From the NCBI GenBank assembly GCA_943736015.1, contig OX031068.1, forward strand, positions 32,918,296-32,982,295: a stretch of DNA of 64,000 nt, written 5' to 3'. How positions within the stretch are numbered: position 1 is the first letter of the stretch; the number at the start of each line of letters is the position of its first letter. The DNA comes from Tridacna crocea (taxonomy: Eukaryota; Mollusca; Bivalvia; Cardiida; Cardiidae). A program made the position numbers and the translations under genes. Of this stretch, positions 1 through 64,000 are shown piece by piece. Below the pieces are notes generated by a model that worked only from the letters and a program-made list of their open reading frames with translations, was not told the origin of the DNA and searched no databases.

Positions 1-185
1 TACGTAAGTGGCACCTGCGAGACAACAGACAACCTAAAAGGGTTTGTTGTCAGGGTAAAAAAAGATTGCAGAAATAAAAAACAGATATTAGAAACTAAGT
101 TCCCTATATTTGACCTATTAAGCAACAGGTGTCGTCTGCTATGAAATGTTCCGTAAGTCGATTTTCGCGGGCACGTAACCGGCAC
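1..185. repeat. Partial monomer at left edge (3' end of a unit)
   Basis: These bases match the last 185 bases of the long-form monomers, for example 2200-2384. They contain sub-repeat R3 and the long form of the boundary motif (GGGCACGT present at about 170-177). The unit is cut only by the window edge. Confidence 0.95.
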
Positions 186-189
186 CTAT
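19..189. repeat. Internal sub-repeat R3 (diverged, about 171 bp)
   Basis: Begins GAGAC like R4 and R5 and ends CACCTAT; it follows the same order of blocks (AGTTCC near the middle, AAGCAACAG, TCGATTTTCGC, CGTAACCGGCAC) but with many differences. It recurs once per monomer (for example at 2218). It is an older relative of the R4-R7 series. Confidence 0.75.
170..177. repeat. 8-bp presence/absence site (GGGCACGT), long form
   Basis: The stretch TTTCGCGGGCACGTAACCGG here is TTTCGCAACCGG in other copies. Long forms occur at the right ends of units 1-11, 13, 21, 22, 24 and 25 and here; short forms at the ends of units 12, 14-20, 23 and 26-29. It explains the two length classes of the monomer. Confidence 0.9.
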
Positions 190-387
190 GAGACGGTAGT
201 CAACGTAAATGGATTTCTCGTCACGGTATAAAGAGATTGGAGAAAAAAAATACACATTGAAAATTTAGTTCCTTTTGTTTGATTTATGCAATAAGAAGCA
301 GTTGCTACTGAAAGAGCCTTCAGTCTTTTTTTAGCCACTTGTCGCATTATTTTCTGGGGTTTTCGCATGAGCGTAACTGGCACATAT
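190..387. repeat. Internal sub-repeat R4 (198 bp)
   Basis: Starts GAGACGGTAGTCAACG and ends GCGTAACTGGCACATAT. Shares with R5-R7 the blocks GGTAGTCAA, GTTTGAT, TATGCAATA, a hairpin then CTTTTTTTAGCCAC, and TCGCATTA. It holds a TATAAA-like string at 227-232. Confidence 0.85.
307..332 (+). other. Hairpin followed by T7 in R4
   Basis: ACTGAA (307-312) and TTCAGT (319-324) form a six-pair stem with loop AGAGCC, then CTTTTTTT. This is one of four related hairpin-T elements in each monomer. Confidence 0.5.
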
Positions 388-565
388 GAGACGGTAGTCA
401 ACATAACTGGGCTTCTTGTTGTGGTTTGAAGATATTAGAAATATTACACTTCAGTTGCCTCTGTTTGATATATGCAATAGGAAGCAACTGAGAGTTTTCA
501 GTCTTTTTTTAGCCACCTGTCACATTCATTTCTGGGGTTTTCGCATGAGCGTAACTGGCACATAT
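388..565. repeat. Internal sub-repeat R5 (178 bp)
   Basis: Same block order as R4 with close similarity, particularly the end (TTTCTGGGGTTTTCGCATG, GCGTAACTGGCACATAT). This is among the least variable parts of the array: very few substitutions are visible from here to about 607 in all copies. Confidence 0.88.
487..510 (+). other. Hairpin followed by T7 in R5
   Basis: ACTGA (487-491) pairs with TCAGT (498-502), loop GAGTTT, then CTTTTTTT. This is the weakest stem of the series. Confidence 0.4.
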
Positions 566-664
566 GTGACGGTAGTCAACGTAACTGGGTTTCTTGTTGC
601 GGTTTAAAGAGATTAGAAAAATTACACTTCAGTTGCCATTGTTTGATATATGCAATAGGAAGTA

Positions 665-690
665 ACTGAAAGAATTTTCAGTCTTTTTTT
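665..690 (+). other. Hairpin followed by T7 in R6
   Basis: ACTGAAA (665-671) and TTTCAGT (676-682) form a perfect seven-pair stem with loop GAAT, then CTTTTTTT. The form resembles an intrinsic terminator, and a T run can also end Pol III transcription, but no start site is recognised upstream. Confidence 0.5.
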
Positions 691-752
691 AGCCACTTGT
701 CGCATTAATTTCTGGTTTTTCTTTTTACACTGTACATTGATCACCTTGGTCT

Positions 753-767
753 ATTGAAAGTTTCAAT
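753..767. other. 15-bp near-palindrome in the R6 tail
   Basis: ATTGAAAGTTTCAAT is a perfect inverted repeat around one central G. The same palindrome recurs in R7 at 1079-1093, so there are two per monomer. Only unit 4 breaks it (T at 7355, R6 copy). It could be a dyad protein site; no specific factor is recognised. Confidence 0.45.
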
Positions 768-813
768 GTGCAGCATTTCTTGTGGGCTGAGTTAGAAAAG
801 CAAATCAAGTAAA

Positions 814-831
814 GGGCTGGGGAGGGGGGGG
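814..831 (+). other. Potential G-quadruplex in R6
   Basis: GGGCTGGGGA followed by eight G supplies four G3 runs with very short loops. Run length differs between copies (about seven or eight G), and units 22 and 26 interrupt it with A. Formation is inferred from the pattern only. Confidence 0.5.
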
Positions 832-987
832 TGCATCGAGGGTTAAAGGGAAGTAATTCTTGCAAGGGGCTTAAAAAGACCAAAACATGAGAGGGTAGTC
901 AATGTAACTGGGTTTCTTGTTGCGGATTGAAGAGATTAGAAAAATTACACTTCAGTTGCCATTGTTTGATATATGCAATAGGAAGTA

Positions 988-1014
988 ACTGAAAAGAGTT
1001 TTCAGTCTTTTTTT
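988..1014 (+). other. Hairpin followed by T7 in R7
   Basis: ACTGAAAA (988-995) and TTTTCAGT (999-1006) form an eight-pair stem with loop GAG, then CTTTTTTT. Units 7 and 10 interrupt the T run with an A, and unit 14 replaces the C by T. Confidence 0.5.
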
Positions 1015-1042
1015 AGCCACTTGTCGCATTAATTTCTGTTGG

Positions 1043-1053
1043 TTTTTTTTTTT
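1043..1053. repeat. Poly(T) tract of variable length
   Basis: Follows CTGTTGG in R7. Length varies from about 9 to 14 T across copies, and in units 19, 23 and 25 the GG is gone, giving 15-17 uninterrupted T. Slippage and sequencing error in homopolymers cannot be separated here. Confidence 0.7.
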
Positions 1054-1139
1054 CACTGTATATTGATTACTTTGGTCTATTGAAAGTTTCAATGTGCAGC
1101 ATTTCTTGTGGGCTGAGTTAAAAAAGCAAATCCAGTAAA

Positions 1140-1156
1140 GGGCTGGGGAGGGGGGG
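1140..1156 (+). other. Potential G-quadruplex in R7
   Basis: GGGCTGGGGA followed by six or seven G, as in R6. The six-G form is found in units 2, 3, 4, 5, 7 and 10 and would leave only a weaker fit. R8 has a related run at 1221-1232 with fewer G tracts. Confidence 0.45.
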
Positions 1157-1215
1157 TGCATCGAGGGTTAAAGGGAAGTAATTCTTGCAAGAGGCTTAAA
1201 AAGACCAAAACATAT

Positions 1216-1290
1216 GAGCTGGGGAGGGGGGGTTGCATCGAGGAATAAAGGGAAGTAATTCTTGCAAGAGGCTTGAAAAGACCAACACAT
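1216..1290. repeat. Internal sub-repeat R8 (truncated, G-rich tail only)
   Basis: GAGCTGGGGAGG to CCAACACATGG repeats only the last about 75 bases of the R6/R7 tail. It marks the right edge of the sub-repeat block; what follows has no similarity to it. Confidence 0.85.
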
Positions 1291-1340
1291 GGCCTTTTAC
1301 GCCCCTATTTTCTTAAATGTGTGAAATCTGGCATGTGTGG

Positions 1341-1355
1341 ATGGCAGTTTGCCAA
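1341..1355. promoter_or_regulatory. NF1-like palindrome
   Basis: ATGGCAGTTTGCCAA fits TTGGC-N5-GCCAA at nine of ten defined positions. It lies about 40 bases beyond the CATAAAAG box in the minus-strand direction. NF1/CTF binding is inferred. Confidence 0.3.
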
Positions 1356-1393
1356 GGACTGCACAGCAGCCTTTACAGAAGACTTTAAATCCA

Positions 1394-1401
1394 CTTTTAT
1401 G
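1394..1401 (-). promoter_or_regulatory. TATA-like CATAAAAG box on the minus strand
   Basis: CTTTTATG on the plus strand reads CATAAAAG on the minus strand. It lies about 35-40 bases on the far side of the E2F-type site from the CCAAT cluster, so the minus-strand order is CCAAT x4, E2F, TATA-like, as in a short promoter. A start about 25-35 bases further would be near 1360-1370, and transcription would run through R8-R4. No transcript evidence is available. Confidence 0.3.
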
Positions 1402-1434
1402 CCGTTTTTTTTACTGTTTTAAATCGATAAATTA

Positions 1435-1460
1435 GGGCGCCATTTTGGCGCGAATTTGAA
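1435..1460. promoter_or_regulatory. E2F-type inverted repeat with adjacent CHR-like TTTGAA
   Basis: GCGCCA-TTT-TGGCGC at 1437-1451 is a perfect 6-bp inverted repeat. Its right part, TTTGGCGC at 1444-1451, matches the E2F consensus TTTSGCGC exactly; the left half read on the minus strand is AATGGCGC. On the minus strand CAAAATGGCGCC also resembles a YY1 site. TTTGAA, the CHR core of CDE/CHR promoters, follows at 1455-1460 after three bases. The cell-cycle role is inferred from motif identity alone. Confidence 0.45.
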
Positions 1461-1468
1461 GCTCTCTG

Positions 1469-1579
1469 ATTGGCTGTTGAAATTTCTAAAGTCTTCTCTG
1501 ATTGGCTGTTGGTTTTCATTCTGATTTCCTTAAAGCTTCTCTGATTGGATAATTTCAGAGCGGGAAGAGATTTGATTGG
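1469..1579 (-). promoter_or_regulatory. Cluster of four inverted CCAAT boxes (NF-Y type)
   Basis: ATTGG, which is CCAAT on the minus strand, occurs at 1469-1473, 1501-1505, 1544-1548 and 1575-1579. Three are in the context TGATTGGCTG and one in CTGATTGGAT; the NF-Y consensus is about CTGATTGGYY. Starts are 32, 43 and 31 bases apart, and a decayed CTGATTT lies at 1521-1527 between the second and third. Spacing of 31-33 bp between CCAAT boxes is known from vertebrate G2/M promoters. The cluster is preserved in nearly every copy; units 16 and 18 lose the second box (ATTAG). Binding is inferred only; a simple local duplication of TCTCTGATTGG could also create it. Confidence 0.5.
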
Positions 1580-1682
1580 CTGATGGGAAGGGGGGGAATA
1601 TCTGTTTATTCTTATTAACCTTTTACCGCACAATGACGCCTTTTAACACCCCTGAAAGAGAAGGCTTTTGGAAATAATCTGA

Positions 1683-1724
1683 GGAAAGGAGACAATGCAG
1701 GTTACCAGCATTTTCTCCTTTTCC
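1683..1724. other. Long imperfect hairpin
   Basis: GGAAAGGAGA (1683-1692) pairs with TCTCCTTTTCC (1714-1724, one extra T), then AATGC (1694-1698) with GCATT (1708-1712), leaving the loop AGGTTACCA. Fifteen base pairs can form. Class C units carry C to T at the position equivalent to 1717, which keeps a G-U pair in RNA. Units 23 and 25 carry C to A at 1718, which breaks one pair. Whether it forms in RNA or DNA is unknown. Confidence 0.55.
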
Positions 1725-1818
1725 CACAATGTTTTCTACCCTATCAAAGAAGCAATTGATTTTTAGTTATTCTTACATCTTATTGTATCTTTATGGCCTA
1801 CTTCTAGATTCTTTTATC

Positions 1819-1849
1819 GGAAAAAGTTTCCGCAACAGCAAACGGTTGC
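1819..1849. other. Two adjacent small hairpins
   Basis: GGAAA-AAG-TTTCC (1819-1831) is directly followed by GCAAC-AGCAAACG-GTTGC (1832-1849). Both are short five-pair stems and could be chance; a third five-pair stem, CCCTG/CAGGG, lies at 1939-1957. Confidence 0.35.
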
Positions 1850-2099
1850 TTCTGAATTTTATATTTTTGCGCAGCGATTAAACATAAAATTGACTTTTGA
1901 CTCGCGCAGTCGTCAAAATTGGTTCAATGTTTTCATGACCCTGGTAAGAAAACAGGGAAAAATTTTGTTTACCTGTCCTTGAATTGTACAATAGGTATCA
2001 GTTGCCTCATAAAGTGTTGAAGTTGATTTTACGATTTTATGCGTAGCACGTAAGTCATGTATGCGTGAGATGGTCACGTAACCAAACCAATGGCCCTAG

Positions 2100-2122
2100 T
2101 GAGAGAAAAAGAAAAAGAAAAA
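2100..2122 (+). repeat. Purine tract (GAAAAA repeats)
   Basis: GTGAGAGAAAAAGAAAAAGAAAAATCC in part: about 22 consecutive purines with a six-base period in R2. It is constant in length across copies. Confidence 0.6.
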
Positions 2123-2158
2123 TCCATATAATTGACTTAAGCAACAGTTGGCGTCTGC

Positions 2159-2166
2159 TATAAAAT
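2159..2166 (+). promoter_or_regulatory. TATA-like TATAAAAT on the plus strand
   Basis: CTATAAAATA within R2 matches the TATA consensus well, but no CCAAT or other element stands next to it and AT-rich DNA gives such strings by chance. Listed as a weak candidate. Confidence 0.15.
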
Positions 2167-2384
2167 ATTCCGTCAGTCGATTTTTCATATTTTTGCGGAT
2201 ACGTAAGTGGCACCTGCGAGACAACAGACAACCTAAAAGGGTTTGTTGTCAGGGTAAAAAAAGATTGCAGAAATAAAAAACAGATATTAGAAACTAAGTT
2301 CCCTATATTTGACCTATTAAGCAACAGGTGTCGTCTGCTATGAAATGTTCCGTAAGTCGATTTTCGCGGGCACGTAACCGGCAC

Positions 2385-4583
2385 CTATGAGACGGTAGTC
2401 AACGTAAATGGATTTCTCGTCACGGTATAAAGAGATTGGAGAAAAAAAATACACATTGAAAATTTAGTTCCTTTTGTTTGATTTATGCAATAAGAAGCAG
2501 TTGCTACTGAAAGAGCCTTCAGTCTTTTTTTAGCCACTTGTCGCATTATTTTCTGGGGTTTTCGCATGAGCGTAACTGGCACATATGAGACGGTAGTCAA
2601 CATAACTGGGCTTCTTGTTGTGGTTTGAAGATATTAGAAATATTACACTTCAGTTGCCTCTGTTTGATATATGCAATAGGAAGCAACTGAGAGTTTTCAG
2701 TCTTTTTTTAGCCACCTGTCACATTCATTTCTGGGGTTTTCGCATGAGCGTAACTGGCACATATGTGACGGTAGTCAACGTAACTGGGTTTCTTGTTGCG
2801 GTTTAAAGAGATTAGAAAAATTACACTTCAGTTGCCATTGTTTGATATATGCAATAGGAAGTAACTGAAAGAATTTTCAGTCTTTTTTTAGCCACTTGTC
2901 GCACTAATTTCTGGTTTTTCTTTTTACACTGTACATTGATCACCTTGGTCTATTGAAAGTTTCAATGTGCAGCATTTCTTGTGGGCTGAGTTAGAAAAGC
3001 AAATCAAGTAAAGGGCTGGGGAGGGGGGGTGCATCGAGGGTTAAAGGGAAGTAATTCTTGCAAGGGGCTTAAAAAGACCAAAACATGAGAGGGTAGTCAA
3101 TGTAACTGGGTTTCTTGTTGCGGATTGAAGAGATTAGAAAAATTACACTTCAGTTGCCATTGTTTGATATATGCAATAGGAAGTAACTGAAAAGAGTTTT
3201 CAGTCTTTTTTTAGCCACTTGTCGCATTAATTTCTGTTGGTTTTTTTTTTTTTCACTGTATATTGATCACTTTGGTCTATTGAAAGTTTCAATGTGCAGC
3301 ATTTCTTGTGGGCTGAGTTAAAAAAGCAAATCCAGTAAAGGGCTGGGGAGGGGGGTGCATCGAGGGTTAAAGGGAAGTAATTCTTGCAAGAGGCTTAAAA
3401 AGACCAAAACATATGAGCTGGGGAGGGGGGGTTGCATCGAGGAATAAAGGGAAGTAATTCTTGCAAGAGGCTTGAAAAGACCAACACATGGCCTTTTACG
3501 CCCCTATTTTCTTAAATGTGTGAAATCTGGCATGTGTGGATGGCAGTTTGCCAAGGACTGCACAGCAGCCTTTACAGAAGACTTTAAATCCACTTTTATG
3601 CCGTTTTTTTTACTGTTTTAAATCGATAAATTAGGGCGCCATTTTGGCGCGAATTTGAAGCTCTCTGATTGGCTGTTGAAATTTCTAAAGTCTTCTCTGA
3701 TTGGCTGTTGGTTTTCATTCTGATTTCCTTAAAGCTTCTCTGATTGGATAATTTCAGAGCGGGAAGAGATTTGATTGGCTGATGGGAAGGGGGGGAATAT
3801 CTGTTTATTCTTATTAACCTTTTACCGCACAATGACGCCTTTTAACACCCCTGAAAGAGAAGGCTTTTGGAAATAATCTGAGGAAAGGAGACAATGCAGG
3901 TTACCAGCATTTTCTCCTTTTCCCACAATGTTTTCTACCCTATCAAAGAAGCAATTGATTTTTAGTTATTCTTACATCTTATTGTATCTTTATGGCCTAC
4001 TTCTAGATTCTTTTATCGGAAAAAGTTTCCGCAACAGCAAACGGTTGCTTCTGAATTTTATATTTTTGCGCAGCGATTAAACATAAAATTGACTTTTGAC
4101 TCGCGCAGTCGTCAAAATTGGTTCAATGTTTTCATGACCCTGGTAAGAAAACAGGGACAAATTTTGTTTACCTGTCCTTGAATTGTACAATAGGTATCAG
4201 TTGCCTCATAAAGTGTTGAAGTTGATTTTACGATTTTATGCGTAGCACGTAAGTCATGTATGCGTGAGATGGTCACGTAACCAAACCAATGGCCCTAGTG
4301 AGAGAAAAAGAAAAAGAAAAATCCATATAATTGACTTAAGCAACAGTTGGCGTCTGCTATAAAATATTCCGTCAGTCGATTTTTCATGTTTTTGCGGATA
4401 CGTAAGTGGCACCTGCGAGACAACAGACAACCTAAAAGGGTTTGTTGTCAGGGTAAAAAAAGATTGCAGAAATAAAAAACAGATATTAGAAACTAAGTTC
4501 CCTATATTTGACCTATTAAGCAACAGGTGTCGTCTGCTATGAAATGTTCCGTAAGTCGATTTTCGCGGGCACGTAACCGGCAC
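2385..4583. repeat. Monomer 2 (2199 bp)
   Basis: Long boundary form. Private changes: C at 2904 (GCACTAATT instead of GCATTAATT) and C at 4158 in the AGGGAAAAAT stretch. The second G run is six long, as in units 3, 4, 5, 7 and 10. Confidence 0.95.
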
Positions 4584-6781
4584 CTATGAGACGGTAGTCA
4601 ACGTAAATGGATTTCTCGTCACGGTATAAAGAGATTGGAGAAAAAAAATACACATTGAAAATTTAGTTCCTTTTGTTTGATTTATGCAATAAGAAGCAGT
4701 TGCTACTGAAAGAGCCTTCAGTCTTTTTTTAGCCACTTGTCGCATTATTTTCTGGGGTTTTCGCATGAGCGTAACTGGCACATATGAGACGGTAGTCAAC
4801 ATAACTGGGCTTCTTGTTGTGGTTTGAAGATATTAGAAATATTACACTTCAGTTGCCTCTGTTTGATATATGCAATAGGAAGCAACTGAGAGTTTTCAGT
4901 CTTTTTTTAGCCACCTGTCACATTCATTTCTGGGGTTTTCGCATGAGCGTAACTGGCACATATGTGACGGTAGTCAACGTAACTGGGTTTCTTGTTGCGG
5001 TTTAAAGAGATTAGAAAAATTACACTTCAGTTGCCATTGTTTGATATATGCAATAGGAAGTAACTGAAAGAATTTTCAGTCTTTTTTTAGCCACTTGTCG
5101 CATTAATTTCTGGTTTTTCTTTTTACACTGTACATTGATCACCTTGGTCTATTGAAAGTTTCAATGTGCAGCATTTCTTGTGGGCTGAGTTAGAAAAGCA
5201 AATCAAGTAAAGGGCTGGGGAGGGGGGGTGCATCGAGGGTTAAAGGGAAGTAATTCTTGCAAGGGGCTTAAAAAGACCAAAACATGAGAGGGTAGTCAAT
5301 GTAACTGGGTTTCTTGTTGCGGATTGAAGAGATTAGAAAAATTACACTTCAGTTGCCATTGTTTGATATATGCAATAGGAAGTAACTGAAAAGAGTTTTC
5401 AGTCTTTTTTTAGCCACTTGTCGCATTAATTTCTGTTGGTTTTTTTTTTTTTCACTGTATATTGATCACTTTGGTCTATTGAAAGTTTCAATGTGCAGCA
5501 TTTCTTGTGGGCTGAGTTAAAAAAGCAAATCCAGTAAAGGGCTGGGGAGGGGGGTGCATCGAGGGTTAAAGGGAAGTAATTCTTGCAAGAGGCTTAAAAA
5601 GACCAAAACATATGAGCTGGGGAGGGGGGGTTGCATCGAGGAATAAAGGGAAGTAATTCTTGCAAGAGGCTTGAAAAGACCAACACATGGCCTTTTACGC
5701 CCCTATTTTCTTAAATGTGTGAAATCTGGCATGTGTGGATGGCAGTTTGCCAAGGACTGCACAGCAGCCTTTACAGAAGACTTTAAATCCACTTTTATGC
5801 CGTTTTTTTTACTGTTTTAAATCGATAAATTAGGGCGCCATTTTGGCGCGAATTTGAAGCTCTCTGATTGGCTGTTGAAATTTCTAAAGTCTTCTCTGAT
5901 TGGCTGTTGGTTTTCATTCTGATTTCCTTAAAGCTTCTCTGATTGGATAATTTCAGAGCGGGAAGAGATTTGATTGGCTGATGGGAAGGGGGGGAATATC
6001 TGTTTATTCTTATTAACCTTTTACCGCACAATGACGCCTTTAACACCCCTGAAAGAGAAGGCTTTTGGAAATAATCTGAGGAAAGGAGACAATGCAGGTT
6101 ACCAGCATTTTCTCCTTTTCCCACAATGTTTTCTACCCTATCAAAGAAGCAATTGATTTTTAGTTATTCTTACATCTTATTGTATCTTTATGGCCTACTT
6201 CTAGATTCTTTTATCGGAAAAAGTTTCCGCAACAGCAAACGGTTGCTTCTGAATTTTATATTTTTGCGCAGCGATTAAACATAAAATTGACTTTTGACTC
6301 GCGCAGTCGTCAAAATTGGTTCAATGTTTTCATGACCCTGGTAAGAAAACAGGGAAAAATTTTGTTTACCTGTCCTTGAATTGTACAATAGGTATCAGTT
6401 GCCTCATAAAGTGTTGAAGTTGATTTTACGATTTTATGCGTAGCACGTAAGTCATGTATGCGTGAGATGGTCACGTAACCAAACCAATGGCCCTAGTGAG
6501 AGAAAAAGAAAAAGAAAAATCCATATAATTGACTTAAGCAACAGTTGGCGTCTGCTATAAAATATTCCGTCAGTCGATTTTTCATGTTTTTGCGGATACG
6601 TAAGTGGCACCTGCGAGACAACAGACAACCTAAAAGGGTTTGTTGTCAGGGTAAAAAAAGATTGCAGAAATAAAAAACAGATATTAGAAACTAAGTTCCC
6701 TATATTTGACCTATTAAGAAACAGGTGTCGTCTGCTATGAAATGTTCCGTAAGTCGATTTTCGCGGGCACGTAACCGGCAC
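4584..6781. repeat. Monomer 3 (2198 bp)
   Basis: Long boundary form. One T is lost in the CCTTTTAAC run near 6039-6041, which changes every reading frame through that point. A private A at 6719 replaces C in AAGCAACAG. Confidence 0.95.
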
Positions 6782-8981
6782 CTATGAGACGGTAGTCAAC
6801 GTAAATGGATTTCTCGTCACGGTATAAAGAGATTGGAGAAAAAAAATACACATTGAAAATTTAGTTCCTTTTGTTTGATTTATGCAATAAGAAGCAGTTG
6901 CTACTGAAAGAGCCTTCAGTCTTTTTTTAGCCACTTGTCGCATTATTTTCTGGGGTTTTCGCATGAGCGTAACTGGCACATATGAGACGGTAGTCAACAT
7001 AACTGGGCTTCTTGTTGTGGTTTGAAGATATTAGAAATATTACACTTCAGTTGCCTCTGTTTGATATATGCAATAGGAAGCAACTGAGAGTTTTCAGTCT
7101 TTTTTTAGCCACCTGTCACATTCATTTCTGGGGTTTTCGCATGAGCGTAACTGGCACATATGTGACGGTAGTCAACGTAACTGGGTTTCTTGTTGCGGTT
7201 TAAAGAGATTAGAAAAATTACACTTCAGTTGCCATTGTTTGATATATGCAATAGGAAGTAACTGAAAGAATTTTCAGTCTTTTTTTAGCCACTTGTCGCA
7301 TTAATTTCTGGTTTTTCTTTTTACACTGTACATTGATCACCTTGGTCTATTGAATGTTTCAATGTGCAGCATTTCTTGTGGGCTGAGTTAGAAAAGCAAA
7401 TCAAGTAAAGGGCTGGGGAGGGGGGGGTGCATCGAGGGTTAAAGGGAAGTAATTCTTGCAAGGGGCTTAAAAAGACCAAAACATGAGAGGGTAGTCAATG
7501 TAACTGGGTTTCTTGTTGCGGATTGAAGAGATTAGAAAAATTACACTTCAGTTGCCATTGTTTGATATATGCAATAGGAAGTAACTGAAAAGAGTTTTCA
7601 GTCTTTTTTTAGCCACTTGTCGCATTAATTTCTGTTGGTTTTTTTTTTTTTCACTGTATATTGATCACTTTGGTCTATTGAAAGTTTCAATGTGCAGCAT
7701 TTCTTGTGGGCTGAGTTAAAAAAGCAAATCCAGTAAAGGGCTGGGGAGGGGGGTGCATCGAGGGTTAAAGGGAAGTAATTCTTGCAAGAGGCTTAAAAAG
7801 ACCAAAACATATGAGCTGGGGAGGGGGGGTTGCATCGAGGAATAAAGGGAAGTAATTCTTGCAAGAGGCTTGAAAAGACCAACACATGGCCTTTTACGCC
7901 CCTATTTTCTTAAATGTGTGAAATCTGGCATGTGTGGATGGCAGTTTGCCAAGGACTGCACAGCAGCCTTTACAGAAGACTTTAAATCCACTTTTATGCC
8001 GTTTTTTTTACTGTTTTAAATCGATAAATTAGGGCGCCATTTTGGCGCGAATTTGAAGCTCTCTGATTGGCTGTTGAAATTTCTAAAGTCTTCTCTGATT
8101 GGCTGTTGGTTTTCATTCTGATTTCCTTAAAGCTTCTCTGATTGGATAATTTCAGAACGGGAAGAGATTTGATTGGCTGATGGGAAGGGGGGGAATATCT
8201 GTTTATTCTTATTAACCTTTTACCGCACAATGACGCCTTTTAACACCCCTGAAAGAGAAGGCTTTTGGAAATAATCTGAGGAAAGGAGACAATGCAGGTT
8301 ACCAGCATTTTCTTCTTTTCCCACAATGTTTTCTACCCTATCAAAGAAGCAATTGATTTTTAGTTATTCTTACATCTTATTGTATCTTTATGGCCTACTT
8401 CTAGATTCTTTTATCGGAAAAAGTTTCCGCAACAGCAAACGGTTGCTTCTGAATTTTATATTTTTGCGCAGCGATTAAACATAAAATTGACTTTTGACTC
8501 GCGCAGTCGTCAAAATTGGTTCAATGTTTTCATGACCCTGGTAAGAAAACAGGGAAAAATTTTGTTTACCTGTCCTTGAATTGTACAATAGGTATCAGTT
8601 GCCTCATAAAGTGTTGAAGTTGATTTTACGATTTTATGCGTAGCACGTAAGTCATGTATGCGTGAGATGGTCACGTAACCAAACCAATGGCCCTAGTGAG
8701 AGAAAAAGAAAAAGAAAAATCCATATAATTGACTTAAGCAACAGTTGGCATCTGCTATAAAATATTCCGTCAGTCGATTTTTCATGTTTTTGCGGATACG
8801 TAAGTGGCACCTGCGAGACAACAGACAACCTAAAAGGGTTTGTTGTCAGGGTAAAAAAAGATTGCAGAAATAAAAAACAGATATTAGAAACTAAGTTCCC
8901 TATATTTGACCTATTAAGCAACAGGTGTCGTCTGCTATGAAATGTTCCGTAAGTCGATTTTCGCGGGCACGTAACCGGCAC
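6782..8981. repeat. Monomer 4 (2200 bp), class C
   Basis: Long boundary form. Carries both class C markers: T at 8314 in the right arm of the 1683-type hairpin and A at 8750 (GGCATC instead of GGCGTC). Private changes are T at 7355, which breaks the ATTGAAAGTTTCAAT palindrome, and A at 8157. Confidence 0.95.
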
Positions 8982-11182
8982 CTATGAGACGGTAGTCAAC
9001 GTAAATGGATTTCTCGTCACGGTATAAAGAGATTGGAGAAAAAAAATACACATTGAAAATTTAGTTCCTTTTGTTTGATTTATGCAATAAGAAGCAGTTG
9101 CTACTGAAAGAGCCTTCAGTCTTTTTTTAGCCACTTGTCGCATTATTTTCTGGGGTTTTCGCATGAGCGTAACTGGCACATATGAGACGGTAGTCAACAT
9201 AACTGGGCTTCTTGTTGTGGTTTGAAGATATTAGAAATATTACACTTCAGTTGCCTCTGTTTGATATATGCAATAGGAAGCAACTGAGAGTTTTCAGTCT
9301 TTTTTTAGCCACCTGTCACATTCATTTCTGGGGTTTTCGCATGAGCGTAACTGGCACATATGTGACGGTAGTCAACGTAACTGGGTTTCTTGTTGCGGTT
9401 TAAAGAGATTAGAAAAATTACACTTCAGTTGCCATTGTTTGATATATGCAATAGGAAGTAACTGAAAGAATTTTCAGTCTTTTTTTAGCCACTTGTCGCA
9501 TTAATTTCTGGTTTTTCTTTTTACACTGTACATTGATCACCTTGGTCTATTGAAAGTTTCAATGTGCAGCATTTCTTGTGGGCTGAGTTAGAAAAGCAAA
9601 TCAAGTAAAGGGCTGGGGAGGGGGGGATGCATCGAGGGTTAAAGGGAAGTAATTCTTGCAAGGGGCTTAAAAAGACCAAAACATGAGAGGGTAGTCAATG
9701 TAACTGGGTTTCTTGTTGCGGATTGAAGAGATTAGAAAAATTACACTTCAGTTGCCATTGTTTGATATATGCAATAGGAAGTAACTGAAAAGAGTTTTCA
9801 GTCTTTTTTTAGCCACTTGTCGCATTAATTTCTGTTGGTTTTTTTTTTTTTTCACTGTATATTGATCACTTTGGTCTATTGAAAGTTTCAATGTGCAGCA
9901 TTTCTTGTGGGCTGAGTTAAAAAAGCAAATCCAGTAAAGGGCTGGGGAGGGGGGTGCATCGAGGGTTAAAGGGAAGTAATTCTTGCAAGAGGCTTAAAAA
10001 GACCAAAACATATGAGCTGGGGAGGGGGGGTTGCATCGAGGAATAAAGGGAAGTAATTCTTGCAAGAGGCTTGAAAAGATCAACACATGGCCTTTTACGC
10101 CCCTATTTTCTTAAATGTGTGAAATCTGGCATGTGTGGATGGCAGTTTGCCAAGGACTGCACAGCAGCCTTTACAGAAGACTTTAAATCCACTTTTATGC
10201 CGTTTTTTTTACTGTTTTAAATCGATAAATTAGGGCGCCATTTTGGCGCGAATTTGAAGCTCTCTGATTGGCTGTTGAAATTTCTAAAGTCTTCTCTGAT
10301 TGGCTGTTGGTTTTCATTCTGATTTCCTTAAAGCTTCTCTGATTGGATAATTTCAGAGCGGGAAGAGATTTGATTGGCTGATGGGAAGGGGGGGAATATC
10401 TGTTTATTCTTATTAACCTTTTACCGCACAATGACGCCTTTTAACACCCCTGAAAGAGAAGGCTTTTGGAAATAATCTGAGGAAAGGAGACAATGCAGGT
10501 TACCAGCATTTTCTTCTTTTCCCACAATGTTTTCTACCCTATCAAAGAAGCAATTGATTTTTAGTTATTCTTACATCTTATTGTATCTTTATGGCCTACT
10601 TCTAGATTCTTTTATCGGAAAAAGTTTCCGCAACAGCAAACGGTTGCTTCTGAATTTTATATTTTTGCGCAGCGATTAAACATAAAATTGACTTTTGACT
10701 CGCGCAGTCGTCAAAATTGGTTCAATGTTTTCATGACCCTGGTAAGAAAACAGGGAAAAATTTTGTTTACCTGTCCTTGAATTGTACAATAGGTATCAGT
10801 TGCCTCATAAAGTGTTGAAGTTGATTTTACGATTTTATGCGTAGCACGTAAGTCATGTATGCGTGAGATGGTCACGTAACCAAACCAATGGCCCTAGTGA
10901 GAGAAAAAGAAAAAGAAAAATCCATATAATTGACTTAAGCAACAGTTGGCATCTGCTATAAAATATTCCGTCAGTCGATTTTTCATGTTTTTGCGGATAC
11001 GTAAGTGGCACCTGCGAGACAACAGACAACCTAAAAGGGTTTGTTGTCAGGGTAAAAAAAGATTGCAGAAATAAAAAACAGATATTAGAAACTAAGTTCC
11101 CTATATTTGACCTATTAAGCAACAGGTGTCGTCTGCTATGAAATGTTCCGTAAGTCGATTTTCGCGGGCACGTAACCGGCAC
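8982..11182. repeat. Monomer 5 (2201 bp), class C
   Basis: Long boundary form with class C markers T at 10515 and A at 10951. Private changes: A at 9627, next to the first G run, and T at 10080. Confidence 0.95.
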
Positions 11183-13380
11183 CTATGAGACGGTAGTCAA
11201 CGTAAATGGATTTATCGTCACGGTATAAAGAGATTGGAGAAAAAAAATACACATTGAAAATTTAGTTCCTTTTGTTTGATTTATGCAATAAGAAGCAGTT
11301 GCTACTGAAAGAGCCTTCAGTCTTTTTTTAGCCACTTGTCGCATTATTTTCTGGGGTTTTCGCATGAGCGTAACTGGCACATATGAGACGGTAGTCAACA
11401 TAACTGGGCTTCTTGTTGTGGTTTGAAGATATTAGAAATATTACACTTCAGTTGCCTCTGTTTGATATATGCAATAGGAAGCAACTGAGAGTTTTCAGTC
11501 TTTTTTTAGCCACCTGTCACATTCATTTCTGGGGTTTTCGCATGAGCGTAACTGGCACATATGTGACGGTAGTCAACGTAACTGGGTTTCTTGTTGCGGT
11601 TTAAAGAGATTAGAAAAATTACACTTCAGTTGCCATTGTTTGATATATGCAATAGGAAGTAACTGAAAGAATTTTCAGTCTTTTTTTAGCCACTTGTCGC
11701 ATTAATTTCTGGTTTTTCTTTTTACACTGTACATTGATCACCTTGGTCTATTGAAAGTTTCAATGTGCAGCATTTCTTGTGGGCTGAGTTAGAAAAGCAA
11801 ATCAAGTAAAGGGCTGGGAGGGGGGGGGTGCATCGAGGGTTAAAGGGAAGTAATTCTTGCAAGGGGCTTAAAAAGACCAAAACATGAGAGGGTAGTCAAT
11901 GTAACTGGGTTTCTTGTTGCGGATTGAAGAGATTAGAAAAATTACACTACAGTTGCCATTGTTTGATATATGCAATAAGAAGTAACTGAAAAGAGTTTTC
12001 AGTCTTTTTTTAGCCACTTGTCGCATTAATTTCTGTTGGTTTTTTTTTTCACTGTATATTGATCACTTTGGTCTATTGAAAGTTTCAATGTGCAGCATTT
12101 CTTGTGGGCTGAGTTAAAAAAGCAAATCCAGTAAAGGGCTGGGGAGGGGGGGTGCATCGAGGGTTAAAGGGAAGTAATTCTTGCAAGAGGCTTAAAAAGA
12201 CCAAAACATATGAGCTGGGGAGGGGGGGTTGCATCGAGGAATAAAGGGAAGTAATTCTTGCAAGAGGCTTGAAAAGACCAACACATGGCCTTTTACGCCC
12301 CTATTTTCTTAAATGTGTGAAATCTGGCATGTGTGGATGGCAGTTTGCCAAGGACTGCACAGCAGCCTTTACAGAAGACTTTAAATCCACTTTTATGCCG
12401 TTTTTTTTACTGTTTTAAATCGATAAATTAGGGCGCCATTTTGGCGCGAATTTGAAGCTCTCTGATTGGCTGTTGAAATTTCTAAAGTCTTCTCTGATTG
12501 GCTGTTGGTTTTCATTCTGATTTCCTTAAAGCTTCTCTGATTGGATAATTTCAGAGCGGGAAGAGATTTGATTGGCTGATGGGAAGGGGGGGAATATCTG
12601 TTTATTCTTATTAACCTTTTACCGCACAATGACGCCTTTTAACACCCCTGAAAGAGAAGGCTTTTGGAAATAATCTGAGGAAAGGAGACAATGCAGGTTA
12701 CCAGCATTTTCTCCTTTTCCCACAATGTTTTCTACCCTATCAAAGAAGCAATTGATTTTTAGTTATTCTTACATCTTATTGTATCTTTATGGCCTACTTC
12801 TAGATTCTTTTATCGGAAAAAGTTTCCGCAACAGCAAACGGTTGCTTCTGAATTTTATATTTTTGCGCAGCGATTAAACATAAAATTGACTTTTGACTCG
12901 TGCAGTCGTCAAAATTGGTTCAATGTTTTCATGACCCTGGTAAGAAAACAGGGAAAAATTTTGTTTACCTGTCCTTGAATTGTACAATAGGTATCAGTTG
13001 CCTCATAAAGTGTTGAAGTTGATTTTACGATTTTATGCGTAGCACGTAAGTCATGTATGCGTGAGATGGTCACGTAACCAAACCAATGGCCCTAGTGAGA
13101 GAAAAAGAAAAAGAAAAATCCATATAATTGACTTAAGCAACAGTTGGCGTCTGCTATAAAATATTCCGTCAGTCGATTTTTCATGTTTTTGCGGATACGT
13201 AAGTGGCACCTGCGAGACAACAGACAACCTAAAAGGGTTTGTTGTCAGGGTAAAAAAAGATTGCAGAAATAAAAAACAGATATTAGAAACTAAGTTCCCT
13301 ATATTTGACCTATTAAGCAACAGGTGTCGTCTGCTATGAAATGTTCCGTAAGTCGATTTTCGCGGGCACGTAACCGGCAC
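11183..13380. repeat. Monomer 6 (2198 bp), class D
   Basis: Long boundary form. Class D markers are a CTGGGAGGGGGGGGTG form of the first G run near 11815, A at 11949 (CACTACAG) and A at 11978 (GCAATAAG), with a shortened T run. Private changes: A at 11214 and T at 12901, the latter a CpG transition. Confidence 0.95.
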
Positions 13381-15581
13381 CTATGAGACGGTAGTCAACG
13401 TAAATGGATTTCTCGTCACGGTATAAAGAGATTGGAGAAAAAAAATACACATTGAAAATTTAGTTCCTTTTGTTTGATTTATGCAATAAGAAGCAGTTGC
13501 TACTGAAAGAGCCTTCAGTCTTTTTTTAGCCACTTGTCGCATTATTTTCTGGGGTTTTCGCATGAGCGTAACTGGCACATATGAGACGGTAGTCAACATA
13601 ACTGGGCTTCTTGTTGTGGTTTGAAGATATTAGAAATATTACACTTCAGTTGCCTCTGTTTGATATATGCAATAGGAAGCAACTGAGAGTTTTCAGTCTT
13701 TTTTTAGCCACCTGTCACATTCATTTCTGGGGTTTTCGCATGAGCGTAACTGGCACATATGTGACGGTAGTCAACGTAACTGGGTTTCTTGTTGCGGTTT
13801 AAAGAGATTAGAAAAATTACACTTCAGTTGCCATTGTTTGATATATGCAATAGGAAGTAACTGAAAGAATTTTCAGTCTTTTTTTAGCCACTTGTCGCAT
13901 TAATTTCTGGTTTTTCTTTTTACACTGTACATTGATCACCTTGGTCTATTGAAAGTTTCAATGTGCAGCATTTCTTGTGGGCTGAGTTAGAAAAGCAAAT
14001 CAAGTAAAGGGCTGGGGAGGGGGGGGTGCATCGAGGGTTAAAGGGAAGTAATTCTTGCAAGGGGCTTAAAAAGACCAAAACATGAGAGGGTAGTCAATGT
14101 AACTGGGTTTCTTGTTGCGGATTGAAGAGATTAGAAAAATTACACTTCAGTTGCCATTGTTTGATATATGCAATAGGAAGTAACTGAAAAGAGTTTTCAG
14201 TCATTTTTTAGCCACTTGTCGCATTAATTTCTGTTGGTTTTTTTTTTTTTTCACTGTATATTGATCACTTTGGTCTATTGAAAGTTTCAATGTGCAGCAT
14301 TTCTTGTGGGCTGAGTTAAAAAAGCAAATCCAGTAAAGGGCTGGGGAGGGGGGTGCATCGAGGGTTAAAGGGAAGTAATTCTTGCAAGAGGCTTAAAAAG
14401 ACCAAAACATATGAGCTGGGGAGGGGGGGTTGCATCGAGGAATAAAGGGAAGTAATTCTTGCAAGAGGCTTGAAAAGACCAACACATGGCCTTTTACGCC
14501 CCTATTTTCTTAAATGTGTGAAATCTGGCATGTGTGGATGGCAGTTTGCCAAGGACTGCACAGCAGCCTTTACAGAAGACTTTAAATCCACTTTTATGCC
14601 GTTTTTTTTACTGTTTTAAATCGATAAATTAGGGCGCCATTTTGGCGCGAATTTGAAGCTCTCTGATTGGCTGTTGAAATTTCTAAAGTCTTCTCTGATT
14701 GGCTGTTGGTTTTCATTCTGATTTCCTTAAAGCTTCTCTGATTGGATAATTTCAGAGCGGGAAGAGATTTGATTGGCTGATGGGAAGGGGGGGAATATCT
14801 GTTTATTCTTATTAACCTTTTACCGCACAATGACGCCTTTTAACACCCCTGAAAGAGAAGGCTTTTGGAAATAATCTGAGGAAAGGAGACAATGCAGGTT
14901 ACCAGCATTTTCTTCTTTTCCCACAATGTTTTCTACCCTATCAAAGAAGCAATTGATTTTTAGTTATTCTTACATCTTATTGTATCTTTATGGCCTACTT
15001 CTAGATTCTTTTATCGGAAAAAGTTTCCGCAACAGCAAACGGTTGCTTCTGAATTTTATATTTTTGCGCAGCGATTAAACATAAAATTGACTTTTGACTC
15101 GCGCAGTCGTCAAAATTGGTTCAATGTTTTCATGACCCTGGTAAGAAAACAGGGAAAAATTTTGTTTACCTGTCCTTGAATTGTACAATAGGTATCAGTT
15201 GCCTCATAAAGTGTTGAAGTTGATTTTACGATTTTATGCGTAGCACGTAAGTCATGTATGCGTGAGATGGTCACGTAACCAAACCAATGGCCCTAGTGAG
15301 AGAAAAAGAAAAAGAAAAATCCATATAATTGACTTAAGCAACAGTTGGCATCTGCTATAAAATATTCCGTCAGTCGATTTTTCATGTTTTTGCGGATACG
15401 TAAGTGGCACCTGCGAGACAACAGACAACCTAAAAGGGTTTGTTGTCAGGGTAAAAAAAGATTGCAGAAATAAAAAACAGATATTAGAAACTAAGTTCCC
15501 TATATTTGACCTATTAAGCAACAGGTGTCGTCTGCTATGAAATGTTCCGTAAGTCGATTTTCGCGGGCACGTAACCGGCAC
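13381..15581. repeat. Monomer 7 (2201 bp), class C
   Basis: Long boundary form with class C markers at 14914 and 15350. A at 14203 interrupts the T run after a hairpin (CAGTCATTTTTT); only unit 10 shares this, so units 7 and 10 are close relatives three units apart. Confidence 0.95.
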
Positions 15582-17780
15582 CTATGAGACGGTAGTCAAC
15601 GTAAATGGATTTCTCGTCACGGTATAAAGAGATTGGAGAAAAAAAATACACATTGAAAATTTAGTTCCTTTTGTTTGATTTATGCAATAAGAAGCAGTTG
15701 CTACTGAAAGAGCCTTCAGTCTTTTTTTAGCCACTTGTCGCATTATTTTCTGGGGTTTTCGCATGAGCGTAACTGGCACATATGAGACGGTAGTCAACAT
15801 AACTGGGCTTCTTGTTGTGGTTTGAAGATATTAGAAATATTACACTTCAGTTGCCTCTGTTTGATATATGCAATAGGAAGCAACTGAGAGTTTTCAGTCT
15901 TTTTTTAGCCACCTGTCACATTCATTTCTGGGGTTTTCGCATGAGCGTAACTGGCACATATGTGACGGTAGTCAACGTAACTGGGTTTCTTGTTGCGGTT
16001 TAAAGAGATTAGAAAAATTACACTTCAGTTGCCATTGTTTGATATATGCAATAGGAAGTAACTGAAAGAATTTTCAGTCTTTTTTTAGCCACTTGTCGCA
16101 TTAATTTCTGGTTTTTCTTTTTACACTGTACATTGATCACCTTGGTCTATTGAAAGTTTCAATGTGCAGCATTTCTTGTGGGCTGAGTTAGAAAAGCAAA
16201 TCAAGTAAAGGGCTGGGAGGGGGGGGGTGCATCGAGGGTTAAAGGGAAGTAATTCTTGCAAGGGGCTTAAAAAGACCAAAACATGAGAGGGTAGTCAATG
16301 TAACTGGGTTTCTTGTTGCGGATTGAAGAGATTAGAAAAATTACACTACAGTTGCCATTGTTTGATATATGCAATAAGAAGTAACTGAAAAGAGTTTTCA
16401 GTCTTTTTTTAGCCACTTGTCGCATTAATTTCTGTTGGTTTTTTTTTTTCACTGTATATTGATCACTTTGGTCTATTGAAAGTTTCAATGTGCAGCATTT
16501 CTTGTGGGCTGAGTTAAAAAAGCAAATCCAGTAAAGGGCTGGGGAGGGGGGGTGCATCGAGGGTTAAAGGGAAGTAATTCTTGCAAGAGGCTTAAAAAGA
16601 CCAAAACATATGAGCTGGGGAGGGGGGGTTGCATCGAGGAATAAAGGGAAGTAATTCTTGCAAGAGGCTTGAAAAGACCAACACATGGCCTTTTACGCCC
16701 CTATTTTCTTAAATGTGTGAAATCTGGCATGTGTGGATGGCAGTTTGCCAAGGACTGCACAGCAGCCTTTACAGAAGACTTTAAATCCACTTTTATGCCG
16801 TTTTTTTTACTGTTTTAAATCGATAAATTAGGGCGCCATTTTGGCGCGAATTTGAAGCTCTCTGATTGGCTGTTGAAATTTCTAAAGTCTTCTCTGATTG
16901 GCTGTTGGTTTTCATTCTGATTTCCTTAAAGCTTCTCTGATTGGATAATTTCAGAGCGGGAAGAGATTTGATTGGCTGATGGGAAGGGGGGGAATATCTG
17001 TTTATTCTTATTAACCTTTTACCGCACAATGACGCCTTTTAACACCCCTGAAAGAGAAGGCTTTTGGAAATAATCTGAGGAAAGGAGACAATGCAGGTTA
17101 CCAGCATTTTCTCCTTTTCCCACAATGTTTTCTACCCTATCAAAGAAGCAATTGATTTTTAGTTATTCTTACATCTTATTGTATCTTTATGGCCTACTTC
17201 TAGATTCTTTTATCGGAAAAAGTTTCCGCAACAGCAAACGGTTGCTTCTGAATTTTATATTTTTGCGCAGCGATTAAACATAAAATTGACTTTTGACTCG
17301 CGCAGTCGTCAAAATTGGTTCAATGTTTTCATGACCCTGGTAAGAAAACAGGGAAAAATTTTGTTTACCTGTCCTTGAATTGTACAATAGGTATCAGTTG
17401 CCTCATAAAGTGTTGAAGTTGATTTTACGATTTTATGCGTAGCACGTAAGTCATGTATGCGTGAGATGGTCACGTAACCAAACCAATGGCCCTAGTGAGA
17501 GAAAAAGAAAAAGAAAAATCCATATAATTGACTTAAGCAACAGTTGGCGTCTGCTATAAAATATTCCGTCAGTCGATTTTTCATGTTTTTGCGGATACGT
17601 AAGTGGCACCTGCGAGACAACAGACAACCTAAAAGGGTTTGTTGTCAGGGTAAAAAAAGATTGCAGAAATAAAAAACAGATATTAGAAACTAAGTTCCCT
17701 ATATTTGACCTATTAAGCAACAGGTGTCGTCTGCTATGAAATGTTCCGTAAGTCGATTTTCGCGGGCACGTAACCGGCAC
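15582..17780. repeat. Monomer 8 (2199 bp), class D
   Basis: Long boundary form. All class D markers are present (first G run near 16215, CACTACAG, GCAATAAG, short T run). No obvious private substitution was seen. Confidence 0.95.
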
Positions 17781-19979
17781 CTATGAGACGGTAGTCAACG
17801 TAAATGGATTTCTCGTCACGGTATAAAGAGATTGGAGAAAAAAAATACACATTGAAAATTTAGTTCCTTTTGTTTGATTTATGCAATAAGAAGCAGTTGC
17901 TACTGAAAGAGCCTTCAGTCTTTTTTTAGCCACTTGTCGCATTATTTTCTGGGGTTTTCGCATGAGCGTAACTGGCACATATGAGACGGTAGTCAACATA
18001 ACTGGGCTTCTTGTTGTGGTTTGAAGATATTAGAAATATTACACTTCAGTTGCCTCTGTTTGATATATGCAATAGGAAGCAACTGAGAGTTTTCAGTCTT
18101 TTTTTAGCCACCTGTCACATTCATTTCTGGGGTTTTCGCATGAGCGTAACTGGCACATATGTGACGGTAGTCAACGTAACTGGGTTTCTTGTTGCGGTTT
18201 AAAGAGATTAGAAAAATTACACTTCAGTTGCCATTGTTTGATATATGCAATAGGAAGTAACTGAAAGAATTTTCAGTCTTTTTTTAGCCACTTGTCGCAT
18301 TAATTTCTGGTTTTTCTTTTTACACTGTACATTGATCACCTTGGTCTATTGAAAGTTTCAATGTGCAGCATTTCTTGTGGGCTGAGTTAGAAAAGCAAAT
18401 CAAGTAAAGGGCTGGGAGGGGGGGGGTGCATCGAGGGTTAAAGGGAAGTAATTCTTGCAAGGGGCTTAAAAAGACCAAAACATGAGAGGGTAGTCAATGT
18501 AACTGGGTTTCTTGTTGCGGATTGAAGAGATTAGAAAAATTACACTACAGTTGCCATTGTTTGATATATGCAATAAGAAGTAACTGAAAAGAGTTTTCAG
18601 TCTTTTTTTAGCCACTTGTCGCATTAATTTCTGTTGGTTTTTTTTTTTCACTGTATATTGATCACTTTGGTCTATTGAAAGTTTCAATGTGCAGCATTTC
18701 TTGTGGGCTGAGTTAAAAAAGCAAATCCAGTAAAGGGCTGGGGAGGGGGGGTGCATCGAGGGTTAAAGGGAAGTAATTCTTGCAAGAGGCTTAAAAAGAC
18801 CAAAACATATGAGCTGGGGAGGGGGGGTTGCATCGAGGAATAAAGGGAAGTAATTCTTGCAAGAGGCTTGAAAAGACCAACACATGGCCTTTTACGCCCC
18901 TATTTTCTTAAATGTGTGAAATCTGGCATGTGTGGATGGCAGTTTGCCAAGGACTGCACAGCAGCCTTTACAGAAGACTTTAAATCCACTTTTATGCCGT
19001 TTTTTTTACTGTTTTAAATCGATAAATTAGGGCGCCATTTTGGCGCGAATTTGAAGCTCTCTGATTGGCTGTTGAAATTTCTAAAGTCTTCTCTGATTGG
19101 CTGTTGGTTTTCATTCTGATTTCCTTAAAGCTTCTCTGATTGGATAATTTCAGAGCGGGAAGAGATTTGATTGGCTGATGGGAAGGGGGGGAATATCTGT
19201 TTATTCTTATTAACCTTTTACCGCACAATGACGCCTTTTAACACCCCTGAAAGAGAAGGCTTTTGGAAATAATCTGAGGAAAGGAGACAATGCAGGTTAC
19301 CAGCATTTTCTCCTTTTCCCACAATGTTTTCTACCCTATCAAAGAAGCAATTGATTTTTAGTTATTCTTACATCTTATTGTATCTTTATGGCCTACTTCT
19401 AGATTCTTTTATCGGAAAAAGTTTCCGCAACAGCAAACGGTTGCTTCTGAATTTTATATTTTTGCGCAGCGATTAAACATAAAATTGACTTTTGACTCGC
19501 GCAGTCGTCAAAATTGGTTCAATGTTTTCATGACCCTGGTAAGAAAACAGGGAAAAATTTTGTTTACCTGTCCTTGAATTGTACAATAGGTATCAGTTGC
19601 CTCATAAAGTGTTGAAGTTGATTTTACGATTTTATGCGTAGCACGTAAGTCATGTATGCGTGAGATGGTCACGTAACCAAACCAATGGCCCTAGTGAGAG
19701 AAAAAGAAAAAGAAAAATCCATATAATTGACTTAAGCAACAGTTGGCGTCTGCTATAAAATATTCCGTCAGTCGATTTTTCATGTTTTTGCGGATACGTA
19801 AGTGGCACCTGCGAGACAACAGACAACCTAAAAGGGTTTGTTGTCAGGGTAAAAAAAGATTGCAGAAATAAAAAACAGATATTAGAAACTAAGTTCCCTA
19901 TATTTGACCTATTAAGCAACAGGTGTCGTCTGCTATGAAATGTTCCGTAAGTCGATTTTCGCGGGCACGTAACCGGCAC
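17781..19979. repeat. Monomer 9 (2199 bp), class D
   Basis: Long boundary form with all class D markers. By eye nearly or fully identical to unit 8, its left neighbour, so the pair probably reflects a very recent duplication or conversion. Confidence 0.95.
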
Positions 19980-22180
19980 CTATGAGACGGTAGTCAACGT
20001 AAATGGATTTCTCGTCACGGTATAAAGAGATTGGAGAAAAAAAATACACATTGAAAATTTAGTTCCTTTTGTTTGATTTATGCAATAAGAAGCAGTTGCT
20101 ACTGAAAGAGCCTTCAGTCTTTTTTTAGCCACTTGTCGCATTATTTTCTGGGGTTTTCGCATGAGCGTAACTGGCACATATGAGACGGTAGTCAACATAA
20201 CTGGGCTTCTTGTTGTGGTTTGAAGATATTAGAAATATTACACTTCAGTTGCCTCTGTTTGATATATGCAATAGGAAGCAACTGAGAGTTTTCAGTCTTT
20301 TTTTAGCCACCTGTCACATTCATTTCTGGGGTTTTCGCATGAGCGTAACTGGCACATATGTGACGGTAGTCAACGTAACTGGGTTTCTTGTTGCGGTTTA
20401 AAGAGATTAGAAAAATTACACTTCAGTTGCCATTGTTTGATATATGCAATAGGAAGTAACTGAAAGAATTTTCAGTCTTTTTTTAGCCACTTGTCGCATT
20501 AATTTCTGGTTTTTCTTTTTACACTGTACATTGATCACCTTGGTCTATTGAAAGTTTCAATGTGCAGCATTTCTTGTGGGCTGAGTTAGAAAAGCAAATC
20601 AAGTAAAGGGCTGGGGAGGGGGGGGTGCATCGAGGGTTAAAGGGAAGTAATTCTTGCAAGGGGCTTAAAAAGACCAAAACATGAGAGGGTAGTCAATGTA
20701 ACTGGGTTTCTTGTTGCGGATTGAAGAGATTAGAAAAATTACACTTCAGTTGCCATTGTTTGATATATGCAATAGGAAGTAACTGAAAAGAGTTTTCAGT
20801 CATTTTTTAGCCACTTGTCGCATTAATTTCTGTTGGTTTTTTTTTTTTTTCACTGTATATTGATCACTTTGGTCTATTGAAAGTTTCAATGTGCAGCATT
20901 TCTTGTGGGCTGAGTTAAAAAAGCAAATCCAGTAAAGGGCTGGGGAGGGGGGTGCATCGAGGGTTAAAGGGAAGTAATTCTTGCAAGAGGCTTAAAAAGA
21001 CCAAAACATATGAGCTGGGGAGGGGGGGTTGCATCGAGGAATAAAGGGAAGTAATTCTTGCAAGAGGCTTGAAAAGACCAACACATGGCCTTTTACGCCC
21101 CTATTTTCTTAAATGTGTGAAATCTGGCATGTGTGGATGGCAGTTTGCCAAGGACTGCACAGCAGCCTTTACAGAAGACTTTAAATCCACTTTTATGCCG
21201 TTTTTTTTACTGTTTTAAATCGATAAATTAGGGCGCCATTTTGGCGCGAATTTGAAGCTCTCTGATTGGCTGTTGAAATTTCTAAAGTCTTCTCTGATTG
21301 GCTGTTGGTTTTCATTCTGATTTCCTTAAAGCTTCTCTGATTGGATAATTTCAGAGCGGGAAGAGATTTGATTGGCTGATGGGAAGGGGGGGAATATCTG
21401 TTTATTCTTATTAACCTTTTACCGCACAATGACGCCTTTTAACACCCCTGAAAGAGAAGGCTTTTGGAAATAATCTGAGGAAAGGAGACAATGCAAGTTA
21501 CCAGCATTTTCTTCTTTTCCCACAATGTTTTCTACCCTATCAAAGAAGCAATTGATTTTTAGTTATTCTTACATCTTATTGTATCTTTATGGCCTACTTC
21601 TAGATTCTTTTATCGGAAAAAGTTTCCGCAACAGCAAACGGTTGCTTCTGAATTTTATATTTTTGCGCAGCGATTAAACATAAAATTGACTTTTGACTCG
21701 CGCAGTCGTCAAAATTGGTTCAATGTTTTCATGACCCTGGTAAGAAAACAGGGAAAAATTTTGTTTACCTGTCCTTGAATTGTACAATAGGTATCAGTTG
21801 CCTCATAAAGTGTTGAAGTTGATTTTACGATTTTATGCGTAGCACGTAAGTCATGTATGCGTGAGATGGTCACGTAACCAAACCAATGGCCCTAGTGAGA
21901 GAAAAAGAAAAAGAAAAATCCATATAATTGACTTAAGCAACAGTTGGCATCTGCTATAAAATATTCCGTCAGTCGATTTTTCATGTTTTTGCGGATACGT
22001 AAGTGGCACCTGCGAGACAACAGACAACCTAAAAGGGTTTGTTGTCAGGGTAAAAAAAGATTGCAGAAATAAAAAACAGATATTAGAAACTAAGTTCCCT
22101 ATATTTGACCTATTAAGCAACAGGTGTCGTCTGCTATGAAATGTTCCGTAAGTCGATTTTCGCGGGCACGTAACCGGCAC
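19980..22180. repeat. Monomer 10 (2201 bp), class C
   Basis: Long boundary form with class C markers at 21513 and 21949. Shares the CAGTCATTTTTT variant (A at 20802) with unit 7. Private A at 21496 lies in the hairpin loop region. Confidence 0.95.
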
Positions 22181-24379
22181 CTATGAGACGGTAGTCAACG
22201 TAAATGGATTTCTCGTCACGGTATAAAGAGATTGGAGAAAAAAAATACACATTGAAAATTTAGTTCCTTTTGTTTGATTTATGCAATAAGAAGCAGTTGC
22301 TACTGAAAGAGCCTTCAGTCTTTTTTTAGCCACTTGTCGCATTATTTTCTGGGGTTTTCGCATGAGCGTAACTGGCACATATGAGACGGTAGTCAACATA
22401 ACTGGGCTTCTTGTTGTGGTTTGAAGATATTAGAAATATTACACTTCAGTTGCCTCTGTTTGATATATGCAATAGGAAGCAACTGAGAGTTTTCAGTCTT
22501 TTTTTAGCCACCTGTCACATTCATTTCTGGGGTTTTCGCATGAGCGTAACTGGCACATATGTGACGGTAGTCAACGTAACTGGGTTTCTTGTTGCGGTTT
22601 AAAGAGATTAGAAAAATTACACTTCAGTTGCCATTGTTTGATATATGCAATAGGAAGTAACTGAAAGAATTTTCAGTCTTTTTTTAGCCACTTGTCGCAT
22701 TAATTTCTGGTTTTTCTTTTTACACTGTACATTGATCACCTTGGTCTATTGAAAGTTTCAATGTGCAGCATTTCTTGTGGGCTGAGTTAGAAAAGCAAAT
22801 CAAGTAAAGGGCTGGGAGGGGGGGGGTGCATCGAGGGTTAAAGGGAAGTAATTCTTGCAAGGGGCTTAAAAAGACCAAAACATGAGAGGGTAGTCAATGT
22901 AACTGGGTTTCTTGTTGCGGATTGAAGAGATTAGAAAAATTACACTACAGTTGCCATTGTTTGATATATGCAATAAGAAGTAACTGAAAAGAGTTTTCAG
23001 TCTTTTTTTAGCCACTTGTCGCATTAATTTCTGTTGGTTTTTTTTTTTCACTGTATATTGATCACTTTGGTCTATTGAAAGTTTCAATGTGCAGCATTTC
23101 TTGTGGGCTGAGTTAAAAAAGCAAATCCAGTAAAGGGCTGGGGAGGGGGGGTGCATCGAGGGTTAAAGGGAAGTAATTCTTGCAAGAGGCTTAAAAAGAC
23201 CAAAACATATGAGCTGGGGAGGGGGGGTTGCATCGAGGAATAAAGGGAAGTAATTCTTGCAAGAGGCTTGAAAAGACCAACACATGGCCTTTTACGCCCC
23301 TATTTTCTTAAATGTGTGAAATCTGGCATGTGTGGATGGCAGTTTGCCAAGGACTGCACAGCAGCCTTTACAGAAGACTTTAAATCCACTTTTATGCCGT
23401 TTTTTTTACTGTTTTAAATCGATAAATTAGGGCGCCATTTTGGCGCGAATTTGAAGCTCTCTGATTGGCTGTTGAAATTTCTAAAGTCTTCTCTGATTGG
23501 CTGTTGGTTTTCATTCTGATTTCCTTAAAGCTTCTCTGATTGGATAATTTCAGAGCGGGAAGAGATTTGATTGGCTGATGGGAAGGGGGGGAATATCTGT
23601 TTATTCTTATTAACCTTTTACCGCACAATGACGCCTTTTAACACCCCTGAAAGAGAAGGCTTTTGGAAATAATCTGAGGAAAGGAGACAATGCAGGTTAC
23701 CAGCATTTTCTCCTTTTCCCACAATGTTTTCTACCCTATCAAAGAAGCAATTGATTTTTAGTTATTCTTACATCTTATTGTATCTTTATGGCCTACTTCT
23801 AGATTCTTTTATCGGAAAAAGTTTCCGCAACAGCAAACGGTTGCTTCTGAATTTTATATTTTTGCGCAGCGATTAAACATAAAATTGACTTTTGACTCGC
23901 GCAGTCGTCAAAATGGGTTCAATGTTTTCATGACCCTGGTAAGAAAACAGGGAAAAATTTTGTTTACCTGTCCTTGAATTGTACAATAGGTATCAGTTGC
24001 CTCATAAAGTGTTGAAGTTGATTTTACGATTTTATGCGTAGCACGTAAGTCATGTATGCGTGAGATGGTCACGTAACCAAACCAATGGCCCTAGTGAGAG
24101 AAAAAGAAAAAGAAAAATCCATATAATTGACTTAAGCAACAGTTGGCGTCTGCTATAAAATATTCCGTCAGTCGATTTTTCATGTTTTTGCGGATACGTA
24201 AGTGGCACCTGCGAGACAACAGACAACCTAAAAGGGTTTGTTGTCAGGGTAAAAAAAGATTGCAGAAATAAAAAACAGATATTAGAAACTAAGTTCCCTA
24301 TATTTGACCTATTAAGCAACAGGTGTCGTCTGCTATGAAATGTTCCGTAAGTCGATTTTCGCGGGCACGTAACCGGCAC
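22181..24379. repeat. Monomer 11 (2199 bp), class D
   Basis: Long boundary form with all class D markers. It is the leftmost copy with G at 23915 (AAAATGGGTTC), a variant otherwise found only from unit 16 rightward. Confidence 0.95.
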
Positions 24380-26571
24380 CTATGAGACGGTAGTCAACGT
24401 AAATGGATTTCTCGTCACGGTATAAAGAGATTGGAGAAAAAAAATACACATTGAAAATTTAGTTCCTTTTGTTTGATTTATGCAATAAGAAGCAGTTGCT
24501 ACTGAAAGAGCCTTCAGTCTTTTTTTAGCCACTTGTCGCATTATTTTCTGGGGTTTTCGCATGAGCGTAACTGGCACATATGAGACGGTAGTCAACATAA
24601 CTGGGCTTCTTGTTGTGGTTTGAAGATATTAGAAATATTACACTTCAGTTGCCTCTGTTTGATATATGCAATAGGAAGCAACTGAGAGTTTTCAGTCTTT
24701 TTTTAGCCACCTGTCACATTCATTTCTGGGGTTTTCGCATGAGCGTAACTGGCACATATGTGACGGTAGTCAACGTAACTGGGTTTCTTGTTGCAGTTTA
24801 AAGAGATTAGAAAAATTACACTTCAGTTGCCATTGTTTGATATATGCAATAGGAAGTAACTGAAAGAATTTTCAGTCTTTTTTTAGCCACTTGTCGCATT
24901 AATTTCTGGTTTTTCTTTTTACACTGTACATTGATCACCTTGGTCTATTGAAAGTTTCAATGTGCAGCATTTCTTGTGGGCTGAGTTAGAAAAGCAAATC
25001 AAGTAAAGGGCTGGGGAGGGGGGGGTGCATCGAGGGTTAAAGGGAAGTAATTCTTGCAAGGGGCTTAAAAAGACCAAAACATGAGAGGGTAGTCAATGTA
25101 ACTGGGTTTCTTGTTGCGGATTGAAGAGATTAGAAAAATTACACTACAGTTGCCATTGTTTGATATATGCAATAGGAAGTAACTGAAAAGAGTTTTCAGT
25201 CTTTTTTTAGCCACTTGTCGCATTAATTTCTGTTGGTTTTTTTTTTTTCACTGTATATTGATCACTTTGGTCTATTGAAAGTTTCAATGTGCAGCATTTC
25301 TTGTGGGCTGAGTTAAAAAAGCAAATCCAGTAAAGGGCTGGGGAGGGGGGGTGCATCGAGGGTTAAAGGGAAGTAATTCTTGCAAGAGGCTTAAAAAGAC
25401 CAAAACATATGAGCTGGGGAGGGGGGGTTGCATCGAGGAATAAAGGGAAGTAATTCTTGCAAGAGGCTTGAAAAGACCAACACATGGCCTTTTACGCCCC
25501 TATTTTCTTAAATGTGTGAAATCTGGCATGTGTGGATGGCAGTTTGCCAAGGACTGCACAGCAGCCTTTACAGAAGACTTTAAATCCACTTTTATGCCGT
25601 TTTTTTTACTGTTTTAAATCGATAAATTAGGGCGCCATTTTGGCGCGAATTTGAAGCTCTCTGATTGGCTGTTGAAATTTCTAAAGTCTTCTCTGATTGG
25701 CTGTTGGTTTTCATTCTGATTTCCTTAAAGCTTCTCTGATTGGATAATTTCAGAGCGGGAAGAGATTTGATTGGCTGATGGGAAGGGGGGGAATATCTGT
25801 TTATTCTTATTAACCTTTTACCGCACAATGACGCCTTTTAACACCCCTGAAAGAGAAGGCTTTTGGAAATAATCTGAGGAAAGGAGACAATGCAGGTTAC
25901 CAGCATTTTCTCCTTTTCCCACAATGTTTTCTACCCTATCAAAGAAGCAATTGATTTTTAGTTATTCTTACATCTTATTGTATCTTTATGGCCTACTTCT
26001 AGATTCTTTTATCGGAAAAAGTTTCCGCAACAGCAAACGGTTGCTTCTGAATTTTATATTTTTGCGCAGCGATTAAACATAAAATTGACTTTTGACTCGC
26101 GCAGTCGTCAAAATTGGTTCAATGTTTTCATGACCCTGGTAAGAAAACAGGGAAAAATTTTGTTTACCTGTCCTTGAATTGTACAATAGGTATCAGTTGC
26201 CTCATAAAGTGTTGAAGTTGATTTTACGATTTTATGCGTAGCACGTAAGTCATGTATGCGTGAGATGGTCACGTAACCAAACCAATGGCCCTAGTGAGAG
26301 AAAAAGAAAAAGAAAAATCCATATAATTGACTTAAGCAACAGTTGGCGTCTGCTATAAAATATTCCGTCAGTCGATTTTTCATGTTTTTGCGGATACGTA
26401 AGTGGCACCTGCGAGACAACAGACAACCTAAAAGGGTTTGTTGTCAGGGTAAAAAAAGATTGCAGAAATAAAAAACAGATATTAGAAACTAAGTTCCCTA
26501 TATTTGACCTATTAAGCAACAGGTGTCGTCTGCTATGAAATGTTCCGTAAGTCGATTTTCGCAACCGGCAC
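24380..26571. repeat. Monomer 12 (2192 bp), D-like mosaic
   Basis: Has one class D marker (A at 25146, CACTACAG) but not the others (GCAATAGG and the standard first G run), so it looks recombinant. Private A at 24795 is a CpG transition. It ends with the first short boundary form of the array: GGGCACGT is missing near 26563. Confidence 0.95.
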
Positions 26572-28771
26572 CTATGAGACGGTAGTCAACATAAATGGAT
26601 TTCTCGTCACGGTATAAAGAGATTGGAGAAAAAAAATACACATTGAAAATTTAGTTCCTTTTGTTTGATTTATGCAATAAGAAGCAGTTGCTACTGAAAG
26701 AGCCTTCAGTCTTTTTTTAGCCACTTGTCGCATTATTTTCTGGGGTTTTCGCATGAGCGTAACTGGCACATATGAGACGGTAGTCAACATAACTGGGCTT
26801 CTTGTTGTGGTTTGAAGATATTAGAAATATTACACTTCAGTTGCCTCTGTTTGATATATGCAATAGGAAGCAACTGAGAGTTTTCAGTCTTTTTTTAGCC
26901 ACCTGTCACATTCATTTCTGGGGTTTTCGCATGAGCGTAACTGGCACATATGTGACGGTAGTCAACGTAACTGGGTTTCTTGTTGCGGTTTAAAGAGATT
27001 AGAAAAATTACACTTCAGTTGCCATTGTTTGATATATGCAATAGGAAGTAACTGAAAGAATTTTCAGTCTTTTTTTAGCCACTTGTCGCATTAATTTCTG
27101 GTTTTTCTTTTTACACTGTACATTGATCACCTTGGTCTATTGAAAGTTTCAATGTGCAGCATTTCTTGTGGGCTGAGTTAGAAAAGCAAATCAAGTAAAG
27201 GGCTGGGGAGGGGGGGGTGCATCGAGGGTTAAAGGGAAGTAATTCTTGCAAGGGGCTTAAAAAGACCAAAACATGAGAGGGTAGTCAATGTAACTGGGTT
27301 TCTTGTTGCGGATTGAAGAGATTAGAAAAATTACACTTCAGTTGCCATTGTTTGATATATGCAATAGGAAGTAACTGAAAAGAGTTTTCAGTCTTTTTTT
27401 AGCCACTTGTCGCATTAATTTCTGTTGGTTTTTTTTTTTTCACTGTATATTGATCACTTTGGTCTATTGAAAGTTTCAATGTGCAGCATTTCTTGTGGGC
27501 TGAGTTAAAAAAGCAAATCCAGTAAAGGGCTGGGGAGGGGGGGTGCATCGAGGGTTAAAGGGAAGTAATTCTTGCAAGAGGCTTAAAAAGACCAAAACAT
27601 ATGAGCTGGGGAGGGGGGGTTGCATCGAGGAATAAAGGGAAGTAATTCTTGCAAGAGGCTTGAAAAGACCAACACATGGCCTTTTACGCCCCTATTTTCT
27701 TAAATGTGTGAAATCTGGCATGTGTGGATGGCAGTTTGCCAAGGACTGCACAGCAGCCTTTACAGAAGACTTTAAATCCACTTTTATGCCGTTTTTTTTA
27801 CCGTTTTAAATCGATAAATTAGGGCGCCATTTTGGCGCGAATTTGAAGCTCTCTGATTGGCTGTTGAAATTTCTAAAGTCTTCTCTGATTGGCTGTTGGT
27901 TTTCATTCTGATTTCCTTAAAGCTTCTCTGATTGGATAATTTCAGAGCGGGAAGAGATTTGATTGGCTGATGGGAAGGGGGGGAATATCTGTTTATTCTT
28001 ATTAACCTTTTACCGCACAATGACGCCTTTTAACACCCCTGAAAGAGAAGGCTTTTGGAAATAATCTGAGGAAAGGAGACAATGCAGGTTACCAGCATTT
28101 TCTCCTTTTCCCACAATGTTTTCTACCCTATCAAAGAAGCAATTGATTTTTAGTTATTCTTACATCTTATTGTATCTTTATGGCCTACTTCTAGATTCTT
28201 TTATCGGAAAAAGTTTCCGCAACAGCAAACGGTTGCTTCTGAATTTTATATTTTTGCGCAGCGATTAAACATAAAATTGACTTTTGACTCGCGCAGTCGT
28301 CAAAATTGGTTCAATGTTTTCATGACCCTGGTAAGAAAACAGGGAAAAATTTTGTTTACCTGTCCTTGAATTGTACAATAGGTATCAGTTGCCTCATAAA
28401 GTGTTGAAGTTGATTTTACGATTTTATGCGTAGCACGTAAGTCATGTATGCGTGAGATGGTCACGTAACCAAACCAATGGCCTTAGTGAGAGAAAAAGAA
28501 AAAGAAAAATCCATATAATTGACTTAAGCAACAGTTGGCGTCTGCTATAAAATATTCCGTCAGTCGATTTTTCATGTTTTTGCGGATACGTAAGTGGCAC
28601 CTGCGAGACAACAGACAACCTAAAAGGGTTTGTTGTCAGGGTAAAAAAAGATTGCAGAAATAAAAAACAGATATTAGAAACTAAGTTCCCTATATTTGAC
28701 CTATTAAGCAACAGGTGTCGTCTGCTATGAAATGTTCCGTAAGTCGATTTTCGCGGGCACGTAACCGGCAC
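26572..28771. repeat. Monomer 13 (2200 bp)
   Basis: Private changes: A at 26591 (CpG transition), C at 27802 and T at 28483. It ends with a long boundary form although both neighbouring boundaries (26563 and about 30954) are short. Confidence 0.95.
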
Positions 28772-30962
28772 CTATGAGACGGTAGTCAACGTAAATGGAT
28801 TTCTCGTCACGGTATAAAGAGATTGGAGAAAAAAAATACACATTGAAAATTTAGTTCCTTTTGTTTGATTTATGCAATAAGAAGCAGTTGCTACTGAAAG
28901 AGCCTTCAGTCTTTTTTTAGCCACTTGTCGCATTATTTTCTGGGGTTTTCGCATGAGCGTAACTGGCACATATGAGACGGTAGTCAACATAACTGGGCTT
29001 CTTGTTGTGGTTTGAAGATATTAGAAATATTACACTTCAGTTGCCTCTGTTTGATATATGCAATAGGAAGCAACTGAGAGTTTTCAGTCTTTTTTTAGCC
29101 ACCTGTCACATTCATTTCTGGGGTTTTCGCATGAGCGTAACTGGCACATATGTGACGGTAGTCAACGTAACTGGGTTTCTTGTTGCGGTTTAAAGAGATT
29201 AGAAAAATTACACTTCAGTTGCCATTGTTTGATATATGCAATAGGAAGTAACTGAAAGAATTTTCAGTCTTTTTTTAGCCACTTGTCGCATTAATTTCTG
29301 GTTTTTCTTTTTACACTGTACATTGATCACCTTGGTCTATTGAAAGTTTCAATGTGCAGCATTTCTTGTGGGCTGAGTTAGAAAAGCAAATCAAGTAAAG
29401 GGCTGGGGAGGGGGGGGTGCATCGAGGGTTAAAGGGAAGTAATTCTTGCAAGGGGCTTAAAAAGACCAAAACATGAGAGGGTAGTCAATGTAACTGGGTT
29501 TCTTGTTGCGGATTGAAGAGATTAGAAAAATTACACTTCAGTTGCCATTGTTTGATATATGCAATAGGAAGTAACTGAAAAGAGTTTTCAGTTTTTTTTT
29601 AGCCACTTGTCGCATTAATTTCTGTTGGTTTTTTTTTTTCACTGTATATTGATCACTTTGGTCTATTGAAAGTTTCAATGTGCAGCATTTCTTGTGGGCT
29701 GAGTTAAAAAAGCAAATCCAGTAAAGGGCTGGGGAGGGGGGGTGCATCGAGGGTTAAAGGGAAGTAATTCTTGCAAGAGGCTTAAAAAGACCAAAACATA
29801 TGAGCTGGGGAGGGGGGGTTGCATCGAGGAATAAAGGGAAGTAATTCTTGCAAGAGGCTTGAAAAGACCAACACATGGCCTTTTACGCCCCTATTTTCTT
29901 AAATGTGTGAAATCTGGCATGTGTGGATGGCAGTTTGCCAAGGACTGCACAGCAGCCTTTACAGAAGACTTTAAATCCACTTTTATGCCGTTTTTTTTAC
30001 TGTTTTAAATCGATAAATTAGGGCGCCATTTTGGCGCGAATTTGAAGCTCTCTGATTGGCTGTTGAAATTTCTAAAGTCTTCTCTGATTGGCTGTTGGTT
30101 TTCATTCTGATTTCCTTAAAGCTTCTCTGATTGGATAATTTCAGAGCGGGAAGAGATTTGATTGGCTGATGGGAAGGGGGGGAATATCTGTTTATTCTTA
30201 TTAACCTTTTACCGCACAATGACGCCTTTTAACACCCCTGAAAGAGAAGGCTTTTGGAAATAATCTGAGGAAAGGAGACAATGCAGGTTACCAGCATTTT
30301 CTCCTTTTCCCACAATGTTTTCTACCCTATCAAAGAAGCAATTGATTTTTAGTTATTCTTACATCTTATTGTATCTTTATGGCCTACTTCTAGATTCTTT
30401 TATCGGAAAAAGTTTCCGCAACAGCAAACGGTTGCTTCTGAATTTTATATTTTTGCGCAGCGATTAAACATAAAATTGACTTTTGACTCGCGCAGTCGTC
30501 AAAATTGGTTCAATGTTTTCATGACCCTGGTAAGAAAACAGGGAAAAATTTTGTTTACCTGTCCTTGAATTGTACAATAGGTATCAGTTGCCTCATAAAG
30601 TGTTGAAGTTGATTTTACGATTTTATGCGTAGCACGTAAGTCATGTATGCGTGAGATGGTCACGTAACCAAACCAATGGCCCTAGTGAGAGAAAAAGAAA
30701 AAGAAAAATCCATATAATTGACTTAAGCAACAGTTGGCGTCTGCTATAAAATATTCCGTCAGTCGATTTTTCATGTTTTTGCGGATACGTAAGTGGCACC
30801 TGCGAGACAACAGACAACCTAAAAGGGTTTGTTGTCAGGGTAAAAAAAGATTGCAGAAATAAAAAACAGATATTAGAAACTAAGTTCCCTATATTTGACC
30901 TATTAAGCAACAGGTGTCGTCTGCTATGAAATGTTCCGTAAGTCGATTTTCGCAACCGGCAC
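28772..30962. repeat. Monomer 14 (2191 bp)
   Basis: Short boundary form at its right end. T at 29593 replaces the C after a hairpin, fusing it with the following T run. Confidence 0.95.
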
Positions 30963-33153
30963 CTATGAGACGGTAGTCAACGTAAATGGATTTCTCGTCA
31001 CGGTATAAAGAGATTGGAGAAAAAAAATACACATTGAAAATTTAGTTCCTTTTGTTTGATTTATGCAATAAGAAGCAGTTGCTACTGAAAGAGCCTTCAG
31101 TCTTTTTTTAGCCACTTGTCGCATTATTTTCTGGGGTTTTCGCATGAGCGTAACTGGCACATATGAGACGGTAGTCAACATAACTGGGCTTCTTGTTGTG
31201 GTTTGAAGATATTAGAAATATTACACTTCAGTTGCCTCTGTTTGATATATGCAATAGGAAGCAACTGAGAGTTTTCAGTCTTTTTTTAGCCACCTGTCAC
31301 ATTCATTTCTGGGGTTTTCGCATGAGCGTAACTGGCACATATGTGACGGTAGTCAACGTAACTGGGTTTCTTGTTGCGGTTTAAAGAGATTAGAAAAATT
31401 ACACTTCAGTTGCCATTGTTTGATATATGCAATAGGAAGTAACTGAAAGAATTTTCAGTCTTTTTTTAGCCACTTGTCGCATTAATTTCTGGTTTTTCTT
31501 TTTACACTGTACATTGATCACCTTGGTCTATTGAAAGTTTCAATGTGCAGCATTTCTTGTGGGCTGAGTTAGAAAAGCAAATCAAGTAAAGGGCTGGGGA
31601 GGGGGGGGTGCATCGAGGGTTAAAGGGAAGTAATTCTTGCAAGGGGCTTAAAAAGACCAAAACATGAGAGGGTAGTCAATGTAACTGGGTTTCTTGTTGC
31701 GGATTGAAGAGATTAGAAAAATTACACTTCAGTTGCCATTGTTTGATATATGCAATAGGAAGTAACTGAAAAGAGTTTTCAGTCTTTTTTTAGCCACTTG
31801 TCGCATTAATTTCTGTTGGTTTTTTTTTTTTCACTGTATATTGATCACTTTGGTCTATTGAAAGTTTCAATGTGCAGCATTTCTTGTGGGCTGAGTTAAA
31901 AAAGCAAATCCAGTAAAGGGCTGGGGAGGGGGGGTGCATCGAGGGTTAAAGGGAAGTAATTCTTGCAAGAGGCTTAAAAAGACCAAAACATATGAGCTGG
32001 GGAGGGGGGGTTGCATCGAGGAATAAAGGGAAGTAATTCTTGCAAGAGGCTTGAAAAGACCAACACATGGCCTTTTACGCCCCTATTTTCTTAAATGTGT
32101 GAAATCTGGCATGTGTGGATGGCAGTTTGCCAAGGACTGCACAGCAGCCTTTACAGAAGACTTTAAATCCACTTTTATGCCGTTTTTTTTACTGTTTTAA
32201 ATCGATAAATTAGGGCGCCATTTTGGCGCGAATTTGAAGCTCTCTGATTGGCTGTTGAAATTTCTAAAGTCTTCTCTGATTGGCTGTTGGTTTTCATTCT
32301 GATTTCCTTAAAGCTTCTCTGATTGGATAATTTCAGAGCGGGAAGAGATTTGATTGGCTGATGGGAAGGGGGGAATATCTGTTTATTCTTATTAACCTTT
32401 TACCGCACAATGACGCCTTTTAACACCCCTGAAAGAGAAGGCTTTTGGAAATAATCTGAGGAAAGGAGACAATGCAGGTTACCAGCATTTTCTCCTTTTC
32501 CCACAATGTTTTCTACCCTATCAAAGAAGCAATTGATTTTTAGTTATTCTTACATCTTATTGTATCTTTATGGCCTACTTCTAGATTCTTTTATCGGAAA
32601 AAGTTTCCGCAACAGCAAACGGTTGCTTCTGAATTTTATATTTTTGCGCAGCGATTAAACATAAAATTGACTTTTGACTCGCGCAGTCGTCAAAATTGGT
32701 TCAATGTTTTCATGACCCTGGTAAGAAAACAGGGAAAAATTTTGTTTACCTGTCCTTGAATTGTACAATAGGTATCAGTTGCCTCATAAAGTGTTGAAGT
32801 TGATTTTACGATTTTATGCGTAGCACGTAAGTCATGTATGCGTGAGATGGTCACGTAACCAAACCAATGGCCCTACTGAGAGAAAAAGAAAAAGAAAAAT
32901 CCATATAATTGACTTAAGCAACAGTTGGCGTCTGCTATAAAATATTCCGTCAGTCGATTTTTCATGTTTTTGCGGATACGTAAGTGGCACCTGCGAGACA
33001 ACAGACAACCTAAAAGGGTTTGTTGTCAGGGTAAAAAAAGATTGCAGAAATAAAAAACAGATATTAGAAACTAAGTTCCCTATATTTGACCTATTAAGCA
33101 ACAGGTGTCGTCTGCTATGAAATGTTCCGTAAGTCGATTTTCGCAACCGGCAC
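30963..33153. repeat. Monomer 15 (2191 bp)
   Basis: Short boundary form. The G run next to the last CCAAT box is six long instead of seven (near 32368-32373), and C at 32876 replaces G. Unit 20 shares both features. Confidence 0.95.
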
Positions 33154-35344
33154 CTATGAGACGGTAGTCAACGTAAATGGATTTCTCGTCACGGTATAAA
33201 GAGATTGGAGAAAAAAAATACACATTGAAAATTTAGTTCCTTTTGTTTGATTTATGCAATAAGAAGCAGTTGCTACTGAAAGAGCCTTCAGTCTTTTTTT
33301 AGCCACTTGTCGCATTATTTTCTGGGGTTTTCGCATGAGCGTAACTGGCACATATGAGACGGTAGTCAACATAACTGGGCTTCTTGTTGTGGTTTGAAGA
33401 TATTAGAAATATTACACTTCAGTTGCCTCTGTTTGATATATGCAATAGGAAGCAACTGAGAGTTTTCAGTCTTTTTTTAGCCACCTGTCACATTCATTTC
33501 TGGGGTTTTCGCATGAGCGTAACTGGCACATATGTGACGGTAGTCAACGTAACTGGGTTTCTTGTTGCGGTTTAAAGAGATTAGAAAAATTACACTTCAG
33601 TTGCCATTGTTTGATATATGCAATAGGAAGTAACTGAAAGAATTTTCAGTCTTTTTTTAGCCACTTGTCGCATTAATTTCTGGTTTTTCTTTTTACACTG
33701 TACATTGATCACCTTGGTCTATTGAAAGTTTCAATGTGCAGCATTTCTTGTGGGCTGAGTTATAAAAGCAAATCAAGTAAAGGGCTGGGGAGGGGGGGTG
33801 CATCGAGGGTTAAAGGGAAGTAATTCTTGCGAGGGGCTTAAAAAGACCAAAACATGAGAGGGTAGTCAATGTAACTGGGTTTCTTGTTGCGGATTGAAGA
33901 GATTAGAAAAATTACACTTCAGTTGCCATTGTTTGATATATGCAATAGGAAGTAACTGAAAAGAGTTTTCAGTCTTTTTTTAGCCACTTGTCGCATTAAT
34001 TTCTGTTGGTTTTTTTTTTTTCACTGTATATTGATCACTTTGGTCTATTGAAAGTTTCAATGTGCAGCATTTCTTGTGGGCTGAGTTAAAAAAGCAAATC
34101 CAGTAAAGGGCTGGGGAGGGGGGGTGCATCGAGGGTTAAAGGGAAGTAATTCTTGCAAGAGGCTTAAAAAGACCAAAACATATGAGCTGGGGAGGGGGGG
34201 TTGCATCGAGGAATAAAGGGAAGTAATTCTTGCAAGAGGCTTGAAAAGACCAACACATGGCCTTTTACGCCCCTATTTTCTTAAATGTGTGAAATCTGGC
34301 ATGTGTGGATGGCAGTTTGCCAAGGACTGCACAGCAGCCTTTACAGAAGACTTTAAATCCACTTTTATGCCGTTTTTTTTACTGTTTTAAATCGATAAAT
34401 TAGGGCGCCATTTTGGCGCGAATTTGAAGCTCTCTGATTGGCTGTTGAAATTTCTAAAGTCTTCTCTGATTAGCTGTTGGTTTTCATTCTGATTTCCTTA
34501 AAGCTTCTCTGATTGGATAATTTCAGAGCGGGAAGAGATTTGATTGGCTGATGGGAAGGGGGGGAATATCTGTTTATTCTTATTAACCTTTTACCGCACA
34601 ATGACGCCTTTTAACACCCCTGAAAGAGAAGGCTTTTGGAAATAATCTGAGGAAAGGAGACAATGCAGGTTACCAGCATTTTCTCCTTTTCCCACAATGT
34701 TTTCTACCCTATCAAAGAAGCAATTGATTTTTAGTTATTCTTACATCTTATTGTATCTTTATGGCCTACTTCTAGATTCTTTTATCGGAAAAAGTTTCCG
34801 CAACAGCAAACGGTTGCTTCTGAATTTTATATTTTTGCGCAGCGATTAAACATAAAATTGACTTTTGACTCGCGCAGTCGTCAAAATGGGTTCAATGTTT
34901 TCATGACCCTGGTAAGAAAACAGGGAAAAATTTTGTTTACCTGTCCTTGAATTGTACAATAGGTATCAGTTGCCTCATAAAGTGTTGAAGTTGATTTTAC
35001 GATTTTATGCGTAGCACGTAAGTCATGTACGCGTGAGATGGTCACGTAACCAAACCAATGGCCCTAGTGAGAGAAAAAGAAAAAGAAAAATCCATATAAT
35101 TGACTTAAGCAACAGTTGGCGTCTGCTATAAAATATTCCGTCAGTCGATTTTTCATGTTTTTGCGGATACGTAAGTGGCACCTGCGAGACAACAGACAAC
35201 CTAAAAGGGTTTGTTGTCAGGGTAAAAAAAGATTGCAGAAATAAAAAACAGATATTAGAAACTAAGTTCCCTATATTTGACCTATTAAGCAACAGGTGTC
35301 GTCTGCTATGAAATGTTCCGTAAGTCGATTTTCGCAACCGGCAC
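33154..35344. repeat. Monomer 16 (2191 bp), twin of monomer 18
   Basis: Short boundary form. Five markers are shared with unit 18: T at 33763 (GTTATAAAAG), G at 33831 (TTGCGAGG), A at 34472, which destroys the second inverted CCAAT box, G at 34888 and C at 35030 (TACGCG). Unit 17, between the twins, has none of them. Confidence 0.95.
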
Positions 35345-37537
35345 CTATGAGACGGTAGTCAACGTAAATGGATTTCTCGTCACGGTATAAAGAGATTGGA
35401 GAAAAAAAATACACATTGAAAATTTAGTTCCTTTTGTTTGATTTATGCAATAAGAAGCAGTTGCTACTGAAAGAGCCTTCAGTCTTTTTTTAGCCACTTG
35501 TCGCATTATTTTCTGGGGTTTTCGCATGAGCGTAACTGGCACATATGAGACGGTAGTCAACATAACTGGGCTTCTTGTTGTGGTTTGAAGATATTAGAAA
35601 TATTACACTTCAGTTGCCTCTGTTTGATATATGCAATAGGAAGCAACTGAGAGTTTTCAGTCTTTTTTTAGCCACCTGTCACATTCATTTCTGGGGTTTT
35701 CGCATGAGCGTAACTGGCACATATGTGACGGTAGTCAACGTAACTGGGTTTCTTGTTGCGGTTTAAAGAGATTAGAAAAATTACACTTCAGTTGCCATTG
35801 TTTGATATATGCAATAGGAAGTAACTGAAAGAATTTTCAGTCTTTTTTTAGCCACTTGTCGCATTAATTTCTGGTTTTTCTTTTTACACTGTACATTGAT
35901 CACCTTGGTCTATTGAAAGTTTCAATGTGCAGCATTTCTTGTGGGCTGAGTTAGAAAAGCAAATCAAGTAAAGGGCTGGGGAGGGGGGGGTGCATCGAGG
36001 GTTAAAGGGAAGTAATTCTTGCAAGGGGCTTAAAAAGACCAAAACATGAGAGGGTAGTCAATGTAACTGGGTTTCTTGTTGCGGATTGAAGAGATTAGAA
36101 AAATTACACTTCAGTTGCCATTGTTTGATATATGCAATAGGAAGTAACTGAAAAGAGTTTTCAGTCTTTTTTTAGCCACTTGTCGCATTAATTTCTGTTG
36201 GTTTTTTTTTTTTTCACTGTATATTGATCACTTTGGTCTATTGAAAGTTTCAATGTGCAGCATTTCTTGTGGGCTGAGTTAAAAAAGCAAATCCAGTAAA
36301 GGGCTGGGGAGGGGGGGTGCATCGAGGGTTAAAGGGAAGTAATTCTTGCAAGAGGCTTAAAAAGACCAAAACATATGAGCTGGGGAGGGGGGGTTGCATC
36401 GAGGAATAAAGGGAAGTAATTCTTGCAAGAGGCTTGAAAAGACCAACACATGGCCTTTTACGCCCCTATTTTCTTAAATGTGTGAAATCTGGCATGTGTG
36501 GATGGCAGTTTGCCAAGGACTGCACAGCAGCCTTTACAGAAGACTTTAAATCCACTTTTATGCCGTTTTTTTTACTGTTTTAAATCGATAAATTAGGGCG
36601 CCATTTTGGCGCGAATTTGAAGCTCTCTGATTGGCTGTTGAAATTTCTAAAGTCTTCTCTGATTGGCTGTTGGTTTTCATTCTGATTTCCTTAAAGCTTC
36701 TCTGATTGGATAATTTCAGAGCGGGAAGAGATTTGATTGGCTGATGGGAAGGGGGGGAATATCTGTTTATTCTTATTAACCTTTTACCGCACAATGACGC
36801 CTTTTAACACCCCTGAAAGAGAAGGCTTTTGGAAATAATCTGAGGAAAGGAGACAATGCAGGTTACCAGCATTTTCTCCTTTTCCCACAATGTTTTCTAC
36901 CCTATCAAAGAAGCAATTGATTTTTAGTTATTCTTACATCTTATTGTATCTTTATGGCCTACTTCTAGATTCTTTTATCGGAAAAAGTTTCCGCAACAGC
37001 AAACGGTTGCTTCTGAATTTTATATTTTTGCGCAGCGATTAAACATAAAATTGACTTTTGACTCGCGCAGTCGTCAAAATTGGTTCAATGTTTTCATGAC
37101 CCTGGTAAGAAAACAGGGAAAAATTTTGTTTACCTGTCCTTGAATTGTACAATAGGTATCAGTTGCCTCATAAAGTGTTGAAGTTGATTTTACGATTTTA
37201 TGCGTAGCACGTAAGTCATGTATGCGTGAGATGGTCACGTAACCAAACCAATGGCCCTAGTGAGAGAAAAAGAAAAAGAAAAATCCATATAATTGACTTA
37301 AGCAACAGTTGGCGTCTGCTATAAAATATTCCGTCAGTCGATTTTTCATGTTTTTGCGGATACGTAAGTGGCACCTGCGAGACAACAGACAACCTAAAAG
37401 GGTTTGTTGTCAGGGTAAAAAAAGATTGCAGAAATAAAAAACAGATATTAGAAACTAAGTTCCCTATATTTGACCTATTAAGCAACAGGTGTCGTCTGCT
37501 ATGAAATGTTCCGTAAGTCGATTTTCGCAACCGGCAC
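35345..37537. repeat. Monomer 17 (2193 bp)
   Basis: Short boundary form with no obvious private marker. It separates the twin units 16 and 18. Confidence 0.95.
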
Positions 37538-39728
37538 CTATGAGACGGTAGTCAACGTAAATGGATTTCTCGTCACGGTATAAAGAGATTGGAGAAAAAA
37601 AATACACATTGAAAATTTAGTTCCTTTTGTTTGATTTATGCAATAAGAAGCAGTTGCTACTGAAAGAGCCTTCAGTCTTTTTTTAGCCACTTGTCGCATT
37701 ATTTTCTGGGGTTTTCGCATGAGCGTAACTGGCACATATGAGACGGTAGTCAACATAACTGGGCTTCTTGTTGTGGTTTGAAGATATTAGAAATATTACA
37801 CTTCAGTTGCCTCTGTTTGATATATGCAATAGGAAGCAACTGAGAGTTTTCAGTCTTTTTTTAGCCACCTGTCACATTCATTTCTGGGGTTTTCGCATGA
37901 GCGTAACTGGCACATATGTGACGGTAGTCAACGTAACTGGGTTTCTTGTTGCGGTTTAAAGAGATTAGAAAAATTACACTTCAGTTGCCATTGTTTGATA
38001 TATGCAATAGGAAGTAACTGAAAGAATTTTCAGTCTTTTTTTAGCCACTTGTCGCATTAATTTCTGGTTTTTCTTTTTACACTGTACATTGATCACCTTG
38101 GTCTATTGAAAGTTTCAATGTGCAGCATTTCTTGTGGGCTGAGTTATAAAAGCAAATCAAGTAAAGGGCTGGGGAGGGGGGGTGCATCGAGGGTTAAAGG
38201 GAAGTAATTCTTGCGAGGGGCTTAAAAAGACCAAAACATGAGAGGGTAGTCAATGTAACTGGGTTTCTTGTTGCGGATTGAAGAGATTAGAAAAATTACA
38301 CTTCAGTTGCCATTGTTTGATATATGCAATAGGAAGTAACTGAAAAGAGTTTTCAGTCTTTTTTTAGCCACTTGTCGCATTAATTTCTGTTGGTTTTTTT
38401 TTTTTCACTGTATATTGATCACTTTGGTCTATTGAAAGTTTCAATGTGCAGCATTTCTTGTGGGCTGAGTTAAAAAAGCAAATCCAGTAAAGGGCTGGGG
38501 AGGGGGGGTGCATCGAGGGTTAAAGGGAAGTAATTCTTGCAAGAGGCTTAAAAAGACCAAAACATATGAGCTGGGGAGGGGGGGTTGCATCGAGGAATAA
38601 AGGGAAGTAATTCTTGCAAGAGGCTTGAAAAGACCAACACATGGCCTTTTACGCCCCTATTTTCTTAAATGTGTGAAATCTGGCATGTGTGGATGGCAGT
38701 TTGCCAAGGACTGCACAGCAGCCTTTACAGAAGACTTTAAATCCACTTTTATGCCGTTTTTTTTACTGTTTTAAATCGATAAATTAGGGCGCCATTTTGG
38801 CGCGAATTTGAAGCTCTCTGATTGGCTGTTGAAATTTCTAAAGTCTTCTCTGATTAGCTGTTGGTTTTCATTCTGATTTCCTTAAAGCTTCTCTGATTGG
38901 ATAATTTCAGAGCGGGAAGAGATTTGATTGGCTGATGGGAAGGGGGGGAATATCTGTTTATTCTTATTAACCTTTTACCGCACAATGACGCCTTTTAACA
39001 CCCCTGAAAGAGAAGGCTTTTGGAAATAATCTGAGGAAAGGAGACAATGCAGGTTACCAGCATTTTCTCCTTTTCCCACAATGTTTTCTACCCTATCAAA
39101 GAAGCAATTGATTTTTAGTTATTCTTACATCTTATTGTATCTTTATGGCCTACTTCTAGATTCTTTTATCGGAAAAAGTTTCCGCAACAGCAAACGGTTG
39201 CTTCTGAATTTTATATTTTTGCGCAGCGATTAAACATAAAATTGACTTTTGACTCGCGCAGTCGTCAAAATGGGTTCAATGTTTTCATGACCCTGGTAAG
39301 AAAACAGGGAAAAATTTTGTTTACCTGTCCTTGAATTGTACAATAGGTATCAGTTGCCTCATAAAGTGTTGAAGTTGATTTTACGATTTTATGCGTAGCA
39401 CGTAAGTCATGTACGCGTGAGATGGTCACGTAACCAAACCAATGGCCCTAGTGAGAGAAAAAGAAAAAGAAAAATCCATATAATTGACTTAAGCAACAGT
39501 TGGCGTCTGCTATAAAATATTCCGTCAGTCGATTTTTCATGTTTTTGCGGATACGTAAGTGGCACCTGCGAGACAACAGACAACCTAAAAGGGTTTGTTG
39601 TCAGGGTAAAAAAAGATTGCAGAAATAAAAAACAGATATTAGAAACTAAGTTCCCTATATTTGACCTATTAAGCAACAGGTGTCGTCTGCTATGAAATGT
39701 TCCGTAAGTCGATTTTCGCAACCGGCAC
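37538..39728. repeat. Monomer 18 (2191 bp), twin of monomer 16
   Basis: Short boundary form, same five markers as unit 16: T at 38147, G at 38215, A at 38856 (loss of the second inverted CCAAT box), G at 39272 and C at 39414. Confidence 0.95.
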
Positions 39729-41919
39729 CTATGAGACGGTAGTCAACGTAAATGGATTTCTCGTCACGGTATAAAGAGATTGGAGAAAAAAAATACACAT
39801 TGAAAATTTAGTTCCTTTTGTTTGATTTATGCAATAAGAAGCAGTTGCTACTGAAAGAGCCTTCAGTCTTTTTTTAGCCACTTGTCGCATTATTTTCTGG
39901 GGTTTTCGCATGAGCGTAACTGGCACATATGAGACGGTAGTCAACATAACTGGGCTTCTTGTTGTGGTTTGAAGATATTAGAAATATTACACTTCAGTTG
40001 CCTCTGTTTGATATATGCAATAGGAAGCAACTGAGAGTTTTCAGTCTTTTTTTAGCCACCTGTCACATTCATTTCTGGGGTTTTCGCATGAGCGTAACTG
40101 GCACATATGTGACGGTAGTCAACGTAACTGGGTTTCTTGTTGCGGTTTAAAGAGATTAGAAAAATTACACTTCAGTTGCCATTGTTTGATATATGCAATA
40201 GGAAGTAACTGAAAGAATTTTCAGTCTTTTTTTAGCCACTTGTCGCATTAATTTCTGGTTTTTCTTTTTACACTGTACATTGATCACCTTGGTCTATTGA
40301 AAGTTTCAATGTGCAGCATTTCTTGTGGGCTGAGTTAGAAAAGCAAATCAAGTAAAGGGCTGGGGAGGGGGGGGTGCATCGAGGGTTAAAGGGAAGTAAT
40401 TCTTGCAAGGGGCTTAAAAAGACCAAAACATGAGAGGGTAGTCAATGTAACTGGGTTTCTTGTTGCGGATTGAAGAGATTAGAAAAATTACACTTCAGTT
40501 GCCATTGTTTGATATATGCAATAGGAAGTAACTGAAAAGAGTTTTCAGTCTTTTTTTAGCCACTTGTCGCATTAATTTCTGTTTTTTTTTTTTTTTCACT
40601 GTATATTGATCACTTTGGTCTATTGAAAGTTTCAATGTGCAGCATTTCTTGTGGGCTGAGTTAAAAAAGCAAATCCAGTAAAGGGCTGGGGAGGGGGGGT
40701 GCATCGAGGGTTAAAGGGAAGTAATTCTTGCAAGAGGCTTAAAAAGACCAAAACATATGAGCTGGGGAGGGGGGGTTGCATCGAGGAATAAAGGGAAGTA
40801 ATTCTTGCAAGAGGCTTGAAAAGACCAACACATGGCCTTTTACGCCCCTATTTTCTTAAATGTGTGAAATCTGGCATGTGTGGATGGCAGTTTGCCAAGG
40901 ACTGCACAGCAGCCTTTACAGAAGACTTTAAATCCACTTTTATGCCGTTTTTTTTACTGTTTTAAATCGATAAATTAGGGCGCCATTTTGGCGCGAATTT
41001 GAAGCTCTCTGATTGGCTGTTGAAATTTCTAAAGTCTTCTCTGATTGGCTGTTGGTTTTCATTCTGATTTCCTTAAAGCTTCTCTGATTGGATAATTTCA
41101 GAGCGGGAAGAGATTTGATTGGCTGATGGGAAGGGGGGGAATATCTGTTTATTCTTATTAACCTTTTACCGCACAATGACGCCTTTTAACACCCCTGAAA
41201 GAGAAGGCTTTTGGAAATAATCTGAGGAAAGGAGACAATGCAGGTTACCAGCATTTTCTCCTTTTCCCACAATGTTTTCTACCCTATCAAAGAAGCAATT
41301 GATTTTTAGTTATTCTTACATCTTATTGTATCTTTATGGCCTACTTCTAGATTCTTTTATCGGAAAAAGTTTCCGCAACAGCAAACGGTTGCTTCTGAAT
41401 TTTATATTTTTGCGCAGCGATTAAACATAAAATTGACTTTTGACTCGCGCAGTCATCAAAATTGGTTCAATGTTTTCATGACCCTGGTAAGAAAACAGGG
41501 AAAAATTTTGTTTACCTGTCCTTGAATTGTACAATAGGTATCAGTTGCCTCATAAAGTGTTGAAGTTGATTTTACGATTTTATGCGTAGCACGTAAGTCA
41601 TGTATGCGTGAGATGGTCACGTAACCAAACCAATGGCCCTAGTGAGAGAAAAAGAAAAAGAAAAATCCATATAATTGACTTAAGCAACAGTTGGCGTCTG
41701 CTATAAAATATTCCGTCAGTCGATTTTTCATGTTTTTGCGGATACGTAAGTGGCACCTGCGAGACAACAGACAACCTAAAAGGGTTTGTTGTCAGGGTAA
41801 AAAAAGATTGCAGAAATAAAAAACAGATATTAGAAACTAAGTTCCCTATATTTGACCTATTAAGCAACAGGTGTCGTCTGCTATGAAATGTTCCGTAAGT
41901 CGATTTTCGCAACCGGCAC
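39729..41919. repeat. Monomer 19 (2191 bp)
   Basis: Short boundary form. CTGTTGG before the T run has become an uninterrupted run of 15 T (40582-40596), as in units 23 and 25. A at 41455 (CAGTCATC) is a CpG transition shared with unit 24. Confidence 0.95.
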
Positions 41920-44110
41920 CTATGAGACGGTAGTCAACGTAAATGGATTTCTCGTCACGGTATAAAGAGATTGGAGAAAAAAAATACACATTGAAAATTT
42001 AGTTCCTTTTGTTTGATTTATGCAATAAGAAGCAGTTGCTACTGAAAGAGCCTTCAGTCTTTTTTTAGCCACTTGTCGCATTATTTTCTGGGGTTTTTGC
42101 ATGAGCGTAACTGGCACATATGAGACGGTAGTCAACATAACTGGGCTTCTTGTTGTGGTTTGAAGATATTAGAAATATTACACTTCAGTTGCCTCTGTTT
42201 GATATATGCAATAGGAAGCAACTGAGAGTTTTCAGTCTTTTTTTAGCCACCTGTCACATTCATTTCTGGGGTTTTCGCATGAGCGTAACTGGCACATATG
42301 TGACGGTAGTCAACGTAACTGGGTTTCTTGTTGCGGTTTAAAGAGATTAGAAAAATTACACTTCAGTTGCCATTGTTTGATATATGCAATAGGAAGTAAC
42401 TGAAAGAATTTTCAGTCTTTTTTTAGCCACTTGTCGCATTAATTTCTGGTTTTTCTTTTTACACTGTACATTGATCACCTTGGTCTATTGAAAGTTTCAA
42501 TGTGCAGCATTTCTTGTGGGCTGAGTTAGAAAAGCAAATCAAGTAAAGGGCTGGGGAGGGGGGGGTGCATCGAGGGTTAAAGGGAAGTAATTCTTGCAAG
42601 GGGCTTAAAAAGACCAAAACATGAGAGGGTAGTCAATGTAACTGGGTTTCTTGTTGCGGATTGAAGAGATTAGAAAAATTACACTTCAGTTGCCATTGTT
42701 TGATATATGCAATAGGAAGTAACTGAAAAGAGTTTTCAGTCTTTTTTTAGCCACTTGTCGCATTAATTTCTGTTGGTTTTTTTTTTTTCACTGTATATTG
42801 ATCACTTTGGTCTATTGAAAGTTTCAATGTGCAGCATTTCTTGTGGGCTGAGTTAAAAAAGCAAATCCAGTAAAGGGCTGGGGAGGGGGGGTGCATCGAG
42901 GGTTAAAGGGAAGTAATTCTTGCAAGAGGCTTAAAAAGACCAAAACATATGAGCTGGGGAGGGGGGGTTGCATCGAGGAATAAAGGGAAGTAATTCTTGC
43001 AAGAGGCTTGAAAAGACCAACACATGGCCTTTTACGCCCCTATTTTCTTAAATGTGTGAAATCTGGCATGTGTGGATGGCAGTTTGCCAAGGACTGCACA
43101 GCAGCCTTTACAGAAGACTTTAAATCCACTTTTATGCCGTTTTTTTTACTGTTTTAAATCGATAAATTAGGGCGCCATTTTGGCGCGAATTTGAAGCTCT
43201 CTGATTGGCTGTTGAAATTTCTAAAGTCTTCTCTGATTGGCTGTTGGTTTTCATTCTGATTTCCTTAAAGCTTCTCTGATTGGATAATTTCAGAGCGGGA
43301 AGAGATTTGATTGGCTGATGGGAAGGGGGGAATATCTGTTTATTCTTATTAACCTTTTACCGCACAATGACGCCTTTTAACACCCCTGAAAGAGAAGGCT
43401 TTTGGAAATAATCTGAGGAAAGGAGACAATGCAGGTTACCAGCATTTTCTCCTTTTCCCACAATGTTTTCTACCCTATCAAAGAAGCAATTGATTTTTAG
43501 TTATTCTTACATCTTATTGTATCTTTATGGCCTACTTCTAGATTCTTTTATCGGAAAAAGTTTCCGCAACAGCAAACGGTTGCTTCTGAATTTTATATTT
43601 TTGCGCAGCGATTAAACATAAAATTGACTTTTGACTCGCGCAGTCGTCAAAATTGGTTCAATGTTTTCATGACCCTGGTAAGAAAACAGGGAAAAATTTT
43701 GTTTACCTGTCCTTGAATTGTACAATAGGTATCAGTTGCCTCATAAAGTGTTGAAGTTGATTTTACGATTTTATGCGTAGCACGTAAGTCATGTATGCGT
43801 GAGATGGTCACGTAACCAAACCAATGGCCCTACTGAGAGAAAAAGAAAAAGAAAAATCCATATAATTGACTTAAGCAACAGTTGGCGTCTGCTATAAAAT
43901 ATTCCGTCAGTCGATTTTTCATGTTTTTGCGGATACGTAAGTGGCACCTGCGAGACAACAGACAACCTAAAAGGGTTTGTTGTCAGGGTAAAAAAAGATT
44001 GCAGAAATAAAAAACAGATATTAGAAACTAAGTTCCCTATATTTGACCTATTAAGCAACAGGTGTCGTCTGCTATGAAATGTTCCGTAAGTCGATTTTCG
44101 CAACCGGCAC
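41920..44110. repeat. Monomer 20 (2191 bp), relative of monomer 15
   Basis: Short boundary form. Shares the six-G run (43325-43330) and C at 43833 with unit 15, five units to the left. Private T at 42098 is a CpG transition. Confidence 0.95.
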
Positions 44111-46310
44111 CTATGAGACGGTAGTCAACGTAAATGGATTTCTCGTCACGGTATAAAGAGATTGGAGAAAAAAAATACACATTGAAAATTTAGTTCCTTT
44201 TGTTTGATTTATGCAATAAGAAGCAGTTGCTACTGAAAGAGCCTTCAGTCTTTTTTTAGCCACTTGTCGCATTATTTTCTGGGGTTTTCGCATGAGCGTA
44301 ACTGGCACATATGAGACGGTAGTCAACATAACTGGGCTTCTTGTTGTGGTTTGAAGATATTAGAAATATTACACTTCAGTTGCCTCTGTTTGATATATGC
44401 AATAGGAAGCAACTGAGAGTTTTCAGTCTTTTTTTAGCCACCTGTCACATTCATTTCTGGGGTTTTCGCATGAGCGTAACTGGCACATATGTGACGGTAG
44501 TCAACGTAACTGGGTTTCTTGTTGCGGTTTAAAGAGATTAGAAAAATTACACTTCAGTTGCCATTGTTTGATATATGCAATAGGAAGTAACTGAAAGAAT
44601 TTTCAGTCTTTTTTTAGCCACTTGTCGCATTAATTTCTGGTTTTTCTTTTTACACTGTACATTGATCACCTTGGTCTATTGAAAGTTTCAATGTGCAGCA
44701 TTTCTTGTGGGCTGAGTTAGAAAAGCAAATCAAGTAAAGGGCTGGGGAGGGGGGGTGCATCGAGGGTTAAAGGGAAGTAATTCTTGCGAGGGGCTTAAAA
44801 AGACCAAAACATGAGAGGGTAGTCAATGTAACTGGGTTTCTTGTTGCGGATTGAAGAGATTAGAAAAATTACACTTCAGTTGCCATTGTTTGATATATGC
44901 AATAGGAAGTAACTGAAAAGAGTTTTCAGTCTTTTTTTAGCCACTTGTCGCATTAATTTCTGTTGGTTTTTTTTTTTTTCACTGTATATTGATCACTTTG
45001 GTCTATTGAAAGTTTCAATGTGCAGCATTTCTTGTGGGCTGAGTTAAAAAAGCAAATCCAGTAAAGGGCTGGGGAGGGGGGGTGCATCGAGGGTTAAAGG
45101 GAAGTAATTCTTGCAAGAGGCTTAAAAAGACCAAAACATATGAGCTGGGGAGGGGGGGTTGCATCGAGGAATAAAGGGAAGTAATTCTTGCAAGAGGCTT
45201 GAAAAGACCAACACATGGCCTTTTACGCCCCTATTTTCTTAAATGTGTGAAATCTGGCATGTGTGGATGGCAGTTTGCCAAGGACTGCACAGCAGCCTTT
45301 ACAGAAGACTGTAAATCCACTTTTATGCCGTTTTTTTTACTGTTTTAAATCGATAAATTAGGGCGCCATTTTGGCGCGAATTTGAAGCTCTCTGATTGGC
45401 TGTTGAAATTTCTAAAGTCTTCTCTGATTGGCTGTTGGTTTTCATTCTGATTTCCTTAAAGCTTCTCTGATTGGATAATTTCAGAGCGGGAAGAGATTTG
45501 ATTGGCTGATGGGAAGGGGGGGAATATCTGTTTATTCTTATTAACCTTTTACCGCACAATGACGCCTTTTAACACCCCTGAAAGAGAAGGCTTTTGGAAA
45601 TAATCTGAGGAAAGGAGACAATGCAGGTTACCAGCATTTTCTCCTTTTCCCACAATGTTTTCTACCCTATCAAAGAAGCAATTGATTTTTAGTTATTCTT
45701 ACATCTTATTGTATCTTTATGGCCTACTTCTAGATTCTTTTATCGGAAAAAGTTTCCGCAACAGCAAACGGTTGCTTCTGAATTTTATATTTTTGCGCAG
45801 CGATTAAACATAAAATTGACTTTTGACTCGCGCAGTCGTCAAAATGGGTTCAATGTTTTCATGACCCTGGTAAGAAAACAGGGAAAAATTTTGTTTACCT
45901 GTCCTTGAATTGTACAATAGGTATCAGTTGCCTCATAAAGTGTTGAAGTTGATTTTACGATTTTATGCGTAGCACGTAAGTCATGTATGCGTGAGATGGT
46001 CACGTAACCAAACCAATGGCCCTAGTGAGAGAAAAAGAAAAAGAAAAATCCATATAATTGACTTAAGCAACAGTTGGCGTCTGCTATAAAATATTCCGTC
46101 AGTCGATTTTTCATGTTTTTGCGGATACGTAAGTGGCACCTGCGAGACAACAGACAACCTAAAAGGGTTTGTTGTCAGGGTAAAAAAAGATTGCAGAAAT
46201 AAAAAACAGATATTAGAAACTAAGTTCCCTATATTTGACCTATTAAGCAACAGGTGTCGTCTGCTATGAAATGTTCCATAAGTCGATTTTCGCGGGCACG
46301 TAACTGGCAC
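44111..46310. repeat. Monomer 21 (2200 bp)
   Basis: Ends in a long boundary with two linked changes, A at 46278 and T at 46305, shared with units 22 and 24. Also has G at 44788 (TTGCGAGG), G at 45846 and private G at 45311. Confidence 0.95.
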
Positions 46311-48512
46311 CTATGAGACGGTAGTCAACGTAAATGGATTTCTCGTCACGGTATAAAGAGATTGGAGAAAAAAAATACACATTGAAAATTTAGTTCCTTT
46401 TGTTTGATTTATGCAATAAGAAGCAGTTGCTACTGAAAGAGCCTTCAGTCTTTTTTTAGCCACTTGTCGCATTATTTTCTGGGGTTTTCGCATGAGCGTA
46501 ACTGGCACATATGAGACGGTAGTCAACATAACTGGGCTTCTTGTTGTGGTTTGAAGATATTAGAAATATTACACTTCAGTTGCCTCTGTTTGATATATGC
46601 AATAGGAAGCAACTGAGAGTTTTCAGTCTTTTTTTAGCCACCTGTCACATTCATTTCTGGGGTTTTCGCATGAGCGTAACTGGCACATATGTGACGGTAG
46701 TCAACGTAACTGGGTTTCTTGTTGCGGTTTAAAGAGATTAGAAAAATTACACTTCAGTTGCCATTGTTTGATATATGCAATAGGAAGTAACTGAAAGAAT
46801 TTTCAGTCTTTTTTTAGCCACTTGTCGCATTAATTTCTGGTTTTTCTTTTTACACTGTACATTGATCACCTTGGTCTATTGAAAGTTTCAATGTGCAGCA
46901 TTTCTTGTGGGCTGAGTTAGAAAAGCAAATCAAGTAAAGGGCTGAGGAGGGGGGGGTGCATCGAGGGTTAAAGGGAAGTAATTCTTGCAAGGGGCTTAAA
47001 AAGACCAAAACATGAGAGGGTAGTCAATGTAACTGGGTTTCTTGTTGCGGATTGAAGAGATTAGAAAAATTACACTTCAGTTGCCATTGTTTGATATATG
47101 CAATAGGAAGTAACTGAAAAGAGTTTTCAGTCTTTTTTTAGCCACTTGTCGCATTAATTTCTGTTGGTTTTTTTTTTTTTTCACTGTATATTGATCACTT
47201 TGGTCTATTGAAAGTTTCAATGTGCAGCATTTCTTGTGGGCTGAGTTAAAAAAGCAAATCCAGTAAAGGGCTGGGGAGGGGGGGTGCATCGAGGGTTAAA
47301 GGGAAGTAATTCTTGCAAGAGGCTTAAAAAGACCAAAACATATGAGCTGGGGAGGGGGGGTTGCATCGAGGAATAAAGGGAAGTAATTCTTGCAAGAGGC
47401 TTGAAAAGACCAACACATGGCCTTTTACGCCCCTATTTTCTTAAATGTGTGAAATCTGGCATGTGTGGATGGCAGTTTGCCAAGGACTGCACAGCAGCCT
47501 TTACAGAAGACTTTAAATCCACTTTTATGCCGTTTTTTTTACTGTTTTAAATCGATAAATTAGGGCGCCATTTTGGCGCGAATTTGAAGCTCTCTGATTG
47601 GCTGTTGAAATTTCTAAAGTCTTCTCTGATTGGCTGTTGGTTTTCATTCTGATTTCCTTAAAGCTTCTCTGATTGGATAATTTCAGAGCGGGAAGAGATT
47701 TGATTGGCTGATGGGAAGAGGGGGAATTTCTGTTTATTCTTATTAACCTTTTACCGCACAATGACGCCTTTTAACACCCCTGAAAGAGAAGGCTTTTGGA
47801 AATAATCTGAGGAAAGGAGACAATGCAGGTTACCAGCATTTTCTCCTTTTCCCACAATGTTTTCTACCCTATCAAAGAAGCAATTGATTTTTAGTTATTC
47901 TTACATCTTATTGTATCTTTATGGCCTACTTCTAGATTCTTTTATCGGAAAAAGTTTCCGCAACAGCAAACGGTTGCTTCTGAATTTTATATTTTTGCGC
48001 AGCGATTAAACATAAAATTGACTTTTGACTCGCGCAGTCGTCAAAATGGGTTCAATGTTTTCATGACCCTGGTAAGAAAACAGGGAAAAATTTTGTTTAC
48101 CTGTCCTTGAATTGTACAATAGGTATCAGTTGCCTCATAAAGTGTTGAAGTTGATTTTACGATTTTATGCGTAGCACGTAAGTCATGTATGCGTGAGATG
48201 GTCACGTAACCAAACCAATGGCCCTAGTGAGAGAAAAAGAAAAAGAAAAATCCATATAATTGACTTAAGCAACAGTTGGCGTCTGCTATAAAATATTCCG
48301 TCAGTCGATTTTTCATGTTTTTGCGGATACGTAAGTGGCACCTGCGAGACAACAGACAACCTAAAAGGGTTTGTTGTCAGGGTAAAAAAAGATTGCAGAA
48401 ATAAAAAACAGATATTAGAAACTAAGTTCCCTATATTTGACCTATTAAGCAACAGGTGTCGTCTGCTATGAAATGTTCCATAAGTCGATTTTCGCGGGCA
48501 CGTAACTGGCAC
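46311..48512. repeat. Monomer 22 (2202 bp)
   Basis: Longest copy. Long boundary with the linked pair A at 48480 and T at 48507. A at 46945 (GCTGAGGAGG) interrupts the first G4-like motif and is shared with unit 26. A at 47719 interrupts the G run by the last CCAAT box; T at 47728 is private; G at 48048. Confidence 0.95.
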
Positions 48513-50703
48513 CTATGAGACGGTAGTCAACGTAAATGGATTTCTCGTCACGGTATAAAGAGATTGGAGAAAAAAAATACACATTGAAAATTTAGTTCCT
48601 TTTGTTTGATTTATGCAATAAGAAGCAGTTGCTACTGAAAGAGCCTTCAGTCTTTTTTTAGCCACTTGTCGCATTATTTTCTGGGGTTTTCGCATGAGCG
48701 TAACTGGCACATATGAGACGGTAGTCAACATAACTGGGCTTCTTGTTGTGGTTTGAAGATATTAGAAATATTACACTTCAGTTGCCTCTGTTTGATATAT
48801 GCAATAGGAAGCAACTGAGAGTTTTCAGTCTTTTTTTAGCCACCTGTCACATTCATTTCTGGGGTTTTCGCATGAGCGTAACTGGCACATATGTGACGGT
48901 AGTCAACGTAACTGGGTTTCTTGTTGCGGTTTAAAGAGATTAGAAAAATTACACTTCAGTTGCCATTGTTTGATATATGCAATAGGAAGTAACTGAAAGA
49001 ATTTTCAGTCTTTTTTTAGCCACTTGTCGCATTAATTTCTGGTTTTTCTTTTTACACTGTACATTGATCACCTTGGTCTATTGAAAGTTTCAATGTGCAG
49101 CATTTCTTGTGGGCTGAGTTAGAAAAGCAAATCAAGTAAAGGGCTGGGGAGGGGGGGGTGCATCGAGGGTTAAAGGGAAGTAATTCTTGCAAGGGGCTTA
49201 AAAAGACCAAAACATGAGAGGGTAGTCAATGTAACTGGGTTTCTTGTTGCGGATTGAAGAGATTAGAAAAATTACACTTCAGTTGCCATTGTTTGATATA
49301 TGCAATAGGAAGTAACTGAAAAGAGTTTTCAGTCTTTTTTTAGCCACTTGTCGCATTAATTTCTGTTTTTTTTTTTTTTTTTCACTGTATATTGATCACT
49401 TTGGTCTATTGAAAGTTTCAATGTGCAGCATTTCTTGTGGGCTGAGTTAAAAAAGCAAATCCAGTAAAGGGCTGGGAGGGGGGGTGCATCGAGGGTTAAA
49501 GGGAAGTAATTCTTGCAAGAGGCTTAAAAAGACCAAAACATATGAGCTGGGGAGGGGGGGTTGCATCGAGGAATAAAGGGAAGTAATTCTTGCAAGAGGC
49601 TTGAAAAGACCAACACATGGCCTTTTACGCCCCTATTTTCTTAAATGTGTGAAATCTGGCATGTGTGGATGGCAGTTTGCCAAGGACTGCACAGCAGCCT
49701 TTACAGAAGACTTTAAATCCACTTTTATGCCGTTTTTTTTACTGTTTTAAATCGATAAATTAGGGCGCCATTTTGGCGCGAATTTGAAGCTCTCTGATTG
49801 GCTGTTGAAATTTCTAAAGTCTTCTCTGATTGGCTGTTGGTTTTCATTCTGATTTCCTTAAAGCTTCTCTGATTGGATAATTTCAGAGCGGGAAGAGATT
49901 TGATTGGCTGATGGGAAGGGGGTAATATCTGTTTATTCTTATTAACCTTTTACCGCACAATGACGCCTTTTAACACCCCTGAAAGAGAAGGCTTTTGGAA
50001 ATAATCTGAGGAAAGGAGACAATGCAGGTTACCAGCATTTTCTCATTTTCCCACAATGTTTTCTACCCTATCAAAGAAGCAATTGATTTTTAGTTATTCT
50101 TACATCTTATTGTATCTTTATGGCCTACTTCTAGATTCTTTTATCGGAAAAAGTTTCCGCAACAGCAAACGGTTGCTTCTGAATTTTATATTTTTGCGCA
50201 GCGATTAAACATAAAATTGACTTTTGACTGGCGCAGTCGTCAAAATGGGTTCAATGTTTTCATGACCCTGGTAAGAAAACAGGGAAAAATTTTGTTTACC
50301 TGTCCTTGAATTGTACAATAGGTATCAGTTGCCTCATAAAGTGTTGAAGTTGATTTTACGATTTTATGCGTAGCACGTAAGTCATGTATGCGTGAGATGG
50401 TCACGTAACCAAACCAATGGCCCTAGTGAGAGAAAAAGAAAAAGAAAAATCCATATAATTGACTTAAGCAACAGTTGGCGTCTGCTATAAAATATTCCGT
50501 CAGTCGATTTTTCATGTTTTTGCGGATACGTAAGTGGCACCTGCGAGACAACAGACAACCTAAAAGGGTTTGTTGTCAGGGTAAAAAAAGATTGCAGAAA
50601 TAAAAAACAGATATTAGAAACTAAGTTCCCTATATTTGACCTATTAAGCAACAGGTGTCGTCTGCTATGAAATGTTCCGTAAGTCGATTTTCGCAACCGG
50701 CAC
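48513..50703. repeat. Monomer 23 (2191 bp), relative of monomer 25
   Basis: Short boundary. Continuous run of 17 T at 49366-49382. T at 49923 (GGTAATAT) and A at 50045 (TCTCATTTT) are shared with unit 25; G at 50247 is shared more widely. Private G at 50230 changes CTCGCGC to CTGGCGC. The second G run is altered near 49474. Confidence 0.95.
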
Positions 50704-52903
50704 CTATGAGACGGTAGTCAACGTAAATGGATTTCTCGTCACGGTATAAAGAGATTGGAGAAAAAAAATACACATTGAAAATTTAGTTCCTTTTGTTTGA
50801 TTTATGCAATAAGAAGCAGTTGCTACTAAAAGAGCCTTCAGTCTTTTTTTAGCCACTTGTCGCATTATTTTCTGGGGTTTTCGCATGAGCGTAACTGGCA
50901 CATATGAGACGGTAGTCAACATAACTGGGCTTCTTGTTGTGGTTTGAAGATATTAGAAATATTACACTTCAGTTGCCTCTGTTTGATATATGCAATAGGA
51001 AGCAACTGAGAGTTTTCAGTCTTTTTTTAGCCACCTGTCACATTCATTTCTGGGGTTTTCGCATGAGCGTAACTGGCACATATGTGACGGTAGTCAACGT
51101 AACTGGGTTTCTTGTTGCGGTTTAAAGAGATTAGAAAAATTACACTTCAGTTGCCATTGTTTGATATATGCAATAGGAAGTAACTGAAAGAATTTTCAGT
51201 CTTTTTTTAGCCACTTGTCGCATTAATTTCTGGTTTTTCTTTTTACACTGTACATTGATCACCTTGGTCTATTGAAAGTTTCAATGTGCAGCATTTCTTG
51301 TGGGCTGAGTTAGAAAAGCAAATCAAGTAAAGGGCTGGGGAGGGGGGGTGCATCGAGGGTTAAAGGGAAGTAATTCTTGCGAGGGGCTTAAAAAGACCAA
51401 AACATGAGAGGGTAGTCAATGTAACTGGGTTTCTTGTTGCGGATTGAAGAGATTAGAAAAATTACACTTCAGTTGCCATTGTTTGATATATGCAATAGGA
51501 AGTAACTGAAAAGAGTTTTCAGTCTTTTTTTAGCCACTTGTCGCATTAATTTCTGTTGGTTTTTTTTTTTTTCACTGTATATTGATCACTTTGGTCTATT
51601 GAAAGTTTCAATGTGCAGCATTTCTTGTGGGCTGAGTTAAAAAAGCAAATCCAGTAAAGGGCTGGGGAGGGGGGGTGCATCGAGGGTTAAAGGGAAGTAA
51701 TTCTTGCAAGAGGCTTAAAAAGACCAAAACATATGAGCTGGGGAGGGGGGGTTGCATCGAGGAATAAGGGGAAGTAATTCTTGCAAGAGGCTTGAAAAGA
51801 CCAACACATGGCCTTTTACGCCCCTATTTTCTTAAATGTGTGAAATCTGGCATGTGTGGATGGCAGTTTGCCAAGGACTGCACAGCAGCCTTTACAGAAG
51901 ACTTTAAATCCACTTTTATGCCGTTTTTTTTACTGTTTTAAATCGATAAATTAGGGCGCCATTTTGGCGCGAATTTGAAGCTCTCTGATTGGCTGTTGAA
52001 ATTTCTAAAGTCTTCTCTGATTGGCTGTTGGTTTTCATTCTGATTTCCTTAAAGCTTCTCTGATTGGATAATTTCAGAGCGGGAAGAGATTTGATTGGCT
52101 GATGGGAAGGGGGGGAATATCTGTTTATTCTTATTAACCTTTTACCGCACAATGACGCCTTTTAACACCCCTGAAAGAGAAGGCTTTTGGAAATAATCTG
52201 AGGAAAGGAGACAATGCAGGTTACCAGCATTTTCTCCTTTTCCCACAATGTTTTCTACCCTATCAAAGAAGCAATTGATTTTTAGTTATTCTTACATCTT
52301 ATTGTATCTTTATGGCCTACTTCTAGATTCTTTTATCGGAAAAAGTTTCCGCAACAGCAAACGGTTGCTTCTGAATTTTATATTTTTGCGCAGCGATTAA
52401 ACATAAAATTGACTTTTGACTCGCGCAGTCATCAAAATGGGTTCAATGTTTTCATGACCCTGGTAAGAAAACAGGGAAAAATTTTGTTTACCTGTCCTTG
52501 AATTGTACAATAGGTATCAGTTGCCTCATAAAGTGTTGAAGTTGATTTTACGATTTTATGCGTAGCACGTAAGTCATGTATGCGTGAGATGGTCACGTAA
52601 CCAAACCAATGGCCCTAGTGAGAGAAAAAGAAAAAGAAAAATCCATATAATTGACTTAAGCAACAGTTGGCGTCTGCTATAAAATATTCCGTCAGTCGAT
52701 TTTTCATGTTTTTGCGGATACGTAAGTGGCACCTGCGAGACAACAGACAACCTAAAAGGGTTTGTTGTCAGGGTAAAAAAAGATTGCAGAAATAAAAAAC
52801 AGATATTAGAAACTAAGTTCCCTATATTTGACCTATTAAGCAACAGGTGTCGTCTGCTATGAAATGTTCCATAAGTCGATTTTCGCGGGCACGTAACTGG
52901 CAC
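50704..52903. repeat. Monomer 24 (2200 bp), mosaic
   Basis: Combines markers of several other units: G at 51381 (units 16, 18, 21), A at 52431 (unit 19), G at 52439, and the linked pair A at 52871 and T at 52898 (units 21, 22). Private changes are A at 50828 and G at 51768. Long boundary form. A clear candidate for a conversion product. Confidence 0.95.
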
Positions 52904-55103
52904 CTATGAGACGGTAGTCAACGTAAATGGATTTCTCGTCACGGTATAAAGAGATTGGAGAAAAAAAATACACATTGAAAATTTAGTTCCTTTTGTTTGA
53001 TTTATGCAATAAGAAGCAGTTGCTACTGAAAGAGCCTTCAGTCTTTTTTTAGCCACTTGTCGCATTATTTTCTGGGGTTTTCGCATGAGCGTAACTGGCA
53101 CATATGAGACGGTAGTCAACATAACTGGGCTTCTTGTTGTGGTTTGAAGATATTAGAAATATTACACTTCAGTTGCCTCTGTTTGATATATGCAATAGGA
53201 AGCAACTGAGAGTTTTCAGTCTTTTTTTAGCCACCTGTCACATTCATTTCTGGGGTTTTCGCATGAGCGTAACTGGCACATATGTGACGGTAGTCAACGT
53301 AACTGGGTTTCTTGTTGCGGTTTAAAGAGATTAGAAAAATTACACTTCAGTTGCCATTGTTTGATATATGCAATAGGAAGTAACTGAAAGAATTTTCAGT
53401 CTTTTTTTAGCCACTTGTCGCATTAATTTCTGGTTTTTCTTTTTACACTGTACATTGATCACCTTGGTCTATTGAAAGTTTCAATGTGCAGCATTTCTTG
53501 TGGGCTGAGTTAGAAAAGCAAATGAAGTAAAGGGCTGGGGAGGGGGGGGTGCATCGAGGGTTAAAGGGAAGTAATTCTTGCAAGGGGCTTAAAAAGACCA
53601 AAACATGAGAGGGTAGTCAATGTAACTGGGTTTCTTGTTGCGGATTGAAGAGATTAGAAAAATTACACTTCAGTTGCCATTGTTTGATATATGCAATAGG
53701 AAGTAACTGAAAAGAGTTTTCAGTCTTTTTTTAGCCACTTGTCGCATTAATTTCTGTTTTTTTTTTTTTTTTCACTGTATATTGATCACTTTGGTCTATT
53801 GAAAGTTTCAATGTGCAGCATTTCTTGTGGGCTGAGTTAAAAAAGCAAATCCAGTAAAGGGCTGGGGAGGGGGGGTGCATCGAGGGTTAAAGGGAAGTAA
53901 TTCTTGCAAGAGGCTTAAAAAGACCAAAACATATGAGCTGGGGAGGGGGGGTTGCATCGAGGAATAAAGGGAAGTAATTCTTGCAAGAGGCTTGAAAAGA
54001 CCAACACATGGCCTTTTACGCCCCTATTTTCTTAAATGTGTGAAATCTGGCATGTGTGGATGGCAGTTTGCCAAGGACTGCACAGCAGCCTTTACAGAAG
54101 ACTTTAAATCCACTTTTATGCCGTTTTTTTTACTGTTTTAAATCGATAAATTAGGGCGCCATTTTGGCGCGAATTTGAAGCTCTCTGATTGGCTGTTGAA
54201 ATTTCTAAAGTCTTCTCTGATTGGCTGTTGGTTTTCATTCTGATTTCCTTAAAGCTTCTCTGATTGGATAATTTCAGAGCGGGAAGAGATTTGATTGGCT
54301 GATGGGAAGGGGGGTAATATCTGTTTATTCTTATTAACCTTTTACCGCACAATGACGCCTTTTAACACCCCTGAAAGAGAAGGCTTTTGGAAATAATCTG
54401 AGGAAAGGAGACAATGCAGGTTACCAGCATTTTCTCATTTTCCCACAATGTTTTCTACCCTATCAAAGAAGCAATTGATTTTTAGTTATTCTTACATCTT
54501 ATTGTATCTTTATGGCCTACTTCTAGATTCTTTTATCGGAAAAAGTTTCCGCAACAGCAAACGGTTGCTTCTGAATTTTATATTTTTGCGCAGCGATTAA
54601 ACATAAAATTGACTTTTGACTCGCGCAGTCGTCAAAATGGGTTCAATGTTTTCATGACCCTGGTAAGAAAACAGGGAAAAATTTTGTTTACCTGTCCTTG
54701 AATTGTACAATAGGTATCAGTTGCCTCATAAAGTGTTGAAGTTGATTTTACGATTTTATGCGTAGCACGTAAGTCATGTATGCGTGAGATGGTCACGTAA
54801 CCAAACCAATGGCCCTAGTGAGAGAAAAAGAAAAAGAAAAATCCATATAATTGACTTAAGCAACAGTTGGCGTCTGCTATAAAATATTCCGTCAGTCGAT
54901 TTTTCATGTTTTTGCGGATACGTAAGTGGCACCTGCGAGACAACAGACAACCTAAAAGGGTTTGTTGTCAGGGTAAAAAAAGATTGCAGAAATAAAAAAC
55001 AGATATTAGAAACTAAGTTCCCTATATTTGACCTATTAAGCAACAGGTGTCGTCTGCTATGAAATGTTCCGTAAGTCGATTTTCGCGGGCACGTAACCGG
55101 CAC
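52904..55103. repeat. Monomer 25 (2200 bp), relative of monomer 23
   Basis: Run of 16 T at 53757-53772, T at 54315, A at 54437 and G at 54639, as in unit 23. It ends in a long boundary without the 21/22/24 substitutions. Private G at 53524. Confidence 0.95.
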
Positions 55104-57295
55104 CTATGAGACGGTAGTCAACGTAAATGGATTTCTCGTCACGGTATAAAGAGATTGGAGAAAAAAAATACACATTGAAAATTTAGTTCCTTTTGTTTGA
55201 TTTATGCAATAAGAAGCAGTTGCTACTGAAAGAGCCTTCAGTCTTTTTTTAGCCACTTGTCGCATTATTTTCTGGGGTTTTCGCATGAGCGTAACTGGCA
55301 CATATGAGACGGTAGTCAACATAACTGGGCTTCTTGTTGTGGTTTGAAGATATTAGAAATATTACACTTCAGTTGCCTCTGTTTGATATATGCAATAGGA
55401 AGCAACTGAGAGTTTTCAGTCTTTTTTTAGCCACCTGTCACATTCATTTCTGGGGTTTTCGCATGAGCGTAACTGGCACATATGTGACGGTAGTCAACGT
55501 AACTGGGTTTCTTGTTGCGGTTTAAAGAGATTAGAAAAATTACACTTCAGTTGCCATTGTTTGATATATGCAATAGGAAGTAACTGAAAGAATTTTCAGT
55601 CTTTTTTTAGCCACTTGTCGCATTAATTTCTGGTTTTTCTTTTTACACTGTACATTGATCACCTTGGTCTATTGAAAGTTTCAATGTGCAGCATTTCTTG
55701 TGGGCTGAGTTAGAAAAGCAAATCAAGTAAAGGGCTGAGGAGGGGGGGGTGCATCGAGGGTTAAAGGGAAGTAATTCTTGCAAGGGGCTTAAAAAGACCA
55801 AAACATGAGAGGGTAGTCAATGTAACTGGGTTTCTTGTTGCGGATTGAAGAGATTAGAAAAATTACACTTCAGTTGCCATTGTTTGATATATGCAATAGG
55901 AAGTAACTGAAAAGAGTTTTCAGTCTTTTTTTAGCCACTTGTCGCATTAATTTCTGTTGGTTTTTTTTTTTTCACTGTATATTGATCACTTTGGTCTATT
56001 GAAAGTTTCAATGTGCAGCATTTCTTGTGGGCTGAGTTAAAAAAGCAAATCCAGTAAAGGGCTGGGGAGGGGGGGTGCATCGAGGGTTAAAGGGAAGTAA
56101 TTCTTGCAAGAGGCTTAAAAAGACCAAAACATATGAGCTGGGGAGGGGGGGTTGCATCGAGGAATAAAGGGAAGTAATTCTTGCAAGAGGCTTGAAAAGA
56201 CCAACACATGGCCTTTTACGCCCCTATTTTCTTAAATGTGTGAAATCTGGCATGTGTGGATGGCAGTTTGCCAAGGACTGCACAGCAGCCTTTACAGAAG
56301 ACTTTAAATCCACTTTTATGCCGTTTTTTTTACTGTTTTAAATCGATAAATTAGGGCGCCATTTTGGCGCGAATTTGAAGCTCTCTGATTGGCTGTTGAA
56401 ATTTCTAAAGTCTTCTCTGATTGGCTGTTGGTTTTCATTCTGATTTCCTTAAAGCTTCTCTGATTGGATAATTTCAGAGCGGGAAGAGATTTGATTGGCT
56501 GATGGGAAGGGGGGGAATATCTGTTTATTCTTATTAACCTTTTACCGCACAATGACGCCTTTTAACACCCCTGAAAGAGAAGGCTTTTGGAAATAATCTG
56601 AGGAAAGGAGACAATGCAGGTTACCAGCATTTTCTCCTTTTCCCACAATGTTTTCTACCCTATCAAAGAAGCAATTGATTTTTAGTTATTCTTACATCTT
56701 ATTGTATCTTTATGGCCTACTTCTAGATTCTTTTATCGGAAAAAGTTTCCGCAACAGCAAACGGTTGCTTCTGAATTTTATATTTTTGCGCAGCGATTAA
56801 ACATAAAATTGACTTTTGACTCGCGCAGTCGTCAAAATTGGTTCAATGTTTTCATGACCCTGGTAAGAAAACAGGGAAAAATTTTGTTTACCTGTCCTTG
56901 AATTGTACAATAGGTATCAGTTGCCTCATAAAGTGTTGAAGTTGATTTTACGATTTTATGCGTAGCACGTAAGTCATGTATGCGTGAGATGGTCACGTAA
57001 CCAAACCAATGGCCCTAGTGAGAGAAAAAGAAAAAGAAAAATCCATATAATTGACTTAAGCAACAGTTGGCGTCTGCTATAAAATATTCCGTCAGTCGAT
57101 TTTTCATGTTTTTGCGGATACGTAAGTGGCACCTGCGAGACAACAGACAACCTAAAAGGGTTTGTTGTCAGGGTAAAAAAAGATTGCAGAAATAAAAAAC
57201 AGATATTAGAAACTAAGTTCCCTATATTTGACCTATTAAGCAACAGGTGTCGTCTGCTATGAAATGTTCCGTAAGTCGATTTTCGCAACCGGCAC
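55104..57295. repeat. Monomer 26 (2192 bp)
   Basis: Short boundary form. A at 55738 (GCTGAGGAGG) is shared only with unit 22. Otherwise the common type. Confidence 0.95.
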
Positions 57296-59488
57296 CTATG
57301 AGACGGTAGTCAACGTAAATGGATTTCTCGTCACGGTATAAAGAGATTGGAGAAAAAAAATACACATTGAAAATTTAGTTCCTTTTGTTTGATTTATGCA
57401 ATAAGAAGCAGTTGCTACTGAAAGAGCCTTCAGTCTTTTTTTAGCCACTTGTCGCATTATTTTCTGGGGTTTTCGCATGAGCGTAACTGGCACATATGAG
57501 ACGGTAGTCAACATAACTGGGCTTCTTGTTGTGGTTTGAAGATATTAGAAATATTACACTTCAGTTGCCTCTGTTTGATATATGCAATAGGAAGCAACTG
57601 AGAGTTTTCAGTCTTTTTTTAGCCACCTGTCACATTCATTTCTGGGGTTTTCGCATGAGCGTAACTGGCACATATGTGACGGTAGTCAACGTAACTGGGT
57701 TTCTTGTTGCGGTTTAAAGAGATTAGAAAAATTACACTTCAGTTGCCATTGTTTGATATATGCAATAGGAAGTAACTGAAAGAATTTTCAGTCTTTTTTT
57801 AGCCACTTGTCGCATTAATTTCTGGTTTTTCTTTTTACACTGTACATTGATCACCTTGGTCTATTGAAAGTTTCAATGTGCAGCATTTCTTGTGGGCTGA
57901 GTTAGAAAAGCAAATCAAGTAAAGGGCTGGGGAGGGGGGGGTGCATCGAGGGTTAAAGGGAAGTAATTCTTGCAAGGGGCTTAAAAAGACCAAAACATGA
58001 GAGGGTAGTCAATGTAACTGGGTTTCTTGTTGCGGATTGAAGAGATTAGAAAAATTACACTTCAGTTGCCATTGTTTGATATATGCAATAGGAAGTAACT
58101 GAAAAGAGTTTTCAGTCTTTTTTTAGCCACTTGTCGCATTAATTTCTGTTGGTTTTTTTTTTTTCACTGTATATTGATCACTTTGGTCTATTGAAAGTTT
58201 CAATGTGCAGCATTTCTTGTGGGCTGAGTTAAAAAAGCAAATCCAGTAAAGGGCTGGGGAGGGGGGGTGCATCGAGGGTTAAAGGGAAGTAATTCTTGCA
58301 AGAGGCTTAAAAAGACCAAAACATATGAGCTGGGGAGGGGGGGTTGCATCGAGGAATAAAGGGAAGTAATTCTTGCAAGAGGCTTGAAAAGACCAACACA
58401 TGGCCTTTTACGCCCCTATTTTCTTAAATGTGTGAAATCTGGCATGTGTGGATGGCAGTTTGCCAAGGACTGCACAGCAGCCTTTACAGAAGACTTTAAA
58501 TCCACTTTTATGCCGTTTTTTTTACTGTTTTAAATCGATAAATTAGGGCGCCATTTTGGCGCGAATTTGAAGCTCTCTGATTGGCTGTTGAAATTTCTAA
58601 AGTCTTCTCTGATTGGCTGTTGGTTTTCATTCTGATTTCCTTAAAGCTTCTCTGATTGGATAATTTCAGAGCGGGAAGAGATTTGATTGGCTGATGGGAA
58701 GGGGGGGAATATCTGTTTATTCTTATTAACCTTTTACCGCACAATGACGCCTTTTAACACCCCTGAAAGAGAAGACTTTTGGAAATAATCTGAGGAAAGG
58801 AGACAATGCAGGTTACCAGCATTTTCTCCTTTTCCCACAATGTTTTCTACCCTATCAAAGAAGCAATTGATTTTTAGTTATTCTTACATCTTATTGTATC
58901 TTTATGGCCTACTTCTAGATTCTTTTATCGGAAAAAGTTTCCGCAACAGCAAACGGTTGCTTCTGAATTTTATATTTTTGCGCAGCGATTAAACATAAAA
59001 TTGACTTTTGACTCGCGCAGTCGTCAAAATTGGTTCAATGTTTTCATGACCCTGGTAAGAAAACAGGGAAAAATTTTGTTTACCTGTCCTTGAATTGTAC
59101 AATAGGTATCAGTTGCCTCATAAAGTGTTGAAGTTGATTTTACGATTTTATGCGTAGCACGTAAGTCATGTATGCGTGAGATGGGTCACGTAACCAAACC
59201 AATGGCCCTAGTGAGAGAAAAAGAAAAAGAAAAATCCATATAATTGACTTAAGCAACAGTTGGCGTCTGCTATAAAATATTCCGTCAGTCGATTTTTCAT
59301 GTTTTTGCGGATACGTAAGTGGCACCTGCGAGACAACAGACAACCTAAAAGGGTTTGTTGTCAGGGTAAAAAAAGATTGCAGAAATAAAAAACAGATATT
59401 AGAAACTAAGTTCCCTATATTTGACCTATTAAGCAACAGGTGTCGTCTGCTATGAAATGTTCCGTAAGTCGATTTTCGCAACCGGCAC
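57296..59488. repeat. Monomer 27 (2193 bp)
   Basis: Short boundary form. Private A at 58775 and one additional G near 59185 (GATGGGTCACG), which shifts the reading frame there. Confidence 0.95.
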
Positions 59489-61680
59489 CTATGAGACGGT
59501 AGTCAACGTAAATGGATTTCTCGTCACGGTATAAAGAGATTGGAGAAAAAAAATACACATTGAAAATTTAGTTCCTTTTGTTTGATTTATGCAATAAGAA
59601 GCAGTTGCTACTGAAAGAGCCTTCAGTCTTTTTTTAGCCACTTGTCGCATTATTTTCTGGGGTTTTCGCATGAGCGTAACTGGCACATATGAGACGGTAG
59701 TCAACATAACTGGGCTTCTTGTTGTGGTTTGAAGATATTAGAAATATTACACTTCAGTTGCCTCTGTTTGATATATGCAATAGGAAGCAACTGAGAGTTT
59801 TCAGTCTTTTTTTAGCCACCTGTCACATTCATTTCTGGGGTTTTCGCATGAGCGTAACTGGCACATATGTGACGGTAGTCAACGTAACTGGGTTTCTTGT
59901 TGCGGTTTAAAGAGATTAGAAAAATTACACTTCAGTTGCCATTGTTTGATATATGCAATAGGAAGTAACTGAAAGAATTTTCAGTCTTTTTTTAGCCACT
60001 TGTCGCATTAATTTCTGGTTTTTCTTTTTACACTGTACATTGATCACCTTGGTCTATTGAAAGTTTCAATGTGCAGCATTTCTTGTGGGCTGAGTTAGAA
60101 AAGCAAATCAAGTAAAGGGCTGGGGAGGGGGGGGTGCATCGAGGGTTAAAGGGAAGTAATTCTTGCAAGGGGCTTAAAAAGACCAAAACATGAGAGGGTA
60201 GTCAATGTAACTGGGTTTCTTGTTGCGGATTGAAGAGATTAGAAAAATTACACTTCAGTTGCCATTGTTTGATATATGCAATAGGAAGTAACTGAAAAGA
60301 GTTTTCAGTCTTTTTTTAGCCACTTGTCGCATTAATTTCTGTTGGTTTTTTTTTTTTCACTGTATATTGATCACTTTGGTCTATTGAAAGTTTCAATGTG
60401 CAGCATTTCTTGTGGGCTGAGTTAAAAAAGCAAATCCAGTAAAGGGCTGGGGAGGGGGGGTGCATCGAGGGTTAAAGGGAAGTAATTCTTGCAAGAGGCT
60501 TAAAAAGACCAAAACATATGAGCTGGGGAGGGGGGGTTGCATCGAGGAATAAAGGGAAGTAATTCTTGCAAGAGGCTTGAAAAGACCAACACATGGCCTT
60601 TTACGCCCCTATTTTCTTAAATGTGTGAAATCTGGCATGTGTGGATGGCAGTTTGCCAAGGACTGCACAGCAGCCTTTACAGAAGACTTTAAATCCACTT
60701 TTATGCCGTTTTTTTTACTGTTTTAAATCGATAAATTAGGGCGCCATTTTGGCGCGAATTTGAAGCTCTCTGATTGGCTGTTGAAATTTCTAAAGTCTTC
60801 TCTGATTGGCTGTTGGTTTTCATTCTGATTTCCTTAAAGCTTCTCTGATTGGATAATTTCAGAGCGGGAAGAGATTTGATTGGCTGATGGGAAGGGGGGG
60901 AATATCTGTTTATTCTTATTAACCTTTTACCGCACAATGACGCCTTTTAACACCCCTGAAAGAGAAGGCTTTTGGAAATAATCTGAGGAAAGGAGACAAT
61001 GCAGGTTACCAGCATTTTCTCCTTTTCCCACAATGTTTTCTACCCTATCAAAGAAGCAATTGATTTTTAGTTATTCTTACATCTTATTGTATCTTTATGG
61101 CCTACTTCTAGATTCTTTTATCGGAAAAAGTTTCCGCAACAGCAAACGGTTGCTTCTGAATTTTATATTTTTGCGCAGCGATTAAACATAAAATTGACTT
61201 TTGACTCGCGCAGTCGTCAAAATTGGTTCAATGTTTTCATGACCCTGGTAAGAAAACAGGGAAAAATTTTGTTTACCTGTCCTTGAATTGTACAATAGGT
61301 ATCAGTTGCCTCATAAAGTGTTGAAGTTGATTTTACGATTTTATGCGTAGCACGTAAGTCATGTATGCGTGAGATGGTCACGTAACCAAACCAATGGCCC
61401 TAGTGAGAGAAAAAGAAAAAGAAAAATCCATATAATTGACTTAAGCAACAGTTGGCGTCTGCTATAAAATATTCCGTCAGTCGATTTTTCATGTTTTTGC
61501 GGATACGTAAGTGGCACCTGCGAGACAACAGACAACCTAAAAGGGTTTGTTGTCAGGGTAAAAAAAGATTGCAGAAATAAAAAACAGATATTAGAAACTA
61601 AGTTCCCTATATTTGACCTATTAAGCAACAGGTGTCGTCTGCTATGAAATGTTCCGTAAGTCGATTTTCGCAACCGGCAC
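59489..61680. repeat. Monomer 28 (2192 bp)
   Basis: Short boundary form of the common right-hand type; no private marker noticed. Confidence 0.95.
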
Positions 61681-63871
61681 CTATGAGACGGTAGTCAACG
61701 TAAATGGATTTCTCGTCACGGTATAAAGAGATTGGAGAAAAAAAATACACATTGAAAATTTAGTTCCTTTTGTTTGATTTATGCAATAAGAAGCAGTTGC
61801 TACTGAAAGAGCCTTCAGTCTTTTTTTAGCCACTTGTCGCATTATTTTCTGGGGTTTTCGCATGAGCGTAACTGGCACATATGAGACGGTAGTCAACATA
61901 ACTGGGCTTCTTGTTGTGGTTTGAAGATATTAGAAATATTACACTTCAGTTGCCTCTGTTTGATATATGCAATAGGAAGCAACTGAGAGTTTTCAGTCTT
62001 TTTTTAGCCACCTGTCACATTCATTTCTGGGGTTTTCGCATGAGCGTAACTGGCACATATGTGACGGTTGTCAACGTAACTGGGTTTCTTGTTGCGGTTT
62101 AAAGAGATTAGAAAAATTACACTTCAGTTGCCATTGTTTGATATATGCAATAGGAAGTAACTGAAAGAATTTTCAGTCTTTTTTTAGCCACTTGTCGCAT
62201 TAATTTCTGGTTTTTCTTTTTACACTGTACATTGATCACCTTGGTCTATTGAAAGTTTCAATGTGCAGCATTTCTTGTGGGCTGAGTTAGAAAAGCAAAT
62301 CAAGTAAAGGGCTGGGGAGGGGGGGGTGCATCGAGGGTTAAAGGGAAGTAATTCTTGCAAGGGGCTTAAAAAGACCAAAACATGAGAGGGTAGTCAATGT
62401 AACTGGGTTTCTTGTTGCGGATTGAAGAGATTAGAAAAATTACACTTCAGTTGCCATTGTTTGATATATGCAATAGGAAGTAACTGAAAAGAGTTTTCAG
62501 TCTTTTTTTAGCCACTTGTCGCATTAATTTCTGTTGGTTTTTTTTTTTTCACTGTATATTGATCACTTTGGTCTATTGAAAGTTTCAATGTGCAGCATTT
62601 CTTGTGGGCTGAGTTAAAAAAGCAAATCCAGTAAAGGGCTGGGGAGGGGGGGTGCATCGAGGGTTAAAGGGAAGTAATTCTTGCAAGAGGCTTAAAAAGA
62701 CCAAAACATATGAGCTGGGGAGGGGGGGTTGCATCGAGGAATAAAGGGAAGTAATTCTTGCAAGAGGCTTGAAAAGACCAACACATGGCCTTTTACGCCC
62801 CTATTTTCTTAAATGTGTGAAATCTGGCATGTGTGGATGGCAGTTTGCCAAGGACTGCACAGCAGCCTTTACAGAAGACTTTAAATCCACTTTTATGCCG
62901 TTTTTTTTACTGTTTTAAATCGATAAATTAGGGCGCCATTTTGGCGCGAATTTGAAGCTCTCTGATTGGCTGTTGAAATTTCTAAAGTCTTCTCTGATTG
63001 GCTGTTGGTTTTCATTCTGATTTCCTTGGAGCTTCTCTGATTGGATAATTTCAGAGCGGGAAGAGATTTGATTGGCTGATGGGAAGGGGGGAATATCTGT
63101 TTATTCTTATTAACCTTTTACCGCACAATGACGCCTTTTAACACCCCTGAAAGAGAAGGCTTTTGGAAATAATCTGAGGAAAGGAGACAATGCAGGTTAC
63201 CAGCATTTTCTCCTTTTCCCACAATGTTTTCTACCCTATCAAAGAAGCAATTGATTTTTAGTTATTCTTACATCTTATTGTATCTTTATGGCCTACTTCT
63301 AGATTCTTTTATCGGAAAAAGTTTCCGCAACAGCAAACGGTTGCTTCTGAATTTTATATTTTTGCGCAGCGATTAAACATAAAATTGACTTTTGACTCGC
63401 GCAGTCGTCAAAATTGGTTCAATGTTTTCATGACCCTGGTAAGAAAACAGGGAAAAATTTTGTTTACCTGTCCTTGAATTGTACAATAGGTATCAGTTGC
63501 CTCATAAAGTGTTGAAGTTGATTTTACGATTTTATGCGTAGCACGTAAGTCATGTATGCGTGAGATGGTCACGTAACCAAACCAATGGCCCTAGTGAGAG
63601 AAAAAGAAAAAGAAAAATCCATATAATTGACTTAAGCAACAGTTGGCGTCTGCTATAAAATATTCCGTCAGTCGATTTTTCATGTTTTTGCGGATACGTA
63701 AGTGGCACCTGCGAGACAACAGACAACCTAAAAGGGTTTGTTGTCAGGGTAAAAAAAGATTGCAGAAATAAAAAACAGATATTAGAAACTAAGTTCCCTA
63801 TATTTGACCTATTAAGCAACAGGTGTCGTCTGCTATGAAATGTTCCGTAAGTCGATTTTCGCAACCGGCAC
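61681..63871. repeat. Monomer 29 (2191 bp)
   Basis: Short boundary form. Private T at 62069 and GG at 63028-63029 in place of AA. The G run at 63086-63091 is six long, as in units 15 and 20. Confidence 0.95.
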
Positions 63872-64000
63872 CTATGAGACGGTAGTCAACGTAAATGGAT
63901 TTCTCGTCACGGTATAAAGAGATTGGAGAAAAAAAATACACATTGAAAATTTAGTTCCTTTTGTTTGATTTATGCAATAAGAAGCAGTTGCTACTGAAAG
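63872..64000. repeat. Partial monomer at right edge (5' end of a unit)
   Basis: First 129 bases of another copy, cut by the window edge within sub-repeat R4. The array clearly continues. Confidence 0.95.

Follow-up and report, generated by a model that had tools for sequence, protein, structure and literature searches.

A large satellite DNA family of Tridacna crocea with a probably inherited CCAAT/TATA-like module and an E2F match that appears to have arisen later in one branch

The stretch of Tridacna crocea DNA analysed here, which we call the window, is 64,000 nucleotides long (C13:32918296-32982295 in a 1.05-Gb assembly of 31 contigs) and is filled from position 1 to position 64000 by a tandem satellite array. 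The array contains 29 anchored copies of a monomer of ~2199 bp (or ~2191 bp), with a period of 2190-2202 bp across the 28 intervals between anchors, and an alignment of the 28 complete monomers has 65 variable columns out of 2203. An 8-bp insertion/deletion at alignment columns 935-942 divides these monomers into 16 with the 8 bp and 12 without; towards the later half of the window the monomers without it follow one another in runs, which provides a marker of the exchange history of the array. Nested sub-repeats of ~178, ~324, and ~77 bp lie within the monomer (window 2-1290), and part of them is missing from the 1.5-1.7-kb subfamilies that we examined.

NF-Y and TATA motifs were called by their known forms, which for NF-Y include RRCCAATSR. 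The E2F and CHR forms were taken from PMC5716687. Each monomer of the window carries the same group of promoter-type motifs, given here by their coordinates in one copy. A TATA-like box, CTTTTATG on the plus strand and CATAAAAG on the minus strand, lies at 1394-1401; an exact E2F consensus, TTTGGCGC, lies at 1444-1451 on the plus strand, and the CHR-type hexamer TTTGAA, also on the plus strand, lies 3 nt from it at 1455-1460. All three are present in 29 of 29 copies. Four CCAAT boxes read on the minus strand: box 1 (1469-1473) and box 2 (1501-1505), each within AGCCAATCAGAGA, box 3 (1544-1548) within ATCCAATCAGAGA, and box 4 (1575-1579) within AGCCAATCAAATC. Box 2 is found in 27 of the 29 copies and reads ATTAG in the other two, and the remaining three boxes are found in every copy. 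On the plus strand ATTGG starts at 1469, 1501, 1544, and 1575, giving intervals of 32, 43, and 31 bp; three of the four boxes match the longer form RRCCAATSR, and on the minus strand box 1 precedes CATAAAAG by 67 bp. The original prediction, which described four minus-strand CCAAT boxes within 186 bp, two of their three intervals being 31-32 bp, together with an exact E2F consensus, TTTGAA, and a TATA-like box, is thus borne out as a description of the window, apart from box 2 in two copies. With the change that creates the E2F match, a small inverted repeat at 1437-1451, GCGCCATTTTGGCGC, becomes complete as well; it folds as a hairpin with a 6-bp stem, a fold equalled in 3 of 200 shuffles. 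Read on the minus strand, the kept core is AAAATGGCGCC, which we take to be close to a YY1-type site.

We searched the repeat for known genes and for relatives elsewhere. An Rfam scan (window 1-6600 and positions 1-3600 of locus L071) gave no family near its gathering score, a tRNA search of the satellite monomer found none, and a Pfam search of six open frames of the monomer gave no domain match. The array has no family match of the kind that marks a multicopy structural RNA gene array (snRNA, 5S, tRNA, or SL RNA). Exact-pattern searches with the window core against viral contigs and with a 22-mer of the CCAAT block against bacterial and archaeal genomes gave no match, nor did a search of one monomer against plasmids, and within the terms searched the open literature yielded no satellite with this combination of motifs.

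The sole Rfam match, BSR0626, scores 27 bits where the gathering score is 155, and sits on a copy of a dispersed palindromic element, which occupies 1614-1757 and recurs at the same place in every monomer. The element is ~130-150 bp long with a palindromic core, and window 1600-1770 matches 24 of 36 stretches of the same genome (86,234 bp) that we had picked by hand as free of the satellite. Two dispersed copies are near-perfect hairpins (z about -10), and the satellite copy folds weakly (z -2.6). Positions 1680-1751 are the quietest 72 bp of the aligned part of the monomer: 3 of 72 columns vary among ten representatives, against 218 of 787 elsewhere, a quietness reached in 2 of 5000 permutations and, on the 13-lineage tree, in 64 of 5000.

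The array in the window is one of many. A 25-mer core, GGCGCCATTTTGGCGCGAATTTGAA, which encloses the stretch common to the window type and the commonest family type (GGCGCCATTTTGG, 1436-1448), occurs 5652 times in the genome with at most two mismatches, against 0 for the reversed control. This count is a lower bound for the family because copies more than two changes away from the window core are missed, for example the C5 core type, which has three. The original prediction spoke of at least 29 copies; the window has 29, and the genome has far more, at least 5652 cores. Among the matches listed, arrays are found on at least eight large contigs (C1, C2, C3, C5, C7, C8, C11, and C13). The monomers that we cut out are 1479-2215 bp long, with unit types of ~2199, 2214, 2049, 1675, and 1480 bp, and at 1.5-2.2 kb per unit the core count would put the family at roughly 1% of the genome. 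With head-to-tail tandem units, uniformity within arrays, and chromosome-related subfamilies on several chromosomes, the repeat is a satellite DNA family.

Hits on C13 fall into a minus-strand block at 30.2-30.5 Mb, a plus-strand block at 32.67-33.03 Mb, and another minus-strand block at 33.5-33.6 Mb, separated by other DNA where samples were taken, and the C7 blocks likewise lie within a few Mb of one another (13.3-17.1 Mb). This proximity only suggests a centromeric satellite. The CENP-B box has the form TTCGNNNNANNCGGG, and a search of the monomer for this form gave no match. An open frame of 767 aa at C13:31.000 Mb (L015) presumably resembles a BEL/Pao-type retroelement. Two stretches of C1, at 24.838-24.843 Mb (L078) and 33.164-33.168 Mb (L079), are diverged relics of satellite arrays and could help with dating and with tracing how the motifs decay; the match in L078 starts at locus position 517, corresponding to monomer position 1321.

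Comparison of subfamilies separates the E2F match from the rest of the cluster. The commonest core of the family, GGCGCCATTTTGGAGCGATTTTGAA (the GGAGCGATTTTGAA type), has 4163 exact copies and reads TTTGGAGC at the E2F position, with no TTTSSCGC, and the 16-mer joining E2F match and CHR hexamer, TTGGCGCGAATTTGAA, has 908 exact occurrences. The E2F match is present in all cores of the window (29/29), in those elsewhere on C13 (26/26) and in young C7 arrays (15/15), in 9 of 10 cores on C8, and in 2 of 11 at C7:15.57-15.59 Mb. It is absent from all 26 cores on C3 (0/15), C2 (0/2), C5 (0/3), and C1 (0/6). A tree built from one to three monomers of each array groups the carriers in one clade (support 1.000), so a single gain is the simplest history. 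Judged from these comparisons, the E2F match is a late, derived gain in the branch on C7, C8, and C13, and not a feature of the repeat family as a whole.

The CHR-type hexamer has a different distribution, being present in 117 of 117 cores (TTTGAA in 115 and TTTAAA in two), a count covering cores that have CCATTT and at most seven substitutions, loci L029 and L030 left aside. With TTGGCGC beside TTTGAA and CCAAT boxes nearby, the satellite resembles the DREAM-bound CDE/CHR and E2F/CLE elements described in PMC5716687. The pairs described there have a 4-nt spacer, whereas in the satellite the E2F match ends at 1451 and TTTGAA starts at 1455, leaving 3 nt, so the pairing does not have the spacing of the typical cell-cycle element that had been proposed. 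Nor are both halves kept across the family: the CHR hexamer is, and the E2F half is missing from the commonest core.

The number of CCAAT boxes is mostly kept. Four or five boxes are found in 107 of 112 monomers outside C1 and three in the other five; this tally takes in those monomers whose core form was listed and whose end mark could be recognised, on contigs other than C11, and counts one of them twice (L029 overlaps L031). The C1 relic arrays have one to five boxes over six monomers, box 1 being absent from some, and two of the three monomers at 24.84 Mb have five and four. Spacing differs by subfamily: the main pattern is 32/43/31 on C7, C8, and C13, 19/67/31 on C3, 19/68/31 on C2, 31/67/31 on C5, and 31/67/39 or 31/67/31/8 in old C7 arrays. 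Phasing is therefore not a kept feature, and the helical 31-32-bp phasing predicted from the window does not extend to these other subfamilies. The constant, phased spacing of an NF-Y-driven G2/M promoter is not what the family has.

Comparison of subfamilies is also a within-genome version of the conservation check that the original prediction proposed for related species, and in it the boxes have no excess conservation. When changes are counted on a tree of 13 lineages, 5 fall within the 20 sites of the CCAAT pentamers, 26 within the 99 other sites of the CCAAT block, and 307 within the 738 sites elsewhere; of 20,000 randomly drawn sets of four pentamers, 5812 do as well. Without the C1 relics the figures are 1 in 20, 12 in 99, and 141 in 738, with 4429 of 20,000 random sets doing as well. 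The 186-bp block does not stand out: diversity is as low or lower in 387 of 673 windows, and as few tree changes are seen in 177 of 671 windows with the C1 relics and in 196 of 671 without them. In these tests, then, the pentamers have no conservation beyond that of the intervening bases, and that of the 186-bp block is nothing out of the ordinary. Taken together, the sites of the CCAAT block have fewer changes than the average (31 in 119 sites, compared with 338 in 857), and the block may be under weak constraint, which could escape a test with 13 lineages and 20 pentamer sites. All these tests were confined to window 1321-2179 because the 901-950 bin is misaligned, probably from duplicated sub-repeats.

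Other parts of the cluster vary little. The box CATAAAAG has 0 changes in 8 sites over nine non-C1 lineages and two when the C1 relics are included, and when four representatives of the closest subfamilies are compared, no column varies over the 146 bp of window 1415-1560, a run matched in 39 of 5000 permutations. Two apparent signs of selection were set aside. Comparison of four close subfamilies had suggested that the block is under constraint, and this signal was gone after we added the C1, C2, C3, C5, and old C7 lineages. A 25-mer from the body of the monomer occurs 1255 times, against 5652 for the core, a rarity that we did not take as evidence of selection because the T runs of the body segment vary in length between subfamilies, making it a poor control.

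The clustering of CCAAT boxes exceeds chance. When one monomer was shuffled 4000 times with its dinucleotides preserved, at least four same-strand CCAAT fell within 112 bp in 18 shuffles and within 186 bp in 69; four CCAAT together with an E2F match within 186 bp occurred in two, and an E2F match within 20 nt of TTTGAA or TTCAAA in 67. No window with four CCAAT in 112 bp was found in the 36 non-satellite stretches, where three in 112 bp had 3 start points. The motif list is post hoc, however, and the 29 near-identical copies count as one observation. The total of CCAAT per monomer is not raised (seven, against a shuffle mean of 6.15, with 41% of shuffles reaching seven), and a lone E2F match (TTTSSCGC) is unremarkable, being found in 21% of shuffles.

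Nor are the four boxes independent of one another, because boxes 1-3 share sequence. The units carrying them (1455-1561) are probably diverged local duplications: boxes 1 and 2 have 17 identical bases in common, TCTCTGATTGGCTGTTG, and unit 3 has TCTCTGATTGG in common with both. The score of each pair of units was reached by 0 of 1000 single-base shuffles, a comparison in which five matching bases are built in, the units having been cut around ATTGG. The multiplicity of CCAAT thus probably comes from a short unit that was duplicated locally. In the 36 non-satellite stretches the extended motif TGATTGGCT/AGCCAATCA is found six times, ~9x the expectation from base frequencies alone, and the promoters or dispersed repeats of this genome may be rich in it.

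The histone genes of the same genome offer a point of comparison for the promoter-like layout. The cluster at C13:7.05-7.47 Mb contains core histone genes in many repeats ~9.4-9.7 kb apart and in both orientations. One 6.1-kb piece of it (L082, C13:7.114-7.120 Mb) has H3, H4, H2B, and H2A frames, named from their first residues, each preceded within 300 bp by one to three CCAAT/ATTGG boxes; TATA boxes (TATATAAA) lie upstream of H2B and H2A, and CATAAATA upstream of H3. CCAAT upstream of TATA is thus a real promoter layout in the species, and the satellite block, with CCAAT boxes upstream of a TATA-like box, resembles it, best on the minus strand. The histone promoters differ in having coding sequence behind them and no TTTSSCGC (searched in the 6.1-kb piece), whereas no recognised gene follows the satellite block. 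The promoter-like reading of the original prediction survives in part: the cluster is real and its CCAAT/TATA-like layout resembles that of the histone promoters, but the E2F match belongs to one clade and the phasing is not kept.

We consider it probable that this is satellite DNA with an inherited CCAAT/TATA-like module, copied along with the family, and that the E2F match came later in the C7/C8/C13 branch. A reading that asks more of the module is that it works as a minus-strand Pol II promoter for a non-coding satellite RNA, in which NF-Y and the TATA-like box would set a start near 1365 and E2F would modulate transcription only on C7, C8, and C13. The position of box 1 relative to CATAAAAG, the upstream boxes of the histone genes, the four or five boxes kept by most non-C1 monomers, and the TATA-like box kept by non-C1 lineages all fit this reading, and since the species' own histone genes use CCAAT upstream of TATA, the satellite may have promoter activity on the minus strand. 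Against it, the pentamers have no excess conservation, the monomer has no recognised RNA and no protein domain in the frames tested, and CATAAAAG is not a perfect TATA box; on balance we regard a working promoter of this kind as unlikely. A bolder version, in which an active minus-strand promoter in a centromere-associated satellite makes non-coding RNA and the E2F gain tied this transcription to the cell cycle on C7, C8, and C13 and helped the branch to spread, strikes us as quite improbable; if it were true, satellite arrays that have a cell-cycle switch and arrays that lack one would lend themselves to comparison within a single nucleus.

The arrays might instead serve not as promoters but as a platform or sink, thousands of CCAAT sites holding NF-Y (and, in one subfamily, E2F/LIN54 complexes as well) and so shaping heterochromatin or a centromere. 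Multiplying the cores by the boxes per unit would give on the order of 20,000 CCAAT boxes, the blocks within C13 (30.2-33.6 Mb) and those within C7 lie close together, and for mouse pericentromeres PMC4363358 presents iterated transcription-factor binding as a model of heterochromatin formation. The CCAAT pentamers are not specially kept, however, and an E2F/DREAM sink, as put forward by the original prediction, sits badly with a commonest core that lacks the E2F match, as do the C1, C2, C3, and C5 cores read; we hold a platform of either kind to be improbable. That the whole cluster is a coincidence of short motifs in AT-rich DNA, magnified by 29-fold repetition, draws support from the TTTSSCGC matches found by chance in 21% of shuffles, from the post hoc motif list, and from the 29 copies amounting to one observation. 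It fits poorly with the rarity of four same-strand CCAAT boxes in 112 bp, both in shuffles and in 86 kb of other DNA, and with three of four boxes conforming to RRCCAATSR, and we regard it as very improbable.

The history that we favour, that of a module inherited with the satellite, would run as follows. The window is part of one array; the tandem satellite family to which it belongs is large, with arrays on at least eight large contigs. An old CCAAT/TATA-like module, which may itself derive from a promoter, would have been inherited at the origin of the family and then copied with each unit, several of its CCAAT boxes having been made by local duplication of a short unit. Unequal exchange and conversion would keep each array uniform, and the boxes therefore look conserved inside an array. 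The E2F match would have arisen later, in the branch now on C7, C8, and C13. Under this history the minus strand may be transcribed weakly or occasionally, and a dedicated cell-cycle function is probably absent: neither a dedicated cell-cycle promoter nor an E2F/DREAM sink is supported by the sequence comparisons. The kept number of boxes, the 146-bp invariant run, the CHR hexamer, and the unchanged CATAAAAG would fit a functional module, but the sites are few and the related arrays are not independent.

Satellites of this general kind are known from other animals. The TCAST satellite of Tribolium (PMC3411249) and the mouse pericentromeric satellite (PMC4363358), examples of long-monomer satellite or macrosatellite DNA with transcription-factor motifs, resemble the Tridacna repeat in having arrays on several chromosomes, uniform within and with subfamilies between, and regulatory-type motifs. 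The Tridacna satellite differs from them in its 1.5-2.2-kb unit with a CCAAT cluster. Homogenised arrays make any motif seem perfectly conserved, which calls for caution wherever motifs are read from a single array, and comparison of subfamilies within the same genome separates what is inherited from what is maintained. If the arrays are transcribed, the subfamilies with and without the E2F match would constitute a ready-made test of motif-driven satellite transcription.
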